Shown: in pieces, positions 1 to 64,000 of the stretch | Layout of the letters: each line of letters starts with the position of its first letter | Position numbering within the stretch: position 1 is the stretch's first letter | Source: Chryseobacterium sp. LJ668 | GTDB taxonomy: Bacteria; Bacteroidota; Bacteroidia; Flavobacteriales; Weeksellaceae | Direction: 5' to 3' | Length of the DNA stretch: 64,000 nt | Assembly: GCF_019613955.1 (NCBI RefSeq) | Contig: NZ_CP080443.1 | Coordinates: 1,488,001 to 1,552,000 of the forward strand | Program-made: the position numbers and the translations under genes | The notes under the pieces: model-generated | The model's input: only the letters and a program-made list of their open reading frames with translations | Databases searched by the model: none | Told to the model about the DNA's origin: nothing

Positions 1-483
1 AATGAAGATCTGCGTAGAAAGATGGAGCCCCGTACAAGCTCTTCCAAGAATAAACTGAAAGCAGTAGAAATTCTCTCTGAAAATAAAATTCCTGTCCATA
101 TAATGGTTGCACCGGTAATTCCGGGATTAAACAGTGACGAACCTTTGGCAATTTTAAAATCAATTTCAGATGCAGGGGCTTTAAGTTTCGGTTATACTTT
201 GGTGAGGCTCAATGATACGGTAGAGCCGGTTTTTGTGAAATGGATTGAATCTAGTTTCCCGGACAGGGCACAAAAAGTTTTAAACCTGATTAAATCAATG
301 CGTGGCGGAAAATTAGGCGAAAAAAGGTATTTTGAAAGACAAAAAGGTGAAGGAAATATTGCAGAAATGATTCATAATACTTTTAAAATAGGGAAGAAGA
401 AATATTTTGAGGGTAAAGAATTTCCTATGCTTTCAGTTCAGAATTTTACGGGAACGAGAGAACAGCAGCTTCGGTTGTTCTAA
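1..483 (+). CDS. PA0069-type radical SAM protein, C-terminal part
   Basis: The reading frame is open from the first base of the window, so this is the 3' end of a gene that starts upstream; the Met at 22 is internal. The visible 160 residues begin just before a KMEPRTSS segment and run through a VAPVIPGLN motif, both typical of the C-terminal half of the PA0069/Rv2578c radical SAM family. The CX3CX2C cluster motif expected near the N terminus lies outside the window. The family's reaction is not firmly established; it is an iron-sulfur, S-adenosylmethionine enzyme of the cytosol. A bidirectional-looking terminator follows directly, separating it from the minus-strand peptide cluster. The family call is based on remembered motif similarity. 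Confidence 0.75.
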   Translation, partial: NEDLRRKMEPRTSSSKNKLKAVEILSENKIPVHIMVAPVIPGLNSDEPLAILKSISDAGALSFGYTLVRLNDTVEPVFVKWIESSFPDRAQKVLNLIKSMRGGKLGEKRYFERQKGEGNIAEMIHNTFKIGKKKYFEGKEFPMLSVQNFTGTREQQLRLF

Positions 484-491
484 AATAAAAA

Positions 492-523
492 ACCGCTCCA
501 AGTCGGAACGGTCTCATTTTTTT
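492..523. terminator. Bidirectional intrinsic terminator
   Basis: An 8-bp stem (492-499 with 505-512, one C-A mismatch) with a 5-nt loop is followed by a T-rich run on the plus strand and an A run before it that serves the minus strand. It lies between the ends of two convergent genes. Confidence 0.65.
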
Positions 524-535
524 GATGATGATTGC

Positions 536-700
536 TTACATCGAATCATCCGGACATTTAAAATCTTCGCTACAGGTTGCACATATTACAACGCCGTTGC
601 AATAATACATACAGAAATCTGGTTCTGGTAAACCTTTGATTCCACCTGCTCCGGTAATAGATTTTAACTGATCTTTGTTTAGTTTTTTTAGATTTTTCAT
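536..700 (-). CDS. GG-leader bacteriocin-like peptide
   Basis: This 54-residue peptide starts MKNLKKLNKDQLKSITGAGG. That leader type belongs to the small bacteriocin-like peptides common in Chryseobacterium, usually cut after Gly-Gly by a C39 peptidase-transporter. The remaining 34 residues hold five Cys and end acidic (CPDDSM). It is the last gene on the minus strand after the split LanB pair, but 126 bp separate them and a TAtcTTTa box sits upstream, so it may be transcribed separately. The leader matches the three Cys-rich peptides at 12.2-12.7 kb and not the lanthipeptide precursor at 6.2-6.4 kb. Function is inferred from leader type only; disulfide formation is possible given five Cys. 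Confidence 0.7.
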   Translation of the reverse strand: MKNLKKLNKDQLKSITGAGGIKGLPEPDFCMYYCNGVVICATCSEDFKCPDDSM

Positions 701-730
701 AACGTTTTGTTTTAAAATTTGATGATAAAG

Positions 731-738
731 TAAAGATA
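731..738 (-). promoter_or_regulatory. Candidate -7 box for peptide gene at 536-700
   Basis: On the minus strand this reads TATCTTTA, seven of eight matches to TAnnTTTG, 30 bp upstream of the ATG. No clear -33 box was identified. Confidence 0.3.
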
Positions 739-826
739 ATTAAAATATTTAAACGCTGTTTACTTTTAAAATAAATTATTTTAAACATTTTCAGGACAAT
801 CAAACTTCCATTCAAAAGTTATTTGC

Positions 827-1684
827 CTAATTGTAAGCTTGGCTTGAATTTATATGGCACTTCATCTTATAATATCTCTGCATGTAATCGTAAATAATCA
901 TTTCGAATAATCGTTGATTGGAAACAAAAAGACGGTTGATATTCATGTGGAATATGCTTTGGAAAAAGCTTTGTAGATAAATTTCTAATAAACCATTTTC
1001 ACTAAATTGAATAATACTTTTCAGGACCGACGCATTTTCTTCAACATGAGAAGCGATGGCTTGTCTTTCGTCTGAAAACGCATCTTTTTGAATAAAGCTC
1101 ATCAGTTTTGGCTTAAATTCTCGGTATTTCTTATCCAACTGACTGTTGAGCTTTTTATCAGCATTAAATTCTTCTTTGAATAAATGATTAAAGCCTTCAA
1201 TCCAATTTAGCTTTTGCTGATCCGAAAGATTGAGCTGATCTAATGTCTGATCGATATAAAATATAGTAAATAAGATTTTTTCTTCGTCAGCATATTGCAG
1301 ACACTGCAGAGTGAAATCACTGTTTTTATAAAATAACGTTTCTGCTTCTTCGATTGTGCTTTGTCCGTATCGCTCAATTTCTCTGCTGTAGGTGTCAATG
1401 ATTAGAGATGAAATTTCTCCGCTTTGTATAAATTCCTGAAGGTTATTATGGATTTCGCGCAAGACATTATTGTAATATTCAGTATTGCTTAAACAAAATC
1501 TGATCCGCAAATGAGGTTTCGGATCATGATAACGTATAAAAAACCATTTTGAGATGTAATTATTTTTCTGAAAATATTCTGCTGAAGGTTTTATCAGGTC
1601 TTCTAATATCAGATCTGAAGTTTTGATGCCGGTATAGATTTTCAAATACAGCCATTCTGTTCCGGGAATAAATTTTCTTACCAT
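827..1684 (-). CDS. LanB elimination-domain protein (thiopeptide-type)
   Basis: This 285-residue cytosolic protein matches the stand-alone elimination domain (SpaB_C / Lant_dehydr_C, thiopeptide-type bacteriocin biosynthesis family). The hallmark is WFFIRYHDPKPHLRIRF at residues 47-63. In split dehydratases this half removes glutamate from glutamylated Ser/Thr to give dehydroalanine or dehydrobutyrine. The start overlaps the end of the LanB N-terminal gene by 7 bp, so the two are translationally coupled and act as the two halves of one enzyme. Length is normal for the family and no truncation is seen. Its substrate is presumably the precursor at 6189-6377. The family is well recognised; the substrate is inferred from neighbourhood. 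Confidence 0.85.
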   Translation of the reverse strand: MVRKFIPGTEWLYLKIYTGIKTSDLILEDLIKPSAEYFQKNNYISKWFFIRYHDPKPHLRIRFCLSNTEYYNNVLREIHNNLQEFIQSGEISSLIIDTYSREIERYGQSTIEEAETLFYKNSDFTLQCLQYADEEKILFTIFYIDQTLDQLNLSDQQKLNWIEGFNHLFKEEFNADKKLNSQLDKKYREFKPKLMSFIQKDAFSDERQAIASHVEENASVLKSIIQFSENGLLEIYLQSFFQSIFHMNINRLFVSNQRLFEMIIYDYMQRYYKMKCHINSSQAYN

Positions 1685-3921
1685 GAGTTTCTATCTTTAT
1701 GCATTAAGAAGATGAATTCTTTTTTGAAATCATCATTTTCATTGTATAAAAACTCTTCAATCGTAATTGATTGTTCATTTTTAAGCGTTTGTATAAAGAG
1801 TACAGCCATGTCATAGTTTTCAAGATTCATCGGTAGGGTATTGTCAGATTTTGTCCACTGTATCCACTGTGGAATGTGTCTTTTATTTCGCCAGACTTTT
1901 AAAGAAGATAAAAATTGGCCTTTATCGTTGATTACTGATGCTAATGCTGAAATATCTTTTTCTGTAATATTCCATTGGGCTTTAGATAAAATGATGTTTT
2001 TATATTCTATCCTCGGGAGAAATTTGTGAATATGACTTAGGCCTCCCCAACTGAAATACAATCCGGTACGTGAATTTTGTGAGTGCAGATCAGACAGAAA
2101 GTGATAGACAGGCAATGAGTTAGCGTGGTAATTATGGGCGTTGGTTAGATAAGGTTTGATCTCTCTGTTCAATTTTTTAGAACGTAGCACAATTCGGTTA
2201 TTTTTTACTGAAATAAATAAGTCTTCAACAGCAATTTGATTTTTGTTTGATACAACAGATTGTGCCAGATAAGGAATTTCATATGGACGTAATGTTGGTC
2301 TCCTAATGATATTACCTATCCTTGCTTCGGGCAGATGTATAATTTCGGCTAAAATTTCACTGTTGTCCTTCTGACTTGAGTTTATCCTGATCTTGTCGAA
2401 GGAAAGCGTCTCTTCCTTTTCTGTAATCTGTTGTGCTAAATTTTTCACTTTAGACTTTTCTGAACAGAATCTTCCCAGGAGATTGGCGGCACTGCTACCT
2501 CCAACACTCCCGATACATAGTTTCTTATCACCGTTTTCGGCAGCTATTTCTGCCATGACGGATATCGTATCGGGAATGTCATTCCAGTTTTCTTCAAGAT
2601 CTTTTACATCTTCATCACATAATTCGATAATGAAATGATTTTCGATCAGGGATTCCTGTACCTTCTCATTAAGAATTTTCTGAAAAGGTGTCAATTCAAT
2701 CATAAGATTTTGCGTGTTCTTACGAGCAGGAAGCTGCAGATTTTCTAAATAAGGATGAATTCCTTTAGCAGTTTGATCCTGTAGATAACCAATTCCGATT
2801 TCTGTATCTAAAACATAGAATAAGGGCATTTCCTGAGTTTCAAACCGTTCAGAAAACGCTTTTTTGAATTTTTCAGTTGGAGTATCTCTGTGTGATGAGG
2901 TGATTTTATTCAGAAAACTTAAAGCCTTTCTTATTTCTTTTTTCCACTGAACGGGCAGAGTGAATTCATCTTCAAAATACAGATCAGTCTGAAAAAGGTA
3001 TTTTTGCTCGTAATCTGCATTGAAAGACTTTATCAAATCCTCAATTTCGGCATATAAGGAAACCGGGTTTCCGATCTGTACATCCAAGTGATTGAGTTTT
3101 AGTTTTATCGAAATTAAAATATCAGCTTCTTTTTTTGCTTCAATTTTAATTAAAACAGAAATTATCCTGTCTAAAAAATCAATTCCCGAAACTGTAGGCT
3201 CCAGCTCACTGACCAAAACCTGATTATCAATCAATTCTTCAACAAATTCTACTGTCTCATCCTTTGTAATTTCATCATTGATAAGAATATCTGCAATCTG
3301 ACTAATCGTTCTGCCGTGTTTTGTAAAATCCAGAACTTGCTCTAGCTCTTCAGACAGTGGAGCCGATGAAATAATGTAGTCTCTTTTCCCAGCATTATAT
3401 TCATACTCTACATACCGGATTTTTTTGCCTACTTTATAGATACTGTTATTAGGAAAATATAAAAGCTTTGCTGCAATTTCGGGTGTTTTTTCAAAACTTT
3501 TTGCTAAAGAAACCAAGAAGTGCATATCTAGTTTTGTATCCCGACATATTAATGGGTGCTCATCTGATCTTTTTGGGATTTCTGGTTCTGCATGAAATTT
3601 CCCCAGGCCAACTCCTGAAAATAATCCGAAAGGAGTACATCGGGTACTCATTCTGGTATAGTATTTCAAAATTGTGTTTTTAAGCCTTTGGTTTTGACCT
3701 GAGGATAATTTTTTTTCTGAATGCAACCATTGACTGATCTCCCAATGCAGATCGGGTGAAGCCAGGTAAATTGCTTCCTGAAAAGTCTCATCACTGCAAA
3801 TTTCTTTGAAATCTGCATCTGAAATTCCATCAGCATTTAATTTTTGTCTGAAATTTTTATGCGGAAATAGCGGAGTACGAACGACATACTCTTCAAAAAA
3901 TTGATAAGGGAACCGGGGCAT
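1678..3921 (-). CDS. LanB N-terminal lantibiotic dehydratase (glutamylation)
   Basis: At 747 residues this matches the Lant_dehydr_N family, which transfers glutamate from Glu-tRNA to Ser/Thr of a precursor peptide. Recognisable motifs are RMSTRCTPFGLF at about residues 90-101 and, late in the protein, RPTLRPYEIPYL followed by a segment ending in NAHNYH, both conserved in LanB enzymes. The elimination domain is absent and is supplied by the overlapping downstream gene. It begins 3 bp after the hydrolase gene upstream, so precursor, hydrolase and both LanB halves form one minus-strand operon. No LanC-like zinc cyclase lies anywhere in the operon. Base composition resembles the neighbouring accessory genes. 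Confidence 0.88.
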   Translation of the reverse strand: MPRFPYQFFEEYVVRTPLFPHKNFRQKLNADGISDADFKEICSDETFQEAIYLASPDLHWEISQWLHSEKKLSSGQNQRLKNTILKYYTRMSTRCTPFGLFSGVGLGKFHAEPEIPKRSDEHPLICRDTKLDMHFLVSLAKSFEKTPEIAAKLLYFPNNSIYKVGKKIRYVEYEYNAGKRDYIISSAPLSEELEQVLDFTKHGRTISQIADILINDEITKDETVEFVEELIDNQVLVSELEPTVSGIDFLDRIISVLIKIEAKKEADILISIKLKLNHLDVQIGNPVSLYAEIEDLIKSFNADYEQKYLFQTDLYFEDEFTLPVQWKKEIRKALSFLNKITSSHRDTPTEKFKKAFSERFETQEMPLFYVLDTEIGIGYLQDQTAKGIHPYLENLQLPARKNTQNLMIELTPFQKILNEKVQESLIENHFIIELCDEDVKDLEENWNDIPDTISVMAEIAAENGDKKLCIGSVGGSSAANLLGRFCSEKSKVKNLAQQITEKEETLSFDKIRINSSQKDNSEILAEIIHLPEARIGNIIRRPTLRPYEIPYLAQSVVSNKNQIAVEDLFISVKNNRIVLRSKKLNREIKPYLTNAHNYHANSLPVYHFLSDLHSQNSRTGLYFSWGGLSHIHKFLPRIEYKNIILSKAQWNITEKDISALASVINDKGQFLSSLKVWRNKRHIPQWIQWTKSDNTLPMNLENYDMAVLFIQTLKNEQSITIEEFLYNENDDFKKEFIFLMHKDRNSW

Positions 3922-3924
3922 TTT

Positions 3925-6168
3925 TTATTTTTCTGAGATAGGAATTTCAATGTAACTGTCGTTGTACCACTTTATCTCCAAAGGTTCTTTTGCATCTGCG
4001 ATGGTTTCTTCACTTACGTCTTTTCCGGTGCCGTAGTTTATTTGATCATAAGGAGTTTTATTTACTCCTAAAACTATTACTAATTTACTTCCCACATTTA
4101 TTTTTTTGCTCACAAAATAGGTGTTCTGAATTGGGATCTTTTCTCTTTTGCCAGGAGTAAGAAGCTGCCTTTTTTCTTTGTCTTTTGCATAGCTTGCTCG
4201 CCCTAAATAACTTGATAGTAAAAAATATTTTCCATTAGACATTGATTCATAAAGTTTTATTGTAATGTCTATATCTTTTTTATTTATTGATGCTATAATA
4301 TTTCCAATAAAACTTCCATTTATTTCAAAGGACTTATCAAACTTTTCACTTTCAAAGACCAATTTATCTTTTAATATTCGAGGATCAATTACATTATCCA
4401 CTATTTTGTATCTATCAAAATTTTGTAGAGTATCATCTCTTTTTGAAAAGTCAATTCTCTGAAAAGTAAAATCTGAATCAGGTTTAGATGTTTGCAATTT
4501 CTTCTTACTCAAAAATAATTTCATCTTTTTATTGCTGATTTTATCAATGCTGGCTGCGCTTTTCCATTGATTAGAACCAATGACAAGATAATTTACTTTA
4601 TTTTTTAAAAAATCTGGTTTTTCTTTTCCTTTCAATATATAATCAAACCACTGATAAGATAATGCATCTATATCTATTTTAGCAGCAGAATCTAATATAT
4701 ATCCTCTTAGATCATTTTTTATATTGCCTTGAGCGCCAAAATGATCATAAGGACCAATAACTAAATAATGATTGGCTTTTTTGTTATATTTATGGTGCTC
4801 ATTATAGTAGTAAAAAGCACCTCGTTGGTCGTCATCAAAATATCCTGTGAATGTTAAAACCGGAATGTCAATTTTTGCAAAATCTTTTTTGTATGGTATT
4901 TTGGATTGCCAAAATATATCGAAAGTGGGGTGTTGCAACCATTTTTGAAAAATAGGATTGGTATTTCCATTTAAATTATCTAATTTTTTAAATGGGTCGC
5001 CTTTTGCATATAACTTATTAACAAGAGTTTTCCATTTTTCTGAATTAGAATCATCATAATCGATATATCTACTATTTATCACATATTCTGCCCATCTTAT
5101 CATATAAGTGTTAAAAACATTATTTTCCATTGGAAAATCTATTCCAAATCCCACAGATACTGCTGGGATAATTGTTTTTAAAGCAGGATGTAAATTTTTT
5201 GTAGCTGCCCATTGGCTAAAACCGTTATAACTTCCACCTATCATTCCGACTTTTCCATTGCTCCAGGGTTGTTTTATAATCCAATTTATAACTTCGTTTA
5301 TATCTTCTGTTTCATATTCAAAAGGTGCAATTTCATCTTTACTTAAATAAACACCTCTACTAAATGCATTAATGATTGCATATCCCCTTATTGAGTTGAG
5401 TTTTTCAGTAGAATTAAACTTTTCTGCTTTATAAATACCGAAATTTAATATTGCTGGAATTTTAGCTTCTTCTTTTTTATATTTTAGGAAACACAATGAA
5501 ATTTCATTTCCTTTTTTGGTTCTGATAATAAGACTGTCTTGAATTACAAATTCGTCTCTCTCTAATTTTTTTAATAAAGGAATAGCTGTAGAAAAAGTTT
5601 CTTTAATAATAGTATGATAGTTATAATTTCTACATAATAAAATGGCATTATTTAAAGAAATACTATCAGATGTAATACTGTCTTTTAGAATTTTATTTAT
5701 TTCATTTTTATTATAACCCTCTTTAAAATTAAATGAATCGCGAATTAAATTTCTGGATTGTACAGATAGTTCATTATATTTTTTTTCTAGAATCTTTTTA
5801 TAAGCTAACCGAATATCCTCATTCGACTTGGATTCTTTTTTAGCTAAAATAAAAAGTTCAAACTGAATACCTGCTATTTTTGCATAATCCGGATATGAAT
5901 CTTTATAAGAATTTCGTATCTTATTTAATGTTTTTAAAGCTCCATCATAATCTGTGCTAAGTACTTGGAATCTAAGGTAGTTATTATTGTATTGGAGAGA
6001 ATCATTGTCTCTATATACTTTCATAACCTCCTTATTTAGTATAAGAATCTTATTTTCAAATTCGGAATTTTCAAATTCTATTTTCTTAAAATATAGTTTT
6101 TGGGAAAAACAACAAGAAAAAAAGATTAGAAAAAAGAAACAAAAGAAAATTTTATTATTATTATTCAT
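3925..6168 (-). CDS. CocE/NonD (S15-like) serine hydrolase, exported
   Basis: This 747-residue protein has a very hydrophobic N terminus ending SCCFSQK, which could be a lipoprotein or type I signal. A CocE/NonD / X-Pro dipeptidyl-peptidase S15 alpha/beta-hydrolase follows. The nucleophile elbow GGSYNG lies at about residues 311-316, an acid candidate in the YFDDDQRG segment near 443, and the His in GPYDHFG near 474. A beta-sandwich C-terminal domain is expected for the family. About 180 residues of unassigned sequence precede the hydrolase core. It lies between the lanthipeptide precursor and LanB genes with tight spacing, so a role in processing or tailoring the peptide outside the cytosol is inferred. 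A general exopeptidase or esterase role cannot be excluded. Confidence 0.75.
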   Translation of the reverse strand: MNNNNKIFFCFFFLIFFSCCFSQKLYFKKIEFENSEFENKILILNKEVMKVYRDNDSLQYNNNYLRFQVLSTDYDGALKTLNKIRNSYKDSYPDYAKIAGIQFELFILAKKESKSNEDIRLAYKKILEKKYNELSVQSRNLIRDSFNFKEGYNKNEINKILKDSITSDSISLNNAILLCRNYNYHTIIKETFSTAIPLLKKLERDEFVIQDSLIIRTKKGNEISLCFLKYKKEEAKIPAILNFGIYKAEKFNSTEKLNSIRGYAIINAFSRGVYLSKDEIAPFEYETEDINEVINWIIKQPWSNGKVGMIGGSYNGFSQWAATKNLHPALKTIIPAVSVGFGIDFPMENNVFNTYMIRWAEYVINSRYIDYDDSNSEKWKTLVNKLYAKGDPFKKLDNLNGNTNPIFQKWLQHPTFDIFWQSKIPYKKDFAKIDIPVLTFTGYFDDDQRGAFYYYNEHHKYNKKANHYLVIGPYDHFGAQGNIKNDLRGYILDSAAKIDIDALSYQWFDYILKGKEKPDFLKNKVNYLVIGSNQWKSAASIDKISNKKMKLFLSKKKLQTSKPDSDFTFQRIDFSKRDDTLQNFDRYKIVDNVIDPRILKDKLVFESEKFDKSFEINGSFIGNIIASINKKDIDITIKLYESMSNGKYFLLSSYLGRASYAKDKEKRQLLTPGKREKIPIQNTYFVSKKINVGSKLVIVLGVNKTPYDQINYGTGKDVSEETIADAKEPLEIKWYNDSYIEIPISEK

Positions 6169-6188
6169 TTTTAAATAATAATATCTAT

Positions 6189-6377
6189 TTATATGAGTGA
6201 ATAATCAGTCATAATTATACTAACTGTTGGTTTTTGTGGCTTTGGCGGACAATATCTGCTGGTTGTATCTCCATTTGTAGTATCACTAATTCCATCACCA
6301 CCTCTGATAGAATCTAATTTTGTGATTTGTAATTTTTTCAGAGATAATTTTTTTTCAAATTTGGTTTCTTTTTTCAT
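6189..6377 (-). CDS. Class I lanthipeptide-like precursor peptide
   Basis: This 62-residue peptide has a Lys-rich leader with KKLSLKKLQITKLDSIRGG, matching the Bacteroidota class I lanthipeptide leader style (a KLSLKKLxIxKL box and a terminal GG). The core after GG has about 35 residues, many Ser/Thr in its first part (DTTNGDTTSRYC) and only one Cys. At most one lanthionine ring could form, so other dehydrated residues would stay as dehydroamino acids. It is the first gene of the minus-strand operon feeding the hydrolase and split LanB. The leader differs from the MKNLKKL leaders of the other small peptides here, suggesting a separate maturation route. Identification is by leader style and context. 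Confidence 0.75.
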   Translation of the reverse strand: MKKETKFEKKLSLKKLQITKLDSIRGGDGISDTTNGDTTSRYCPPKPQKPTVSIIMTDYSLI

Positions 6378-6401
6378 TGTAATTAATTTTAGTTAATGCG
6401 G

Positions 6402-6409
6402 CAAAATAA
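6402..6409 (-). promoter_or_regulatory. Candidate -7 box of the lanthipeptide operon
   Basis: The minus strand reads TTATTTTG, seven of eight matches to TAnnTTTG, 24 bp upstream of the precursor ATG. The -33 region is AT-rich without a clear TTTG. Confidence 0.35.
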
Positions 6410-6497
6410 CAATCTTTTAAAAAAGAAAGAAAGAAGTTGATGTCTAAATTTATCAATATCGTATTATTAAAAATATTAACTATTGATTTTCAGACAA

Positions 6498-8231
6498 TTA
6501 TATTCTGTTCTTTTCTTGTAATAATTTAATGTAATAGGATGGAAGTGTTCCTGTAATTTTTTTAAAAGCATTAGAAAAGGATTCAGAATTATTAAAACCT
6601 ACATCTTCGGCAATGGCAGAAATTGTATACTTTCTAATTCTCTCATTATTATTTAATTCTATTACAATATGGTTAATACGTAATTCGTTTAAATATTGTG
6701 AGAAATTCTTCCCTTTAAGTTCATTAACCGATTTTGAAAGATAATCCCGGTTTGTTCCTAATTCTTTTGCTAAACTGTCTACAGTAATGCTTTTACGCAA
6801 AAAGGACTTGTTTTTTTCAAATTCATCAAGCTTTATTTTTATATCCTGCAACCTTTTATCGGGTATTACAATTCTAGCTTTTTCTTGATGAATGTTTTCT
6901 TTTATAATGTTATCATCTTGAGAAGGTAAACCTAATTCACGTTCTTTCGATTTTTCTATTAAAAGTTCTGCCTGTCTTTGATACTCTTTTATCTTCTTTT
7001 TATTTACCAAATAGATGTAACTAAGAGTAATGATGATTATAAAACCAACGGATAAACACCAAAATAATAATAAATTCTTATTGTCCAACTCAGCTATTAA
7101 TTCTTCTTTCTTTTCCAGCAATATGGGAGTATCGTATTTTTTGTAAATTTCTTTGGAGAGATATTGTTTACTGTTATTAATGATGCTGTCTGCGTAAAAT
7201 AATTTATCAATATATTTCAGTTGTCTTTCCTTATCTCCAGTTTTTTTATAATAATCTATAAGTACTTCGTATCCATCACGTGTGATTGGATAAAAGTCCT
7301 TTGAAAGAACTAAGACTGAATCTGCTTTGACAAAATATTTCACAGCGGTTTCTTGCTTATGAGTATCATAATTGATTTTGCCTAAAAAATAGTAGGTAAT
7401 TGCCAGATTGCCATAATCATTGTTTTTGATGAAACTTTTTTCTGCATCTAAGTGACCTTCAGCAGCTTTTTGATAATTCTTCAAATAATAATTAGCAATC
7501 CCAGTAGCAGAGACAAAGTAAGGATAGTGTGTATAATCTTTAAACTTATTGCATTCTTTAATTCCAATATCAATAAAATGTAGAGCATTTTTATATTGTT
7601 TGTTTTTACTGTATGAATTTGCTACAGAAAATATAGAACCTATATAGCTTTTAATATCTTTATCTGGTGTATTGATTTTCTGTTTCTGGTAACTGTAATA
7701 TTCTAAAAAAAGAGGAAGTGCCTCTTTATTTTCATCAGTTGCAGTTTTTAAAATCCCTAGAAGCTTCTTTATATAATATAATTGATCGGGATTTTTATCT
7801 TTTGATAATTTTTGTGCAATGATATAATGATCCAGCGCTTCACTATATCTCCAATCGTAATTAAATAGAATGCCTTTTATAATATGTGCTTTTGCAGGAT
7901 AGTCTTTTGTGTTTACATTTTTAGTAAGATTTAATAATGTATCTGCATAGATTTGTCCGTTTTCGTTCTCTAAACCTTTTGTATGAGCAATCTTGTAATA
8001 GCCATCATATATAAGATCATTATTTTTCTCTTTTTTTCCTTTAATTAAAATTGAATTTGCATATAATTCTGCTTTAGTATTGTCAATTCTAAAAACTTTG
8101 TCATAAGCTTTCTGTAATTGCTCACTATTTTTATTTTTTAGAGAATCTGGAACACGGAAATGCTTTATACTTTGAGAAAAAAATAAATTAAGACAAAAAA
8201 GTAAAAATAATATGGAGTAAAACCTGAACAT
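6498..8231 (-). CDS. Membrane TPR protein with AraC-type DNA-binding domain
   Basis: This 577-residue regulator has a signal-like N terminus (MFRFYSILFLLFCLNLFFSQ). A long tetratricopeptide-like region spans about residues 30-370, one membrane helix about 390-409, and a C-terminal AraC/XylS double helix-turn-helix about 480-570 (with AIAEDVGFNNSESFSNAFKK). This is a common flavobacterial design: a periplasmic TPR sensor coupled through the membrane to a cytosolic activator. It is divergent from the six-Cys operon (332 bp apart) and lies downstream of and codirectional with nothing else, since the lanthipeptide operon starts 120 bp beyond its stop on the same strand. Control of one or both flanking peptide operons is inferred. 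A TACTTTTG promoter box lies just upstream. Confidence 0.8.
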   Translation of the reverse strand: MFRFYSILFLLFCLNLFFSQSIKHFRVPDSLKNKNSEQLQKAYDKVFRIDNTKAELYANSILIKGKKEKNNDLIYDGYYKIAHTKGLENENGQIYADTLLNLTKNVNTKDYPAKAHIIKGILFNYDWRYSEALDHYIIAQKLSKDKNPDQLYYIKKLLGILKTATDENKEALPLFLEYYSYQKQKINTPDKDIKSYIGSIFSVANSYSKNKQYKNALHFIDIGIKECNKFKDYTHYPYFVSATGIANYYLKNYQKAAEGHLDAEKSFIKNNDYGNLAITYYFLGKINYDTHKQETAVKYFVKADSVLVLSKDFYPITRDGYEVLIDYYKKTGDKERQLKYIDKLFYADSIINNSKQYLSKEIYKKYDTPILLEKKEELIAELDNKNLLLFWCLSVGFIIIITLSYIYLVNKKKIKEYQRQAELLIEKSKERELGLPSQDDNIIKENIHQEKARIVIPDKRLQDIKIKLDEFEKNKSFLRKSITVDSLAKELGTNRDYLSKSVNELKGKNFSQYLNELRINHIVIELNNNERIRKYTISAIAEDVGFNNSESFSNAFKKITGTLPSYYIKLLQEKNRI

Positions 8232-8246
8232 CTGTGTTTTTCAATG

Positions 8247-8254
8247 CAAAAGTA
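8247..8254 (-). promoter_or_regulatory. -7 promoter box of the AraC-type regulator
   Basis: The minus strand reads TACTTTTG, an exact TAnnTTTG match, 15 bp upstream of the regulator ATG at 8231. It would give a short leader of roughly a dozen bases. Confidence 0.5.
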
Positions 8255-8393
8255 CATTTTTTTCAGTATTAAATTTTATTTTTTCAATTTTATATAAATG
8301 TTGTATTGCCAATATCTTATGTGTTTTAATTTTAGGGTATTGGTAAATTTCGATTCCTTAAAATCCGAAATTGATCAATTCCGATATGCTTGA

Positions 8394-8425
8394 TTTGTAA
8401 TATTTAAAAATCTCCTGCATCTTTG
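8394..8425 (+). promoter_or_regulatory. Candidate -33/-7 promoter of the six-Cys operon
   Basis: TTTG at 8394-8397 and CATCTTTG at 8418-8425 (seven of eight to TAnnTTTG) are separated by 20 bp, the usual spacing in Bacteroidota. The transcript would have an untranslated leader of about 130 bases before the ATG at 8563. Confidence 0.45.
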
Positions 8426-8461
8426 CTTCAACAAAAAACACAAATGTTTATTTTTTGTATG

Positions 8462-8499
8462 TGTACAGTACAAAGTATAAATTAGATGCGCTGATCAGC
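8462..8499. promoter_or_regulatory. Two perfect dyads in the leader of the six-Cys operon
   Basis: TGTACAGTACA (8462-8472) and GCTGATCAGC (8490-8499) are perfect short palindromes inside the untranslated leader. They could be operators or RNA stems; no protein partner is shown by the sequence. Confidence 0.25.
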
Positions 8500-8562
8500 A
8501 AAACCCCTGTCAAGGTTTGTGTGACAAAACTTATCAAAAAAAAACAATTAACAATTAAAATT

Positions 8563-9012
8563 ATGAAAAAACAATTCTTTTTATTCGTAGCATTATTAGC
8601 TTTCAGTTTTCACTACTGTAACGATAATATTCTTTTTTATAAAAATGATCTTAAAGAGACTAAAATCAATACTATAATCATTCAGAAAAAATACAATGAA
8701 AAAGTATATGATTTGAAAGTTTCTATAGGAGAAAACTTTTTAGGGAAAATAACATCTTTCTCTGTTGAAGTTTTAGGCAATGATAATTCTTTAGAAAAAA
8801 TATTATTATTTAACAAAGAAAATATAAAGAAGAATATTATAACTATTATTTCAAATAAAAATTCTGCAAGAGGAGGCTCAATAGGACCTGTATCAACAGT
8901 AGGAAATTGTATTTCAAATTGCACAGGTACATGGCATTGTTATGATCAGCCTACAGAAACAGGTACAGCACTATGTGCATTAGATTGTGTATTAGAATGT
9001 AGCGGAGCATAA
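8563..9012 (+). CDS. Exported six-cysteine protein A
   Basis: The frame can be extended upstream to a TTG at 8455, but the ATG at 8563 gives a proper signal peptide (MKKQFFLFVALLAFSF) and is preferred: 149 residues. The middle is a Lys/Asn/Ile-rich region, then an ARGG segment at 103-105, then a C-terminal Cys-rich module with Cys at 116, 120, 126, 138, 142 and 146. The spacing (C-x3-C-x5-C-x11-C-x3-C-x3-C) is identical to the gene at 9854-10336, with shared CY-x2-PT-x-TG and EC elements. It is first in an operon, 1 bp before the GLPGLI gene. No known family was recognised. A propeptide with a disulfide-knotted or otherwise modified tail is inferred. Cys19 lies in the signal region and is not a convincing lipobox. 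Confidence 0.75.
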   Translation: MKKQFFLFVALLAFSFHYCNDNILFYKNDLKETKINTIIIQKKYNEKVYDLKVSIGENFLGKITSFSVEVLGNDNSLEKILLFNKENIKKNIITIISNKNSARGGSIGPVSTVGNCISNCTGTWHCYDQPTETGTALCALDCVLECSGA

Positions 9013-9013
9013 G

Positions 9014-9841
9014 ATGAAGAACAATATTATACTTTTTCTATTAAGCCTTTCTTTCTCATATCTTGCAAAAGCACAATCATTTGTTGTACAGTATATCTAT
9101 TCCAAGCATATCATGAAAGACAGTACAAGAATTGTTTCACAGAGTACTTTTTTGAATTTTGAAAAAGATCATTCTACATTTTTTAGTGAAGCACCATATT
9201 TAGCTGATTCAATTATAGCAGCAGACGAAAAGTTAGGTAGAAAAATTAATTTTAAAGCTTTGCCCGGCGATTTGCTTGGTTGTTATATTCAAAAAGAACT
9301 TTCATCTAAAAAAGTAATTTATTACTCCGATGAGTTTGATGAACACGAGTATAAATACAGCGAGGAACCTAAGCTTATATGGAAAGTAAGCAAAGTAAAT
9401 AAAGAAATATTGGGATACAAGGTGTTTCTTGCTTACACAAAATATGCAGGAAGAAAATATGAGGCATATTTTACTCCGGAAATCCCTGTTCAGGACGGGC
9501 CATATAAATTTTTTGGACTGCCCGGTTTAATTCTCGAGATCTATGATGAAAAAAAAGATCACCATTTTTTGGCGACAGGTATCTCAAAGAAAAAGAAAAT
9601 TTCTATAAATGATCGGATCTCAAAGAAAAAGTATATTGAAACTTCAAAACCAAAATTCATCGAAATGAGAAAAACCCATATTGAGACACCTCTAAAACGG
9701 ATGTTTGAGTTGATGGATAATACTCAAACTTATGAAAAAAAAGATGCAAGCGGAAACATCATTGATCTGAGGAAAACATTAAATGAAACACAGAAAAAAA
9801 TGATTGAAGAATACAAAAATGAAAACAAAATTGAATTTTAA
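9014..9841 (+). CDS. GLPGLI family secreted protein
   Basis: This 275-residue protein has a cleavable signal (MKNNIILFLLSLSFSYLAKAQ) and the family-defining motif in FFGLPGLILEIYD at about residues 164-176. GLPGLI proteins are secreted flavobacterial proteins of unknown function, often found near TonB-dependent receptors or peptide genes. The gene starts 1 bp after the first six-Cys gene and ends 12 bp before the second, so it is the middle member of a three-gene operon. No enzymatic motif was seen. The context suggests it acts in the periplasm or outer membrane together with the two six-Cys proteins, perhaps as a chaperone or partner; that role is inference. Confidence 0.8.
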   Translation: MKNNIILFLLSLSFSYLAKAQSFVVQYIYSKHIMKDSTRIVSQSTFLNFEKDHSTFFSEAPYLADSIIAADEKLGRKINFKALPGDLLGCYIQKELSSKKVIYYSDEFDEHEYKYSEEPKLIWKVSKVNKEILGYKVFLAYTKYAGRKYEAYFTPEIPVQDGPYKFFGLPGLILEIYDEKKDHHFLATGISKKKKISINDRISKKKYIETSKPKFIEMRKTHIETPLKRMFELMDNTQTYEKKDASGNIIDLRKTLNETQKKMIEEYKNENKIEF

Positions 9842-9853
9842 AAACAAAACATT

Positions 9854-10336
9854 ATGAAAAATAACTTTTTAATAGCATTAGCATTTTTATTATTAGGCTT
9901 CACTCTGAGTAAAGCAAACAGCAACTATACAGATAGAGATGACAAAGAATATTTCAGCTCTTTTAGGAAAAATGAAGAACCAAAGCATAAGAAATTCAAT
10001 ATTTTGAATAAGAAATCTGAAGTTGCTGGTGAAAATTTTTATGTGATTTACAAAGAAAATTCGCTAGGTGAAGGCTTTTATTTTAAAATTGTATTAGATA
10101 AAAACGAAAAACCAATAGCTACTTATTATGCGAATGAAAGTGACAATAAGATTTCAGATTCAACCATTAAAAACCTTCAAAAAGTGATATTTGGACCTGA
10201 AAAAGCAACAGATGCTATAGGAGAGACAACTACTCAATGTGTAACAAAATGTCACAGAGCAAATGGATGTTACAGCAAACCAACTTCAACAGGAGTTTTA
10301 TTATGCTCTGCTGAATGTGGTATTGAGTGTGCTTAG
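9854..10336 (+). CDS. Exported six-cysteine protein B
   Basis: This 160-residue protein has a signal peptide (MKNNFLIALAFLLLGFTLSK). A charged middle region contains a short FYFKIVLDKNEKPIATYY stretch. The C-terminal module carries Cys at 129, 133, 139, 151, 155 and 159, the same spacing as the gene at 8563-9012, ending in EC plus one residue. The rest of the two proteins is hardly alike, so the C-terminal module is the conserved functional part. Unlike protein A there is no GG before the module; the sequence there is AIGETTTQC. It is third in the operon, followed by a strong terminator. No known family was recognised. A disulfide-stabilised secreted peptide domain is inferred, and the VKOR-type oxidase downstream would fit that. 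Confidence 0.75.
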   Translation: MKNNFLIALAFLLLGFTLSKANSNYTDRDDKEYFSSFRKNEEPKHKKFNILNKKSEVAGENFYVIYKENSLGEGFYFKIVLDKNEKPIATYYANESDNKISDSTIKNLQKVIFGPEKATDAIGETTTQCVTKCHRANGCYSKPTSTGVLLCSAECGIECA

Positions 10337-10478
10337 AGAATATAAAAGAAAGTATACTTTATTTATCGAAAAATGTCTATATAGAAGTTTTAATTTCAAA
10401 TAAACAGACATAATCAGAGGTTTAATATAAAGTTTCAGAAGAATCTTTAATGACGATAAATCGTTAATGAATAATATT

Positions 10479-10510
10479 AATCGCTCTCTGTACGAGAGCG
10501 ATTTTCTTTT
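10479..10510 (+). terminator. Strong terminator after the six-Cys operon
   Basis: A perfect 10-bp stem (10479-10488 with 10494-10503) with a 5-nt loop is followed by TTTCTTTT. It separates the six-Cys operon from the VKOR gene. Confidence 0.8.
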
Positions 10511-10584
10511 GAGATTATTCTGGCAATACAGATGAACTTAAAAATTATTTATTATCTTCATAAAGTAATAAACCAAATCACCAC

Positions 10585-12093
10585 ATGAATTTCGACAAAC
10601 TCATAGACCACTTCAGACTCGATAGGCAGGAATTCTATTTCCAGTTCAATTCTCATCCCAATTATCCTTCGGCACTGGCTTTCAGTGACACCCTGAATTT
10701 TTTAGGGATAAAAAATGATGCGTATGAATTAGACAAGGAATATTGGGAAGAATTGCCGGATGAATTTATGGCTTTGGTTAATGACTCATTTTCTCTGGTA
10801 AAAAAGAAAGGAAATGATTTTACCATTTATTCAGATAAAATCAGGAATCTGAGCAAGAAAGAATTGTATGAAAATTCCGGTGATTTTGTGTTGCTTTTTG
10901 AGAAAACAGAACATGTAAAAACTACAGCGTTTTTCAATTTTAAGCCGTTTATTTATTTGATTTTCGGGATTGTCATCCTTTTTTCATTGATTCAGCTTAC
11001 GTGGTACGAGAGTCTTTTTAATATTTTGTCTTTGGCCGGTGTTTATATTTCAATAGAACTTTTTAATCAGAAATTCGGTCAGGAATCTGCTGTCGTCAGC
11101 AATATTTGTGGCGGAGGATCAGGTAACATCTCTCAAAGCGCATGTTCGAAGATTTTTTCTTCAGATAAAACAGATGTTTTAGGGTTAAAGCTTTCAGATC
11201 TTAGCTTAATTTATTTCCTCGGAATCAGTTTTATAGGACTTCTGTTCCCGGATGCTCAGTTCGTTTTACGAGTTTTGGCTCTGATCTCTGTTCTGGTGAT
11301 TGTATATTCATTTTATATTCAGGCTTTTGTGGAAAAATCATTGTGCCGGATTTGCCTGGTCATTATTTTTATTTTGCTGGCTCAGATCACGATCAGCACT
11401 TTATTTTTTACCTGGGGAATGTCTTTAGCAATTATTTTTGTTGTAGCGATATTATTCATTTCTTTATTTATTACTGTTGCTTATTTAAGTAATCTTCTGA
11501 AGCAGAAAGAAGAACTCAAAAAATCCAATGCAAAAAATCTCAGGTTTAAAAGAAATTATGATCTGTTCAAAAGAGAACTTTTAGACAAAGAAAAAATTGA
11601 GTTTACAGACAAGCAAACGTTTTTCTTAGGAAACAGGGATGCCAAACTTCATATTGCGGTCGTTTCTAATCCGTATTGCGGCTTCTGCAAAGATGCGCAT
11701 AAGATTGTAGAAGATCTGCTGGCACAATATCCGGAAGATATTTCTGCGCAGATGAGGTTTAATTATTCAGGCGAAAGAGCTGACGAAAAATACACCCGGC
11801 TGATCTTAGATTTTTTGAGCATTTACCAAAACAAATCACAAAAAGAATTTTTAAATTCTGTTGATACATGGTTTAAAAATAAGGATGAGAGTGAAATCAG
11901 GAGAAAATCGGGAACAGAAAATACTGAAGATCTTACAGAAATTACTCAGATGACTGCAGAAAACAGTGCTGCCGGAATTACTTTCACACCCGTCTTTATC
12001 ATCAATGGTTATCAGTTTCCTGATAAATATGACCGTGAAGATATTCATTATTTTATAAGTGAAATGATTGAAGATGAAGATTTTCTGTCCTGA
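10585..12093 (+). CDS. VKOR-thioredoxin fusion with C39-like N-terminal domain
   Basis: This 502-residue membrane protein appears to have three parts. The N-terminal ~110 residues resemble a C39 peptidase-like fold (HPNYPSALAFSDTLNFLGI) but lack any Cys there, so they are not a working protease. A vitamin K epoxide reductase domain follows, with several membrane helices, conserved Cys at about 175 and 187, and a CRIC redox pair at 254-257. The C-terminal thioredoxin/DsbA-like domain has CGFC at 365-368. Such fusions make disulfides in exported proteins, passing electrons to quinone. It sits between the six-Cys operon and three Cys-rich peptides, so oxidative folding of those products is the likely role. 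The degenerate C39 domain may bind GG leaders; that is inference. Confidence 0.8.
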   Translation: MNFDKLIDHFRLDRQEFYFQFNSHPNYPSALAFSDTLNFLGIKNDAYELDKEYWEELPDEFMALVNDSFSLVKKKGNDFTIYSDKIRNLSKKELYENSGDFVLLFEKTEHVKTTAFFNFKPFIYLIFGIVILFSLIQLTWYESLFNILSLAGVYISIELFNQKFGQESAVVSNICGGGSGNISQSACSKIFSSDKTDVLGLKLSDLSLIYFLGISFIGLLFPDAQFVLRVLALISVLVIVYSFYIQAFVEKSLCRICLVIIFILLAQITISTLFFTWGMSLAIIFVVAILFISLFITVAYLSNLLKQKEELKKSNAKNLRFKRNYDLFKRELLDKEKIEFTDKQTFFLGNRDAKLHIAVVSNPYCGFCKDAHKIVEDLLAQYPEDISAQMRFNYSGERADEKYTRLILDFLSIYQNKSQKEFLNSVDTWFKNKDESEIRRKSGTENTEDLTEITQMTAENSAAGITFTPVFIINGYQFPDKYDREDIHYFISEMIEDEDFLS

Positions 12094-12192
12094 TCATTTT
12101 CCATTTAATTTAAATTGATTAATTTTAAATTGATTAAAAAAGCGTGATCCGAAAAGCTTAAAAAGAGTAGGAAATTACCAAATTCAATTTTT

Positions 12193-12336
12193 ATGAAAAA
12201 TTTAAAGAAAATCAACCGACAGGAAATGAAAACGATTCAGGGTGGTCTCACTTGCAAAGGTAGTCAACTTTGCCTGATCGACGGAAAATGGAAATGCACC
12301 GCTTACGACGGATGTGGCGGAGGAAATCAGCCATAA
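12193..12336 (+). CDS. GG-leader Cys-rich peptide 1
   Basis: This 47-residue peptide begins MKNLKKINRQEMKTIQGG, a bacteriocin-like double-glycine leader. The 29-residue core has four Cys, includes DGKWKC and ends GCGGGNQP. It is first of three tandem small genes with the same leader; the core differs from the other two. Export and leader removal could be by the C39 ABC transporter at 17-19 kb, and disulfide formation by the VKOR fusion just upstream. Both assignments rest on neighbourhood. Confidence 0.7.
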   Translation: MKNLKKINRQEMKTIQGGLTCKGSQLCLIDGKWKCTAYDGCGGGNQP

Positions 12337-12378
12337 TTTAATCATCAAATCAAACTAAATCAAATCAAAATCATTATT

Positions 12379-12525
12379 ATGAAAAATTTAAAAAAAGTAT
12401 CAAGAAATCAGATGAAAGACATTAATGGTGGAGCTATAGGCTGCTCTCAGGCATGCTGTCCTCCTCCGGGAATAAAACGATGCCCTAATGTTATTTGTAT
12501 TGTACCATGTCCCGTAGAATCTTAA
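12379..12525 (+). CDS. GG-leader Cys-rich peptide 2
   Basis: This 48-residue peptide begins MKNLKKVSRNQMKDINGG. The 30-residue core contains six Cys in the pattern C-x3-CC-x7-C-x4-C-x3-C, with proline-rich spacers (CCPPPG). The adjacent gene at 12537 has nearly the same pattern, so these two are duplicates that diverged outside the Cys framework. The pattern looks like a small knotted disulfide peptide. There are few Ser/Thr in the core, which argues against lanthionine chemistry. Confidence 0.72.
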   Translation: MKNLKKVSRNQMKDINGGAIGCSQACCPPPGIKRCPNVICIVPCPVES

Positions 12526-12536
12526 AAAATAGTTTT

Positions 12537-12695
12537 ATGAAAAATTTGAAAAAATTAGCAAGAAACGAAATGAAAGATATTTCGGGATCAGGACCAATCC
12601 GCATCGGTTGCTCAACAGCTTGCTGTCCTACAGATGGCAGACCGAGATGTCCGAAAATTTACTGTACGGATGTTGTTTGTCCGCAGTATGTGTAG
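12537..12695 (+). CDS. Cys-rich peptide 3 with Gly-Ser leader end
   Basis: The frame extends upstream to 12495, but the ATG at 12537 restores the shared leader MKNLKKLARNEMKDISG and lies 11 bp after the previous stop, giving 52 residues. The leader ends GSG where its neighbours have GG, so cleavage may shift or fail. The core has six Cys as C-x3-CC-x7-C-x4-C-x4-C, matching peptide 2 except for one residue in the last gap. It is the third tandem copy and is followed by a terminator. The function is unknown; a bacteriocin-like or signalling peptide is inferred. Confidence 0.7.
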   Translation: MKNLKKLARNEMKDISGSGPIRIGCSTACCPTDGRPRCPKIYCTDVVCPQYV

Positions 12696-12746
12696 AGGAT
12701 TTTAGCAACAATTCATTTTTCGTCTAATATCTGAAAAATTATTTAC

Positions 12747-12779
12747 AAAAAAAGAGACTGTTTATCAGTCTCTTTTTTT
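12747..12779. terminator. Bidirectional terminator between peptide genes and XRE gene
   Basis: A perfect stem of 14 bp including A/T flanks (12747-12760 with 12766-12779) and a 5-nt loop has A and T runs suiting both strands. Confidence 0.8.
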
Positions 12780-12788
12780 GTAATAATA

Positions 12789-13064
12789 TTATGCTAATTT
12801 TTGTTCTAGAATTTTAATTTTTTCTTTCAAGATTTTTAATTCTTCTTTTAAGCTGATAACATTTATATCGATATGATCCTCATAGATTTCATCAACTTCA
12901 ACATCTAAAAGTTTTGAAATTCTTTGCCATTCCAGATCAGTCATTTTTATCTTTCCAGATTCTCTTTTTTGATATTGGGTTTGGCTTATTTTAAGATAGA
13001 TGGCAATATCATTTTGTGAAATTTTCTTTGCTTTACGGGCAATGATTAGTTTTTCTTTCTTCAT
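12789..13064 (-). CDS. XRE-family transcriptional regulator with coiled coil
   Basis: This 91-residue protein has an N-terminal helix-turn-helix of the XRE/Cro type (residues about 5-60; KKISQNDIAIYLKISQTQYQKRE). A C-terminal Leu/Ile/Lys heptad-like segment of about 25 residues follows, likely a short dimerising coiled coil. It is transcribed towards the Cys-rich peptide genes and ends next to a shared terminator. Such small XRE proteins are common in Chryseobacterium. Regulation of a neighbouring peptide locus is possible but nothing in the sequence shows an operator. Confidence 0.8.
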   Translation of the reverse strand: MKKEKLIIARKAKKISQNDIAIYLKISQTQYQKRESGKIKMTDLEWQRISKLLDVEVDEIYEDHIDINVISLKEELKILKEKIKILEQKLA

Positions 13065-13531
13065 TTGGATGTTTGTGTTCTTACAACGAATTTATGAATA
13101 ATTTTCTTATGTCCAAAAATATAGGCTATAAAAAACAATAATTTCTATTCTTTTTGGTGAATTATGTTCTGTAGATTTGTCAAGTCAATAGTGATGAAAA
13201 ATTTTTTAAAAAATGTTAAGTTAAAATTTTTTAAAAACTTAAAAAATGAAAACTGTTCAGCTGGAAGCTTAAATTCTGCACTTACCTTTTTTATTTTTCT
13301 AAAGTTATACTTTCGATATACTTAAAAAGAAATTGAAAAATTGAACAACTCAAGATTCATATAAATAATCTAAGTAACCGTTTTATTCAATTTAAAATTA
13401 ATGAATTTAGAAGATGGCTACTTATATTTTTATTTTAAATTTTTCATATCTATTTCAGATAAATATATTTTTTATCGAACAAAAGTCATAAAGATAATTA
13501 TAGATTTAAACTGATTAATAATAATATAATT
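13065..13531. other. Intergenic region without recognised gene
   Basis: This 467-bp, very AT-rich stretch lies between the divergent XRE regulator and the DUF6624 lipoprotein. It must hold their promoters, but no exact TAnnTTTG box was confidently assigned. A 43-codon frame near 13192 has no credible support. No RNA gene or repeat was seen. Confidence 0.5.
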
Positions 13532-14191
13532 ATGAATAATAAATTAATTAATTTGATATTAATCATATTGGTGAATATGGTAGTAAGTTGTAAGAATAAT
13601 ATTACAGATCATGAAAAAAAAGATATTAAAAATGATTTAGATCGAATGTATAAGATAGATCAAATTGCCGCCTTTATCCCTGAAGGAAAATATAAAAATT
13701 ATACTCAGCAGCAATGGGAAACTTTTAAGGATAGCGTTTTTACAAAGAATACACTACAAGCAAAAAAAATATTTGACAAATATGGCTATCCTGGTTTCAG
13801 CTTATTAGATAAAGAAAAAGAAGCTAAATTTTGGGCAATAATACAACATTCTGATAAGTTTCCACGTTTTCAAGAAAAAGTTTTAAGATCGTTGAAAAAA
13901 CAGATTAAGAAAAATAATGCGTCTCCTGAGCATTATGCATTATTATATGATCGAATTAAAGTGAAAAAAAATGAAAAGCAACTTTTTGGAACACAGTTAG
14001 ATTATAAATCGAATGGACAAGCTATTCCGAAAATTGGTTTGATGGATAGTGTAAATATAGATAAGCTAAGGAAACAATACCATTTAGAGCCTCTTAAAGA
14101 ATATTTAAATTTCATGACTGAAAGACATTTTCAAATGAATAAAAATATTTTTGCAAAAGAAGGTATCATAGAGCCTATACTCTATAAGTAG
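13532..14191 (+). CDS. DUF6624-like lipoprotein
   Basis: This 219-residue protein has a lipoprotein signal (membrane segment then VVSC, lipobox Cys at about residue 20). The C-terminal half resembles the DUF6624 family: a HSDKF region, a DRIKVKKNEKQLFGTQ strand, and the ending pattern NIDKLRKQYHLEPLKEYL, where family members often carry a (R/K)xxxGLxPLxEYL-like motif. The function is not known. It lies 122 bp before the grasp-with-spasm precursors on the same strand; membership in that system is uncertain. The surrounding DNA is more AT-rich than the housekeeping parts of the window, in keeping with accessory content. Confidence 0.65.
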   Translation: MNNKLINLILIILVNMVVSCKNNITDHEKKDIKNDLDRMYKIDQIAAFIPEGKYKNYTQQQWETFKDSVFTKNTLQAKKIFDKYGYPGFSLLDKEKEAKFWAIIQHSDKFPRFQEKVLRSLKKQIKKNNASPEHYALLYDRIKVKKNEKQLFGTQLDYKSNGQAIPKIGLMDSVNIDKLRKQYHLEPLKEYLNFMTERHFQMNKNIFAKEGIIEPILYK

Positions 14192-14313
14192 ATCACAATC
14201 TTATAATCCCAAGGACAATTAATTGAAAGTTTTGAAAGAGTAATTTTCTTTTGACAGCCGTTTTGTGCTCAAAAATAAAAAAACAGAATCTTCCATAATA
14301 AAAAAAGAAATTT

Positions 14314-14496
14314 ATGAAAAAATTAGAAAAGTTACAAAGCAAAGCCATTAATAAGGCAAGTTTGAAGTTTTTTTCTGGTGCTTTAGCGGCAATAACCTCG
14401 CTTGAAGCAGATGGAAAAACTTACGTAAGTACGGGATGTGTTAGTACAGGTAATACAGGTGTATATGATTGTCCCGATCATAACTGGGATAAATAA
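14314..14496 (+). CDS. Grasp-with-spasm precursor peptide 1
   Basis: This 60-residue peptide starts MKKLEKLQSKAINKASLKFF, a leader shared with the next gene (both have GAL-x-AIT near residue 22). The C-terminal part contains T-x-C-x2-TG-x2-G-x3-DC followed by acidic residues, giving Thr/Ser donors and Asp acceptors suitable for ATP-grasp-made ester or amide cross-links, plus two Cys. It sits directly upstream of the ATP-grasp and SPASM maturases. There is no GG before the core, although the exporter carries a C39 domain. Precursor identity is inferred from duplication, size and position. Confidence 0.75.
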   Translation: MKKLEKLQSKAINKASLKFFSGALAAITSLEADGKTYVSTGCVSTGNTGVYDCPDHNWDK

Positions 14497-14514
14497 TAAA
14501 TAAAAATTATTGTT

Positions 14515-14706
14515 ATGAAAAAATTAGAAAACTTACAAAGTAAAAGTATCAAAAAATCAAATCTTAAACATTTCGTAGGTGCATTAAGAGCTATAACAGA
14601 GTTAACAGATGCAACATTAACATTTGTTGATACAAATTGTACAACCACAGGAAAGAATGGTTCAATCGACTGTGAAGATTCTGGAGGAAAAGACGCAGAT
14701 AAATAA
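14515..14706 (+). CDS. Grasp-with-spasm precursor peptide 2
   Basis: This 63-residue paralog of the preceding peptide lies 18 bp downstream of it. The leader is MKKLENLQSKSIKKSNLKHF. The core keeps the T-x-C-x2-TG-x2-G-x3-DC framework and has an Asp/Lys-rich tail (DSGGKDADK). The conserved Thr, Gly, Asp and Cys positions between copies are the probable modification sites. A perfect hairpin terminator follows, so most transcripts may end here and precursors would be made in excess over the maturases. Confidence 0.75.
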   Translation: MKKLENLQSKSIKKSNLKHFVGALRAITELTDATLTFVDTNCTTTGKNGSIDCEDSGGKDADK

Positions 14707-14731
14707 TAAAATAATCCTTGGAAGATTCTGT

Positions 14732-14760
14732 AACTGGAGTATGAAAATACTCCAGTTTTT
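14732..14760 (+). terminator. Internal terminator between precursors and maturases
   Basis: An 11-bp perfect stem (14732-14742 with 14747-14757), GAAA tetraloop and short T run lie 25 bp after the second precursor and 24 bp before gwsG. Partial read-through would set a high precursor-to-enzyme ratio. Confidence 0.75.
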
Positions 14761-14783
14761 AAAATAATTTAATTATATATGTA

Positions 14784-15785
14784 ATGATTTTAATTTTTAG
14801 CCAAGCCGAATTTGAATATACTACCGATGTAATTTACGAATGGATTGTACATTTAGGAGGAAACGTAAGAAGAGTTAATGGAAGAAGCTTAATGGAAAGT
14901 AAAAACTTCAAAATATCTTTTTCTTCTTCAGACAGAGACTTAACTTTAAATGACATAAATCCTGATGATGTAAGTATTATATGGTATAGACGATGGATGG
15001 GACAATATTCATTCGATAAGAAGAATGATGTAAATATCTTTTTAAAAAGAGAGTTTCACTCTCTGTCACAATACTTTTTTTCCTGCTTCAGTACAGATAA
15101 ATGGTACAATAAAGATAGTTACCAAAAAGATTACGCTTCAAAATCTGAGCAATTATTTTTCGCAAATAAAAATGGGTTCAAAATTCCTACAACCATTATC
15201 ACTACAAGTAAAAAAGAATTATTAAAGTTTATTGAACAACATAATTCTGTTATTATGAAGCCAATTGGTGATATTGATACTTTCCATGACAAAGTTCAAA
15301 AGAAAAATTTAGCTCCATTTACGGAACGAGTTGACAAATGCATACTTAGTGAACTAAAAGATACCTTTTTTCCTACTCTTTTTCAGAGAGAGATAAAAAA
15401 GAAACTTGAAATTAGAGTGTTTTTTGACAAGGGAGATATTTACAGCATGGCTATATTTTCCGCGGCAAACAAGGAAACAGAAATTGATTTCCGTCAATAT
15501 GATAATCAACTACCTAACCGAAATGTTCCCTTTCGTCTTACTACTAAAGAAGAAAAAAAAATAAAAAAATTCATGAAAGATGTAGACCTCCAAACTGGAT
15601 CATTAGATTTGATTTTTGATTTAAATAATGAATTGTATTTCTTAGAAGTTAATCCACTTGGACAATTTGGAATGGTGTCATCTCCATGCAATTACAATAT
15701 AGAAAAAGCAATTGCAGAAAAATTAATACTAATAGATAATGAAAAAAATAAAAATACCACTTTTAAAAAAAATGAAGCCCGTTAA
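14784..15785 (+). CDS. gwsG: Grasp-with-spasm ATP-grasp peptide maturase
   Basis: This 333-residue cytosolic ATP-grasp ligase is of the grasp-with-spasm (GwsG) type. Visible features are the N-terminal MILIFSQAEFEYTTDVIYEW segment, an ATP-binding Lys in IMKPIGD near residue 159, and the metal-binding LEVNPLGQFG near 287-296. Members of this group are related to microviridin-type ligases that join Ser/Thr or Lys side chains to Asp/Glu of a precursor. The neighbours are the two precursor genes upstream and gwsS downstream. The end overlaps a possible small gene at 15772. The family is well recognised; the exact bond made is not known from sequence. Confidence 0.85.
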   Translation: MILIFSQAEFEYTTDVIYEWIVHLGGNVRRVNGRSLMESKNFKISFSSSDRDLTLNDINPDDVSIIWYRRWMGQYSFDKKNDVNIFLKREFHSLSQYFFSCFSTDKWYNKDSYQKDYASKSEQLFFANKNGFKIPTTIITTSKKELLKFIEQHNSVIMKPIGDIDTFHDKVQKKNLAPFTERVDKCILSELKDTFFPTLFQREIKKKLEIRVFFDKGDIYSMAIFSAANKETEIDFRQYDNQLPNRNVPFRLTTKEEKKIKKFMKDVDLQTGSLDLIFDLNNELYFLEVNPLGQFGMVSSPCNYNIEKAIAEKLILIDNEKNKNTTFKKNEAR

Positions 15786-15894
15786 AGGGGGAAGTGCAAT
15801 TATTATAAAATCAGACAGACATAATTCTTTACAGACGTTTAGTCTATTATTTTATAAACCCATAAGTAAATTTAAAATAAAAGACCCAAAGTGA
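15772..15894 (+). CDS. Possible 40-residue coupled small gene
   Basis: An ATG inside the last codons of gwsG (+1 shifted frame) opens a 40-codon frame reading MKPVKGGSAIIIKSD at its start, with a hydrophobic centre and a basic end. It stops in TGA overlapping the GTG start of gwsS (GTGA). It exactly fills the gwsG-gwsS gap with translational-coupling junctions at both ends. No family was recognised. It could be a leader for coupling, a further small component, or chance. Confidence 0.4.
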   Translation: MKPVKGGSAIIIKSDRHNSLQTFSLLFYKPISKFKIKDPK

Positions 15895-16991
15895 AAAAGT
15901 ATATATATTTATTTTCTTCTTGCGTACCTGTTAAAGGAGCTTCCCAAAGTTTAATTTGTGATTTACAAAGAAAAGACTTTGAATTTATACCTAATAGTCT
16001 TTTTGATATATTAACTGATTTAAATAATGGAAGAGAGTTAAACACAATCAGATCAAAATATAAGGACAAGGACGATATTGAAACTTTTGATTCATATATT
16101 GAATTCTTATTAGAGAAAGAGTTTATTTTTATTGATAATTCTCTACTAATAGATCGATTCCCCAAAATTAATTTTGATTTTAAAATTCCAGCTGTTATTA
16201 GCAATTCAATTCTTGATATTCCAGCTGAATATAATCTTAATAATATAAAAAATACAGTTAAACAGCTTGACCAATTGGGTTGTGAATCAATTGAAATACG
16301 ATTTTTGGGTGACTTCTATCAAAGCTATACTGATATTTTAAGATTATTTGAGACTTCAGGTATTAGATCTATAAAAATTATGCTGAATTATTTTGATTTT
16401 AGTGATGATTTCTTTTTAATGATTGAAGAAAAATATAGCAGAATTCGAGAAGTATATATATATAATTCTCCAGATGAAATGCTCGAAATTGAAACAAGAA
16501 TGATGCTGATTTATTTTCTACAGGATACTACATTTTCTATAAAATCTTGTGGTTTTATTTCTGATTTTTATTTTTCTGTAAATATTAAAACATTTAGTGA
16601 GAGTAGTAAATACAATTCGTGTCTCCATAAAAAGATTTCAATAGATTCTGAAGGTAACATTAAAAACTGCCCTTCGATGCCACAAAGCTTTGGTAATATA
16701 AAAGATACAACCTTAGAAGAAGCGTTAAACCATGAAGATTTCAAAAAATATTGGAATCTTACAAAGGACAAAATAGAAGTTTGCAAAGATTGTGAGTTTC
16801 GTTATATTTGTACAGATTGCAGAGCTTATACTGAGAGAACACATGAAGATAAAGAAGGATTAGACACTTCAAAGCCTTTAAAATGTGGCTATAATCCTTA
16901 CACCGGAGATTGGGAAGAATGGAGTACCAACCCACTTAAAGAGAAAGCGATAAAGTATTATGGGATGCAAGACTTAGTTAAGAAAAATTAA
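15891..16991 (+). CDS. gwsS: Grasp-with-spasm SPASM-domain maturase
   Basis: This 366-residue protein starts at GTG. The N-terminal segment (LFSSCVPVKGASQSLICDLQ) is characteristic of the GwsS family. The C-terminal SPASM domain has Cys at about 244, 260, 298, 301, 307, 310 and 332, a classic auxiliary [4Fe-4S] pattern. No CX3CX2C radical SAM motif is present, so it is not a standard radical SAM enzyme; the middle region may be a degenerate barrel. It probably works with gwsG on the two upstream precursors, by recognition or a second modification. A TTG-started exporter gene follows 11 bp later. The family assignment is firm; the chemistry is unknown. Confidence 0.85.
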   Translation: MKKYIYLFSSCVPVKGASQSLICDLQRKDFEFIPNSLFDILTDLNNGRELNTIRSKYKDKDDIETFDSYIEFLLEKEFIFIDNSLLIDRFPKINFDFKIPAVISNSILDIPAEYNLNNIKNTVKQLDQLGCESIEIRFLGDFYQSYTDILRLFETSGIRSIKIMLNYFDFSDDFFLMIEEKYSRIREVYIYNSPDEMLEIETRMMLIYFLQDTTFSIKSCGFISDFYFSVNIKTFSESSKYNSCLHKKISIDSEGNIKNCPSMPQSFGNIKDTTLEEALNHEDFKKYWNLTKDKIEVCKDCEFRYICTDCRAYTERTHEDKEGLDTSKPLKCGYNPYTGDWEEWSTNPLKEKAIKYYGMQDLVKKN

Positions 16992-17002
16992 ATCACGATT
17001 AA

Positions 17003-19198
17003 TTGGCAAAAAAATTCCCTTTTTACCTTCAACCGGATTCCAAAGATTGCGGTCCCACATGCCTCAGAATAGTCAGCAAACATTACGGAAAAAGTATTTC
17101 GTTACAGCAAATCCGTAACCTTTCAGAAACGACAAGAGAGGGAAGTAGTCTGCTTGGTTTAAGTGATGCTGCAGAAGATTTGGGCTTCCGTTCTTTGGGT
17201 GTACAGATAGACTTTAATACGTTGGCTGAAGAAGTCCCGTTCCCGTGTATTGTACACTGGAACAAGAATCATTTTGTAGTTGTTTATAAAATTGATAAAA
17301 ATAACATTGTTTACATTTCAGATCCGAGTTATGGTTTGATTACCTACACAAGAGAAGAATTTATTAAACGATGGATTGGCGAAAATGCCAACGAAAACAC
17401 AGAAGAAGGAATCGTATTGATCCTTGAGACGACTCCCGCATTTTTTCAAACTGAATTTGACGATCAGGAAAGTAAAGCCAGTTTTTCTTTTCTTTCAAAA
17501 TATTTGTTGAAATACAAATCACTTATCGTTCAGTTGGCGGTGGGTTTATTAGCGGGAAGTTTACTTTCTTTGATTCTTCCTTTCCTTACCCAAAGTATTG
17601 TAGATGTGGGAATTCAAAATCAGGATCTGAATTTCATTTACCTTGTCTTATTGGCTCAAATAATGCTTTTCTTAGGAAGAATGGGAATTGAGGTTATCCG
17701 AAGCTGGATTTTACTGCACCTGTCCACCAGAATCAATATCTCGATCATCTCCGATTTCTTTATCAAATTAATGAAGCTTCCGATCAGCTTTTTTGATACG
17801 AGAATGACTGGAGACATCATGCAGAGAATCAATGATCATCACAGAATCGAGCAGCTTCTGACGAATTCTTCTTTAAACACCTTGTTTTCACTCGTCAATC
17901 TGATCATTTTCAGCATCGTTTTACTGTTTTATGATTACAGATTATTTGTTGTTTATCTTGTCGGAGCGATTTTATATATCGGATGGATCACTTTTTTCCT
18001 CGGAAAACGAAAAGAACTCGATTATAAAAGATTTTCACAGGTTTCCCAGGAACAAAGCAAAGTGATTGAATTAATCAACGGGATGCAGGAAATCAAAATG
18101 TACAACGCCGAAAAACAGAAACGCTGGGATTGGGAGTTTCTTCAGGTTAAATTGTTTAAACTCAGAATCAAATCTCTATCACTGGAGCAATGGCAATCTG
18201 TCGGCGGAAATTTTATCAATCAGATGAAAGATATTTTGGTAAGCTTTCTTTCTGCTAAACTTGTGTTGGAAGGAAAACTTACTTTGGGGATGATGCTTTC
18301 CGTACAGTATATTATCGGACAATTAAACAGCCCTTTATTACAGCTCATTGACTTTATCAAGCAAACTCAGGATGCCAAAATTTCTTTGGAAAGATTGGGC
18401 GAAATTCATGATAAGGAAGATGAAGAAAGCAAAGATGAGCAATATGCCACCGAAGTTCCGGAAAAAGATATTGAAATCAATAATATGTCTTTCAGATACA
18501 TCGGTTCGGATGTTCCGGTTTTTGAAAATTTAAGCTTAAATATTCCTTATCAAAAAACTACAGCAATCGTCGGAGCCAGCGGAAGCGGAAAAACAACCCT
18601 TCTAAAATTATTAATGAAATTTTATGAACCCAATGAGGGCGAAATAAAAATTGGAAATACCCAGATGAAAAATATTTCGCCAAGATTCTGGAGAGATCAG
18701 TGCGGTGTTGTGATGCAGGAAGGATATGTTTTCAATGACACAATTGCCAATAATATTGCTGTAGGTGAAGATTATGTAGATAAAACAAAACTGAGAAAAG
18801 CAGTAGAAATCGCTAATATCAAAGATTTTATTGAAGGGTTGCCATTAAGTTATAATACAAAAATAGGTAATGAAGGTCTGGGCGTAAGTGGCGGACAAAA
18901 ACAAAGGCTTTTTATCGCAAGAGCAGTTTACAAGTCCCCGGAATATATTTTCTTTGACGAAGCTACCAGTGCTTTAGATGCAAATAATGAAAAAATAATC
19001 ATGGAAAATCTCGAGCAGTTTTTTGAAGGTAAAACGGCCATTGTGATTGCTCACAGATTGTCAACCGTAAAACATGCCGATAAAATTATCGTTTTAGATA
19101 AAGGTAAAGTTGTCGAAGAAGGAAATCATGCGGAATTGGTATCTTTAAAAGGTGAATATTACAGACTCGTTAAAAATCAGTTGGAACTTGGAAACTAA
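17003..19198 (+). CDS. C39-peptidase ABC exporter
   Basis: This 731-residue peptidase-containing ABC transporter starts at TTG. The N-terminal C39 domain has catalytic Cys16 in KDCGPTC, a His in WNKNHFVVVY and the Asp in SDPSYG. A six-helix membrane domain follows (about 165-440), then an ATPase with Walker A GASGSGKTT near 523, signature SGGQKQR near 629 and Walker B/D-loop FFDEATSALD near 650. It cuts leaders and exports peptides across the inner membrane. It is 11 bp after gwsS, so grasp-with-spasm products are the first candidates, but the GG-leader Cys-rich peptides in the island could also use it. Confidence 0.92.
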   Translation: MAKKFPFYLQPDSKDCGPTCLRIVSKHYGKSISLQQIRNLSETTREGSSLLGLSDAAEDLGFRSLGVQIDFNTLAEEVPFPCIVHWNKNHFVVVYKIDKNNIVYISDPSYGLITYTREEFIKRWIGENANENTEEGIVLILETTPAFFQTEFDDQESKASFSFLSKYLLKYKSLIVQLAVGLLAGSLLSLILPFLTQSIVDVGIQNQDLNFIYLVLLAQIMLFLGRMGIEVIRSWILLHLSTRINISIISDFFIKLMKLPISFFDTRMTGDIMQRINDHHRIEQLLTNSSLNTLFSLVNLIIFSIVLLFYDYRLFVVYLVGAILYIGWITFFLGKRKELDYKRFSQVSQEQSKVIELINGMQEIKMYNAEKQKRWDWEFLQVKLFKLRIKSLSLEQWQSVGGNFINQMKDILVSFLSAKLVLEGKLTLGMMLSVQYIIGQLNSPLLQLIDFIKQTQDAKISLERLGEIHDKEDEESKDEQYATEVPEKDIEINNMSFRYIGSDVPVFENLSLNIPYQKTTAIVGASGSGKTTLLKLLMKFYEPNEGEIKIGNTQMKNISPRFWRDQCGVVMQEGYVFNDTIANNIAVGEDYVDKTKLRKAVEIANIKDFIEGLPLSYNTKIGNEGLGVSGGQKQRLFIARAVYKSPEYIFFDEATSALDANNEKIIMENLEQFFEGKTAIVIAHRLSTVKHADKIIVLDKGKVVEEGNHAELVSLKGEYYRLVKNQLELGN

Positions 19199-20492
19199 AA
19201 AAGATATCTTAGATAATATTGAACTCCGCTCAGAAAGCGTACAGGATATTCTTACAGAACCGCCACATTGGATGTTCCGTTGGGGAAACACGATTATACT
19301 AATCATTTTATTAATGATTCTTGCAATGAGCTATATTATCAAGTATCCGGAATTTGTTCCGGCGCCTATTGTGGTAACTTCAAAAAATCCTCCTGAAAAA
19401 ATTGAAGCCAGAAGCAGCTCAAAGATTGAGAAAATATTCATTAAAGATCATCAGAAAGTCAAAAAAGGAGATGTATTGCTGGTATTACAGTCTACAGCCA
19501 ATTATCAGGATGTTTTAAAACTAAAAAAACTCGTAGATTCCATCGCTTCGGATCAGCTGCTTTCTTTTCCCGTGAACGAAGCTTCTCATTATAAGCTAGG
19601 CGAGCTTCAGGGCGATTATAATAGTTTTGCCAAAGCTTTTCAGGACGAGAATTTATTTACCAGGCTGCAGCCTTATGCCCCGGAAAGCATTGCGGCCAAT
19701 CAAAGTATTTTCGAATCAAGAAACAGGATAACCACCTTACGACAGCAAAGAAATCTTGAAGCGGCAAAAACTGAGTTGACACGCAAGAATTATCAGCGGT
19801 CTCAAGAATTATTCAATCAGGGAGTGATTGCAGCTGTCGAACTGGAGGGTGAAAAATTAAAATATCTTCAGGCTCAGCAGAATTTAGAAAATATCAATAT
19901 TTCTATGTCTCAATTACAGGAAAGCATTTCAAATTTCAACAAAACAAAAAGCGGAACAGCAATCAACACTGAAAAAGATAAAATTAATTATTCTTCTCAG
20001 ACTCTGCAGTTGTTTGAACAGCTGAGAAAATCTCTCAAACAGTGGGAACAAAACTACCTTATTATTTCTTCTACCGATGGAATGGCGAGTTTTCAGCAGT
20101 TTTACGGTGAAAATCAATTCGTAAAAGCAGGAGATCCTATATTGTCAATATTACCTGATCATACGGATGAATTGGTTGGAAGAATGTCTGTTCCGACAGT
20201 TAATTCGGGGAAAATTATTCAAGGAGAAAAAGTATTGATCAAGTTAGATAATTACCGTTTCCAGGAATACGGAATCATTGAAGGAAAAGTGCAGAATATC
20301 TCACTGATTCCCGATGACAAAGGAAATTATTATGTAGATGTTGTGCTGCCTAAAGGTTTAAAAACCTCTTACAATAAAACCCTGAAGTTTGATAAAGAAC
20401 TAAGAGGAAATGCGGAAATCGTTACTCAGGATCTTAGATTGATTGAGCGGTTTTTCTACCAGATCAGAAAATTGCTGGGATATCAGTCATAA
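19188..20492 (+). CDS. HlyD-family secretion adaptor
   Basis: The likely start is the TTG at 19188, overlapping the exporter end by 11 bp and giving the N terminus (L)ETKKDILDNIELRS (435 residues). A GTG at 19152 is an alternative that would add 12 residues. It has one membrane helix near residues 28-48, a biotinyl-lipoyl-like half motif (IEARSSSKIEKIFIKDHQKV), a long helical hairpin rich in Gln/Leu (about 130-260), and a beta-barrel C terminus. It is the periplasmic adaptor linking the ABC exporter to an outer-membrane channel not encoded here. It ends the grasp-with-spasm operon. Confidence 0.88.
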   Translation: METKKDILDNIELRSESVQDILTEPPHWMFRWGNTIILIILLMILAMSYIIKYPEFVPAPIVVTSKNPPEKIEARSSSKIEKIFIKDHQKVKKGDVLLVLQSTANYQDVLKLKKLVDSIASDQLLSFPVNEASHYKLGELQGDYNSFAKAFQDENLFTRLQPYAPESIAANQSIFESRNRITTLRQQRNLEAAKTELTRKNYQRSQELFNQGVIAAVELEGEKLKYLQAQQNLENINISMSQLQESISNFNKTKSGTAINTEKDKINYSSQTLQLFEQLRKSLKQWEQNYLIISSTDGMASFQQFYGENQFVKAGDPILSILPDHTDELVGRMSVPTVNSGKIIQGEKVLIKLDNYRFQEYGIIEGKVQNISLIPDDKGNYYVDVVLPKGLKTSYNKTLKFDKELRGNAEIVTQDLRLIERFFYQIRKLLGYQS

Positions 20493-20517
20493 ATTCGAAT
20501 AATAGGTCAAAAAAATT

Positions 20518-20569
20518 TGTGAAAATCTATGGGAAGATTTACTCTCCGTAGATTTCACAGATTTTCACA
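20518..20569. repeat. Inverted-repeat intergenic element
   Basis: TGTGAAAATCT (20518-20528) is perfectly inverted at 20559-20569. Inside lies a competing TCTATGG / CCGTAGA pairing. Similar TCTGTGAAAATCT phrases are frequent between genes in Chryseobacterium, so it may be a small dispersed repeat. Confidence 0.4.
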
Positions 20570-20587
20570 GATGATATTTTGAAAATA

Positions 20588-20614
20588 AAAAACCGAACTC
20601 AAAAGTCCGGTTTT
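20588..20614 (-). terminator. Terminator after the oxygenase gene
   Basis: An 11-bp stem with one mismatch (AAAACCGAACT with AGTCCGGTTTT, 4-nt loop) lies just downstream of the minus-strand oxygenase stop and is followed on that strand by a T run. Confidence 0.65.
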
Positions 20615-20618
20615 AAAA

Positions 20619-21569
20619 TTATTTTTTAATCAATCCCAATTCAATTAATCTTTCGTGTAAAAACTCTCCTGCGGTTGTATCTTCATACAATTTCGGATGA
20701 TTTTCATCTACACAGTTTTCAAGTGCATTTAGCGACATTTCGCTTACCGGATGCATAAAGAAAGGAATAGAATATCTTGAAGTTCCCCACATTTCTCTTG
20801 GCGGATTGACTACCCTGTGAATCGTAGATTTCAATTTGTTGTTGGTATGTCTCGAAAGCATATCTCCCACGTTGATCATCAATTCGTCAGGTTCTGCAAT
20901 CGCATCGATCCATTCGCCTTTATGATTTTGAACCTGAAGACCTTTCCCTTGAGAGCCCATCAAAAGAGTGATCAGGTTGATGTCTCCATGAGCTGCTGCT
21001 CTTACCGCATCATCAGGTTCCTGAGTGATCGGCGGATAATGGATGGGCCTTAAAATAGAGTTTCCTTCTGCAATTTTATTATCAAAATAAAATTCATCCA
21101 GACCCAGATACAACGCCAAAGCTCTCAAAACATATTTCCCTGTTTTTTCAAGCATTTGATACGTTTCCTTACCTACTTCATTAAACTTTGGAAGCTCTTC
21201 TACGATAACATTGTCGGGATACTGGCTTTTGTATTTTGAGTCATCCGAAACATACTGTCCGAAATGCCAAAACTCTTTCAAATCACCTTTTTTAAATCCT
21301 TTTGCGGTTTCTTTTCCGAAACCTACATAGCCTCTCTGTCCTCCAATTCCCGAGATCTCGTACTTTTGTTTGGTTTCTGTGGGAAGTTCAAAGAAGTTTT
21401 TTACTTCTCCATAAAGATCATCTACGAGTTTGTCATCCAGGAAATGTCCTTTTAAGGCAACAAAACCAATTTCTTCGTAAGCTTTTCCGATTTCATTTAC
21501 AAATTTCTGTTTGCGTTCCGGGTCACCCGAAAGGAAATCACGCAGGTCTACACTAGGTATTTTATCCAT
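20619..21569 (-). CDS. Isopenicillin N synthase-like 2OG/Fe(II) oxygenase
   Basis: This 316-residue cytosolic protein is of the isopenicillin N synthase / 2-oxoglutarate-Fe(II) dioxygenase superfamily. It has the N-terminal DIOX_N part (IPSVDLRDF, FVALKGH), the iron-binding HGD in AAHGDINLITLL, the distal His in STIHRVVNPP, and an RYS motif for 2-oxoglutarate binding. Length is normal. The substrate is not evident; homologs in Chryseobacterium and Flavobacterium are widespread and need not relate to antibiotics. It is a single gene with its own terminator, so a link to the peptide island is not supported. Confidence 0.85.
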   Translation of the reverse strand: MDKIPSVDLRDFLSGDPERKQKFVNEIGKAYEEIGFVALKGHFLDDKLVDDLYGEVKNFFELPTETKQKYEISGIGGQRGYVGFGKETAKGFKKGDLKEFWHFGQYVSDDSKYKSQYPDNVIVEELPKFNEVGKETYQMLEKTGKYVLRALALYLGLDEFYFDNKIAEGNSILRPIHYPPITQEPDDAVRAAAHGDINLITLLMGSQGKGLQVQNHKGEWIDAIAEPDELMINVGDMLSRHTNNKLKSTIHRVVNPPREMWGTSRYSIPFFMHPVSEMSLNALENCVDENHPKLYEDTTAGEFLHERLIELGLIKK

Positions 21570-21610
21570 TTTATAGAAATTTTACGTGGGGCTAATTTAC
21601 AGATTTTTGT

Positions 21611-22087
21611 TTATTGATCTACTGCATTTTCCAATTCTTCTATTATTTTATCCATTACCTCTTGAGTGGTTAAATATAAAATATCATTATTTGCATCATT
21701 GTAATTCTCATTTTTATCTTGAACTAACAATTTTGTCATATCTGGAACTTCATCTTTAAAATTCAAACGAATACAACCTCCGTAACCTTTTGGAATAATT
21801 CCTATATTATCATTCTTTTTTAATGATAAAAAGTCTATTTCACAATCTGTCTTTTGATAATTTTTAGGTTCTTTTCTATTATAAATAACGTTATATTTTG
21901 TTCCCAAAATTATATCATTATCATTGCTGTAATTTTCCACATAAATAGAAGTGTTTCTATTTATTGGATTTAACTCATATTTAGAAATATCATTGTTAGA
22001 ATACATCCTATGAAACGCAAGAAATGGATATTTATTGATGAAATCTTCACGAATATTGTCGTATAAATCATTTGTAATTGCTGTCAT
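21611..22087 (-). CDS. Probable immunity protein for the ART-domain toxin
   Basis: This 158-residue soluble, acidic and Asn/Asp-rich protein has no signal peptide. It starts 14 bp after the stop of the large ART-domain gene, in the same operon. No known family was recognised; visible elements are a KGYGGCIRLNF strand and an LTTQEVMDKIIEELENAV final helix. Small proteins directly downstream of polymorphic toxins are usually their immunity partners, and its base composition matches the toxin gene. The role is inferred from position and size only. Confidence 0.5.
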   Translation of the reverse strand: MTAITNDLYDNIREDFINKYPFLAFHRMYSNNDISKYELNPINRNTSIYVENYSNDNDIILGTKYNVIYNRKEPKNYQKTDCEIDFLSLKKNDNIGIIPKGYGGCIRLNFKDEVPDMTKLLVQDKNENYNDANNDILYLTTQEVMDKIIEELENAVDQ

Positions 22088-22101
22088 ATTAATTTAAGTT
22101 T

Positions 22102-24132
22102 TTATTTAATAGCTTTTTTATAAAATTCTAATGCTTCTTTGGGAGTTAGTTTTTTTGTGTTTTCTAACAAAAATAAGCTATTTGGAAATCCATCTTTGGT
22201 GATTTTAGCAGGAATATCTAATCCATACATTTCATTCAATAATTTTCTTGCATCTTCAATAGGAATCTCTTTTACAGCAAAAGTAGATAAATTTTCTGGC
22301 GAAGTGTTGACAATAGCTTCTAATTCTAAATCAAATCTGTACTGATTTGCTGATTGTAAATTTAAACCTTTTAAATTTTTTGGTACATAAACTTGTAAAA
22401 CTCCCTTTGTTCCTGGTTTGGATGATGATTCTATACCAAAAATAACAGCTCTTATCGGATCTGTAGAAGTTGAAGCCCCATATTCTATTGAGTTAAGATT
22501 TCCTGTAAAGATTTCTCCATTTATACTTTTAGTTGTTCCTCTGAAAAGTGCCTGTATTCCTACTTTTTCCAAATCTTCTGCCATTACATTCTGATCTACT
22601 TTTCCTAAGAATTCTATAAGTTCTTCTACGGTTTTTATTTTTCTACCACTTAAAATCCTTGATAAAATAGTTGCTCCTCTTGCAATTCCTGCTCCTACTT
22701 CTGGTAGTAACCCTGAAGCAATATTATTAAGAATTATCCAAAATTCTTCGTCTATTTTTTTATTAGTAAAATATTCAGCAACAAAGCATGGGATATGTAA
22801 ATCTTTTCCATCTAATACAATTTTTATAGGACTAAAAGGCAACTCAATTTTATTTCCGATTTCCTTTTCATTATATGGCATTACAATAGAAGTGTTATCA
22901 TACCCAAATAACGCTGTTCCGACTCTATATTTTTTTTCTTTTTCCAGATAATATGCAAAACCAGTATACCTTATATATGGATCATTAACATCATCAGAAG
23001 GTTTATAATCTTTATAATCAATATCAAATTTCCATGCTTGTTCAAGTTCTTTAATTGCCCAGTTTTTATAGCCAATTCTCGAAAAAGTAGTAATTAATTC
23101 CTCAATATATTTATTATTAAATTTTTCAAATACTTTACGGACAGGTTCAGGATTTTTATTAATTTGATTGTACCACCAGTTTGGATTTTTTACTCCCTTC
23201 AGTAAGTTAATAACTGAAAGATTTTCATTTGTCCCAGATGCATTAATAGCTTTTTCAGAAAGGGAAACAAAATCTTTCCAAAGCATTTCATCAGTAAGAA
23301 CTTCCAAAACAAAATCAGGAATATTTTCATATAAACCATCAATAATATCAGGATTGTTTTTGGCGGTTGCAAAAAAATCAAGATAATAACGAATAATAGA
23401 TTTTTTCACTGATTCCACATTAGAATCTCCCTTGACAATTCGTAAAAACTCTATAAATGTGTCGACATTTGACGTAAAGAGTTTAATCGCTACATATTCA
23501 TCGTTTAGCTTAAAATCTGTGGGATTGGATGTTTGCTTAGTTTCTGTATCTTGAAATTTTTTATCTTCTCCATCTTTATAGATGAAATTTAGATTATAAC
23601 TTACCTTATAATTGTCAAAATAGATCCCAAACGTGTAAGAATTGCTTAATAAATTCTTTCTGGTATTCAATTTGGCTAAGTCAAAAGTTGCCTGAACTTC
23701 TTGCTCTCCTTTTTTATAAACAAAAGGATTGTTGTTTTTAATACTACTGAATACAGGAATACCCATTGAAGACGAACCTGAATAAATAGTTTTGTCTCCT
23801 AAAAAGTAAATTTCTGGATCAAATAAAAATGCTTCTATCAACCCTAATTTCCCTTTTAAATGTTCTGCAAGAAGGTCATAATTAATTCCACCTGTATAAA
23901 AATCTTCGGATAATGCATCGTAATCTTCAGTAGTAGGTTTGTAAAAAGCACTTTTCTTTCCAAAAGGTGTATTTAATGCATATTCATTAGAAATTTCATC
24001 AAATGTTTTGCTGGTTCTTATTTCTGCAAAAGGGTCTTTTCCTTTGCCTAATATTCCTCTGTTTAAATCTTCAAAGGAGATGATTTTAAACTCTGAGAGA
24101 TCATCACTCCATTCATCATCAAATAGTTTCAT
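22102..24132 (-). CDS. Putative toxin with C-terminal ADP-ribosyltransferase domain
   Basis: This 676-residue protein has no signal peptide. The C-terminal ~150 residues carry the three marks of R-S-E ADP-ribosyltransferases: Arg531 in LFRGTT, STS at 554-556 in GASTSTDPIRA, and ELE at 603-605. Just before this is a hydrophobic Gly/Ala/Ile segment (VGAGIARGATILSRIL, about 475-490) like the pretoxin linkers of polymorphic toxins. The N-terminal 450 residues were not recognised. Such enzymes move ADP-ribose from NAD+ to a target protein or nucleic acid. The absence of a signal peptide suggests delivery by a dedicated system or an intracellular role. The small gene downstream is its likely antidote. 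ART assignment is by motif reading. Confidence 0.6.
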   Translation of the reverse strand: MKLFDDEWSDDLSEFKIISFEDLNRGILGKGKDPFAEIRTSKTFDEISNEYALNTPFGKKSAFYKPTTEDYDALSEDFYTGGINYDLLAEHLKGKLGLIEAFLFDPEIYFLGDKTIYSGSSSMGIPVFSSIKNNNPFVYKKGEQEVQATFDLAKLNTRKNLLSNSYTFGIYFDNYKVSYNLNFIYKDGEDKKFQDTETKQTSNPTDFKLNDEYVAIKLFTSNVDTFIEFLRIVKGDSNVESVKKSIIRYYLDFFATAKNNPDIIDGLYENIPDFVLEVLTDEMLWKDFVSLSEKAINASGTNENLSVINLLKGVKNPNWWYNQINKNPEPVRKVFEKFNNKYIEELITTFSRIGYKNWAIKELEQAWKFDIDYKDYKPSDDVNDPYIRYTGFAYYLEKEKKYRVGTALFGYDNTSIVMPYNEKEIGNKIELPFSPIKIVLDGKDLHIPCFVAEYFTNKKIDEEFWIILNNIASGLLPEVGAGIARGATILSRILSGRKIKTVEELIEFLGKVDQNVMAEDLEKVGIQALFRGTTKSINGEIFTGNLNSIEYGASTSTDPIRAVIFGIESSSKPGTKGVLQVYVPKNLKGLNLQSANQYRFDLELEAIVNTSPENLSTFAVKEIPIEDARKLLNEMYGLDIPAKITKDGFPNSLFLLENTKKLTPKEALEFYKKAIK

Positions 24133-24244
24133 ATGTTATTTTTGAAATTAATATTTTTCTAATATTTCTAAAAACAAAACTAATTCTAGAATACGACAAA
24201 ACTCGTCGTAATAAAATTTACTTTAAGAACTCAACAAAAACCAC

Positions 24245-24252
24245 TAATTTTG
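24245..24252 (+). promoter_or_regulatory. -7 promoter box of menD
   Basis: TAATTTTG is an exact TAnnTTTG match ending 4 bp before the menD ATG. With the box centred at -7, transcription would start at or next to the ATG, implying a leaderless mRNA. Confidence 0.5.
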
Positions 24253-24256
24253 TCGC

Positions 24257-25933
24257 ATGAAAAAATATTCCTCCAAGAGAAGTATTCAGGTACTTGCCAA
24301 TCTTTTTCAGCAATACAATATTTTAGACTTTGTCATATCTCCGGGATCTCGAAACGCTCCTTTGGCGATTCATTTTTCGGAAGTGGATGATTTCAACTGT
24401 TTCAGTATTGTTGACGAAAGAAGTGCGGCATTTGTAGCTCTTGGAATGGCAAAAAGTGAGAAAAAACCGGTTGCAATTACATGTACAAGCGGTTCTGCTG
24501 CGGCAAATTATTATCCCGCAGTGACCGAAGCTTTTTATTCAAACGTTCCGATGTTGATTTTGACGGCAGACCGACCTACGGATTATGTTGATTTGTTTGA
24601 CGGACAAACCATCAGGCAGAAAAATCTGTATCATCAGCATTCGTACGGCGACTTTGAATTGGTGGAAGACAGTAAAGATGATGCGGAAAACATCAATTCT
24701 GATATTATAAAGAAAGCGATTGAGCTTTGTTTTGAAAAACAGGGTCCAGTGCATATCAATATTCCCTTGGAGGAACCTTTGTATGACCTCGTTTCTGAAT
24801 TACCGACTTTTCCGGAGGTTGAAAAAACAATTAAGAAAAAAGAATACGAGATTCCGTCAAATTTAGTAGCCGACTGGAATACTTCCCAGAGAATCATGAT
24901 TCTCATAGGAACCAGAGATTACAGCCCAGAATTGGAAAATCAGCTGACGCAGCTTGTAAAAAATCATTCTGTTGTCGTTTTGAGTGAGGCAAATTCAAAT
25001 GTATATCATGAAAAGTTTTTCAGACATATCGACCGTTACATTTTTGGTTTTTCTGAAGAAGATTTTAAAACTTATGCTCCGGATTTGCTGATTACCATCG
25101 GGCAAAACGTGGTTTCAAAAAAAGTAAAGCAGTTTTTGAGAAATGCACATCCGAAACAACATTGGCATTTGGATGAGGTTTGGCAGCCCGATACTTATTT
25201 TTCTTTGACACAAAAAATAGAAATTAAGCCGGAGGTTTTCTTTTCAAAATTATTAAATTTCATCAACTTAGAACCAAAACCTTACTTTAATTTATGGGAT
25301 GTTTTAAGGGATAAAAAAGATAAAAAGCATCATGATTTTTTAAATCTGGTAGAGTTTTCAGATTTTTATTTTTTCAATAAAGCTTCACAGAGCATTCCTG
25401 AAAACTATAATATTCATTTTAGCAACAGCTCGGCGATCCGTTATGCGCAGCTATTTGATTTCGGGAAGCGAAAAATGTACTGCAACCGAGGAACCAGCGG
25501 AATCGACGGCTCAACTTCCACCGCTATGGGTTTTGCAATTAAAAATGCAAATCCGACTGTGTTGATTACGGGAGATTTGAGCTTTTTCTACGATATAAAT
25601 GGGCTTTGGAATCAATATATTCCGCCTTTTACAAGAATCATTATTTTTAATAATGGGGAAGGGAATATTTTTAAGATTATTCCCGGGCCGGGAAATGCCA
25701 ATTCAAATGCAGTAGATGAATTTATCTCAACAAAACATCATAAAAATGGAGAGTTTTTAGCCAAACATTTCGGATTTACTTATGTAAAAGTTGACGACGA
25801 CGGAGCGCTCGACAGGGTTTTTGATAATTTCTTTAAGCCTGATGTACAGCCAAAAATAATGGAAGTCAACACCCAAGGGAAGAATAACGCAGATACACAG
25901 AAGGCTTATTTTAATTTTTTAAAGGATAGCTGA
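24257..25933 (+). CDS. menD: MenD, SEPHCHC synthase
   Basis: This 558-residue thiamine-diphosphate enzyme adds a succinyl semialdehyde unit from 2-oxoglutarate to isochorismate, the first committed step of menaquinone synthesis. Visible motifs are SPGSRNAPLAIHF and DERSAAFVALGMAKSEKKP in the Pyr domain, TSGSAAANYYPAVTEA, and in the PP domain GTSGIDGSTSTAMGFA and TGDLSFFYDINGLWN (diphosphate and Mg binding). Length is normal for Bacteroidota MenD. Other men genes are not in the window. The promoter box lies immediately upstream, suggesting leaderless translation from the chosen ATG. Confidence 0.93.
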   Translation: MKKYSSKRSIQVLANLFQQYNILDFVISPGSRNAPLAIHFSEVDDFNCFSIVDERSAAFVALGMAKSEKKPVAITCTSGSAAANYYPAVTEAFYSNVPMLILTADRPTDYVDLFDGQTIRQKNLYHQHSYGDFELVEDSKDDAENINSDIIKKAIELCFEKQGPVHINIPLEEPLYDLVSELPTFPEVEKTIKKKEYEIPSNLVADWNTSQRIMILIGTRDYSPELENQLTQLVKNHSVVVLSEANSNVYHEKFFRHIDRYIFGFSEEDFKTYAPDLLITIGQNVVSKKVKQFLRNAHPKQHWHLDEVWQPDTYFSLTQKIEIKPEVFFSKLLNFINLEPKPYFNLWDVLRDKKDKKHHDFLNLVEFSDFYFFNKASQSIPENYNIHFSNSSAIRYAQLFDFGKRKMYCNRGTSGIDGSTSTAMGFAIKNANPTVLITGDLSFFYDINGLWNQYIPPFTRIIIFNNGEGNIFKIIPGPGNANSNAVDEFISTKHHKNGEFLAKHFGFTYVKVDDDGALDRVFDNFFKPDVQPKIMEVNTQGKNNADTQKAYFNFLKDS

Positions 25934-26103
25934 GAAATATTGAACCATTAAGAAAGTTAACCAGTTAAGATTGGTTAAGAAAAATCTATAGATTTCTAAG
26001 TATGAATCTTCTAAACTCTTTAAAAATCTTAATGATAAAAAAAAGCAGGTTTATTTAAAATTATAAATCTGCTTAATTCGTTTAATCTGCGAGAATATTT
26101 AAT

Positions 26104-26730
26104 TTACATATCCAAATAATCATCATTCCCCGGAAGATTGGTAATTTTCGAAATCGGATAAATAAACATATCGTCAAAGTCATTCAACGCATTAATCAAC
26201 TGAAAATGTGAGAATTCCTTGATGTTTTGTAAAGTGATTTCTGCTTCTTTGATTTTCTTTTTCTTTAAAAGGTGCTGTCTTTGAACTCCGTTTAAAAGAT
26301 AAGTTGAAGGCGTAAACCAATCTTTTCCTTTTTGGAATAAAAGATTGGAAAAAGAAGTGTCTGTGATGTGGTTGTTTTTCACGATGATGATTTCCTCAGC
26401 TTTAGATTTCATCTTCATTTTTTCCAGCTCTTTACGATCTTCAAACTTAAAGGAATAGTCGTAAATATTGTTCTCAACCAATTGAAAGTCATTGATTTCA
26501 GGAATGGCATAAGGAATCATCATGGTTCTGAATTTCTTGTCCAGATCATAGGTGAGCCTTAGTTTATACAATCCGTCTTCATCATGATTCAGGTTTTTGA
26601 AGATTTTTTCCAAATCGATAGAACCTTCTTTCCCAAAATGGGCAAAAGTATCATTGACACGTTTTTGGTGAAATTCCAGCAGGAACAATTCCTGATCTTC
26701 TACTTTAATACTTTCAATGAATTGGGACAT
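26104..26730 (-). CDS. Aminotransferase class IV, PabC-like
   Basis: This 208-residue protein is of the short PLP class IV family (aminodeoxychorismate lyase-like), with LLNGVQRQHLLKK and an ITDTSFSNLLF stretch typical of the family fold. It overlaps the end of the chorismate-binding gene by 17 bp, a clear sign of coupling. Together they would make 4-aminobenzoate for folate: component I makes aminodeoxychorismate and this enzyme removes pyruvate. It is shorter than E. coli PabC, but similar short forms are usual in flavobacteria. The assignment rests on family and operon partner. Confidence 0.75.
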   Translation of the reverse strand: MSQFIESIKVEDQELFLLEFHQKRVNDTFAHFGKEGSIDLEKIFKNLNHDEDGLYKLRLTYDLDKKFRTMMIPYAIPEINDFQLVENNIYDYSFKFEDRKELEKMKMKSKAEEIIIVKNNHITDTSFSNLLFQKGKDWFTPSTYLLNGVQRQHLLKKKKIKEAEITLQNIKEFSHFQLINALNDFDDMFIYPISKITNLPGNDDYLDM

Positions 26731-27691
26731 AGATTTTGTTTTTCATTTCCTGATACTCGTCTTCTAATTTGCTCATGTGTGTAATTCCGCCGCCACTTTT
26801 GAAATAAAGATGATCGCCCTCTTTTTCTATAAAGCGGATCATCACACAACTATCTAGATTTTCACCATCAAACCATCCGCAGACTCCGGTGTAAAAACCT
26901 CTGTCAAAATCTTCAGCTTCTAAGATGATTTCTAAAGTTTTAGGTTTTGGCGCACCTAAAATAGATCCTGCAGGCAAAAGTTTTTGCATAATGCTTCCCA
27001 CTTTTCCTTTAAATTCAGTTTTTAAACTTCCCGAAATCTCAGAACTCATGGCGTACAAATCTTTTTGGTGAGTCTTTAGAAAATCAATATACTGAAATTT
27101 ATCAACTTTCACATCATCTGCTACCATGCTGAGATCATTTCTAAGTAAATCTACCACAGTGTAATGTTCGGCTTTTTCTTTTTTGTCATTCTTCAAAACA
27201 TCTGCTGCATTCTCTAGAGATGCATCAATAGTGCCTTTCATGGGATACGTGAAGATTGTATCACTGATTATCTTGACGAAAGTTTCAGGAGAAAAAAATA
27301 CGAAAAAATCTTTATATAAAACCTTGTATTTTGCCTTAGAATGATGAAAGATTTCTTCTAAACTCAGATTGGTGTCAATTTTTGTTTTTCGCGTATAATT
27401 GGTAAGATACGAATTTCCTAGACGAATATTTTTCTGTACATGGTCAAAGCCTTTTTTAAAGCTTTCGAGTGATTCAGGATAAGATTTTAATTCTGCTTTT
27501 TTAGTTAACGCTTCCTGTATATTAGTGTTTGAAAAAGACTGAAAATCAATTAAAAGGCTGTTTTTTTTAATTTCATGCTCTTTGAAAATTTCAACATTGT
27601 CAACTAAGAAATCTATCATAAAGAAAAAGGGAACTTTCTTGATTGAAAGTTCGTCCATTTGAATAAATTTTTGATGATTCGCAGAAAACAT
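26714..27691 (-). CDS. pabB: Chorismate-binding protein, aminodeoxychorismate synthase I
   Basis: The frame is open up to 27757, but the ATG at 27691 (325 residues) sits 4 bp behind an exact -7 box and is preferred; ATG 27658 would also be possible. Motifs of the anthranilate/aminodeoxychorismate synthase component I family are SYLTNYTRKT, TYPMKGTIDA, DLLRNDLSMVADDV, GSILGAPKPKTLEII and RGFYTGVCGWF. It converts chorismate with ammonia or glutamine-derived nitrogen to aminodeoxychorismate. Coupling to the PabC-like gene supports the PABA rather than the tryptophan pathway. It is shorter than E. coli PabB, as is common in Bacteroidota. Confidence 0.85.
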   Translation of the reverse strand: MFSANHQKFIQMDELSIKKVPFFFMIDFLVDNVEIFKEHEIKKNSLLIDFQSFSNTNIQEALTKKAELKSYPESLESFKKGFDHVQKNIRLGNSYLTNYTRKTKIDTNLSLEEIFHHSKAKYKVLYKDFFVFFSPETFVKIISDTIFTYPMKGTIDASLENAADVLKNDKKEKAEHYTVVDLLRNDLSMVADDVKVDKFQYIDFLKTHQKDLYAMSSEISGSLKTEFKGKVGSIMQKLLPAGSILGAPKPKTLEIILEAEDFDRGFYTGVCGWFDGENLDSCVMIRFIEKEGDHLYFKSGGGITHMSKLEDEYQEMKNKIYVPIH

Positions 27692-27695
27692 TTCG

Positions 27696-27723
27696 CAAAA
27701 GTAGTTATTGATGATTACTTTTG
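27696..27723. promoter_or_regulatory. Divergent promoter pair (pabB and membrane gene)
   Basis: Two exact TACTTTTG boxes face away from each other: minus strand 27696-27703 for pabB and plus strand 27716-27723 for the gene at 27739. Only 12 bp separate them, so the two polymerases would compete. Confidence 0.55.
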
Positions 27724-27738
27724 CACAAAATATTTTCA

Positions 27739-28461
27739 ATGCAGGAGAAATATCCACAAAAACCGGGGCTCGACTTTATCTTAAAACAGGCATTTTATTA
27801 CTGGAACAGAACATTGCTCTTTCAGGTAATGTTTTCAATTATCTATTTTGCAGTATTTTTTACAGCATTTTTTTTCTTTTTAGATTATTATGAGATTTCT
27901 TCATACAATGCCGAACTTATAGATGCATTTAGACAAGGTCAGGAGGCTTATCTTGAGCAGATTCAAAAAATGAGTACGACAGAAAATGTTATTTATTTTG
28001 ACTACGCATTTTCAGGAATTTTAATATTTCTTTATCCTTTAAATTTAGGATTTTTTCAAATTTATAGAAAGATAGATTTAAAGGAACCAATAAGTTTAGG
28101 TGATTTATTTGCGGGATACAATGGTTTAAACTTTTTCCGGTATGTCAGCTATTTTCTTTTTTGGTTTATGTTTTTCAGATTAACTACGGTTACGGTGATT
28201 GTTCCTATTTTTTGGGTAATGGTAACACTTTTTGTCGCTCCACTAATGTTTTTCCAGAACAAAACAATATTTGAAGCCGTTTCTATGAACTGGAAAATAT
28301 TAAAAACAAATTTCCTAGAAATGTTGATCTGCGTGATTGTTGCTTTTATTTTCAGATACATTGGTTTTGCACTTTTCTTCGTTGGAATACTATTTACTTT
28401 TCCTTTTTGGAATGCAATGATTTACTCACTTTACAAGACAATTTTTAAAGAAGAAAATTAA
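27739..28461 (+). CDS. Multi-span membrane protein, paralog 1
   Basis: The ATG at 27739 is chosen over a TTG at 27721 that lies inside the promoter box. The 240-residue protein has about five to six hydrophobic segments, an early FYYWNRTLLFQVMFS helix, and a conserved ISLGDLFAGYNG loop. The next gene encodes a related protein (SDLFIGYRQN, matching C-terminal FTxPFxxxxMYS helix), and the gene at 60921 shares the architecture. It resembles the flavobacterial hydrophobic proteins sometimes mislabelled as beta-carotene monooxygenase. The function is unknown; it is an inner-membrane protein. Confidence 0.7.
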   Translation: MQEKYPQKPGLDFILKQAFYYWNRTLLFQVMFSIIYFAVFFTAFFFFLDYYEISSYNAELIDAFRQGQEAYLEQIQKMSTTENVIYFDYAFSGILIFLYPLNLGFFQIYRKIDLKEPISLGDLFAGYNGLNFFRYVSYFLFWFMFFRLTTVTVIVPIFWVMVTLFVAPLMFFQNKTIFEAVSMNWKILKTNFLEMLICVIVAFIFRYIGFALFFVGILFTFPFWNAMIYSLYKTIFKEEN

Positions 28462-28528
28462 AGTTTTGAATGGTAATGCTTTTGTTCTCAAAAAAAATTA
28501 AATTTGAGAAACATTAAAAAACAATACC

Positions 28529-29260
28529 ATGTCCGACTTTAACGAATTTGACCAGCAGGGTTCCGTTCCAAACAGAGATACGGGATCTATTATTTCGCAC
28601 GCATTTGAAATGTATAAAGGCGTTATTCTCTATGCATTAGTAGTTTCCATTCTTTTTTTTATTGGAGATTTGATTATACAAGCTGTATCAAAATACAATA
28701 TGTGGGGTTCCTTTCGTGATTTCAGAGATCTTGACGGTGATTACTCAAATTATAGCTGGAATAGACCGGGATTGTCACTGTATTATACATTTTCAGGCAT
28801 TTTGGGAATTTTTCTTTCACCTTTATACGTTGGCTTAATCTATATAACCAATAAATTTAATACTAAAGTTCATATTGAGTTTTCAGACCTTTTTATAGGC
28901 TATCGTCAGAATCTGGGAAATATTCTTTTATATAGTTTGCTCACAAATATCATTTTGTGGATTTCACTTGCCATGTGCATTATTCCTGTTTTCTTTGTAT
29001 TTCCGCTGTTTTTGATTGGTTATCCAATTTTATTATTTGAAAATTTGTCTGCAGTTGATGCCCTGAGCAAAACCTATCATATTGCTAAAGAAAATTACGG
29101 AGTATTTTTAGGATCAGCTATTTTAGGAGGACTTATCAGCATCGCCGGATTTCTGTTATGTTGTGTTGGTATAATTTTTACTATACCGTTTATCTCTATC
29201 GTAATGTACTCCGCATACTGCGCATATCAAGGTAAACCAAGACAAATAACATATAAATAA
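28529..29260 (+). CDS. Multi-span membrane protein, paralog 2
   Basis: This 243-residue protein starts MSDFNEFDQQGSVPNRDTGS, a soluble head, then about five membrane helices. A loop with a SDLFIGYRQN motif and a LSKTYHIAKENYGVF segment match the layout of the gene upstream. The stop codon overlaps the ATG of the AI-2E-type gene (TAATG junction), so the two are coupled. No enzymatic residues stand out. The function is unknown; a family of membrane-integral proteins related to DUF975/DUF4013-like groups is a possible but unproven affiliation. Confidence 0.7.
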   Translation: MSDFNEFDQQGSVPNRDTGSIISHAFEMYKGVILYALVVSILFFIGDLIIQAVSKYNMWGSFRDFRDLDGDYSNYSWNRPGLSLYYTFSGILGIFLSPLYVGLIYITNKFNTKVHIEFSDLFIGYRQNLGNILLYSLLTNIILWISLAMCIIPVFFVFPLFLIGYPILLFENLSAVDALSKTYHIAKENYGVFLGSAILGGLISIAGFLLCCVGIIFTIPFISIVMYSAYCAYQGKPRQITYK

Positions 29261-30354
29261 TGTCACACAACGAAAAACAAATTAGCAGCACGATCATCAA
29301 GCAGGTTGCTTTGCTTGCTATCATTCTGATTTTAGCAGCATTGATCTGTTTTAATCTTGCGCTTTTCATTCCCTCTCTTTTAGGAGCAATTACGATCTAT
29401 GTCTTGTGCAGAAAATATAATTTTTATCTACAGGAAGAAAAAAAATGGAAACCATGGGCTGCAGCATTAACTTTAATGTTGGCAAGTTTAGTCATTATTA
29501 TATTACCGATCTACTTTATCGCTGATCTTATGATTGAAAAGCTTGGGAATGCACAAGCCTATATGGAAAAATTTAATGTTTTTATAGATAAAATTCATGA
29601 TTTTGTTTACAGTAAAACTAAATTTGACATTTTGAGCAAAGAAAATATGGCGAAGCTAAAAGGTTTTGCCGGCAGATTTTCAACCACAGCATTGAGCGGT
29701 ACTTTCAATACTTTGACTGTTATCATGTCGATGTATTTCATTCTATATTTTATGTTTGAAAAGCCAAGATTATTCGAGAGAATTCTTGCTTCATCAGCAC
29801 CTCTAAAAAGAGCCAACGTTTCTCTAATTGGTGAAAAAATGAGAAAACTCATTATGGCAAATGCGATAGGAATTCCTGTTGTTGCGCTGGGACAGGGGAT
29901 TATCGCTTTAATAGGATATTTTATCTTCGGTGCGCCGAGTCCAATTTTGCTTTTTGCGCTGACTTCTGTTGCATCCATGATTCCTATCGTGGGAGCGGCA
30001 ATTATTTATGTTCCTATATGTATTTTTATGATTGCTGAAGGGCAAACAGGACCGGGTATTGGTTTAGGAGTGTATTGTTTAATCGTTGTAGGATTGACGG
30101 ATAATATTCTACGCTTCACTTTGCTGAAAAGACTTGAAGATATTCACCCTCTTAATACTGTCTTTGGGATTATCATGGGAATGAAGCTGTTTGGTTTTAT
30201 GGGGCTTATTTTTGGACCCATTCTCGTATCTTTTACTCTTTTATTGATTCATGTTTACAGAAATGAGTTTTCTGATGATGACACCCCCGAATTGGAACTG
30301 TCAAGCAAAGACAAAAATGAAGAACTTGAAAATAAAATTGATTTAATCGTTTAA
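29260..30354 (+). CDS. AI-2E family transporter
   Basis: This 364-residue inner-membrane protein has the AI-2E transporter (PF01594-type) layout: two N-terminal helices, a helical soluble insert, then helices with GAPSPILLFALTSVASMIPIVG and the conserved HPLNTVFGIIMGMKLFGFMG segment. The family includes TqsA-like exporters and Na+/H+ antiporters, so the substrate cannot be assigned. It overlaps the preceding membrane gene by one base and is 2 bp from the DUF3820 gene, making a four-gene transcription unit from 27739. The C-terminal tail is acidic. Confidence 0.85.
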   Translation: MSHNEKQISSTIIKQVALLAIILILAALICFNLALFIPSLLGAITIYVLCRKYNFYLQEEKKWKPWAAALTLMLASLVIIILPIYFIADLMIEKLGNAQAYMEKFNVFIDKIHDFVYSKTKFDILSKENMAKLKGFAGRFSTTALSGTFNTLTVIMSMYFILYFMFEKPRLFERILASSAPLKRANVSLIGEKMRKLIMANAIGIPVVALGQGIIALIGYFIFGAPSPILLFALTSVASMIPIVGAAIIYVPICIFMIAEGQTGPGIGLGVYCLIVVGLTDNILRFTLLKRLEDIHPLNTVFGIIMGMKLFGFMGLIFGPILVSFTLLLIHVYRNEFSDDDTPELELSSKDKNEELENKIDLIV

Positions 30355-30356
30355 AG

Positions 30357-30623
30357 ATGGAGCAGGGTATAAATCCGGAAATACTAAAGGAAATTTGCAT
30401 AGCAAAAATGCCTTTCGGAAAACATCAGAATACGATTTTAGCAGATCTGCCCATCAGTTATCTTGAATGGTTTCATCGACAAGGGATGCCAAAAGGAAAA
30501 TTAGGGATGCAGCTTTCAACGGTTTATGAAATAAAATTAAATGGACTGATGGATTTGCTTACTCCTCTTCGTGGCGGGAAAACAGAGTATGAAAAACCTA
30601 AAACGAAAATTTATAAGTTTTAA
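30357..30623 (+). CDS. DUF3820 family protein
   Basis: This 88-residue cytosolic protein of the DUF3820 family has the signature MPFGKHQNTILADLPISYLE, in which a PFGKxxG/N-like loop precedes a DLPxxYLxW strand. These proteins are sometimes described as quorum-sensing-regulated virulence factor homologs and resemble a small nuclease-associated module, but no activity is established. The gene is the last of its transcription unit and is followed by a long perfect palindrome. Confidence 0.8.
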   Translation: MEQGINPEILKEICIAKMPFGKHQNTILADLPISYLEWFHRQGMPKGKLGMQLSTVYEIKLNGLMDLLTPLRGGKTEYEKPKTKIYKF

Positions 30624-30632
30624 TAGAATTAA

Positions 30633-30683
30633 TTTTAGCTATTTTCGGGCGGCACCTCCGGTGCCGCCCGAAAATAGCTAAAA
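30633..30683. repeat. 24-bp perfect palindrome with TCC loop
   Basis: Arms 30633-30656 and 30660-30683 are perfectly complementary around a 3-nt loop. The inner part is GC-rich (GGGCGGCACC) and the outer part AT-rich (TTTTAGCTATTTTC). It fills the space between convergent genes. It would stop transcription from both sides, but it is longer and more GC-rich than an ordinary terminator. Confidence 0.85.
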
Positions 30684-30686
30684 GAA

Positions 30687-32678
30687 TTACCCTTTCAAAG
30701 CTGCAATTTCATCTCTTAGCTGGGCTGCTTTTATAAAATCAAGATTTTTCGCAGCACTTTCCATTTCTTTCTGTTTTTGTACCACCAGTTTTTCTACATC
30801 TTCTGTTGCATACGTAGCTTTCACGTCCGCAACTTTTTGAAGAATCTGTTTCTGAGTATATTTTTCGTCGGGGAAATCCTTACTTCTTCCAACCAGATTT
30901 TCTGAAATCTTTTTATTCAAAGCCATCGGAACTTTACCGTGCTCAACATTATAGGCAATCTGTTTTTCACGGCGGTATTCGGTTTCATCAAGAGTTGCCT
31001 GCATTGATTTGGTCATCTTATCGGCATATAAAATAGCTCTCCCATTCAGGTTTCTCGCTGCACGACCCACTGTTTGTATCATTGATCTTCTGCTTCTCAG
31101 CATTCCCTCCTTATCAGCGTCTAAAATCGCTACCAAAGAAACTTCCGGCAAATCTAAACCTTCTCTCAATAAGTTGACTCCAATCAAAACATCAAAAATT
31201 CCAAGACGCAGATCCTGCATGATCTGTATACGTTCCAGAGTTTCAACATCTGAGTGGATATATCTTGTTCTGATTCCGAATTTTACAAAGTATTTAGTCA
31301 GTTCCTCTGCCATTTTTTTGGTTAATGTGGTGACCAAAACCCTTTCGTCGATTTCTGCTCTTTTCCTGATTTCTTCCATTAAATCATCAATCTGATTCAA
31401 CGAAGGTCTTATTTCAATGATCGGATCAAGTAATCCTGTTGGTCTTATAATCTGCTCAATATATTCACCTCCTGTTTTTTCCAGTTCATAATCTGCAGGT
31501 GTTGCAGAAACATAGATGACCTGATTTTGTATACCTTCAAATTCTTCAAATTTAAGAGGTCTGTTATCCATCGCAGCGGGAAGCCTGAATCCGTATTCCA
31601 CCAAAGCTTCCTTACGGCTTCTGTCACCGCCGTACATCGCATGAACCTGCGGAACAGTAACGTGGCTTTCGTCAATGACCATTAGATAATCTCTGGGAAA
31701 ATAGTCTAAAAGACAGAAAGGTCTGGAACCGGGTAGTCTCCCATCAAGGTAACGTGAATAATTTTCAATTCCTGAGCAGTATCCCAGTTCTTTAATCATT
31801 TCAAGGTCAAGCTCAGTTCTTTCCTGAAGTCTTTTTGATTCTAAAGGTTTTCCGATTTCCGAGAAAAAATCGACCTGCTTCACCATATCATCCTGAATAT
31901 TTCTGATAGCGCCATTCAGGGTTTCTTTGGATGTTACAAAAAGATTGGCAGGATAAATCTGAATATGTTCAAAATTAGAAGTCACGTTTCCAGACACAGG
32001 ATCAAAGCTCTGTATCTTCTCAATTTCGTCACCGAAAAATTGAATTCTAACACCATTATCAGCATACGCTGGGAAGATATCAATAACATCACCTTTTACC
32101 CGGAATGTACCTCTGGAAAAGTCTGCTAATGTTCTGGAATATAAAGCATTAACTAAAGAATGGAGAAGTGCTGTTCTCGTAGTTTTTTCTCCAATCGTCA
32201 GTGAGATCAACGACTTGTGAAACTCCGCCGGATTTCCGACACCGTAAATACAGGATACTGAGGCTACAATCAATACATCTCTTCTTCCTGAAAGCAAGCT
32301 TGCAATCGCTGAAAGACGAAGTTTTTCGACTTCTTCGTTGATGCTCAGATCTTTTTCAATATAAGTTCCTGAACTTGCGATATAGGCTTCAGGCTGATAA
32401 TAGTCGTAATAGCTGACAAAATATTCAACAGCATTTTCAGGAAAGAATTCTTTAAATTCCATAAAAAGCTGAGCAGCTAATGTTTTGTTATGAGCCAGAA
32501 CCAAGGTAGGCTTTTGGGTATTGTGAATGACATTGGCGACTGTAAATGTTTTCCCTGAACCCGTCACCCCAAGCAAAGTCTGATATTTTTCACCGATTTC
32601 TATACCTTCAGTCAATTTTTCTATGGCTGTCGGCTGATCTCCGGTTGGTTTATATTCTGATTGCAGATTAAATTTCAT
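30687..32678 (-). CDS. uvrB: UvrB, excinuclease ABC subunit B
   Basis: This 663-residue DNA-damage helicase subunit of nucleotide excision repair is full length. It shows Walker A GVTGSGKTFTVAN, the beta-hairpin region YYDYYQPEAYIASSGTYIEKD in shorter overlapping form, DESHVTVPQVHAMYGGD, the YVSATPADYE motif, helicase motif VI QTVGRAARN, and a C-terminal UVR domain for UvrC/UvrA contact (LDFIKAAQLRDEIAALKG). UvrA and UvrC are not in the window. The gene is monocistronic, and the region upstream holds a possible leader hairpin. Confidence 0.96.
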   Translation of the reverse strand: MKFNLQSEYKPTGDQPTAIEKLTEGIEIGEKYQTLLGVTGSGKTFTVANVIHNTQKPTLVLAHNKTLAAQLFMEFKEFFPENAVEYFVSYYDYYQPEAYIASSGTYIEKDLSINEEVEKLRLSAIASLLSGRRDVLIVASVSCIYGVGNPAEFHKSLISLTIGEKTTRTALLHSLVNALYSRTLADFSRGTFRVKGDVIDIFPAYADNGVRIQFFGDEIEKIQSFDPVSGNVTSNFEHIQIYPANLFVTSKETLNGAIRNIQDDMVKQVDFFSEIGKPLESKRLQERTELDLEMIKELGYCSGIENYSRYLDGRLPGSRPFCLLDYFPRDYLMVIDESHVTVPQVHAMYGGDRSRKEALVEYGFRLPAAMDNRPLKFEEFEGIQNQVIYVSATPADYELEKTGGEYIEQIIRPTGLLDPIIEIRPSLNQIDDLMEEIRKRAEIDERVLVTTLTKKMAEELTKYFVKFGIRTRYIHSDVETLERIQIMQDLRLGIFDVLIGVNLLREGLDLPEVSLVAILDADKEGMLRSRRSMIQTVGRAARNLNGRAILYADKMTKSMQATLDETEYRREKQIAYNVEHGKVPMALNKKISENLVGRSKDFPDEKYTQKQILQKVADVKATYATEDVEKLVVQKQKEMESAAKNLDFIKAAQLRDEIAALKG

Positions 32679-32707
32679 CTGATGATAATTATTTTATGTT
32701 CGGTTAA

Positions 32708-32760
32708 TGAAACACCTCTCTATCATTGCCATTTAAAAGATAATCTTACCGGGCGTTTCA
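32708..32760 (-). promoter_or_regulatory. Possible hairpin in the uvrB leader
   Basis: On the minus strand TGAAACGCC (32760-32752) can pair with GGTGTTTCA (32716-32708) over a loop of 35 bases, 30 bp upstream of the uvrB ATG. One pair is a G-T wobble. The function is unknown. Confidence 0.25.
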
Positions 32761-32946
32761 TACGATCAAATTTATGAAATAAAAAAGAGCCCTAAAAGGG
32801 TTTGATAACTATTTTGAATGAGTAAATTCAAAACTTCCATACTCCAACTATTTGTTATTTAATAATATATTTTCAATAAACTTTTCTGTATAATTTTTAT
32901 GGCATTATTTTTACACTCACAGTCACAACCACTTTAAATAATTATT

Positions 32947-34146
32947 ATGAACAAAATTCTCATACCCATTTTATTGGTCTCAGCTACCATGATTGTCTCA
33001 TGTCAGGGAAAAGGAAAGCCCAGCAAGCCATCCGCAAGTGTAGAAAAAGCAAATACGGACTACAAACCCGCATTTGAAGGACAAACCCGGATTGCAACCA
33101 TAAAAACTGAAACTCCATATAAAGTTGACATTTTAAATGCATCTCTCGGAAAACCGTGGGGAATCATCAATTTGCCGGATGGAAGATTTTTAATTACAGA
33201 AAAATCAGGATTTATTAACGTCGTTTCAGCCGACGGAAAGCAGGTTTCTAAAATTGAAGGCTTTCCTAAAGTTGATGCTAAAGGTCAGGGCGGAATGTTG
33301 GATGTTGCATTAGATCCTGATTTTAAAACAAATAATATGATCTTTTTTGTTTTTTCTGAACCTTTCGGAGATGGAAATTTAACTTCAGTTGCAAAAGGAA
33401 AACTATCCGATGATTTGAAAAGTATTTCTGACGTAAAAGTGATTTTCCGTGCGACACCTTCTTATGATGGCGACAAACATTATGGCAGCCGTTTGCAATT
33501 TGACAAAGACGGAAGTCTGTTTGTAAGTACCGGAGAAAGATCTGATAAAGAAACCCGAGTGTATGCTCAGAAAACCGATAATTATCTGGGAAAGATTTTA
33601 AAGATTACCAAAGACGGAAAACCGGCGCCCGGAAACCCTTTTATTGGAAAAGACGGATATAAGCCTGAAATTTTCGCATACGGAATCCGAAGTCCTCAAG
33701 GCTTGGCAATGGACGAAAAAGGTCAGCTTTGGGATATCGAAATGGGACCGAGAGGCGGGGACGAAATCAATTTGATCCAGCCCGGAAAAAATTACGGTTG
33801 GGGTGATGTAACGTATGGAATCGAGTATTCAGGTGAAAAAATCAACAATGGAACCACACAAAAAGCTGGAACCGAACAGCCAGTATATTATTGGGATCCC
33901 GTAGTTTCACCGAGTGGGGTTACTTTCTACACCGGAAACATTGAAGAGTGGAAAAATAATTTATTCATTGCATGCCTCAGCGGTCAGCACATCAACAGAA
34001 TTGTAATGAAAAATAATAAAGTGGTAGGAGAAGAACGATTACTTCTCGACCAGAAAGAAAGATTTCGTGACGTTTTGAACGGAATGGATGGAAATCTCTA
34101 CGGAATTACCGATAGCGGAAAACTCTATAGAATTTCAAAAAAATAA
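32947..34146 (+). CDS. PQQ-type aldose sugar dehydrogenase, lipoprotein
   Basis: This 399-residue protein has a lipoprotein signal with lipobox VSC at about residue 19, then a beta-propeller of the soluble aldose dehydrogenase (YliI/Asd, glucose/sorbosone dehydrogenase) family. It shows KPWGIINLPDGRFLITEKSG, GGMLDVALDPDF, HYGSRLQFDKDGSLFVSTGE, GIRSPQGLAMD, and GKNYGWGDVTYG. The family oxidises aldoses with PQQ in the periplasm; whether this host makes PQQ is not shown here. It is a single gene with a perfect bidirectional terminator after it. Confidence 0.87.
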   Translation: MNKILIPILLVSATMIVSCQGKGKPSKPSASVEKANTDYKPAFEGQTRIATIKTETPYKVDILNASLGKPWGIINLPDGRFLITEKSGFINVVSADGKQVSKIEGFPKVDAKGQGGMLDVALDPDFKTNNMIFFVFSEPFGDGNLTSVAKGKLSDDLKSISDVKVIFRATPSYDGDKHYGSRLQFDKDGSLFVSTGERSDKETRVYAQKTDNYLGKILKITKDGKPAPGNPFIGKDGYKPEIFAYGIRSPQGLAMDEKGQLWDIEMGPRGGDEINLIQPGKNYGWGDVTYGIEYSGEKINNGTTQKAGTEQPVYYWDPVVSPSGVTFYTGNIEEWKNNLFIACLSGQHINRIVMKNNKVVGEERLLLDQKERFRDVLNGMDGNLYGITDSGKLYRISKK

Positions 34147-34180
34147 AACAATGCCTGAAAAATTTTTCAGGCATTGTTTT
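34145..34180. terminator. 18-bp perfect bidirectional terminator
   Basis: AAAACAATGCCTGAAAAA is directly followed by its exact reverse complement, a perfect 36-bp palindrome with A/T ends. It separates two convergent genes and serves both. Confidence 0.85.
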
Positions 34181-35338
34181 TTAAAAACTTTTAATGATTC
34201 TGTTTAGACCTTCAGTCAAGAGTTCCTGTGAAGTGGAAAAACAAATTCTGATATGTCCTTCTGCGCCTTTTCCGAACCATCGTTCAGACCCGGGAACTAC
34301 AGCAACTTTACCTTGTTTTAAAACATGTTGTGCGAAATCATCACTAGACATTCCGTTTTCTATTTTAGGAAAAATCACAAACGTGGCTTCTGGAGAGTTC
34401 GGTGTCAAAATACCGGAATTGCTCAGCATATTAAACGCAAGATCTCTGTTTTGCTGGAGGTGCGCCAGAAAATCATTAAACCACGGCTTTCCTTTTTCGA
34501 TACCTACGCTTGCCGCAATTTGTGATAGTGTAGAAACCCCTTCAATGGTAGAATTGAATTGAGATTTTTCTGTAAAATCATCCAGAAGTTCCTGATCATT
34601 GCACAAAACCGCTCCGATTCTTAAACCTGCAATACCATAAGATTTCGAGAAACCAAAAACGGTAAAGCTTTTATTTTTTGCTTCTTCAGAAACAGAAGAA
34701 TATGTGTTAAATTCAATATTATCGTAAATAATGTCACTCCAGATTTCGTCACTCATCACCCATAAATCATGTGCAGCGGCAATTTCGGAAATCTTTTTTA
34801 AAACTTCCTTTGAATACACTCTTCCAACCGGATTGTGAGGGTTGCAGATACTGATCAGTTTAGTTTTTGGACCAATTAGAGAAATCAGCGTCTCAAAATC
34901 AATATCGCCGGTTTTAGAATCAACAGGACATAATTTCAAAACCCCACCTACGGCATCGACAGTTTTTTTGAAAAGAAAATCTACAGGATCAAAAATGATG
35001 GCTTCATCACCGGGATTTAATACATATTTTGCAACCATAAACATCCCCATTGCAGCACTGTTAACAGCTAGAACATTCTCAGGTGTAAAGTTTCCGTTTT
35101 TTTCTGTATTAAAATGTTTCGCAACACTTTTTTTAAATTCCGGAAGCCCGGAAAAAGGGCCGTAGCTCAAATAACCGTCTTTTATATAGTCGATAATTCC
35201 CTTTTCGATCTCATGTGACATTCTGAAATCTGGATCTGCAGCCGTTAACGGAATAATTCCTTCTTCCAGCGTTGCCCATCTGCCGTTGTAGGCTTTTCTT
35301 TTCAGGGCTTCGAAATTGATATCTTTATTTGTAAACAT
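34181..35338 (-). CDS. MalY/PatB-type PLP C-S lyase or aminotransferase
   Basis: This 385-residue fold-type I PLP enzyme has the MalY/PatB-family N terminus (INFEALKRKAYNGRWATLEEG), ICNPHNPVGRVYSKE, SDEIWSDIIYD, the PLP-binding Lys in FGFSKSYGIAGLRIGA, and the C-terminal HIRICFSTS. Members act as cystathionine beta-lyases or as aminotransferases. It starts 1 bp after the monooxygenase gene, the last of a three-gene operon with a DsbA-like protein. A sulfur-compound pathway would fit all three but is only inferred. Confidence 0.85.
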   Translation of the reverse strand: MFTNKDINFEALKRKAYNGRWATLEEGIIPLTAADPDFRMSHEIEKGIIDYIKDGYLSYGPFSGLPEFKKSVAKHFNTEKNGNFTPENVLAVNSAAMGMFMVAKYVLNPGDEAIIFDPVDFLFKKTVDAVGGVLKLCPVDSKTGDIDFETLISLIGPKTKLISICNPHNPVGRVYSKEVLKKISEIAAAHDLWVMSDEIWSDIIYDNIEFNTYSSVSEEAKNKSFTVFGFSKSYGIAGLRIGAVLCNDQELLDDFTEKSQFNSTIEGVSTLSQIAASVGIEKGKPWFNDFLAHLQQNRDLAFNMLSNSGILTPNSPEATFVIFPKIENGMSSDDFAQHVLKQGKVAVVPGSERWFGKGAEGHIRICFSTSQELLTEGLNRIIKSF

Positions 35339-35339
35339 A

Positions 35340-36425
35340 TTATTTGTAAGAGATTGGTAAGGTGTCTTTTGGCTGTTGATCTAAAGGTAAAAGAAACTGA
35401 TTGAGTAATATTCTTCCGTTTTTTATATGAGTTTCTATTTCAGGTTTTCTTTCTTCCTCATATTTTTTGAACGCCGTGTTGATATTATTTTCTTCCAAAA
35501 TCAGATTTGTCAGAATATAAGAATCCTTAAGAGCAGAGGTAACGCCCTGGCTGGTAAAAGGAATCAGAGGATGCGCTGCATCACCAATAAACGCTATATT
35601 TTTGTAATAAAAATCATTCAGCTTTTCCAGCTCATACACTCTCCAGATATGAGCGTTTTCGTAGCTTGACTGGTTAATTATAGAAGAAACCAACGGGTTC
35701 CAGTTTCCAAAATTATCCATCATAAATTGTCTGATGCAATCCGGAGTGTAATCTTCATTAATGAAAAATTTAGAAATATCAAACTGGCAGTACCAAAGAA
35801 TTTTTGTGGAAGAAAGCTTTAATACGCCGAATGTTAAACCACCGTCTTCATGATGAAATTTAAGAAAATTGTGCTCGATTTGATTGGCAAGTTCTTCATT
35901 TTCAATTATATTGACCACTTCATTTTCAAGAACAGCTTTCATCACTTCGTCCTGAAAGATTTGTCTTCTGATCCTGCTTCGTGAACCATCCGAGGCAATT
36001 ACGATATCTGCCTGCAAAGATGAATAATCTTCAAACTGCATAGTCGCTTTACCGTCAGAAAACCCCGAAAGAGCAAGGGTGTTTTCGTAAGAAATCTTTT
36101 GAAGCGGAATATTTTTACTCAAAACTTCAATCAATGTACTTCTGGAAATCACGAAAACGTTATCCAGATCTTTTTCTGAAATCACATCTCCTTTATGACC
36201 ATAATGCACATACTTTTTTAAAAAGCTTCCTTTCGTGTAAAGCTCATCAATATTGATGATCTGTGAAAGATACTCTATGCCCTCTTTTGGGAGAATAAAG
36301 CCGTGACCTTTTAAATCATCCTTGGTTCTACGTTCATAAATATGGTAATCGACATTATTTTTTTCTAAATAATTTGCCATGCTTAAACCCGAAACTCCGG
36401 CTCCTATAATTGCAACTGTGCTCAT
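35340..36425 (-). CDS. FAD-dependent monooxygenase
   Basis: This 361-residue flavoprotein is of the PHBH-type monooxygenase family: N-terminal Rossmann GAGVSGLSMANYLEKN with a glutamate ending the second strand (YHIYERR), a mid-protein VIASDGSRSRIRR (DG motif), and FIGDAAHPLIPFTSQGVTSAL (GD motif). It hydroxylates or epoxidises a small organic substrate with NAD(P)H and O2; the substrate is not evident. It is middle of an operon, with 4 bp to the DsbA-like gene upstream and 1 bp to the PLP enzyme downstream. Confidence 0.87.
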   Translation of the reverse strand: MSTVAIIGAGVSGLSMANYLEKNNVDYHIYERRTKDDLKGHGFILPKEGIEYLSQIINIDELYTKGSFLKKYVHYGHKGDVISEKDLDNVFVISRSTLIEVLSKNIPLQKISYENTLALSGFSDGKATMQFEDYSSLQADIVIASDGSRSRIRRQIFQDEVMKAVLENEVVNIIENEELANQIEHNFLKFHHEDGGLTFGVLKLSSTKILWYCQFDISKFFINEDYTPDCIRQFMMDNFGNWNPLVSSIINQSSYENAHIWRVYELEKLNDFYYKNIAFIGDAAHPLIPFTSQGVTSALKDSYILTNLILEENNINTAFKKYEEERKPEIETHIKNGRILLNQFLLPLDQQPKDTLPISYK

Positions 36426-36429
36426 TTCT

Positions 36430-37356
36430 TTAATTGCTTGTTTTAGTTAGCCAAAGATCTCCATTCTTAATTTTTTTACGAGAGATTTTTGATTCATCAG
36501 AGAGGTTCAGTAAAAATTCCTGGGCTTTTTCAAAAGAAATATCGGCTAAAACTGCAAATTCCTGAGTCGTCAATGTAGGATAAGCGGCGAATAAATTTTG
36601 CCATTCTTTCGAGTATTCTTTTTTCTGAACTTCAGGATTGATTTTCTTCAGTCTTTTTTCAAAATCCTCATAAGGCTTGAAACCGTACAAAATATCGGTC
36701 ATTTCGTTGTCTTTTACAAAAATTAAAGTGGGGAAACCTCTTACGCCTAGCTGTCTGCCCAGATCAAGGTCTTTTTTAAACTCAATCTGAGCAGCTGATT
36801 CATAATCTTCTTTCCATTGAGTTACGTCCAATCTAGCTGCTTCAGCTGCTTTTTCTAAATGTTCTGTGTTGGTAATATTTAATTTATCAAGAAATACCAT
36901 TTCCCTTATGATTCTCATAAACACAACAGCTTTCTTTTTATCCTGCATTTGTGCTGCTTTGACTGCTATAGAAGGAGGATATGAAGAGTTAAGCGGGTCT
37001 TCCATCCAGACACCGCCGTCGATAGGCATTCTGTAGTGAGGGCTTACTTCTTCCCAGTGACCGGCAACATCACTCGGTTTACTGATTCCTCCGGAATTGT
37101 AAATGTCCCATGATGGCAATAACCCGCCCATACGATAATCTATGTCAATAGCTTCTCCGTATTCTAGTTTCAGCTTTCTCAGCTGAGGTTCTATTCCCCA
37201 GCAAGATGAGCAGATAGGATCCGTATAATAAATGATGCTTATTTTATCTGTATTTGTCTGTTCCAATTGATTAGAAGAAGATTCTGCACCAGGTGTTTCT
37301 AAAATTTCGCACACACCTTTTTCGGCATCGCAATTAAGGAGAGGATTATTATTCAT
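36430..37356 (-). CDS. DsbA/FrnE-family thioredoxin-fold protein
   Basis: The frame is open to 37416 but the ATG at 37356 (MNNNPLLNCDAEKGVCEI) is chosen because the extra 20 residues have no ATG support and form an unlikely hydrophobic start. The 308-residue protein has no signal peptide. It has a DsbA-like fold with active site CSSC in YYTDPICSSCWGIEPQL and the cis-Pro loop RGFPTL, as in the FrnE/YwbO group of cytosolic oxidoreductases. A C-terminal extension of about 80 residues (LTTQEFAVLADIS) resembles a small helical winged domain. It is first gene of the operon with the FAD enzyme and PLP lyase. Confidence 0.82.
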   Translation of the reverse strand: MNNNPLLNCDAEKGVCEILETPGAESSSNQLEQTNTDKISIIYYTDPICSSCWGIEPQLRKLKLEYGEAIDIDYRMGGLLPSWDIYNSGGISKPSDVAGHWEEVSPHYRMPIDGGVWMEDPLNSSYPPSIAVKAAQMQDKKKAVVFMRIIREMVFLDKLNITNTEHLEKAAEAARLDVTQWKEDYESAAQIEFKKDLDLGRQLGVRGFPTLIFVKDNEMTDILYGFKPYEDFEKRLKKINPEVQKKEYSKEWQNLFAAYPTLTTQEFAVLADISFEKAQEFLLNLSDESKISRKKIKNGDLWLTKTSN

Positions 37357-37490
37357 ATGATTAGAATTTATTAGATTAAAAAATAAAGTTAAAAATGTCA
37401 CTAAAGTAATATCCACGGTAAGATGAATTTTGATTTAACATAATATTTAAGAAAGTAAAGATAATAACAGGAAGTTATTGTGAAAGAATT

Positions 37491-38108
37491 TTACTCCGGA
37501 GCCTTAAATACGTTGTCATCAGAATGAAAACCTGCCACACCGCCGCTTACCGCAAATTTCATTGCTGTAGCAGCTGTCATTCCTAAGACAGGCTTTATGT
37601 TTTTTTCTTCAGTTACAATAACCCAGCCCGAAATAGCATACGAATGCGGAAGATATACTGCTACAAAATTGTGTTTATCAACATCAGCCATTTCTTTTTG
37701 AGTAAGAAAGCCAATTCTCCATATTTCCGGAGTTTCATTAGTTTTTACCCATACAGGATCATTGAATTTTTTCTTATCACCCACAAATGACGACATTACG
37801 TCTTTTGTTGGCGAATAAATATGCTTTATACCCGGCGTTCTTTCTAAAACCAGGTCAATGGCATCCACGAAAAATCTGCCGACTACAAATTTGTTTCCGA
37901 GATAGCCTAAAAGAGCTGTGAAAAACAAAGTTGAGATAAAAACTAACCCAGGAATGTGCTTTGCGATGGATGGGATGATATTATCAATTGAAGAAATCAC
38001 GTACCATATCACAAAGATCGTCAACCCGATTGGCCCGATAATTAATAGTCCCTGAAAGAAATTTTTCAGGAAAAAATTGGTGATATTTTCAAAAGTCAGT
38101 TTTTTCAA
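37491..38108 (-). CDS. DUF502 membrane protein
   Basis: This 205-residue inner-membrane protein of the DUF502 family has two N-terminal helices (about 18-42 and 55-80; FFQGLLIIGPIGLTIFVIW). A conserved soluble part contains TPGIKHIYSPTKDVMSSF and PHSYAISGWVIVTEE, ending in a SGGVAGF loop. The function is unknown; homologs are widespread in bacteria and plants. It is 9 bp downstream of the MiaE-like gene in the same operon. Confidence 0.88.
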   Translation of the reverse strand: MKKLTFENITNFFLKNFFQGLLIIGPIGLTIFVIWYVISSIDNIIPSIAKHIPGLVFISTLFFTALLGYLGNKFVVGRFFVDAIDLVLERTPGIKHIYSPTKDVMSSFVGDKKKFNDPVWVKTNETPEIWRIGFLTQKEMADVDKHNFVAVYLPHSYAISGWVIVTEEKNIKPVLGMTAATAMKFAVSGGVAGFHSDDNVFKAPE

Positions 38109-38117
38109 TTGATTTTT

Positions 38118-38699
38118 TTAGCCGTGTATGGTTTCTTTATTTCCGTAAGATTTTATGATTTTGGCCTCATATTCTAGCCATTCTTCCCAACGTTTATTTA
38201 CTTTTTCGGGATCACCCAATTCTCTTGCAAAGCCAATAAAAGTTGTATAATGATTGGCTTCAGAAATCATGAGTTCTTTATAAAATGTTTTTAGCTCTTC
38301 GTCTTTGATGTTTTCTGTTAAAACTTTAAACCTCTCACAGCTTCTCGCTTCAATCATCGCGGCAAAAAGCATTTTATCAACAATTAAAGTGTCTCTGTGG
38401 CCTCCTTTTTGGATAAAATTGACCAATTCGTTGACATAATCGTCTTTTCTGGTACGGCCAAAAGTGTAATCGCGTTTTTTGATGATCTCAAGCACCTGAC
38501 CAAAATGTTCAAGCTCTTCCTGAGCAATTGCCAAAAGCTCTGTAACGATATCGGGACGCTCCGGAAGCATAGTAATAAGTCCGATCGCGTTAGTGGCGGC
38601 TTTTTGCTCGCACCAGGCGTGATCAGTTAAAATTTCCTGAATGTTGTCTTCTGCAATGTTTGCCCACCTTGGGTCAGTAGGAAGTTTCAACTTAAACAT
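38118..38699 (-). CDS. miaE: MiaE-like tRNA-(ms2io6A) hydroxylase
   Basis: This 193-residue diiron protein of the MiaE family has DHAWCEQKAATNAIGLI, then EELEHF, EARSCERF and EANHYTTFI, which supply the Glu and His ligands of two four-helix-bundle ExxH-type sites. It hydroxylates the isoprenoid side chain of ms2i6A37 in tRNA. The substrate-forming enzyme MiaB is encoded at 57.5 kb in the same window. It sits upstream of the DUF502 gene. Length matches the family. Confidence 0.88.
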   Translation of the reverse strand: MFKLKLPTDPRWANIAEDNIQEILTDHAWCEQKAATNAIGLITMLPERPDIVTELLAIAQEELEHFGQVLEIIKKRDYTFGRTRKDDYVNELVNFIQKGGHRDTLIVDKMLFAAMIEARSCERFKVLTENIKDEELKTFYKELMISEANHYTTFIGFARELGDPEKVNKRWEEWLEYEAKIIKSYGNKETIHG

Positions 38700-38830
38700 G
38701 ATTTAAAAATTTCTGTAAATTTAATTAATAAAATCTACATTTAATAATGCTATTTTTATTTGTAAAATTCCTCATTTTTTAATTGTGGCATAAAGTTGGT
38801 TTGCAATATTTAACATTAAATTTATATACT

Positions 38831-39073
38831 ATGGAAATTAGACAAATTACTAAGAAAATGCAGAATTTTGCATTAACGATGATCACATTACTATTTGGTA
38901 TCGTAGCATCAGCTCAGGAAGCAGTAACTGACTCAAAAGTGAGTTCTTCTACAACTACTACCACCACAGAAGAATGGTATACAAATCCTACTTACATTAT
39001 TATCGGAGCAATTCTTTTTATTGTTTTGGTAGCAGTTCTTGTAAGAAGTGGAAACAACAGAAAGGATATTTAA
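38831..39073 (+). CDS. Small single-pass membrane protein
   Basis: The ATG at 38831 gives an 80-residue protein; an in-frame upstream extension to 38783 lacks support. It has a signal-like N terminus (LTMITLLFGIVASAQ), a Ser/Thr linker with a run of Thr (SSTTTTTTEE), then one membrane helix (YIIIGAILFIVLVAVLV) and a basic tail (RSGNNRKDI). No family function is known, but similar short proteins occur across Chryseobacterium. It is a single gene with a terminator hairpin that overlaps the end of the convergent acyltransferase. Confidence 0.7.
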   Translation: MEIRQITKKMQNFALTMITLLFGIVASAQEAVTDSKVSSSTTTTTTEEWYTNPTYIIIGAILFIVLVAVLVRSGNNRKDI

Positions 39074-39094
39074 TAACTTTCTGAAAAAAGCTAG

Positions 39095-39123
39095 CCGCTC
39101 AATAGTTATTGAGCGGTTTTTTT
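39095..39123 (+). terminator. Terminator of the small membrane gene
   Basis: A 9-bp stem CCGCTCAAT/ATTGAGCGG with a 4-nt loop is followed by seven T. It overlaps the last codons and stop of the convergent acyltransferase gene. Confidence 0.75.
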
Positions 39124-40194
39124 ACGCAGAAATTCTAAAATTTTCCAGCCAAAAGCATCAAATTTCTTTAGGCCTGTTGCGATAAAGAAGGCTAAAACAA
39201 TGTTGATAGTATAAATTAAAATCATTAAAACCCACCAAGGCATCAATTCTTTCATCGGAACTACCAGAAAATAAACCAGAGAGGAGCTGAGTCCCTGTCC
39301 GAAATAAAAGAAGATCGCGTTTTTACCGATATGGGTGACGAAATTTTCTTTCGTAATTTTTAGCCTGTTGTACAAAACAAATAGAGTGGTTAATGAAAAC
39401 AAAGTCCAGATAATATACGGAGTCTGCGGTGGGAATTTCTGTTTATTGATTTTGAAAAATATCTCATTTCCATAATGCCAGAACATCCAAAATAATGCAG
39501 CTGCGACCAATCCGTAAAGTACCGGAATCATCTTTGTAGGTATTTTTTTGTCTCTCAATCTGTTACCAACTAAGAAAACCGTCATGTAAAATGCAACATA
39601 ACCTACCTGTCCTGTAGGATATATTTCCGGGAAAATATTAAATATTAAAGTTAAGGCAATACAGATTCCGATAAACCAATTGACGTGTTTCGGAAAGAAT
39701 TTTAAGATTAAAACTCCAAAAACCGTCAGGATAAAATAAACTTTGAGATACCAGAAACTTCCCATCACAACAGGAAATGTATCTGCGTTTGAATACTCGT
39801 GAAGATACCAATTTCCCAAATTCTGCCATTGCGGGACTGATGAAATGCTTGTCGCAGCATATTTTGAACCGAAAGTGGAGTAGAAGCTTTGCAGCCACTC
39901 GAGTGAGAAAAAAGCAAGCCCGAAAATTTTGAAGAAATAATCTAAAAAGAACAGAAGGGTTACAAAAATCATGTACGTAATCTGCAGTTTTAATAATCGA
40001 TACAGAGTTTTTTCTAGATTGTTGCCAGAAGTAATTCCACTCAAAGCATAGAAAAGTGCGACATCAAAAACCAACGAAAATACCCGGATTTCAGGAATTA
40101 TATAAAACTGGCCGGACCAAAATGCCGTGTGAATAAAAATAATGGAAAGTGTGGCTAAACCTTTCGCAAAATCAATGTAGAGATCTCTGTTCAT
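39106..40194 (-). CDS. Acyltransferase family membrane protein
   Basis: The ATG at 40194 (362 residues, MNRDLYIDFAKGLATLSIIF) is chosen; the frame continues to a TTG at 40218 that lies within the promoter box. It has ten or so membrane helices of the acyltransferase 3 (PF01757) family, with IDFAKG and the catalytic His expected near IHTAFW. These enzymes add acetyl or other acyl groups to sugars or lipids at the cell envelope. It is transcribed alone and convergent with the small membrane gene. The substrate is unknown. Confidence 0.82.
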   Translation of the reverse strand: MNRDLYIDFAKGLATLSIIFIHTAFWSGQFYIIPEIRVFSLVFDVALFYALSGITSGNNLEKTLYRLLKLQITYMIFVTLLFFLDYFFKIFGLAFFSLEWLQSFYSTFGSKYAATSISSVPQWQNLGNWYLHEYSNADTFPVVMGSFWYLKVYFILTVFGVLILKFFPKHVNWFIGICIALTLIFNIFPEIYPTGQVGYVAFYMTVFLVGNRLRDKKIPTKMIPVLYGLVAAALFWMFWHYGNEIFFKINKQKFPPQTPYIIWTLFSLTTLFVLYNRLKITKENFVTHIGKNAIFFYFGQGLSSSLVYFLVVPMKELMPWWVLMILIYTINIVLAFFIATGLKKFDAFGWKILEFLRKKTAQ

Positions 40195-40215
40195 TTTAGG
40201 TGTGTAATAATCTCT

Positions 40216-40223
40216 CAAATGTA
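40216..40223 (-). promoter_or_regulatory. -7 promoter box of the acyltransferase gene
   Basis: The minus strand reads TACATTTG, an exact match, 21 bp upstream of ATG 40194. Confidence 0.5.
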
Positions 40224-40282
40224 AATATTTTAGATTAACGAAAAAATTTAAAATTTGTATTATATAATCTAAAAATAATCAG

Positions 40283-40290
40283 TACATTTG
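40283..40290 (+). promoter_or_regulatory. -7 promoter box of rplU-rpmA
   Basis: TACATTTG is an exact TAnnTTTG match, 30 bp upstream of the rplU ATG, giving a leader of about 26 bases. A TTTG lies 25 bp further up, slightly too far for an ideal -33 box. Confidence 0.55.
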
Positions 40291-40320
40291 CACCTCGAAT
40301 TAACTAAAAATTTATAGACA

Positions 40321-40698
40321 ATGTTTGCAATTGTAGAAATAGCAGGGCTTCAATATAAAGTTGAGCAAGACCAGAAGTTGTTTGTGAACCGTTTGAAAGG
40401 AGACAAAGGAGGAAAAGTATCTTTTGATAAAATTCTTCTTACTGTAAACGGAGCAATCACTGTAGGCGCCCCAGCTGTAAGCGGTATCACTGTAGAGGCA
40501 GAGATCTTAGACCACGTAAAAGCTGATAAAGTAATCATCTTCAAAAAGAAAAGAAGAAAAGGTTATGAAGTGAAAAACGGTCACAGACAATCTTTAACTC
40601 AAATCAAAATTACTGGTATTACAGGTTTTGAAGGTAAGAAAGAAGAAAAACCTGCGAAAAAAACAACTAAAAAAGCTGACGCTGAAAGCGCAGAATAA
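40321..40698 (+). CDS. rplU: Ribosomal protein L21
   Basis: This 125-residue large-subunit protein has the L21 start MFAIVEIAGLQYKVEQDQKL, internal VTVGAPAVSG-like strand and FKKKRRKGYEVKNGHRQSLTQIKI, which binds 23S rRNA. A Lys/Glu/Ala-rich C-terminal tail (EKPAKKTTKKADAESAE) extends the protein by about 20 residues, usual in Bacteroidota. It is followed 28 bp later by rpmA, as in most bacteria. Confidence 0.96.
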   Translation: MFAIVEIAGLQYKVEQDQKLFVNRLKGDKGGKVSFDKILLTVNGAITVGAPAVSGITVEAEILDHVKADKVIIFKKKRRKGYEVKNGHRQSLTQIKITGITGFEGKKEEKPAKKTTKKADAESAE

Positions 40699-40726
40699 TT
40701 GTTAAACCAAAAAACCTTAAAATAAA

Positions 40727-40984
40727 ATGGCACACAAGAAAGGAGTTGGTAGTTCCAAAAACGGTAGAGAATCTCATTCTAAAAGATTAGGTGTAAAGAT
40801 TTTCGGTGGACAAGAAGCTATTGCTGGTAACATCATTATCAGACAAAGAGGCACTCAACATCACCCAGGTAACAATGTGGGTATGGGTAAAGATCACACT
40901 TTGCACGCACTTGTTGACGGTAAAGTAGTTTTCAGAAAGAAAGCAAACAACAGATCTTACGTATCTATTGAACCAAACGCATAA
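40727..40984 (+). CDS. rpmA: Ribosomal protein L27
   Basis: This 85-residue protein starts [20 protein letters not shown] with the typical L27 N terminus, which reaches the peptidyl-transferase centre. [20 protein letters not shown] follows. No Firmicute-type N-terminal extension is present. It is coexpressed with rplU and followed by a hairpin terminator. Confidence 0.97.
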
Positions 40985-41012
40985 TTAAGTAAGCGTTTTA
41001 TAAAATAAAAAA

Positions 41013-41040
41013 TCCTCAGCATTTTTGTTGAGGTTTTTTT
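41013..41040 (+). terminator. Terminator of rplU-rpmA
   Basis: CCTCAGC/GTTGAGG forms a 7-bp stem with one wobble, followed by eight T. Confidence 0.8.
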
Positions 41041-41057
41041 GTGTCCTGCTGTGTTGT

Positions 41058-41114
41058 GTTTAGTTTTGGGTTTTGGCGGCGGGCGGAGCCCGCCGCCAAA
41101 ACCCAAAACTAAAC
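41058..41114. repeat. 27-bp perfect palindrome with GGA loop
   Basis: Arms 41058-41084 and 41088-41114 are perfectly complementary around GGA. The inner arm is GC-rich (GGCGGCGGGC) and the outer arm AT-rich (TTTAGTTTTGGGTTTT). It lies beyond the rpmA terminator, between convergent genes, and has the same layout as the element at 30633-30683. Confidence 0.85.
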
Positions 41115-41442
41115 TAGCTGTTATAAAAAAGTTTGTCCTAAAATTTTAGATAAAAAAGAATTTTTAAAACTCCAATATATCAGGTCAGAATTTAAAAATG
41201 GGGTATAAAGACTAAAACCATTTGTAATTTGAAATATTATATAAAGCTCTATCTCATTTGAAATATAAAGTGTTGAAATAAAAAACGATAAAAAAAACTA
41301 AAGCCTTGGAATTATGTTAGTTTATCTTGTCGTTTTTAATGTAATAAAATAAGTGATATTGTACTGAAAAAATATGATTTCCGATAGGTAAAGCATGTGA
41401 AAAGTTCAGCTGTCTCATCATTAAAGAATAAAATGCTAACCT
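41115..41442. other. Intergenic region without recognised gene
   Basis: This 328-bp AT-rich stretch is downstream of the convergent DUF5686 gene. A weak stem around 41278-41338 (AAAAACGA with TCGTTTTT) may act as a minor terminator. No gene or RNA was recognised. Confidence 0.4.
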
Positions 41443-43971
41443 TTAAAAATTAAACTGGAAACCCGCTTTAATTCCAAATTTCGAAGCATCCGGTCTGTCT
41501 AAATAATTTCCTCGCCAGTTAAAATCTACACGGAAAATTCGGATATTTCCGAAACCGATATTCTCAATACCAAATCCGTATTCATAGTAAATCTGCTCAT
41601 CGGGTGCAGAATATTTCAGATTTTCTACATTGATGTTTTTTGATGCATCACTTAAAGATCCGTAAGCACCTCTTATGAATGCAACCTCTCTCAATTTTAA
41701 CTTCTTAATAAGAGGGATGAAAGAAAGTATTTTACCATTAAAGTGATGCTCTACGTGAAGCGTAGAATAGGTGTCAGCCACAAATTCATAATAATTGAGC
41801 TGTGCAAAAGTATTTGCAACCAATCCATATGACTGGTTTCCTGGTATCACGTTTTGTAATGCCAATGGAACAGTATCAAAGTTTTTCCCGGCTTCAAAAT
41901 TAAGCAATGTTTTACCCCAGCTTCCCAGAAGAATAGGCTTATAAAACATAAACTGCAATTTATTATAATTAAAATCTGCATTAAACAAACCTTCAATACC
42001 TCTAGTATATTTTAAAACAATCGTTGGCGCTAACGTTCCATGTTCGTATCGGTCAACTCCGGTTTGTGAGAATTTTGCTCCAGGTCTTGCAATTAAACTG
42101 ATGGTTACATGAGAATCATTGGTCGTTTTTCTCAAATCGCCGTTTCGATAATACATCAAACTGAAGGCTGATGGATTGGCAGATTTAATGCTTTGCAAGG
42201 TTCCGTCAATTCTTACCTGAAAGTTTTTCCAGGGCTCAATAGAAGTAAAAATGCTCGTCTGATTCACAGAACTTAGAGAAGCGTTTTCTCCTCTTGCAAA
42301 AACGGTCGAGGAAGCAAATGAACGGGACATAATACCATCTTCGGTTGTCAACTGTACACCTAACTGGGTAATGTCTCTCTTGGTTCCTGCTCCTACCATA
42401 AAGCGATTGACCCTATTGAACATATATCGTCCTTCAACGCCGTATTTGAATTGGTGATCTTTAAAACCATAAGCATTGTAAAATTGAATTCTCCACGGAT
42501 CGTTCTGTCCGAAATACGTTCTTGCACCCAATCTTATTCTATCGCCTTCTACTTCATTCTTTCCATAAATCGAAAAGATAGGACCAATGTCAATGCCTTT
42601 TGTAATGTTATAATGTTGTGAGGCAAGGGTTTCGTAGAGTTTTACAATACGTGTAAATTTTGGGGTTTGTTGTAGCTTATCGAGCATTTCATACACACCC
42701 TGTTCTGTTTTTGAAAGTGAATCTGGTCGTGCTTTTACCCAATAGGCATCATCTTTATCTACAAATTTGGGGTCGTATTCTTCTTCTTTTCTAGTGAAAA
42801 CTGAGTCATCAAGAGGTTTATTAAAGTCATATTCAGAAAAATCAACGGTCCGTTTGGCAACCAGACCTTTTGCTGTTTTCTTTTTTGAAAACGGAGTCAT
42901 TTCGATTTCTGTAATAAATTTTTTAGGCAAAAAAGTTTCATCGTCAGGATTATCATATTCCAGTTCAGTAGATATAGAATTGATAAAGTTGACATTAATT
43001 TTATTAGTAGATTTTAAAGTTGCCCCTAAAACTGCATAAGAATCAGTATCAATATAAAGATATCCCTGAAAAGCCAACACTTCAGTTCTTCTTGGCAGAT
43101 ACCGTATTTTGTATGCCTGTTCGCCCCGTACAGAGATCGTATCAACCAAATTATAGTCGTATGTGCTAAAACCATCAGTCCCCACCGGACTAGGAAATCC
43201 GATATCGAAATAATTTAAAGTATTATCATAAATATTAATATCACGATAAAGGTTTTTCGCTGTAATGGCAATCACCTGATTATCTTGAAACCCGGATGTT
43301 TTTTGTGCTATGAGAAGCTTTTTAGTTTTCTTGCCGGGCTTATTTTGTCCGAAATTGGTATAGATAGATTCATTTAAAAAAATAGGAAGCGCCATTTTTC
43401 CTCTTGCAGTAGAATCGGCATAATCAAAGATGAAATCTAGTTTGTTAAATATTTTTCGATGCATAAAAGCACTGTCGAGATTATTGGCATCAAACTGAAT
43501 CTTTTCGTACTCTTTATAGGTGTACGTATCAAATTTATCAAGTCCATTGTTTCTTTTACGTTTCCAGACTTCCTGCATAATTCGGTATGCCGGATTTTCT
43601 TTTTTGTTTTTGAATTTTGTTTTTTCGTTGTGAATAACGACTTCTTCTATGCTGCTTACCTTTTCAGAAGATAGCTTGATGATAAGATTGCTACTTTTTT
43701 CAGGAGTAATTTCTATACTTTCGGGAGCATAGTTTTTTTTCTGAAATTTAAGTTTGTAAATGATGCTGTCAGACTGTATGATAAAACTTCCTGACTTGGT
43801 AGTGAGAACCGGAACATTACTGTCGTTGATAAAGATCTCAACTGCGATGATTTCTTTATTATTTTTTGCATCTACAATCTTTCCGTTTGCTGTATTTTGA
43901 GCATGAAAAAGACTGGTGATAAAAAGAGAAATATATAAAAAACTGTATTTAAGTTGATTGGTTGACATCAT
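41443..43971 (-). CDS. DUF5686 outer-membrane protein with CarboxypepD-like domain
   Basis: This 842-residue protein has a signal peptide (FLYISLFITSLFHAQ) and an N-terminal carboxypeptidase-regulatory-like beta sandwich (about 25-110; NGKIVDAKNNKEIIAVEI). A long DUF5686 region follows and the C-terminal part looks like an outer-membrane beta-barrel, ending in aromatic GFQFNF. Such proteins are typical of Bacteroidota outer membranes; their function is unknown. It is a single gene with an exact -7 box upstream. Confidence 0.85.
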   Translation of the reverse strand: MMSTNQLKYSFLYISLFITSLFHAQNTANGKIVDAKNNKEIIAVEIFINDSNVPVLTTKSGSFIIQSDSIIYKLKFQKKNYAPESIEITPEKSSNLIIKLSSEKVSSIEEVVIHNEKTKFKNKKENPAYRIMQEVWKRKRNNGLDKFDTYTYKEYEKIQFDANNLDSAFMHRKIFNKLDFIFDYADSTARGKMALPIFLNESIYTNFGQNKPGKKTKKLLIAQKTSGFQDNQVIAITAKNLYRDINIYDNTLNYFDIGFPSPVGTDGFSTYDYNLVDTISVRGEQAYKIRYLPRRTEVLAFQGYLYIDTDSYAVLGATLKSTNKINVNFINSISTELEYDNPDDETFLPKKFITEIEMTPFSKKKTAKGLVAKRTVDFSEYDFNKPLDDSVFTRKEEEYDPKFVDKDDAYWVKARPDSLSKTEQGVYEMLDKLQQTPKFTRIVKLYETLASQHYNITKGIDIGPIFSIYGKNEVEGDRIRLGARTYFGQNDPWRIQFYNAYGFKDHQFKYGVEGRYMFNRVNRFMVGAGTKRDITQLGVQLTTEDGIMSRSFASSTVFARGENASLSSVNQTSIFTSIEPWKNFQVRIDGTLQSIKSANPSAFSLMYYRNGDLRKTTNDSHVTISLIARPGAKFSQTGVDRYEHGTLAPTIVLKYTRGIEGLFNADFNYNKLQFMFYKPILLGSWGKTLLNFEAGKNFDTVPLALQNVIPGNQSYGLVANTFAQLNYYEFVADTYSTLHVEHHFNGKILSFIPLIKKLKLREVAFIRGAYGSLSDASKNINVENLKYSAPDEQIYYEYGFGIENIGFGNIRIFRVDFNWRGNYLDRPDASKFGIKAGFQFNF

Positions 43972-44055
43972 TCGTATCTTCGAGCATTTAGCTAAACAAA
44001 AACTGTGCTGTTTATGATTAAAATTTAAAGTTTTTTAAAGACGTTTACAAAACTG

Positions 44056-44063
44056 CAAATGTA
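44056..44063 (-). promoter_or_regulatory. -7 promoter box of the DUF5686 gene
   Basis: The minus strand reads TACATTTG, an exact match, 84 bp upstream of the ATG at 43971. Confidence 0.45.
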
Positions 44064-44187
44064 ACAAAAATTAAACTACGAATAATGCACTCAGGTAAAG
44101 CTTAAAGGCGATATTTAATAAATAGAAGAAGTGTTGCTGTATGAAAGTATTATATCAAAAAAGATATACATTCCTGTAAGTCCTTTG

Positions 44188-44272
44188 CGCCTCCTCTTGG
44201 GCTCCGTAACAGCGGGAGACCTCTGAATAATCCCAAAGGTTCCAGGGCTCTTACCAACTGAGCTAAAATTCC
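44188..44272 (-). pseudogene. Decayed tRNA-Asn copy
   Basis: The 3' part (GAGCCCAAGAGGAGG) and D-arm (TAGCTCAGTTGGTAAGAGC) match the two intact tRNA-Asn genes upstream on this strand. The middle is rearranged, the 5' acceptor strand (GGAATTT) no longer pairs with the 3' strand, and the unit is 85 rather than 74 bases. The 3' flank also matches the terminator region of the 44818 copy, so gene and terminator were duplicated together and then decayed. Confidence 0.6.
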
Positions 44273-44341
44273 AGACAAACGAGAATCTTTGTCACAAAGC
44301 ACTTCTCTAAATTTTCTGGATTTTTGTTTTTTATAAAACTT

Positions 44342-44545
44342 TCAATCTGCATCGCATAGTTTATCATCGGAAACCTCAAAAGTGCGGCTGTTTTCCACGG
44401 AAGGAATTTCGTGTGAATGTATTAAGTTTTCCTGCTGGTTATCTTTCATAAGTCGTTCCTTCGAAGATTGTATATCCGATGTAGAATTTATCATCAGTTT
44501 CTGAGAATAGACTGTAAGGGCAATACATAAAAAAACCACAATCAT
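44342..44545 (-). CDS. Doubtful small exported peptide
   Basis: A 67-codon frame begins with a signal-like MIVVFLCIALTVYSQK and continues as a hydrophilic Ser/Glu/Asp-rich tail. Its ATG lies inside the tRNA-Asn terminator hairpin, which makes it suspicious. It could be a remnant exposed when the tRNA array expanded. No family was recognised. Confidence 0.25.
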   Translation of the reverse strand: MIVVFLCIALTVYSQKLMINSTSDIQSSKERLMKDNQQENLIHSHEIPSVENSRTFEVSDDKLCDAD

Positions 44546-44560
44546 TGTAGATTGTGGTTT
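44527..44560 (-). terminator. Terminator of tRNA-Asn copy at 44563
   Basis: An 11-bp perfect stem (AAACCACAATC/GATTGTGGTTT, 6-nt loop), followed on the minus strand by a T run, lies just after the tRNA 3' end. Confidence 0.7.
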
Positions 44561-44562
44561 TG

Positions 44563-44636
44563 CTCCTCCTCTTGGGCTCGAACCAAGGACCCTCTGATTA
44601 ACAGTCAGATGCTCTAACCAGCTGAGCTAAGGAGGA
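44563..44636 (-). tRNA. tRNA-Asn (GTT)
   Basis: This 74-base tRNA folds completely: acceptor TCCTCCT/AGGAGGA, D-arm GCTCAGCTGGTTAGAGC, anticodon loop CTGTTAA with anticodon GTT, T-arm CTTGG-TTCGAGC-CCAAG, discriminator G. The 3' CCA is not encoded. The neighbouring copy at 44818 differs by one base in the D-loop region. Confidence 0.95.
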
Positions 44637-44784
44637 ATTTCCCTCTTTTAAGGTGATGCAAATATAATATGAAAAATAATATCAAACAAATATTTTTTCA
44701 TCAAAATTACCTGAAATAGGCTATCAGATTATTTTTCAGGAATTTAAATTTAAAAATAAATTGAAACAGGAAAGTATTGAAATC

Positions 44785-44814
44785 AAAAAAGACCTACATT
44801 GCTGTAAGTCTTTT
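44785..44814 (-). terminator. Terminator of tRNA-Asn copy at 44818
   Basis: An 11-bp stem with one mismatch (AAAGACCTACA/TGTAAGTCTTT, 4-nt loop) ends in T on the minus strand. A decayed match is seen beside the pseudo-tRNA. Confidence 0.65.
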
Positions 44815-44817
44815 CTG

Positions 44818-44891
44818 CTCCTCCTCTTGGGCTCGAACCAAGGACCCTCTGATTAACAGTCAGATGCTCTAACCAACTGAGCTAAGGAGGA
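44818..44891 (-). tRNA. tRNA-Asn (GTT)
   Basis: This second 74-base tRNA-Asn has the same stems and anticodon GTT. It differs from the 44563 copy by a single base (AACTGAG versus AGCTGAG on the plus strand). Upstream on the minus strand lies rseP, ending 80 bp away. Confidence 0.95.
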
Positions 44892-44970
44892 ATGTCCCTA
44901 TTTTTAGGTGGTGCAAATATAGGACTGATATTTATACCACACAAGTTTTTTATTTATTTTTTAAAAAAAA

Positions 44971-46317
44971 TTAGAATTTATCTGTTACTATCTTGAAGAT
45001 ATCACTTCCGAAAATCAGTAACATCAATCCTAACAGGAAGATAACTCCAACCATTTGTGCATTTTCTAATATCTTTTGTGGAACCGGTTTACCGACAATC
45101 ATTTCGTATAAGGTAAAAATAACATGTCCTCCGTCCAATCCCGGGATAGGAATCAAGTTCAAAAATGCCAACCAAACCGAAAACATTGCTGTAAAACTCC
45201 AGAAAGCTGCCCAATCTACAGAAACGCTACCGTCTTTTGCTTTGTCAACAGGCATATTTTTGATGATTGCCAAAGGACCGCCTACTTTTTTGTAGCCCTG
45301 AACTTTTTTGTTGAAGATGAGTTTAAACTGTTTTACCTGATACGTCAAACTTTCAATACTTCTCGTGAAGCCTCTTCCGATTGATTCTCCGAAAGTAAAA
45401 TGTTTTGTTTCGTAATACTTTTGGATCTGTTTATAAGATGAAACTCCTAACGTCCCTTCTTTTGAAACAGGAAGCGTCAATGGCTGAACTACACCATTTC
45501 TTACAACTTCAACATTAAGATTTTTATTGGCATTTTTTGTAATTACGGCTTGCAATTCATCGTAATAATTAATTTTCTGATTGTTGACAGATACCACCTG
45601 ATCTCCAACCTTCAAACCTGCTGCGGCTGTTTTAGGATTGATAATCGTGTCGATTACCGCAGAAAAGCGTGGTGTAAGAAATGCTTTGGGATTTTCGTCT
45701 CTGAAAGCCATTGCTTTACCATCATCATTGGTTGGAAAAGTAATTTCTTTACCGTTTCTCAAAACAGTAATTTCGTCGCTCAATAAGACGTCTAAAGCTA
45801 GTTTGTCAAGGTTATTCTGAGTTTTGCCGTCAACTTTTAAAATTTTATCTCCATCCTGAAAACCCATTCCCTTGGCAACACTTGTATAGTTCATCGGAGC
45901 ATCAACTTTCGCCGTGTCAAATGAAGTCTCACCATTGAAAAATGAAAGACATCCGTAAATTATCCAGGCCAGGAAAAAGTTTACTGTAACCCCGCCCATC
46001 ATAATGATCAGTCTTTGCCAAGCCGGTTTTGCTCTGAATTCCCAAGGCTGAGCAGGTTGCTTCAATTGCTCGGTATCCATGCTTTCGTCTACCATTCCGG
46101 CAATTTTTACGTAGCCTCCGAAAGGAAGCCAGCCGATACCATATTCTGTTTCACCAATTTTCTTTTTTACTACAGAAAACCATGGATCAAAGAACAGATA
46201 AAATTTTTCTACTTTGGTTTTGAAATATTTGGCGGGTAAGAAATGCCCAAGCTCGTGAAGAATGACTAAGATAGATATGCTTAATATAAATTGAAAGATC
46301 TTAATTGCTAATTCCAT
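44971..46317 (-). CDS. rseP: RseP-type site-2 protease
   Basis: This 448-residue inner-membrane zinc metalloprotease (M50) has HELGH at residues 21-25 in the first helix, the conserved GIGWLPFGGYVKIAGM after it, PDZ-like domains (GMGFQDGDKILKVDG, GLKVGDQVVSVNNQ), and the second metal motif in NLIPIPGLDGGH near 390-401. It cuts anti-sigma factors or other membrane proteins within the membrane. In flavobacteria its targets are not fixed by sequence. It is a single gene with a TACCTTTG box upstream. Confidence 0.93.
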   Translation of the reverse strand: MELAIKIFQFILSISILVILHELGHFLPAKYFKTKVEKFYLFFDPWFSVVKKKIGETEYGIGWLPFGGYVKIAGMVDESMDTEQLKQPAQPWEFRAKPAWQRLIIMMGGVTVNFFLAWIIYGCLSFFNGETSFDTAKVDAPMNYTSVAKGMGFQDGDKILKVDGKTQNNLDKLALDVLLSDEITVLRNGKEITFPTNDDGKAMAFRDENPKAFLTPRFSAVIDTIINPKTAAAGLKVGDQVVSVNNQKINYYDELQAVITKNANKNLNVEVVRNGVVQPLTLPVSKEGTLGVSSYKQIQKYYETKHFTFGESIGRGFTRSIESLTYQVKQFKLIFNKKVQGYKKVGGPLAIIKNMPVDKAKDGSVSVDWAAFWSFTAMFSVWLAFLNLIPIPGLDGGHVIFTLYEMIVGKPVPQKILENAQMVGVIFLLGLMLLIFGSDIFKIVTDKF

Positions 46318-46340
46318 TAATTGTTTTTAGATTTTAATTG

Positions 46341-46348
46341 CAAAGGTA
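46341..46348 (-). promoter_or_regulatory. -7 promoter box of rseP
   Basis: The minus strand reads TACCTTTG, an exact match, 23 bp upstream of the ATG. Confidence 0.5.
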
Positions 46349-46421
46349 ATAATTATCAAAAGGATGCCAAATAAAAAAACTCCTCTAAATGAGAAGCTTT
46401 GTCACATATTATATTTAATTT

Positions 46422-46862
46422 TTAGAAATTGAAAGAAACTCCAAGGCTTCCATTGTTTCCTACCTCTGCAAAAACGCCCACTCTTTCTGTAAAGAAATAT
46501 CTTGCGCCGATATGAGCACCGATTCCGAAGTCACGTCCGAGAACTCCTAAATCAATTCCGGGATAGATATCCAGCTTTTCAGGAAGATCTAAAGCTTCTT
46601 TTAAATGAAAATTAACTCTTCCGAAAATAAACACTCTATTATCTTTATTGTTGTCTTTGTAGCCGTCAAAATACGCATTTGCTCCTGCTCCAACAGATAA
46701 AAACTGATTCAGACCGTAATCGTATGTAGCGGTAATTCCTGTTCCGTAACCCCATGCGTTAAGACCCAAATTTACTTTCTGATCTCCTTTTCCTGTCCAG
46801 GCTTGTGCGTTGACTGTTGCTCCCGAAAGCATAAGCATCAACATAAAAACCAATTTCTTCAT
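46422..46862 (-). CDS. Small outer-membrane beta-barrel protein (DUF6646-like)
   Basis: This 146-residue protein has a clear signal peptide (LVFMLMLMLSGATVNAQ). Alternating amphipathic beta strands (KVNLGLNAWGYGTGITATYDYG and similar) and a terminal aromatic SVSFNF-like end (LGVSFNF) suggest an eight-stranded barrel. It resembles flavobacterial DUF6646 proteins. The function is unknown. An exact -7 box lies 38 bp upstream. Confidence 0.75.
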   Translation of the reverse strand: MKKLVFMLMLMLSGATVNAQAWTGKGDQKVNLGLNAWGYGTGITATYDYGLNQFLSVGAGANAYFDGYKDNNKDNRVFIFGRVNFHLKEALDLPEKLDIYPGIDLGVLGRDFGIGAHIGARYFFTERVGVFAEVGNNGSLGVSFNF

Positions 46863-46900
46863 AGATTTTATTTTAAATTATTACTAATGACAATTTGCAG

Positions 46901-46908
46901 CAAAAATA
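46901..46908 (-). promoter_or_regulatory. -7 promoter box of the small barrel gene
   Basis: The minus strand reads TATTTTTG, an exact match. Confidence 0.5.
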
Positions 46909-46960
46909 AAACCGAAACCAATTAAAAGCTGTAATTTTATACAAGTTTTGAAATCGAAAT

Positions 46961-47716
46961 ATGAAAATTACAGGATTAAATCAGGATATTATCTGGAAAG
47001 ATAAGGCAGAAAACTTTAAATTAATTGAAAATCAGTTTCAAAATCAAGAAGCGGATTTATTTCTTCTTCCTGAAATGTTTTCTACTGGTTTTTGTATGGA
47101 TGCAGCCGAAGTTTCGGATAAAAATGAAGAATCTCTTGAATTTCTAAAAAAGATTTCAAAAGAGAAAAATACTGCTTTTTGTGGAAGTGCTTCTGTAGAA
47201 TCTGGCGGAAAATTTTATAATAGAATGTATTTTGTAAAACCAAATTCTGAAGTTACTTTCTACGATAAACGACATTTATTTTCTTTTTCTGGCGAGGATA
47301 AAATTTACACTCCCGGAAAAGAAAGAGTGATTGTGGAATATCTTGGAATTCGTTTTCTGCTGCAGGTTTGCTATGATTTAAGATTTCCTGTTTTTGCAAG
47401 AAATAATGATGATTATGATGCAATTTTATATGTTGCAAACTGGCCGGAGAAAAGAGTGGAAGCTTGGGAACATCTTTTAAAAGCGAGAGCGATTGAAAAT
47501 TTATCTTATGTTTTTGGTTTAAACAGAATCGGAACAGACGGGAATGATCTTTTTTACAGAGAAAGTTCGCACTGCTTTTTCGCTGACGGAAAAGAAATCG
47601 GTGAAAAAAGTGGAAATTTAGTCTCTGCGGAATTGAATTTAGAAAAATTAAAAAATGTCAGAAATCATTTTCAGTTTTTGAATGACAGGGATGATTTTGA
47701 AATTAAGATTGATTAG
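46961..47716 (+). CDS. Omega-amidase-like nitrilase
   Basis: This 251-residue cytosolic nitrilase-superfamily hydrolase carries the Glu-Lys-Cys triad: Glu in LLPEMFSTGFCMD, Lys in FYDKRHLFS and Cys in LLQVCYDLRFPVF. WPEKRVEAWEHLLKARAIEN and GLNRIGTDGND are typical of the YafV/omega-amidase branch, which deamidates 2-oxoglutaramate or 2-oxosuccinamate after transamination of Gln or Asn; it may also serve methionine salvage. It is convergent with the thioredoxin gene. Confidence 0.88.
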   Translation: MKITGLNQDIIWKDKAENFKLIENQFQNQEADLFLLPEMFSTGFCMDAAEVSDKNEESLEFLKKISKEKNTAFCGSASVESGGKFYNRMYFVKPNSEVTFYDKRHLFSFSGEDKIYTPGKERVIVEYLGIRFLLQVCYDLRFPVFARNNDDYDAILYVANWPEKRVEAWEHLLKARAIENLSYVFGLNRIGTDGNDLFYRESSHCFFADGKEIGEKSGNLVSAELNLEKLKNVRNHFQFLNDRDDFEIKID

Positions 47717-47723
47717 CTAAATC

Positions 47724-48023
47724 CTAAATATACTGCTCCAAAAGCTGTGTCAATCGGTTTACATCATGCACGCCGCTTTCTTTATACAGCAATTCTCCTT
47801 TTTTGAAAACTGCCAAAGTCGGAACCCCTCGCACACCGTACTGAGATGCGATTGCAGGGTACTGATCGACATCTATTTTCACAATTCTTGCACCTTCACC
47901 TATCTTTTCTTTTACAGTCGTTAAAACTGATGACTGCACTTTGCAAGGTTGGCACCATGTTGCGAAAAAGTCGATCAATACGGGTCTTTCCGAATCTATC
48001 AGTTCCTGAAATTTTTGTGACAT
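47724..48023 (-). CDS. Thioredoxin
   Basis: This 99-residue protein has FATWCQPCK (active site CQPC, a variant of the usual CGPC), the cis-Pro in YGVRGVPTLAVF, and normal thioredoxin length without a signal peptide. CxPC variants with a different second residue shift the redox potential. It is a single gene on the minus strand beside the MBL-rhodanese fusion, with its own TATTTTTG promoter box. Confidence 0.92.
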   Translation of the reverse strand: MSQKFQELIDSERPVLIDFFATWCQPCKVQSSVLTTVKEKIGEGARIVKIDVDQYPAIASQYGVRGVPTLAVFKKGELLYKESGVHDVNRLTQLLEQYI

Positions 48024-48046
48024 AACAAATTTTAAAATATTTTGTG

Positions 48047-48054
48047 CAAAAATA
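48047..48054 (-). promoter_or_regulatory. -7 promoter box of the thioredoxin gene
   Basis: The minus strand reads TATTTTTG, an exact match, 23 bp upstream of the ATG. Confidence 0.5.
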
Positions 48055-48075
48055 ATTCCAAATAATCTTTCTTAC

Positions 48076-49485
48076 TTATAATGTTTTAGACTGACATACA
48101 AAGTCAGAAGTAGTAAGTTTACCTGTTTTCTTAATTCCGTTAAATCCACCTTCTATTTCAGTAAAGTTTCTGATTCCGTGTGAGTTAAGAACGCTTGCCG
48201 CAATCATGCTTCTGTAACCGCCTGCGCAATGCACGAAGAAATGTTCAGAATCATCAATCGTTGAAACCCAATCGCTGATTTCATCTAAAGGTTTATTGTA
48301 TGCATTATCAATATGTTCTGAGAAATATTCTGTAGGTTTTCTGACGTCGATAATTTTTGAATTTTCATTAAATTTTTCAGCAAATTCGTCTGGGGAAATT
48401 CTTCTTACTTCGTCAATTTCTTTTGTAGAGTTTTTCCATGACTGAAAGCCACCTTTTAGATATCCTAAAACATTATCAAAACCAACTCTGCTTAGTCTTG
48501 TGATAACTTCTTCTTCTGTTCCTTCATCTACAACCAAAAGTAACGGGTATTTAACATCTACGATGAGGTTTCCGACCCATGGCGCAAAATCCCCCTTTAA
48601 TCCAATATTAATAGAGTTCGGAATAAATCCTTTATGAAAGTCTGAAGGACCTCTTGTGTCTAGAATCAAAGCTCCGGTTTCTTCGGCAAAACTTTCAAAA
48701 TCTTCTACAGAAACAGGATTTAATCCCTTGGTCATCACATCATCAAGACTTTCGTAGCCGCCTTTATTCATTGCGACATTCATTCCGAAATATTTCGGTG
48801 GAGCTGTCAAGCCATCAAGGACTTCTTTGATAAAAGATTCTTTATCCGGCTGATTGAGGGCATAATTGGTTTTTCTTTGGTTGCCCAGAATGTCAACGGT
48901 TTCTTTCTGCATATTTTTACCACAAGCCGAACCTGCACCATGAGCCGGATAAACTGTAATGCTGTCGTCCAGCGGTAAAATTTTGCTATGTAAACTTTCG
49001 TATAAAATTCCTGCAAGATCCTCCTGGGTCAGAGTTCCTGCTTTTTGAGCAAGGTCCGGACGTCCCACATCACCCAAAAATAAAGTATCTCCTGTGAAAA
49101 TTGCGGTTTCTACACCATTTTCGTCGATCAGAAGGTAAGTCGTACTTTCCATTGTGTGACCGGGAGTGTGGAGTACTTTTATCTTTATTTTTCCGATTTC
49201 AAAAATCTGGTTGTCTTCTGCAATAATTGCTTCAAAATCTGGTTCTGCAGTTGGACCATAAACGATGGGAGCATCAGTTTTTTTGCTTAAATCTAAATGT
49301 CCCGAAACAAAATCTGCATGAAAATGAGTTTCAAATATATATTTTAAGGTAACATGATCTTTTGCAAGACGATCAAGATAAGGTTTTACTTCTCTCAGTG
49401 GATCTATAATTGCAGCTTCGTTTCCTGATACAATATAATACGCACCTTGTGCCAAACAGCCTGTATATATTTGTTCAATTTTCAT
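48076..49485 (-). CDS. MBL-fold hydrolase fused to two rhodanese domains
   Basis: The ATG at 49485 (MKIEQIYTGCLAQGAYYI) is chosen; an upstream ATG at 49518 would add 11 residues. The 469-residue protein starts with a persulfide-dioxygenase-like metallo-beta-lactamase domain (HFHADFVSGH near 50-60, GHTMES, FTGDTLFLGDVGRPDLA, YPAHGAGSACG). The first rhodanese-like domain lacks a catalytic Cys (DTRGPSDFHKGFIP). The second has an active loop CAGGYRS near residue 420. Fusions of this CstB type oxidise persulfide or sulfide-derived sulfur and move sulfane sulfur. Confidence 0.88.
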   Translation of the reverse strand: MKIEQIYTGCLAQGAYYIVSGNEAAIIDPLREVKPYLDRLAKDHVTLKYIFETHFHADFVSGHLDLSKKTDAPIVYGPTAEPDFEAIIAEDNQIFEIGKIKIKVLHTPGHTMESTTYLLIDENGVETAIFTGDTLFLGDVGRPDLAQKAGTLTQEDLAGILYESLHSKILPLDDSITVYPAHGAGSACGKNMQKETVDILGNQRKTNYALNQPDKESFIKEVLDGLTAPPKYFGMNVAMNKGGYESLDDVMTKGLNPVSVEDFESFAEETGALILDTRGPSDFHKGFIPNSINIGLKGDFAPWVGNLIVDVKYPLLLVVDEGTEEEVITRLSRVGFDNVLGYLKGGFQSWKNSTKEIDEVRRISPDEFAEKFNENSKIIDVRKPTEYFSEHIDNAYNKPLDEISDWVSTIDDSEHFFVHCAGGYRSMIAASVLNSHGIRNFTEIEGGFNGIKKTGKLTTSDFVCQSKTL

Positions 49486-49771
49486 TGAGTCTAATTTAAA
49501 ATAATTATAAAGATACAAAGTAATGGATTTATTATAAAGAAATGATAATTCTGATTGATAGTTTCTTTCAATATTAAAATTCCCATTTTTTCAATCTATA
49601 TGGAAGTTGTTAAATGTCAGACAGAAAGAAATAAATTATAACTATATTATAATGACAGACTGTATTTATCATATTTAACTAGATTCATTTAAATTTAGTG
49701 ACTAAGAAATTCATAAGATTGAAACTCCAGATTTTGAAAAAATAATTACCTTTAAAATCTAAAAATATCAA

Positions 49772-51298
49772 ATGGCAGAAAAAACAAAATTTATTGACGA
49801 GCTTACACAAAGATATACTCCCAAAGGAGAACACATCATTTTAGGAAAAGGAATGTTGGATGGTGATGTAATTACAGAAGTCAACGTTACGATTCCTTTA
49901 AAAACCATCAACCGTCACGGTCTGATTGCCGGAGCTACCGGAACCGGAAAAACCAAAACGCTTCAGGTTTTCGCAGAACAGCTTTCTCATGCAGGAATTC
50001 CATCTTTGGTTTTAGATATTAAAGGAGATTTTTCAGGCATTGCAGTATCTGGGCAAATGAATTCGATTATTGAGGAGCGCTATGCAAAAACACAGCTTCC
50101 GTATAATCCGCAGGCTTTTCCTGTTGAATTGATGAGCATCTCCGGTGAAAAAGGGGTGAAATTGCGTGCTACCGTCACCGAATTCGGGCCTGTTTTATTA
50201 AGTAAAATTTTAGAGCTGAATGATACCCAGCAAAGCATCATGTCAATTGTCTTTAAATATTGTGATGACAAAGGTTTGCCTTTAATCGATCTGAACGATT
50301 TAAAAAAAGTCCTTCAATATGTAACGGATAATCCGCAAGGGAAAGCCGAATTGTCAGCTAATTACGGATCTATCGCTTCTGCATCTCTGGGAACAATTTT
50401 AAGATCAATTGTGGCTTTGGAACAACAGGGAGCTGCAGATTTTTTTGGAGAATTAAGTTTTGATGTTCATGATTTGCTTGAAACAAGAGACGGAAAGGGG
50501 GTGGTCAATATTTTAAGAGTTGCTGATATTCAGAGCAAACCGCAGCTATTTTCAACATTTATGCTTTCTCTTTTTGCTGAAATTTATATGACTTTTCCTG
50601 AAGAAGGTGACCGTGGAAAGCCAAAGTTAGTCTTGTTCATCGATGAAGCGCATTTGATCTTTGATGAAGCTTCAAAAGCTTTGGCTTCCCAAATAGAAAC
50701 AATGGTAAAGCTTATTCGTTCTAAAGGAGTCGGAATTTATTTTATCACCCAAATTCCAGGTGATGTTCCAGAAAATGTGCTTTCTCAATTAGGCTTAAAA
50801 ATTCAACATGCGCTGAGAGGCTTTACGGCAAAAGATAAAAAAGAAATTTCTAAAGCTGTTGAGAACTATCCCACGACAGATTTTTACAATGCTTCCGAAT
50901 TAATTCAGAATTTAGGTATCGGCGAAGCTTTCATCACCGCCTTGGATGAAAAAGGCATACCAACACCTTTAGTTCATACCTATCTTATTTCTCCGGAGTC
51001 AAGAATGGATGTTTTGAATGATGCTGAAATTTCAGATTTGACATCAAGATCTGCACTGGTTTCTAAATACGAAAAACGAATTGACAGCGATTCTGCATAC
51101 GAAATTTTAATAAAGAGAATGGAGCAGGCAGTTGAAAATTCTGCGCCTGCGCAAAAAACAAAGCCCATTAAAGAAGAACCCGGAATGTTTGAACAGGTAC
51201 TGAAAAGCCGCGCAGGACGAACCTTCGCCAATACGTTGATGCGCGAAGGTGCAAAAGCAATTCTAGGAATGTTTGGATTAGGCGGGAGAAAGAGATAA
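49772..51298 (+). CDS. HerA-like DUF853 ATPase
   Basis: This 508-residue cytosolic P-loop ATPase of the HerA/FtsK-like DUF853 group has Walker A GATGTGKTKTLQVFAEQL near residues 54-71, Walker B VLFIDEAHLIFDEAS near 290, a YFITQIPGDVP sensor region, and LRGFTAKDKKEI. E. coli YjgR is in this group. These ATPases resemble DNA-translocating helicases but the role is unproven. No NurA nuclease gene is nearby, and an exonuclease gene follows after about 100 bp on the same strand, which might be related. Confidence 0.87.
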   Translation: MAEKTKFIDELTQRYTPKGEHIILGKGMLDGDVITEVNVTIPLKTINRHGLIAGATGTGKTKTLQVFAEQLSHAGIPSLVLDIKGDFSGIAVSGQMNSIIEERYAKTQLPYNPQAFPVELMSISGEKGVKLRATVTEFGPVLLSKILELNDTQQSIMSIVFKYCDDKGLPLIDLNDLKKVLQYVTDNPQGKAELSANYGSIASASLGTILRSIVALEQQGAADFFGELSFDVHDLLETRDGKGVVNILRVADIQSKPQLFSTFMLSLFAEIYMTFPEEGDRGKPKLVLFIDEAHLIFDEASKALASQIETMVKLIRSKGVGIYFITQIPGDVPENVLSQLGLKIQHALRGFTAKDKKEISKAVENYPTTDFYNASELIQNLGIGEAFITALDEKGIPTPLVHTYLISPESRMDVLNDAEISDLTSRSALVSKYEKRIDSDSAYEILIKRMEQAVENSAPAQKTKPIKEEPGMFEQVLKSRAGRTFANTLMREGAKAILGMFGLGGRKR

Positions 51299-51349
51299 TC
51301 ATTCATCTTTTGCAATATTTAATGTATTTTGATTATTTTAGCAGAATAT

Positions 51350-51373
51350 GATTGTATGCTGGGATTGTATGCT
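51350..51373 (+). repeat. Direct repeat before the exonuclease gene
   Basis: GATTGTATGCT occurs at 51350-51360 and again at 51363-51373, separated by GG, about 32 bp upstream of the exonuclease ATG. It may be a binding site or a slipped duplication. Confidence 0.3.
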
Positions 51374-51405
51374 TCAGGTTTTTATTAGTTAGATAAGGAA
51401 AATAA

Positions 51406-52629
51406 ATGTATTCAATAATAGATATAGAAAGTAATGGTGCAGGTTTTAGAAAAGAATGCATCATCGATATCGCCATTTTTAAATATGATGGTCATAAAAT
51501 TGTTGATCAGTTTATTTCTCTTGTCAATCCTGAAAGTGATATTACGCCTTTTGTGCAAAAATTAACCAATATCAGCCCAAAAATGGTAAAAACTGCCCCA
51601 AAATTTCATGAATTGGCTAAAAGGGTCATAGAAATTACGGAAGGCACAACCTTGGTGGGTCATAATATAGATTTTGATTTCAGAATGCTGCGCCAGTCGT
51701 TTCAGCGTCTTGGTTATGATTTCAAAATCAATACTTTAGATACGATTCCTTTGGCTAAAAAACTGATTCCGGATGAGGTAAGCTATTCATTGGGGAAATT
51801 AGTGCGGTCATTGGGAATTCCTCTTGTCAATGCCCATCGTGCAGAAGGTGATGCAAGAGCGACTTTGGAATTGTTTAAACTTTTGGTTTCAAAAGACACT
51901 GAAAATGAAATTATCCAGGAGCAACACGATGAGACCAATGCAAAAAGTTATATCAACAAAATCAAGCTTTTAACCCAAGATTTACCAAGCGAAAAAGGAT
52001 TTGTATATTTTCAGAACGAATCTGGGAAAATAATTTTTTCTGATCATGTGCAGGATATTAATAAGTTTTCTAAAAAGCTCTTTAATTCTAAATCAAAAAA
52101 GTTTGAAGAAATACAGCAGGAAGTTGAGCAGATTAATTTTGAACTGACGGGCACCAACATCATTGCAAAACTGATACAAAATTCTAAATACATCAAAAAA
52201 CGGGAAATTCTTCCATTTGGCTTATACTTCAGAAATCACAAATACATTGTAGAAAAAAATACGCTCAATAAGCAGGAAAAGCCAATTTTGAAATTCAGCT
52301 CTTTTACACAAGGTTCGAAAGCCGTTCAGTTTATCGGAAAAATTGACGAATTTGCTGATGTCGAAATATTTAAAAAGAAAATCGATTTCAGAAGGAGGAA
52401 TGAACTTTGGCTTGGGCCGGGAAGAAAATTAGGTGAAAAATTATTCCTGATTATAGAAAACGGGAAGGTTGTTTCTTATGGTTTTTATGATTTATTTACC
52501 CAAATACAGTCATGGAGCAAAATATCAAAATTGAAGGTAGATCTACCCTTGTCTTCTTCTGATCTCACTAATGAATTGCAATTAGGATTACTTCGCGGTG
52601 ATTTTGAAACTTTACCTTTGCCGAAATAA
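51406..52629 (+). CDS. DnaQ-type 3'-5' exonuclease with C-terminal extension
   Basis: This 407-residue protein has an N-terminal DEDDh exonuclease domain (about 1-170) with motif I IIDIESNG, motif II GHNIDFDFRML and motif III HRAEGDARATLELF. A ~235-residue C-terminal part, including FVYFQNESGKIIF, resembles the GIY-YIG-like or accessory region seen in DnaQ/UvrC-like fusions (an incised-DNA nuclease is possible), but its catalytic residues are not obvious. It removes 3' nucleotides in DNA replication or repair; whether it serves the DNA polymerase III holoenzyme is not shown. Confidence 0.82.
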   Translation: MYSIIDIESNGAGFRKECIIDIAIFKYDGHKIVDQFISLVNPESDITPFVQKLTNISPKMVKTAPKFHELAKRVIEITEGTTLVGHNIDFDFRMLRQSFQRLGYDFKINTLDTIPLAKKLIPDEVSYSLGKLVRSLGIPLVNAHRAEGDARATLELFKLLVSKDTENEIIQEQHDETNAKSYINKIKLLTQDLPSEKGFVYFQNESGKIIFSDHVQDINKFSKKLFNSKSKKFEEIQQEVEQINFELTGTNIIAKLIQNSKYIKKREILPFGLYFRNHKYIVEKNTLNKQEKPILKFSSFTQGSKAVQFIGKIDEFADVEIFKKKIDFRRRNELWLGPGRKLGEKLFLIIENGKVVSYGFYDLFTQIQSWSKISKLKVDLPLSSSDLTNELQLGLLRGDFETLPLPK

Positions 52630-52632
52630 TCT

Positions 52633-54402
52633 TTATTTCACGATCATTTTAAAATTTTTGATCATATTATTATTCGAATTTAGGACCGACAAAACATAAT
52701 TTCCTGTTTTTAAAACAGTCTGATAATTAAACTGCTGTATCTCACTATTAGATAATTTTTCTTCTGCAACAAATCTACCAGACATATCATAAATTTTGAA
52801 ACTGCAGTTTTCCTTTTTAAGAACATTCCCTTTCAGTGAGAATCTTCCGTTGTTGGGATTATCAAATAGTATTAAATCTCCTGCTAATGAAGTTTCGGAA
52901 GTAGATAAAGACTTAGCTGAAAATTTTGTAATAAACGCTGAAATACCTGCATTACCTGCATTTGGAAAAATTATGTTTTGCTGTAAAGCTCCGGGTGTGG
53001 TGTGCCCAGACTGAGCGTTGGTGGTTCCGAAAAGATAAAAAGCATCTTCTGTCTCAGAGAATTCTGCACGTACTGCCCAGCTGATGTTGTTGTTCGGGGG
53101 AGGAGGTCCACCATAATAAGAGGTTACAAGTCTGTTTCCGTTTGTATTAAACATTGTAAAAGTGATATCGGGTGCATTGCTTGGTTTTGTATTGAGATAT
53201 GCTCCTGGTGTAGAATGGTTATAAGTTCCGGATTGTAAATACGCATATAGTAATTTATCACCCGAAAGGCAGAGATTTCCTGTCGCTCCGTAAAAATATT
53301 CATCAGTAGGAGTTCCATAATAGGTTCCCCAAACTCTGTTTCCCGACTGGTCAAATTTAGCTAAGAAGTAATCTGAGTTTCCATTAATCTGAGCTTGAAA
53401 TGCTCCCTGTGTAGCAAAATACGAACCTGGATTTCCGTATGTCGTGCTGGTTGTTCCCAAAACAAAGACAGCATCTTCCGAAGCTACTAATCGATCTACG
53501 GTTGAGCCATTTGAAAATCCGTAATAGGTTCCCCAAGTTCTGGCGCCGGTAATAGCATTGAGTTTGGTAATCGCCCCTCTGACTTTTGTTTGCTGAAAAG
53601 TTCCTGCTGTAGCAAGATTGGCATCACTTGCATTAATTTCATCATTGGTGATTACAAATACATTTTCACTATTCACGTCAAAACCAGCGTAATTTTGTGA
53701 CGGAATGTAGGTTGACCAAATTTTTTCACCCTGAGCATTGAGTTTTGTCACATACACATTAGATTTTACAATATTTCCTGCAACATTTGGTAAAGTGAAA
53801 GAGGGAAATGCGGTTCCCGGATCGCCCAAATTCTGCCATAAAGTACTCCCTGAAAGATATATATTTCCCGCATTGTCTGTTTTTATCTCACTTATTGCAG
53901 GTATATAGGTCTTCCACTGTAAAACATCGCTTGCATTATATTTGGCTAAGATAATCTGGTTGTTTCCGGGTTCGACATTAGATGTTAACCAGACATTTGA
54001 ATTTACAGTAACCGGTGAAGTATAAAATTCTCTCTGATAATAGTTGCCGTTTTTTTCGCGATGATATATTTTTTTCACCGGAGGATTATAAGAATAACTT
54101 AAAATAGCAGTTGCGCCGGATGATATTTTGGCAGAAAAATTATTGGTAGTGCCCGGAGTAAAATTCTGTAATCCCGGACTTACAAATTGATTGTAATACG
54201 ATACCGGGACAGAAGAGTTCCCGTTGGTAAAATTATAAGCAATGCCTTCAAGATATATATTGTTTTGAGTATCAAAAAAAATTCTGTCAATAATTGAATC
54301 TACAGGACCTATGTGAGTTGCCCATGTTCTCTCATAATTAAATGTTTGTGCGGCGATTGTAACAGAACAAAAAAAGACCAGGACTTTAAAAATTTTTTCC
54401 AT
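52633..54402 (-). CDS. T9SS-sorted beta-propeller (SBBP-like) surface protein
   Basis: The ATG at 54402 gives a proper signal peptide (MEKIFKVLVFFCSVTIAAQ); an upstream ATG at 54450 would place 16 extra residues before it. The ~589-residue protein has repeated strands such as WGTYYGTP-DEY-like and TRTWGTYYGFSNG, typical of SBBP/propeller repeats, and a C-terminal type A sorting domain (FDNPNNGRFSLKG ... ending with FKMIVK) recognised by type IX secretion. It is exported to the cell surface; the ligand is unknown. Confidence 0.85.
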   Translation of the reverse strand: MEKIFKVLVFFCSVTIAAQTFNYERTWATHIGPVDSIIDRIFFDTQNNIYLEGIAYNFTNGNSSVPVSYYNQFVSPGLQNFTPGTTNNFSAKISSGATAILSYSYNPPVKKIYHREKNGNYYQREFYTSPVTVNSNVWLTSNVEPGNNQIILAKYNASDVLQWKTYIPAISEIKTDNAGNIYLSGSTLWQNLGDPGTAFPSFTLPNVAGNIVKSNVYVTKLNAQGEKIWSTYIPSQNYAGFDVNSENVFVITNDEINASDANLATAGTFQQTKVRGAITKLNAITGARTWGTYYGFSNGSTVDRLVASEDAVFVLGTTSTTYGNPGSYFATQGAFQAQINGNSDYFLAKFDQSGNRVWGTYYGTPTDEYFYGATGNLCLSGDKLLYAYLQSGTYNHSTPGAYLNTKPSNAPDITFTMFNTNGNRLVTSYYGGPPPPNNNISWAVRAEFSETEDAFYLFGTTNAQSGHTTPGALQQNIIFPNAGNAGISAFITKFSAKSLSTSETSLAGDLILFDNPNNGRFSLKGNVLKKENCSFKIYDMSGRFVAEEKLSNSEIQQFNYQTVLKTGNYVLSVLNSNNNMIKNFKMIVK

Positions 54403-54461
54403 ATAATTTTGTTGATGAGATGAAACACGAAAATAATAAAATATCTTCATTCAATTTTATC

Positions 54462-54469
54462 CAAATATA
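54462..54469 (-). promoter_or_regulatory. -7 promoter box of the T9SS cargo gene
   Basis: The minus strand reads TATATTTG, an exact match, 59 bp upstream of the ATG at 54402. Confidence 0.45.
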
Positions 54470-54605
54470 GTGAATAACAATTCTTAATCTTGACACGAAT
54501 ATGTTTTTTAAGCTTTTATTATAAAATAGTTTGACTTTTAATGCAAGATTTGTACTTAATTAAACAAGAAAATCCATTTCAAATACGATTTCTCAAAATA
54601 AATAG

Positions 54606-54613
54606 TATTTTTG
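54606..54613 (+). promoter_or_regulatory. -7 promoter box of the lysA leader
   Basis: TATTTTTG is an exact TAnnTTTG match, 18 bp upstream of the leader-peptide ATG, so the transcript would include the leader and attenuator. Confidence 0.6.
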
Positions 54614-54631
54614 CAAAAGAATAAAATAGCA

Positions 54632-54703
54632 ATGCAAAATTTTAAACAAAAACAAACCGGAAAAAAGGGAGCTGTAAAGTTTTCAAAGGTTTGGAATACC
54701 TAA
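54632..54703 (+). CDS. Lys-rich leader peptide of lysA
   Basis: This 23-codon frame encodes a peptide with six Lys (positions 5, 7, 11, 12, 16, 19) and ends FSKVWNT. It starts 18 bp after an exact -7 promoter box and its stop codon overlaps the antiterminator arm described below. A leader whose own codons report lysyl-tRNA supply would let the ribosome's position decide between hairpins. The leader is not recognised from a known named family. Confidence 0.7.
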   Translation: MQNFKQKQTGKKGAVKFSKVWNT

Positions 54704-54766
54704 GAGTTGCGTTGCATAAAAAATAATTAATGTGGCAGACTCTTTTCGAAGAATCTGTCTTTTTTT
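54702..54766 (+). promoter_or_regulatory. lysA transcription attenuator
   Basis: Terminator: CAGACTCTT (54736-54744) pairs with AAGAATCTG (54749-54757) with one C-A mismatch, a 4-nt TTCG loop and seven T (54760-54766). Antiterminator: AAGAGT-TGC (54702-54710), overlapping the leader stop codon, pairs with GCA-G-ACTCTT (54735-54744), one bulged G, using the same 5' arm. The two cannot form together. lysA begins 16 bp beyond the T run. Confidence 0.75.
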
Positions 54767-54782
54767 ATGCTAAATTAAAATT

Positions 54783-55982
54783 ATGAACCCAAAAGAATTA
54801 TTAAAGATTGCCAATGAATTTGGAACACCGTTGTATGTTTACGACGCAGAATCTATTAAAAATCAATACGAAAAGCTTACATCCTCTTTTTTAAAGCACA
54901 CCAAGTTCTTTTATGCTGCAAAAGCTCTAACGAACATCAATATTTTAAAATACATAAAGAATCTAGGCGCTTCTTTGGATTGCGTATCGATCAGTGAAGT
55001 GAAATTGGGTTTAAAGGCAGGTTTTACTAAGGAAAAAATACTTTTTACACCCAATTGTGTTGATCTGGCTGAAATTGAAGAAGCGATGCAACATGGAGTT
55101 CACATTAATATCGACAATATCTCGATTCTTGAGCAGTTCGGGAACAAGTACGGAAATACCTATCCCATTTTTGTAAGAATCAATCCACATATTTACGCTG
55201 GTGGAAATCATAAAATCTCCACCGGACATATCGATTCAAAATTCGGAATTTCAATTCACCAGATGCGTCACATCGAAAGACTCATGAAAAGTACAAATCT
55301 GAATGTGGAAGGGCTTCATATGCATACGGGAAGCGAAATCAAAGATCCTGAAGTGTTTCTGCAGGCTCTTGAAATTATGCTTGAATTATCTGAGCATTTC
55401 CCGAATCTGAAATATCTGGATATGGGGAGCGGTTTTAAGATCCCATATCAGGAAAGCGACATGGAAACTGATGTGAAGGCGTTAGGAAAGAAGGTTGAAA
55501 AAGCAATTTCAGATTTTTCTAAAGAGACCGGAAAAAAGTTTGAGCTTTGGTTTGAGCCGGGGAAATTTCTTGTAGGAAAGTGCGGATATTTATTGGTAAA
55601 AGCAAATGTGATCAAGCAGACTACAGCGACAGTTTTTGTGGGCGTGAATTCAGGATTTAATCATTTGATCCGTCCGATGTTCTATGATTCTTACCACACC
55701 ATTGAAAATTTATCAAATCCAAAAGGTGCTGAAAGAATCTATACGGTAGTCGGAAACATCTGTGAAACTGATACTTTTGCCTGGGACAGGAAACTTAATG
55801 AAGTGAGAGAAGGTGATGTTTTGGCTTTCCACACAGCAGGAGCATACGGTTTTGAAATGAGTACCAACTTCAATTCAAGATTAAAGCCAGCCGAAGTTCT
55901 TTTCTTAGAAGGAAAAGCGCATCTGATTAGAAAAAGAGACGAATTTGAAGATCTTTTGAGAAATCAGATTGAAGTACTATAA
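54783..55982 (+). CDS. lysA: Diaminopimelate decarboxylase
   Basis: This 399-residue fold-type III PLP enzyme makes L-lysine from meso-diaminopimelate. It shows PLP Lys in HTKFFYAAKALTN, HIDSKFGISIHQ, GLHMHTGSEI, FWFEPGKFLVGKCGYLL-like (ELWFEPGKFLVGKCG), and the C-terminal CETDTFAWDRKL segment with GAYGFEMSTNFNSR. Length is normal. It is the only lysine gene in the window. A leader peptide and attenuator directly upstream would couple expression to lysyl-tRNA charging. Confidence 0.95.
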   Translation: MNPKELLKIANEFGTPLYVYDAESIKNQYEKLTSSFLKHTKFFYAAKALTNINILKYIKNLGASLDCVSISEVKLGLKAGFTKEKILFTPNCVDLAEIEEAMQHGVHINIDNISILEQFGNKYGNTYPIFVRINPHIYAGGNHKISTGHIDSKFGISIHQMRHIERLMKSTNLNVEGLHMHTGSEIKDPEVFLQALEIMLELSEHFPNLKYLDMGSGFKIPYQESDMETDVKALGKKVEKAISDFSKETGKKFELWFEPGKFLVGKCGYLLVKANVIKQTTATVFVGVNSGFNHLIRPMFYDSYHTIENLSNPKGAERIYTVVGNICETDTFAWDRKLNEVREGDVLAFHTAGAYGFEMSTNFNSRLKPAEVLFLEGKAHLIRKRDEFEDLLRNQIEVL

Positions 55983-56003
55983 TCCACGTTAAAAATATTT
56001 TAT

Positions 56004-56038
56004 AAGAAACTTTACAAGTCTGTGAGGTTTCTTTTTTT
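56004..56038 (+). terminator. Terminator of lysA
   Basis: AAGAAACTTT... pairs imperfectly with GAGGTTTCTT and is followed by seven T. Confidence 0.6.
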
Positions 56039-56042
56039 GCCG

Positions 56043-56050
56043 TAATTTTG
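56043..56050 (+). promoter_or_regulatory. -7 promoter box of the TonB-C-like gene pair
   Basis: TAATTTTG is an exact match, 15 bp upstream of the ATG at 56066. Confidence 0.5.
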
Positions 56051-56065
56051 TTTTAAAATAATCTT

Positions 56066-56554
56066 ATGAAAACACTTGCATTATTTTTAGGAATTTTCAT
56101 ATCAAATCTTGCATTGGCACAGTATGATGTTGAAGAAAGAGACGATCATAATATGATGACCGAAAACAATAAGAGTATTTTAAAAATAGACATTCGGGAG
56201 CCTCTTTTGCAGGTTGCAGTGAAAAAGTGTAATGATTTTAAAGCGCTTCATATAGAAGGAGGAATTCCGGCTTATAAAGAAATACTGAAAAATTACATGT
56301 ATGATTATCTCAATTCTGAATTTTATGTACTGAACGGAGATTTTACATTCACATTAATCATTGACGAAAACGGAAAATTGACTCATATGGAAGGTTATCC
56401 AAAAGTTTCAAATAGTGAGATTTTTTTTGACGATATGAAATATATATTGAGAAGAATCAAAAAAAACTGGATTCCGGCAAGCTGTAATGGGAAATCGGTC
56501 ACCTCACAGATTAAAATTAAAATGAATTTAACTTCTATAACTACAGATTTATAA
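56066..56554 (+). CDS. Secreted TonB-C-like domain protein 1
   Basis: This 162-residue protein has a signal peptide (TLALFLGIFISNLALAQ) and one C-terminal domain resembling the TonB C-terminal fold (FTLIIDENGKLTHMEG ... KNWIPASCNGKSVTSQIKI). In TonB energisers this domain contacts outer-membrane receptors, but here the N-terminal anchor is a cleaved signal, so it is a soluble periplasmic relative. The gene downstream encodes a longer paralog. The function is unknown. Confidence 0.65.
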   Translation: MKTLALFLGIFISNLALAQYDVEERDDHNMMTENNKSILKIDIREPLLQVAVKKCNDFKALHIEGGIPAYKEILKNYMYDYLNSEFYVLNGDFTFTLIIDENGKLTHMEGYPKVSNSEIFFDDMKYILRRIKKNWIPASCNGKSVTSQIKIKMNLTSITTDL

Positions 56555-56604
56555 CATTGATAAGCGTTCAATAGTTGTGAAATTTTGAAGAAACATATTA
56601 TAAA

Positions 56605-57393
56605 ATGAGTACAATGATATATCGTGTTATATTATTTATTAGTATTCTTTCAGGCAATCAAGTATTTGCCCAAAGAGATGTTTTAGATCAATATCCCATT
56701 GGTCAGGATTTTTATGCAGGCGGAATAAATGAATTGAATAAAGAGTTGGTAAAAATTGTTAAAGAACATAAATTTCTACCTTGTGAAAACATTTCTGAAG
56801 AATACACAGTTCAGATTCTTGTAAATGAAAATTCGACCATTAATTATGTGAAAGATTTTGACAGTGTAAATATTCAAAGAAATAAATGTGCTTTTGATTT
56901 CAGTCGTAAATTGATTCCTTATCTGAAAAGATGGATGCCGGCAAAAAAACAAGATAAATTTGTTGCAGCCATTGCAAAAATTGGAATAAAACCGTTCTAT
57001 TTATATTATTCAAAAGATGATCCGCGTAAAAATGAAACAAAAAATCCGGTTTACTCAAAAGGAATGGAAGATTTTGGAAGTGAAGTAAGTTCTATTTTTC
57101 AGGCTAAAATAAATAAAAACGAAGATAAACGTACTGTACTTACATTTGTAGTGAATGAAAAAGGTGAAATGGAAGATTTCAAAATTGATGGTGATTATAC
57201 TGCAAGTGACAAAAATAGTATGATAAAAGCACTGTCCAGAATAAAAGGAAAATGGCAACCCGCTACTTTTAATGGTATACCGTTTAAGACGAGACTTAGA
57301 CAGCCATTGCGTCAAAATTTTGATATCCAGACCCAAGTTGAAGGACTGAGTACATCTACAAATCAAAATAAGTACAATAATGGATACCGATAA
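56605..57393 (+). CDS. Secreted TonB-C-like domain protein 2
   Basis: This 262-residue paralog of the preceding gene has a signal peptide (VILFISILSGNQVFAQ). Two TonB-C-like modules are visible: one near 60-120 (YTVQILVNENSTINYVKDF ... LKRWMPAKKQ), one near 165-230 (LTFVVNEKGEMEDFKIDG ... GKWQPATFNGIPFKT). Both show the DENG-like turn and KxWxPA motif of the family. The two genes, 50 bp apart, probably form a unit. The function is unknown; it is periplasmic. Confidence 0.65.
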   Translation: MSTMIYRVILFISILSGNQVFAQRDVLDQYPIGQDFYAGGINELNKELVKIVKEHKFLPCENISEEYTVQILVNENSTINYVKDFDSVNIQRNKCAFDFSRKLIPYLKRWMPAKKQDKFVAAIAKIGIKPFYLYYSKDDPRKNETKNPVYSKGMEDFGSEVSSIFQAKINKNEDKRTVLTFVVNEKGEMEDFKIDGDYTASDKNSMIKALSRIKGKWQPATFNGIPFKTRLRQPLRQNFDIQTQVEGLSTSTNQNKYNNGYR

Positions 57394-57421
57394 TCTTCTG
57401 CCATTCTGTCACAAGATTTTG

Positions 57422-57429
57422 TATCTTTG
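57422..57429 (+). promoter_or_regulatory. -7 promoter box of miaB
   Basis: TATCTTTG is an exact match, 51 bp upstream of the GTG start. Confidence 0.5.
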
Positions 57430-57480
57430 CAAATAATTTGAATTTATAATTTAAATTCAAAAATTTTAAATTTTACAATA

Positions 57481-58920
57481 GTGCAGGAAAAATATATAGA
57501 CGAAACAAAACAAGGCGAAGCTTTTGCCATTGCAGAGAAAACCGGAAATTCTAAAAAATTATTTTTAGAAAGTTATGGCTGTCAGATGAATTTCTCTGAT
57601 TCTGAAATTGTTGCCTCTATTCTTAATGATCAGGGTTACAATACCACATTGAAAGTTGAGGAAGCAGATTTGATTTTATTAAATACCTGTTCCATTCGCG
57701 AAAAAGCTGAGCAGACCGTAAGAATGCGTCTTGCACAGTTTAAAAATCTTAAAAAAGAAAGACCCAACATGACCGTTGGCGTCTTAGGTTGTATGGCTGA
57801 AAGGCTTAAAACTAAATTTTTAGAAGAAGAACAGCTTGTGGATTTAGTAGTCGGTCCCGATGCATACAGAGATCTGCCCAATCTTTTAAAGGAAACCGAA
57901 GACGGAAGAGATGCCATCAATGTAATTCTTTCTAAAGAAGAAACTTACGCGGATATTAATCCTGTTCGTTTGGGAGGAAATGGTGTTACCGCTTTTGTAA
58001 CGATTACCCGTGGTTGCGATAATATGTGTACATTTTGTGTCGTTCCTTTTACAAGAGGTAGAGAAAGAAGCCGTGATCCACACTCAATTTTAGAAGAATG
58101 CAAAAGTCTTTGGGAAAGCGGTTATAAAGAAATTACCCTTCTCGGACAAAACGTAGATTCTTACCTTTGGTACGGAGGCGGTCCCAAAAAAGATTTTTCA
58201 AAAGCATCAGAAATGCAAAAAGCCACCGCGGTTGACTTTTCAAAACTTTTAGATTCTGTTGCGAAAGCTGTTCCTCAGATGAGAATCAGATTTTCTACAT
58301 CAAATCCTCAGGATATGAGCCTCGATGTTTTCAGAACAATGGCAAAACATGACAACATCTGTAATTATTGCCATTTGCCGGTTCAGAGCGGGAGCAACAG
58401 AATGCTGGAAGCTATGAACAGGCAACACACCCGTGAAGAATATTTAGAATTAGTAAGAAAAGCAAAAGAAATCGTTCCTGATATTTCGTTTTCTCAGGAT
58501 ATGATCATCGGTTTTTGTGGAGAAACGGAAGAAGATCATCAGGATACTTTAAGTCTGATGAGAGAAGTAGAATATGACTACGGCTATATGTTCTCTTATT
58601 CTGAAAGACCGGGAACTCCGGCCCATAAAAAAATGGAAGACAATATTCCTGCAGACATTAAACAAAGCCGTTTGGCAGAAGTAATTGCTTTACAAGGCGA
58701 ATTATCAAGAAAGAGAATGGAAGGCTACGTAGGAAGAGTTCACAGCGTTTTGATCGAAGGAGTCTCAAAGAAAAATAAAAACCAGTGGAAAGGCAGGAAT
58801 TCCCAAAATGCTGTTTGTGTTTTTGATATGCTGGAGGGTCAGAAATTGGGTGACATTGTGGATGTTTTTGTGTTTAATAATACACAGGGCACACTTTTAG
58901 GGGAAACGGTTACAAAGTAA
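57481..58920 (+). CDS. miaB: MiaB, tRNA-2-methylthio-N6-dimethylallyladenosine synthase
   Basis: This 479-residue radical SAM enzyme starts at GTG. The N-terminal MTTase domain has Cys in ESYGCQMNFSDSE, NTCSIREKAEQT and GVLGCMAERLK (auxiliary cluster). The radical SAM motif CX3CX2C is in GCDNMCTFCVVPF, and the C-terminal TRAM domain ends the protein. It adds a methylthio group to i6A37 of tRNAs reading UNN codons. The partner hydroxylase MiaE is at 38.1 kb in this window. An exact -7 box precedes it. Confidence 0.95.
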   Translation: MQEKYIDETKQGEAFAIAEKTGNSKKLFLESYGCQMNFSDSEIVASILNDQGYNTTLKVEEADLILLNTCSIREKAEQTVRMRLAQFKNLKKERPNMTVGVLGCMAERLKTKFLEEEQLVDLVVGPDAYRDLPNLLKETEDGRDAINVILSKEETYADINPVRLGGNGVTAFVTITRGCDNMCTFCVVPFTRGRERSRDPHSILEECKSLWESGYKEITLLGQNVDSYLWYGGGPKKDFSKASEMQKATAVDFSKLLDSVAKAVPQMRIRFSTSNPQDMSLDVFRTMAKHDNICNYCHLPVQSGSNRMLEAMNRQHTREEYLELVRKAKEIVPDISFSQDMIIGFCGETEEDHQDTLSLMREVEYDYGYMFSYSERPGTPAHKKMEDNIPADIKQSRLAEVIALQGELSRKRMEGYVGRVHSVLIEGVSKKNKNQWKGRNSQNAVCVFDMLEGQKLGDIVDVFVFNNTQGTLLGETVTK

Positions 58921-58923
58921 AAT

Positions 58924-59082
58924 ATGGATAAAGATTTAACTAAAAAACAAATTTTTAAAAATATTTCTGCATTATCGAAAAATGCAAGAAATAAAACTGT
59001 TTTTGGTTTAGATCAAAAAAGACAGACACTGTCTTACCTTTTTATGTTGTTGCTTAATAAGAAGATTTTATTAATATTTTAA
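58924..59082 (+). CDS. Possible 52-residue small protein
   Basis: A 52-codon frame begins 3 bp after the miaB stop, with a charged head (MDKDLTKKQIFKNISALSK) and a hydrophobic Leu-rich tail. It lies on the same strand and would be cotranscribed with miaB. No family was recognised and coding bias cannot be judged at this length; it may be chance. Confidence 0.3.
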   Translation: MDKDLTKKQIFKNISALSKNARNKTVFGLDQKRQTLSYLFMLLLNKKILLIF

Positions 59083-59091
59083 ACTCAGACA

Positions 59092-59523
59092 ATGGAAAAA
59101 TTTCATAAATATTGCCTGAGTGTATTACTGGTCATAGTTTACAGTAATATTTCGGCACATACAAACAACGAATCTATAAAAAATATTGACTTTAAACAGT
59201 TTCAAGAAATTTATAGTCAGTTTTTGAATTACGAGTTTGATGATTCACAAGAGTTTTGTTTAAATGAGGAATCTGCATGCAGTTTTGCAATACATAACAA
59301 AAAGAATGCGGCCGATCTTATTGGAAACTCTATTTTAGAGAAACAACAAAACAATCCTTATTATAAAAAGTGGGGAGGAGATTTTTCTTCAAAAGAAAAG
59401 CATCAGAATATCCTGATAAACTTTGAAAAACAAAATAAGCGGAACGATTTTGCTGATCACATTGATCTTAAAAGTAAAGTTGCTAAAATTAGAAATAAGG
59501 ATGATTTAAATATTAAAAAATAA
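59092..59523 (+). CDS. Hypothetical secreted protein
   Basis: This 143-residue protein has a signal-like N terminus (YCLSVLLVIVYSNISAH) and a hydrophilic Asn/Lys-rich remainder with two Cys (EFCLNEESACSF) that could pair. No family was recognised. It lies 88 bp before the sigma-54 activator gene, on the same strand. Confidence 0.5.
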   Translation: MEKFHKYCLSVLLVIVYSNISAHTNNESIKNIDFKQFQEIYSQFLNYEFDDSQEFCLNEESACSFAIHNKKNAADLIGNSILEKQQNNPYYKKWGGDFSSKEKHQNILINFEKQNKRNDFADHIDLKSKVAKIRNKDDLNIKK

Positions 59524-59610
59524 TACTTAGAAAACAGCAAGATGAAAAATCACAAAGCGATTACTCATCAATTTCAAAAATCATTATTTTTTAATATTTA
59601 AATCAAGAAA

Positions 59611-60894
59611 ATGGCAGACTTACAATCTATAAAAGCACGTTTTGGTATCATCGGAAATTTTCCGGCTCTGAACCGTGCTTTAGAAAAATCTATACAAGTT
59701 GCACCTACCGATATTTCAGTTTTGGTTATCGGGGAAAGTGGTGTAGGAAAAGAATTTATCCCCAAAATCATTCATTCAGAGTCAAAAAGAAAACATCAGC
59801 CTTATATCGTTGTCAACTGCGGTGCAATTCCTGAAGGAACCATCGATTCTGAACTTTTCGGACATGAAAAAGGAGCTTTTACAGGCGCAACAGCAACCCG
59901 TAAAGGGTATTTTGAAGTTGCAGATGGCGGTACAATTTTCTTAGATGAGGTAGGCGAATTACCTTTGCAGACGCAGGTTCGTTTATTGAGAGTTTTAGAA
60001 AGCGGTGAATTTATGAAAGTAGGTTCTTCGCAAGTACAGAAAACCAATGTGAGAATTGTTGCGGCTACCAATGTCAATATGATGAAAGCGATTCAGGACA
60101 GCAGATTCCGGGAAGATCTGTTTTACCGATTGAATACGGTGCAGATTGATATGCCGGCTTTAAGAGAGAGAAAAGGTGACATTCACTTGCTTTTCAGAAA
60201 ATTTGCGATTGATTTTGCCGAAAAATACAGAATGCCTGAATTACAGCTTGAGGCAAGTGCAGTTCATTATATCGAAAATTACACATTTCCCGGAAATGTG
60301 CGACAACTCAGAAATCTAGTTGAGCAAATGACGGTGGTAGAAACAGATCGGAGTGTGACTGTCGCAAAATTAGCAGAATATATCCCGATGGATTCTCATC
60401 TGCCAATGGTTGTCAATCATCCGAATTCGCAAAAACAAACTGATTTTGGAAACGAAAGGGAAATCATGTACAAAATTCTCTTTGATATGCGGAATGATAT
60501 TAATGATTTAAAATCCTTAACTTCGGAATTGATAAAAAATAGAGGTGTAAATGACCTGAGCAATCAGGAAAAGAATTTAATTAATCGAATTTATACGCCT
60601 GAGCCACAGCAGAATACAAGTCCGAATTCTTTATTGTTTTTTGAAAATAATAACGTTCAGAATATTCAGAATCCAACGATTGTGTCAAACACAGAAGATA
60701 GTTATGAAGATTTCGAAGACATTGAGATAGAAGAAAACAGACCAGAATCTTTGTCGCTTCAAAATAATGAAAAAGATTTGATTATCAAGGCGTTAGAAAA
60801 GCATAACGGACGAAGAAACAGAGCTGCAGATGAGCTCGGAATTTCGCAGAGAACCTTATACAGAAAAATAAAACAATATAACTTAGAAGACTAA
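59611..60894 (+). CDS. Sigma-54-dependent transcriptional activator
   Basis: This 427-residue bacterial enhancer-binding protein lacks an N-terminal receiver or PAS domain; the AAA+ domain starts at about residue 10. It shows Walker A GESGVGKE at about 41-48, the sigma-54-contacting GAFTGA at about 88-93, Walker B FLDEVGELPLQTQVRLLRVLE, and an R-finger region in FREDLFYRLNTVQI. A ~110-residue Asn/Asp/Glu-rich linker then leads to a Fis-type helix-turn-helix (RNRAADELGISQRTLYRKIKQYN). It activates sigma-54 promoters; without a sensor domain, control may be by level. The genes downstream form its probable operon. Confidence 0.9.
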   Translation: MADLQSIKARFGIIGNFPALNRALEKSIQVAPTDISVLVIGESGVGKEFIPKIIHSESKRKHQPYIVVNCGAIPEGTIDSELFGHEKGAFTGATATRKGYFEVADGGTIFLDEVGELPLQTQVRLLRVLESGEFMKVGSSQVQKTNVRIVAATNVNMMKAIQDSRFREDLFYRLNTVQIDMPALRERKGDIHLLFRKFAIDFAEKYRMPELQLEASAVHYIENYTFPGNVRQLRNLVEQMTVVETDRSVTVAKLAEYIPMDSHLPMVVNHPNSQKQTDFGNEREIMYKILFDMRNDINDLKSLTSELIKNRGVNDLSNQEKNLINRIYTPEPQQNTSPNSLLFFENNNVQNIQNPTIVSNTEDSYEDFEDIEIEENRPESLSLQNNEKDLIIKALEKHNGRRNRAADELGISQRTLYRKIKQYNLED

Positions 60895-60920
60895 ACCATT
60901 AAATATTAAAATCAAAAATT

Positions 60921-61622
60921 ATGAACGTAAACTTTACCGCAAAACCAATCAATTTTAAATTAGGAGAATACCTGAGTAAAGGTTTTGAACTTTTGAAAAA
61001 AGATTTCGGAAACATTTTCGTAGCATTTTTATGCTGTCTTGTGATGGGAATCATTCCCTTCTGTGGAATGTTGGGAGCAGGAAATTTCTATGAGTATTTA
61101 AGAAAAGTGAATAGAGGTCAACAGGCAAGCCCGAGTGATGTTTTTAATTTTGATAAATTTATGCCTTACTTTATACTTCAATTGATTTTGATAGGCGGAT
61201 TCATGTTAATTTATATTCCGTTTATGATTTTGATGCCGGTCATAGCCTATTCACAAGGTGATGATCCGTCACCGTGGATTATGTTTATAATGATGCCCAT
61301 TTTTGCAATTATTTACATAGCGTTTATTTATATTATGTTAAAAGGCTTTTACATTCCGGCTTTGATCTCTTTGAAAGATGTAACAGATATTAAAACTGCT
61401 TGGAACACTTCAAAGGTTATGACTAAAGGTAATTTGCTCTCCATATTTTTGTTTTCACTTTTATTGGTGATCATCATGTATGCAGGTATTCTTGCTTGTG
61501 GTATTGGTTTATTTGCTACTATGCCTTTCGTATATGTGGCCAACTATTTTGCTTATGAAGATGCAATGAGTCAGATTGAGCACGACGAGATTTCAGAAAT
61601 TGGAATTCAGGAAAAATATTAA
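60921..61622 (+). CDS. Multi-span membrane protein, paralog 3
   Basis: This 233-residue protein has about six hydrophobic segments and an LGEYLSKGFELLKKDFGNIF opening. It has the same layout as the paralogs at 27739 and 28529: cytosolic start, FNFDKFMPYFILQL, SLKDVTDIKTAWNTSKVMTKGNL loop and FxTMPFVYV helix. It is 26 bp after the sigma-54 activator and 13 bp before the lipoprotein gene, within one operon. The function is unknown; a DUF975-like family is possible. Confidence 0.7.
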   Translation: MNVNFTAKPINFKLGEYLSKGFELLKKDFGNIFVAFLCCLVMGIIPFCGMLGAGNFYEYLRKVNRGQQASPSDVFNFDKFMPYFILQLILIGGFMLIYIPFMILMPVIAYSQGDDPSPWIMFIMMPIFAIIYIAFIYIMLKGFYIPALISLKDVTDIKTAWNTSKVMTKGNLLSIFLFSLLLVIIMYAGILACGIGLFATMPFVYVANYFAYEDAMSQIEHDEISEIGIQEKY

Positions 61623-61635
61623 GTTTTAAAAATTT

Positions 61636-62160
61636 ATGATGAGTCAGTTGAAAAGCTTCTTTCTATTAATTATTTGTGTCGGATTTTTAAATTCCTGCTA
61701 CAGTTTTACAGGCTCATCGCTCGTTGATGAAAAAACAGTGCAGATCAATGAATTTCCCAATAACTCACCATTGGTAAATCCTACCTTATCACAGCAGTTT
61801 TCAACGGATATTCAGAATAGGTTTTTGCAGAGAACGACTCTCAAAGGAACAAAAGAAAATCCGGATATTCTGATTGAAGGTGAAATCACTGATTATACGA
61901 TTACGCCTACAACAATCAGTTCTACCACGCAGAATACAGCTGCAGGTGTTATTCAGGATTCACAGAATAAACTGACAATTACGGTTAAAGTTCATTACGA
62001 AAATAAGCTGCATCCAGATCTGAGTTTTGATAGAACGTACTCTGATGAAGCGGTTTTCAACAGTAACTTATCACAAAATGACATTGAGGTTTCGCAGGTG
62101 AAAATTGCAACAGACCGGATTATCAACAAAATTTTTAACGACATCGTAGCGAATTGGTAA
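61636..62160 (+). CDS. lptE: LptE-like lipoprotein
   Basis: This 174-residue protein has a lipoprotein signal (lipobox LNSC, Cys at about residue 21) and the layout of LptE, the outer-membrane plug of the LPS assembly complex with LptD. It has a YSFTGSSL start, a central QQFSTDIQNRFLQRT helix and a DILIEGEITDYTITPTT strand pair, which are typical of the flavobacterial LptE family. A second in-frame ATG follows the first. It is coupled to the sigma-54 activator operon. Confidence 0.82.
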   Translation: MMSQLKSFFLLIICVGFLNSCYSFTGSSLVDEKTVQINEFPNNSPLVNPTLSQQFSTDIQNRFLQRTTLKGTKENPDILIEGEITDYTITPTTISSTTQNTAAGVIQDSQNKLTITVKVHYENKLHPDLSFDRTYSDEAVFNSNLSQNDIEVSQVKIATDRIINKIFNDIVANW

Positions 62161-62161
62161 G

Positions 62162-64000
62162 ATGATACATACTAGAGTTTTAGAATTATTAAAAAATCCG
62201 AAAAATATTCAATCAGAAGATCTCCATCTTTTGAAAGAGGAAATTAGTTCTTTCCCCTATGTTCAAAACATCAGAGCATTGCATTTATACGGGGTTCATT
62301 TGTATGATAAAGAAAATTATCAGAAAGCACTTTCTGCGACTGCTGCTTATACCACAGACAAAAAAATACTGTATCAGCTGATTAACGGTAAAATCCATCA
62401 GATGAGTCCTGAAATTGTCGGAGAAAAACAGGAAAAAGTTTTTGAAAATCCAGTCGAAGCTCCTCTTGAAGACAATAAGACATCTTTAGAAAATAAAAAT
62501 AAGCAGGAAGAGATTTCCATAAAGAGAGAAGCCATAAGTTTCTCAAATCACGACTATGAAGCTGCTTCTGAAGGTTTGATCGCCCAAAAGCCTGAAATCA
62601 AACATTTGGTTGTAAGAGGCGAAAGAAACAGGATTTTATTTGATGGCGAAGAAAATTTCTTAGATGAAGTCAACAACGAAACCATCGATCTTGAATCCAC
62701 TTTAGAATCAGGGGTTATTGTCACTCACAAACCAGTCACTAATCAAGATAATCTGACTAAAACGGATGACGAACAAGCAATTGTTGCCGAAGAATTAGCC
62801 GGAACATCTTCTGGAGCAGAAGTTAAAACTCCAATTAAAACAGAAATTCAGGCTGAAGAAATTACAGATAATGCTGAATTAAATTTAGAGGAAATTTTAC
62901 CTGAATCAGATGTAAATTTAGCAGAAAAGATTGCTGAAGCTCCGAAATCTGAACTCATTGTTAATGAAAACAAGATTGAATCTGAAAATGTTTCTAAAAA
63001 ATTAAGCAATGAAAACGAGTTAAGTTTTCAATCAATCCAATCTTTAGAAACTCAAATAAAAACCGAAATTTCAGGAGAAGAAACTCATCAGTCTCAGCCA
63101 AATCAGACCGAAGAAACTACAGAAATTTTAAATCCTGAATTGATTGTTGAAGAAGAAAAACTTGAATCTGAAAAAGTTGCAGGTAAAATTAATGATAATG
63201 CCGAATTGAGCTTTCACGGAACAGATTCTTTCTTCCCGGAAGTTACCATAAGGTCAAATAAAAGCCAGGAAACCGCACAGCCAAAGTCTGAAGCTCCAAA
63301 ATCAAACATTAACAAGCATGAGGACGAAATGCGCCGTCTGATAGAGGAAGTGGAGAAGAGAATGAAAGCGAAAAAAGAAAGTGTACCGGAAAAGAAGGAA
63401 ATTGTTGATGAGGAGACAGGCCACGACATCAGCTTTGCAGAAACACAGGCATTTCATGTAGGTGAAGAGCAAAAAGCGGCGGAAGAAGTGGTTGTAAAAG
63501 AAGCTGAGCTGATTGTAGAAGAAAAGCTTGAAGAAGAAAAACCTGAGGAAATTAGTAAAGTAAAAGATGAAGTTTTAGAGTTAGAATCAAATACAGAACC
63601 CGTTTCCGCTTGGAAACCAATGAGTTTTGAAACAAGTTGTCCGGATTCTTTGCTAAATAATCCTATTGAAGCTTTTCAACCCAAAGAAATTCAGAAATCT
63701 GAGGAAAGCCTTACCTCTGAAACAGTAATCGAAGAAAAAACAACAGAAATTCTGGAAGAAACTCATTCTGGAACTGTTGGCTCTGAAATTCCTGATGAAT
63801 CGAAGAACACCGGAACAGCAGAAGCCCCGGAAAAAAAGGACGGTGAAGCTCCTGTAATGAATGTTTCATTTTTCGGATCAGATATTGCAAGCTTAGGTCT
63901 TTCTTATAAATCTGACCAAAAAGCAAAAGAAGAAGCCAAGCAAGAAGAAAAAAAGGCTGCTCAACAAAAGATCGACGAAAGCAATGTTCCAGGATTTATT
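62162..64000 (+). CDS. Acidic Glu/Lys-rich protein, incomplete at the window end
   Basis: The frame opens at 62162, 1 bp after the lptE stop, and has no stop before the window ends (at least 613 residues). The first ~75 residues look helical and TPR-like (SFPYVQNIRALHLYGVHLYD, ENYQKALSATAAY). The rest is long, low complexity and rich in Glu, Lys and Ser. The last visible residues (ESNVPGFI) suggest the start of a new folded part. Similar genes follow lptE in flavobacteria, but the function is not known. Confidence 0.7.
   Translation, partial: MIHTRVLELLKNPKNIQSEDLHLLKEEISSFPYVQNIRALHLYGVHLYDKENYQKALSATAAYTTDKKILYQLINGKIHQMSPEIVGEKQEKVFENPVEAPLEDNKTSLENKNKQEEISIKREAISFSNHDYEAASEGLIAQKPEIKHLVVRGERNRILFDGEENFLDEVNNETIDLESTLESGVIVTHKPVTNQDNLTKTDDEQAIVAEELAGTSSGAEVKTPIKTEIQAEEITDNAELNLEEILPESDVNLAEKIAEAPKSELIVNENKIESENVSKKLSNENELSFQSIQSLETQIKTEISGEETHQSQPNQTEETTEILNPELIVEEEKLESEKVAGKINDNAELSFHGTDSFFPEVTIRSNKSQETAQPKSEAPKSNINKHEDEMRRLIEEVEKRMKAKKESVPEKKEIVDEETGHDISFAETQAFHVGEEQKAAEEVVVKEAELIVEEKLEEEKPEEISKVKDEVLELESNTEPVSAWKPMSFETSCPDSLLNNPIEAFQPKEIQKSEESLTSETVIEEKTTEILEETHSGTVGSEIPDESKNTGTAEAPEKKDGEAPVMNVSFFGSDIASLGLSYKSDQKAKEEAKQEEKKAAQQKIDESNVPGFI

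Follow-up and report, generated by a model that had tools for sequence, protein, structure and literature searches.

The DNA immediately upstream of lysA in Chryseobacterium sp. LJ668 very probably specifies a ribosome-mediated attenuator of transcription that regulates lysA by sensing charged lysyl-tRNA, and a response to lysine is predicted. Ahead of lysA the window, i.e. the whole stretch of 64,000 nucleotides that was analyzed, contains (i) a leader ORF with codons for the product amino acid that are kept in diverged leaders, (ii) an intrinsic terminator between this ORF and lysA, and (iii) an antiterminator that shares the 5' arm of the terminator. We class the lysA leader as a classical attenuator for lysine whose protector helix is of a variant form. 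Its parts, in window coordinates, are as follows:

54606-54613, plus strand: TAnnTTTG-type promoter -7 box TATTTTTG, from the sequence; TAnnTTTG lies at most 60 nt before the start in 111 of 112 leaders
54629-54644, plus strand: region 1 (protector), the leader start region that holds the start codon and pairs with region 2; duplex -14.8 kcal/mol, from the window fold and from native versus shuffled and swapped starts
54632-54703, plus strand: leader ORF MQNFKQKQTGKKGAVKFSKVWNT, 23 codons plus TAA, with Lys at codons 5, 7, 11, 12, 16 and 19
54632 and 54701-54703, plus strand: leader ATG and leader stop codon
54653-54693, plus strand: hairpin inside the leader coding region (CAAACC/GGUUUG and GGGAGCU-GUAA-AGUUUUC); synonymous recodings of the region fold less stably (z -2.4 for the native sequence)
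54701-54717, plus strand: region 2, the antiterminator 5' arm, overlapping the leader stop codon (sequence and fold)
54730-54744, plus strand: region 3, the antiterminator 3' arm, containing the terminator 5' arm 54734-54744 (fold)
about 54702-54744, plus strand: antiterminator, regions 2 and 3 (window fold)
54734-54759, plus strand: intrinsic terminator hairpin, regions 3 and 4, -8.7 kcal/mol (fold and shuffles)
54760-54766, plus strand: T7 tract of the terminator (sequence)
54783-55982, plus strand: lysA, diaminopimelate decarboxylase, the regulated gene (TIGR01048)

The lysA product scores 386.8 bits against TIGR01048 (cut-off 297.9) and its closest named relatives are LysA proteins of Chryseobacterium, with up to 98% identity. 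On the upstream side the leader region is bounded by a divergent gene on the minus strand (52633-54450). TAnnTTTG is a motif that we take to be the Bacteroidota type of promoter box. The first-pass annotation of this DNA had placed a promoter box, a leader, an antiterminator, a terminator and lysA here, and all of them were found at those positions. Its finer claims hold as well: the antiterminator 5' arm overlaps the stop codon, the segment 54734-54744 is part of both the terminator and the antiterminator in the window fold, and the late Lys codons assigned to 54677-54688 are K16 and K19.

We suggest that the RNA would begin shortly after 54613 and that the leader ORF would be translated as RNA polymerase moves on. 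With ample lysine, the ribosome would arrive at the stop codon and cover region 2, regions 3 and 4 would pair, and transcription would stop before lysA. With lysine in short supply, the ribosome would stall at a Lys codon, leaving region 2 free to pair with region 3, so that the terminator would be blocked and lysA would be read. In RNA that carries no ribosome, region 1 would hold region 2 and termination would be expected. LysA catalyzes the last step of lysine synthesis, a step needed only for lysine and not for the diaminopimelate of the cell wall, and this would explain why control is placed at lysA.

The two competing hairpins are supported by comparisons with shuffled and permuted sequences and with relatives. 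A terminator is present in all 112 leaders (-15.8 to -8.7, mean -12.3 kcal/mol), and an equally stable hairpin before a T run was obtained neither in 500 shuffles of the same stretch of the window nor in 970 shuffles of 97 distinct stretches from across the leaders. The output of a generic terminator scan of the window lacked the lysA-leader hairpin. The pairing arms covary between genera, e.g. AAGAGU/ACUCUU in g1 versus AAGAGC/GCUCUU in g26 (genus labels are arbitrary, g1 being the genus of the window itself). Native antiterminator arms pair at -8.91 versus -8.13 (sd 0.12) for permuted arms, and none of 20,000 permutations of the 77 distinct pairs was as good. When each clade is represented by one sequence, 8% of the swaps match the native arms in pairing, suggesting that relatedness carries part of the permutation signal. 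The compensatory changes that had been proposed as a check on the attenuator are thus present in the covarying arms and in the permutation test, the latter being weaker with one sequence per clade. Given that the sequences are related, the tests of pairing and of conservation are not independent of each other. The set of 112 leaders includes duplicates (named and unnamed records of the same leader); pairing and folding tests were done on distinct sequences, and the counts of spacings and promoter boxes include the duplicates. Two loci on one contig (L007 and L129) have the leader, yet lie outside the set owing to the lysA filter.

The first-pass annotation had also called the leader Lys-rich. 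Six of its 23 codons indeed specify Lys, a count that is not above chance: dinucleotide shuffles of the same ORF contain 5.8 in-frame Lys codons on average and 60% of them contain as many as the native leader. This test is strict, since dinucleotide shuffles retain the AA pairs that make Lys codons. Lys richness by count was dropped as evidence, the count in this AT-rich leader being not above that in shuffles.

Conservation of the Lys codons, which the same annotation had named as a check, came out in its favor. Among the diverged leaders of 25 residues (23 distinct sequences from g26, g24 and one g7 genome), K8, K13, G14, K15 and K16 alone are invariant, and K20 is found in 22 of the 23, the exception (L210) having Glu for the last Lys; most other residues vary in these leaders and Lys is kept. 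The codons themselves interchange (K8, 17 AAA and 6 AAG; K20, 11 of each), which argues that the amino acid is conserved rather than the bases. In 65 g1 leaders compared by column, K5, K11, K12 and K19 never vary, but neither do the non-Lys residues G10, G13, F17, S18, V20, W21 and N22, and K16 is Arg in 12. Judged from these alignments, selection for lysine appears less clear from g1 alone than from the diverged leaders.

The distance from the start of the last Lys codon to the stop codon is 15 nt in 84/84 leaders of g1, g9 and g7a and 18 nt in 24/25 leaders of g26, g7b and g24 (duplicates included in both counts); the spacing deviates in g27 (9 nt) and in g11 (27 and 12 nt). Region 2 starts at the stop codon or just after it, with the exception of g11. 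Combining this arrangement with the footprint size of a ribosome, we estimate that a ribosome with the last Lys codon in its A site would end at about the start of region 2, and that a ribosome at the stop codon would cover region 2. In one g11 leader (L223) the antiterminator 5' arm lies within the leader ORF (codons KELQ), and a ribosome would mask this arm ahead of the stop codon.

For the window, folds of the RNA up to region 3, in which the ribosome footprint was kept unpaired, behave as this geometry suggests. The probability of the antiterminator is 0.13 without a ribosome, 1.00 with the ribosome at the first Lys codon, 0.98 at the second codon of the last Lys pair, 0.98 at the last Lys codon and 0.00 at the stop codon. 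The annotation's masking logic, i.e. that a ribosome paused on late Lys codons leaves the antiterminator free and one at the stop codon covers it, is therefore reproduced in the window at the three Lys positions tested and at the stop. Across 104 distinct leaders, the means for the same five states, with pairing permitted across the ribosome, are 0.70, 0.92, 0.82, 0.78 and 0.00; with such pairing disallowed, the stall means are 0.92-0.97. When it is permitted, a ribosome stalled at the last Lys codon gives only 0.31 in g26 and 0.00 in g24. Without a ribosome, the equilibrium means for the antiterminator are 0.85 in g1, 0.89 in g9 and 0.82 in g11, the window itself keeping regions 1 and 2 paired. 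Thus, equilibrium favors the antiterminator in these three genera, and the off state there would need the protector to form first.

This protector is an element that the first-pass annotation had overlooked. In the window, 54629-54644, including the start codon, forms 14 pairs with 54701-54715 of region 2. In folds of RNA ending before region 3, the leader start holds region 2 with a mean probability of 0.83 if native, 0.40 if shuffled and 0.35 if taken from another clade. The native protector exceeded the swapped one in 50 of 53 sequences, and in every one of seven clades its mean was above that of either control. The 53 sequences comprise 16 of the 60 distinct g1 sequences and the sequences from outside g1 except L178, which was left out of the protector and footprint-fold tests because its start codon is ambiguous. 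The protector is weak in four single leaders (L197, L119, L123 and L026), 24% of the shuffled starts in g9 and 19% in g24 equal the native ones, and by duplex energy alone the g24 and g11 protectors are unremarkable. A pairing of UUGCAUAAAA with the bases that follow the T tract was considered and rejected: it is striking in g1 and absent in g9, and the same bases suit the protector better.

Region 1 of the trp attenuator takes in the regulatory codons. Here, the Lys codons lie at the end of 54629-54644 or downstream of it, and we treat this difference as an anatomical variation that does not define the family. By analogy, the start-region helix would correspond to the classical protector, relocated onto the start codon. 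It is possible, and we propose this tentatively, that this one helix controls leader translation and read-through into lysA alike: an initiating ribosome would have to open the leader before lysine is read, initiation and lysyl-tRNA charging would both act on the switch, and a second ribosome at the start would keep region 1 occupied while the first is stalled at the late Lys codons. With a protector on the start codon, it would be straightforward to test how initiation on the leader determines the off state.

The leader coding region is itself structured. Its fold is better than those of synonymous recodings at z < -2 in 13 of 16 leaders (range -0.5 to -4.3), and in the window the hairpin encloses Lys codons 11, 12, 16 and 19. 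Such a hairpin may pause RNA polymerase as in trp, which is a guess by analogy. The segment AAGGTTTGGAAT (54686-54697, codons K19-N22) is nearly fixed in g1, synonymous sites included, and pairing of 54688-54693 with 54653-54658 accounts for part of this fixation, not all of it.

The strict conservation within g1 could be read in another way, namely as that of an arrest peptide (TnaC/SpeFL type): a nascent chain of the Chryseobacterium type ending in FSKVWN would sense lysine within the ribosome, and ample lysine would halt the ribosome at the stop codon, so that region 2 is masked. F17, S18, K19, V20, W21 and N22 are invariant in 65 g1 leaders, FSKVWN is kept in 10/11 leaders of g9 and g7a (the exception, from g9, carries T instead of S), and region 2 abuts the stop codon, as such an arrest peptide would have it. 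However, FSKVWN does not occur in the other genera, VWN is absent from the diverged leaders, which vary after the last Lys, and in g1 the codons are fixed at the synonymous level (V20 is GTT in 65/65), which points to a constraint on the RNA; we therefore consider an arrest peptide improbable.

The same conservation of the peptide within g1, together with a Lys count no higher than composition predicts, would fit a constitutive terminator next to an unrelated conserved small protein, with no sensing of lysine. Between genera, however, it is not the peptide that is conserved; it is the Lys codons, the position of the arm at the stop codon and the alternative pairing, and a strong terminator without release would silence a biosynthetic gene, making this explanation highly improbable. 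The long invariant stretches in g1 and the presence of a conserved, structured 5' region ahead of a lysine gene might instead suggest a lysine riboswitch or another ligand-binding RNA in which the small ORF is incidental. Yet no Rfam riboswitch or leader family matched at the gathering level in the window, or at E values up to 10 in 54451-54850, and the curated models of the lysine riboswitch and the T-box gave no match. Moreover, the Lys codons and the pairing survive in diverged genera and no aptamer-like core was seen by eye, and we give a ligand-binding RNA next to no weight. In total, we favor attenuation by a translating ribosome that reads the Lys codons.

The leader is widespread in the family. 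It is found at 66 of 81 close lysA loci (80 loci and the window). A profile built from 15 Chryseobacterium-type peptides matched 147 of 296 family genomes, with one match each and in three genera; the 48 matched places that were fetched as loci all lie at most 160 nt from lysA. Among 40 further lysA upstream regions read by eye, 34 lack a leader and six have a diverged one (L163, L175, L176, L178, L182 and L183). A second profile, built from four diverged leaders, matched 30 of the 296 family genomes, of which 27 have the match at most 160 nt from lysA; the matches in G071, G095 and G249, with no lysA nearby, were taken as chance. Altogether, the leader was seen in seven genera (g1, g7, g9, g11, g24, g26 and g27) of the 33 drawn from the family. 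In 296 genomes searched across the order, no convincing match turned up outside the family with either profile: the first matched 33 at E values up to 0.1, of which 24 were strong and all within the family, and the second matched three at E values up to 0.005, again all within it. Thirteen weak places of the first profile, with E values of 0.008-0.095, were regarded as chance matches; six of them (L151-L156) were read and have no leader before lysA. Eight lysA regions from other families were also read, and none has a leader. Within its own genome, the upstream region has another match (L002), an AT-rich chance match at an unrelated place.

At the close loci, an exonuclease gene lies upstream of lysA in 65/65 named loci with the leader and in 14 of the 15 without it (L064 is cut short), suggesting that the leader was gained or lost in place. 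Eleven of the 15 leaderless loci (L013, L028, L033, L035, L036, L045, L050, L062, L063, L064 and L068) share a conserved block about 120 nt before lysA with an inverted repeat resembling TTATTCT ... AGAATAA; this block is perhaps an operator that replaced the attenuator.

The attenuator of the E. coli trp operon is the classical case of ribosome-mediated attenuation. The lysA leader shares with it the codons for the product amino acid in a leader ORF, four pairing regions, the mutual exclusion of antiterminator and terminator and a stop codon beside region 2, and differs from it in its lysine codons, in the placement of region 1 on the leader start codon and in its TAnnTTTG promoter box. The lysine riboswitch (L box, RF00168) binds its ligand directly and has no leader ORF; the likeness lies in the lysine-dependent control of lysine genes by a terminator, which is predicted here, whereas the lysA leader has an ORF and does not match RF00168. 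Textbook attenuators respond to tryptophan, histidine, phenylalanine, leucine, isoleucine/valine and threonine. In the open literature searched, we found no lysine leader-peptide attenuator. For another flavobacterium, Flavobacterium psychrophilum, operons for amino-acid biosynthesis are reported to show strong signs of leader-peptide attenuation upstream (PMC9723704); the lysA leader would be of the same kind, and lysine does not occur in the main text of that article, the supplement of which could list lysA.

A lysine attenuator in at least seven genera of one Bacteroidota family would extend the list of amino acids under such control, would account for control by lysine at a lysA locus that has no lysine riboswitch match, and would imply that transcription and translation in Bacteroidota are coupled closely enough for attenuation.

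Elsewhere in the same genome (L227), the ORF MKPNFLTVHHYHHLC, from 2241 on the minus strand and with four His codons, precedes hisG and is followed by a hairpin AACCGTCTGAGTCTATAGACGGTT, read by eye, and a T run. This hisG leader is likely a His attenuator, and its presence suggests that attenuation is probably used more than once in this genome; it resembles the lysA leader in combining a short ORF with a terminator before a biosynthetic gene and differs from it in the amino acid and the gene. As a second control gene ilvD proved unusable, being present in 14/14 control genomes and giving no match in the genome of the window (G000), which perhaps belongs to a branched-chain amino-acid auxotroph. 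Finally, positions 12139-12173 of the window match the Rfam DUF805b RNA (RF02914) above its gathering score.
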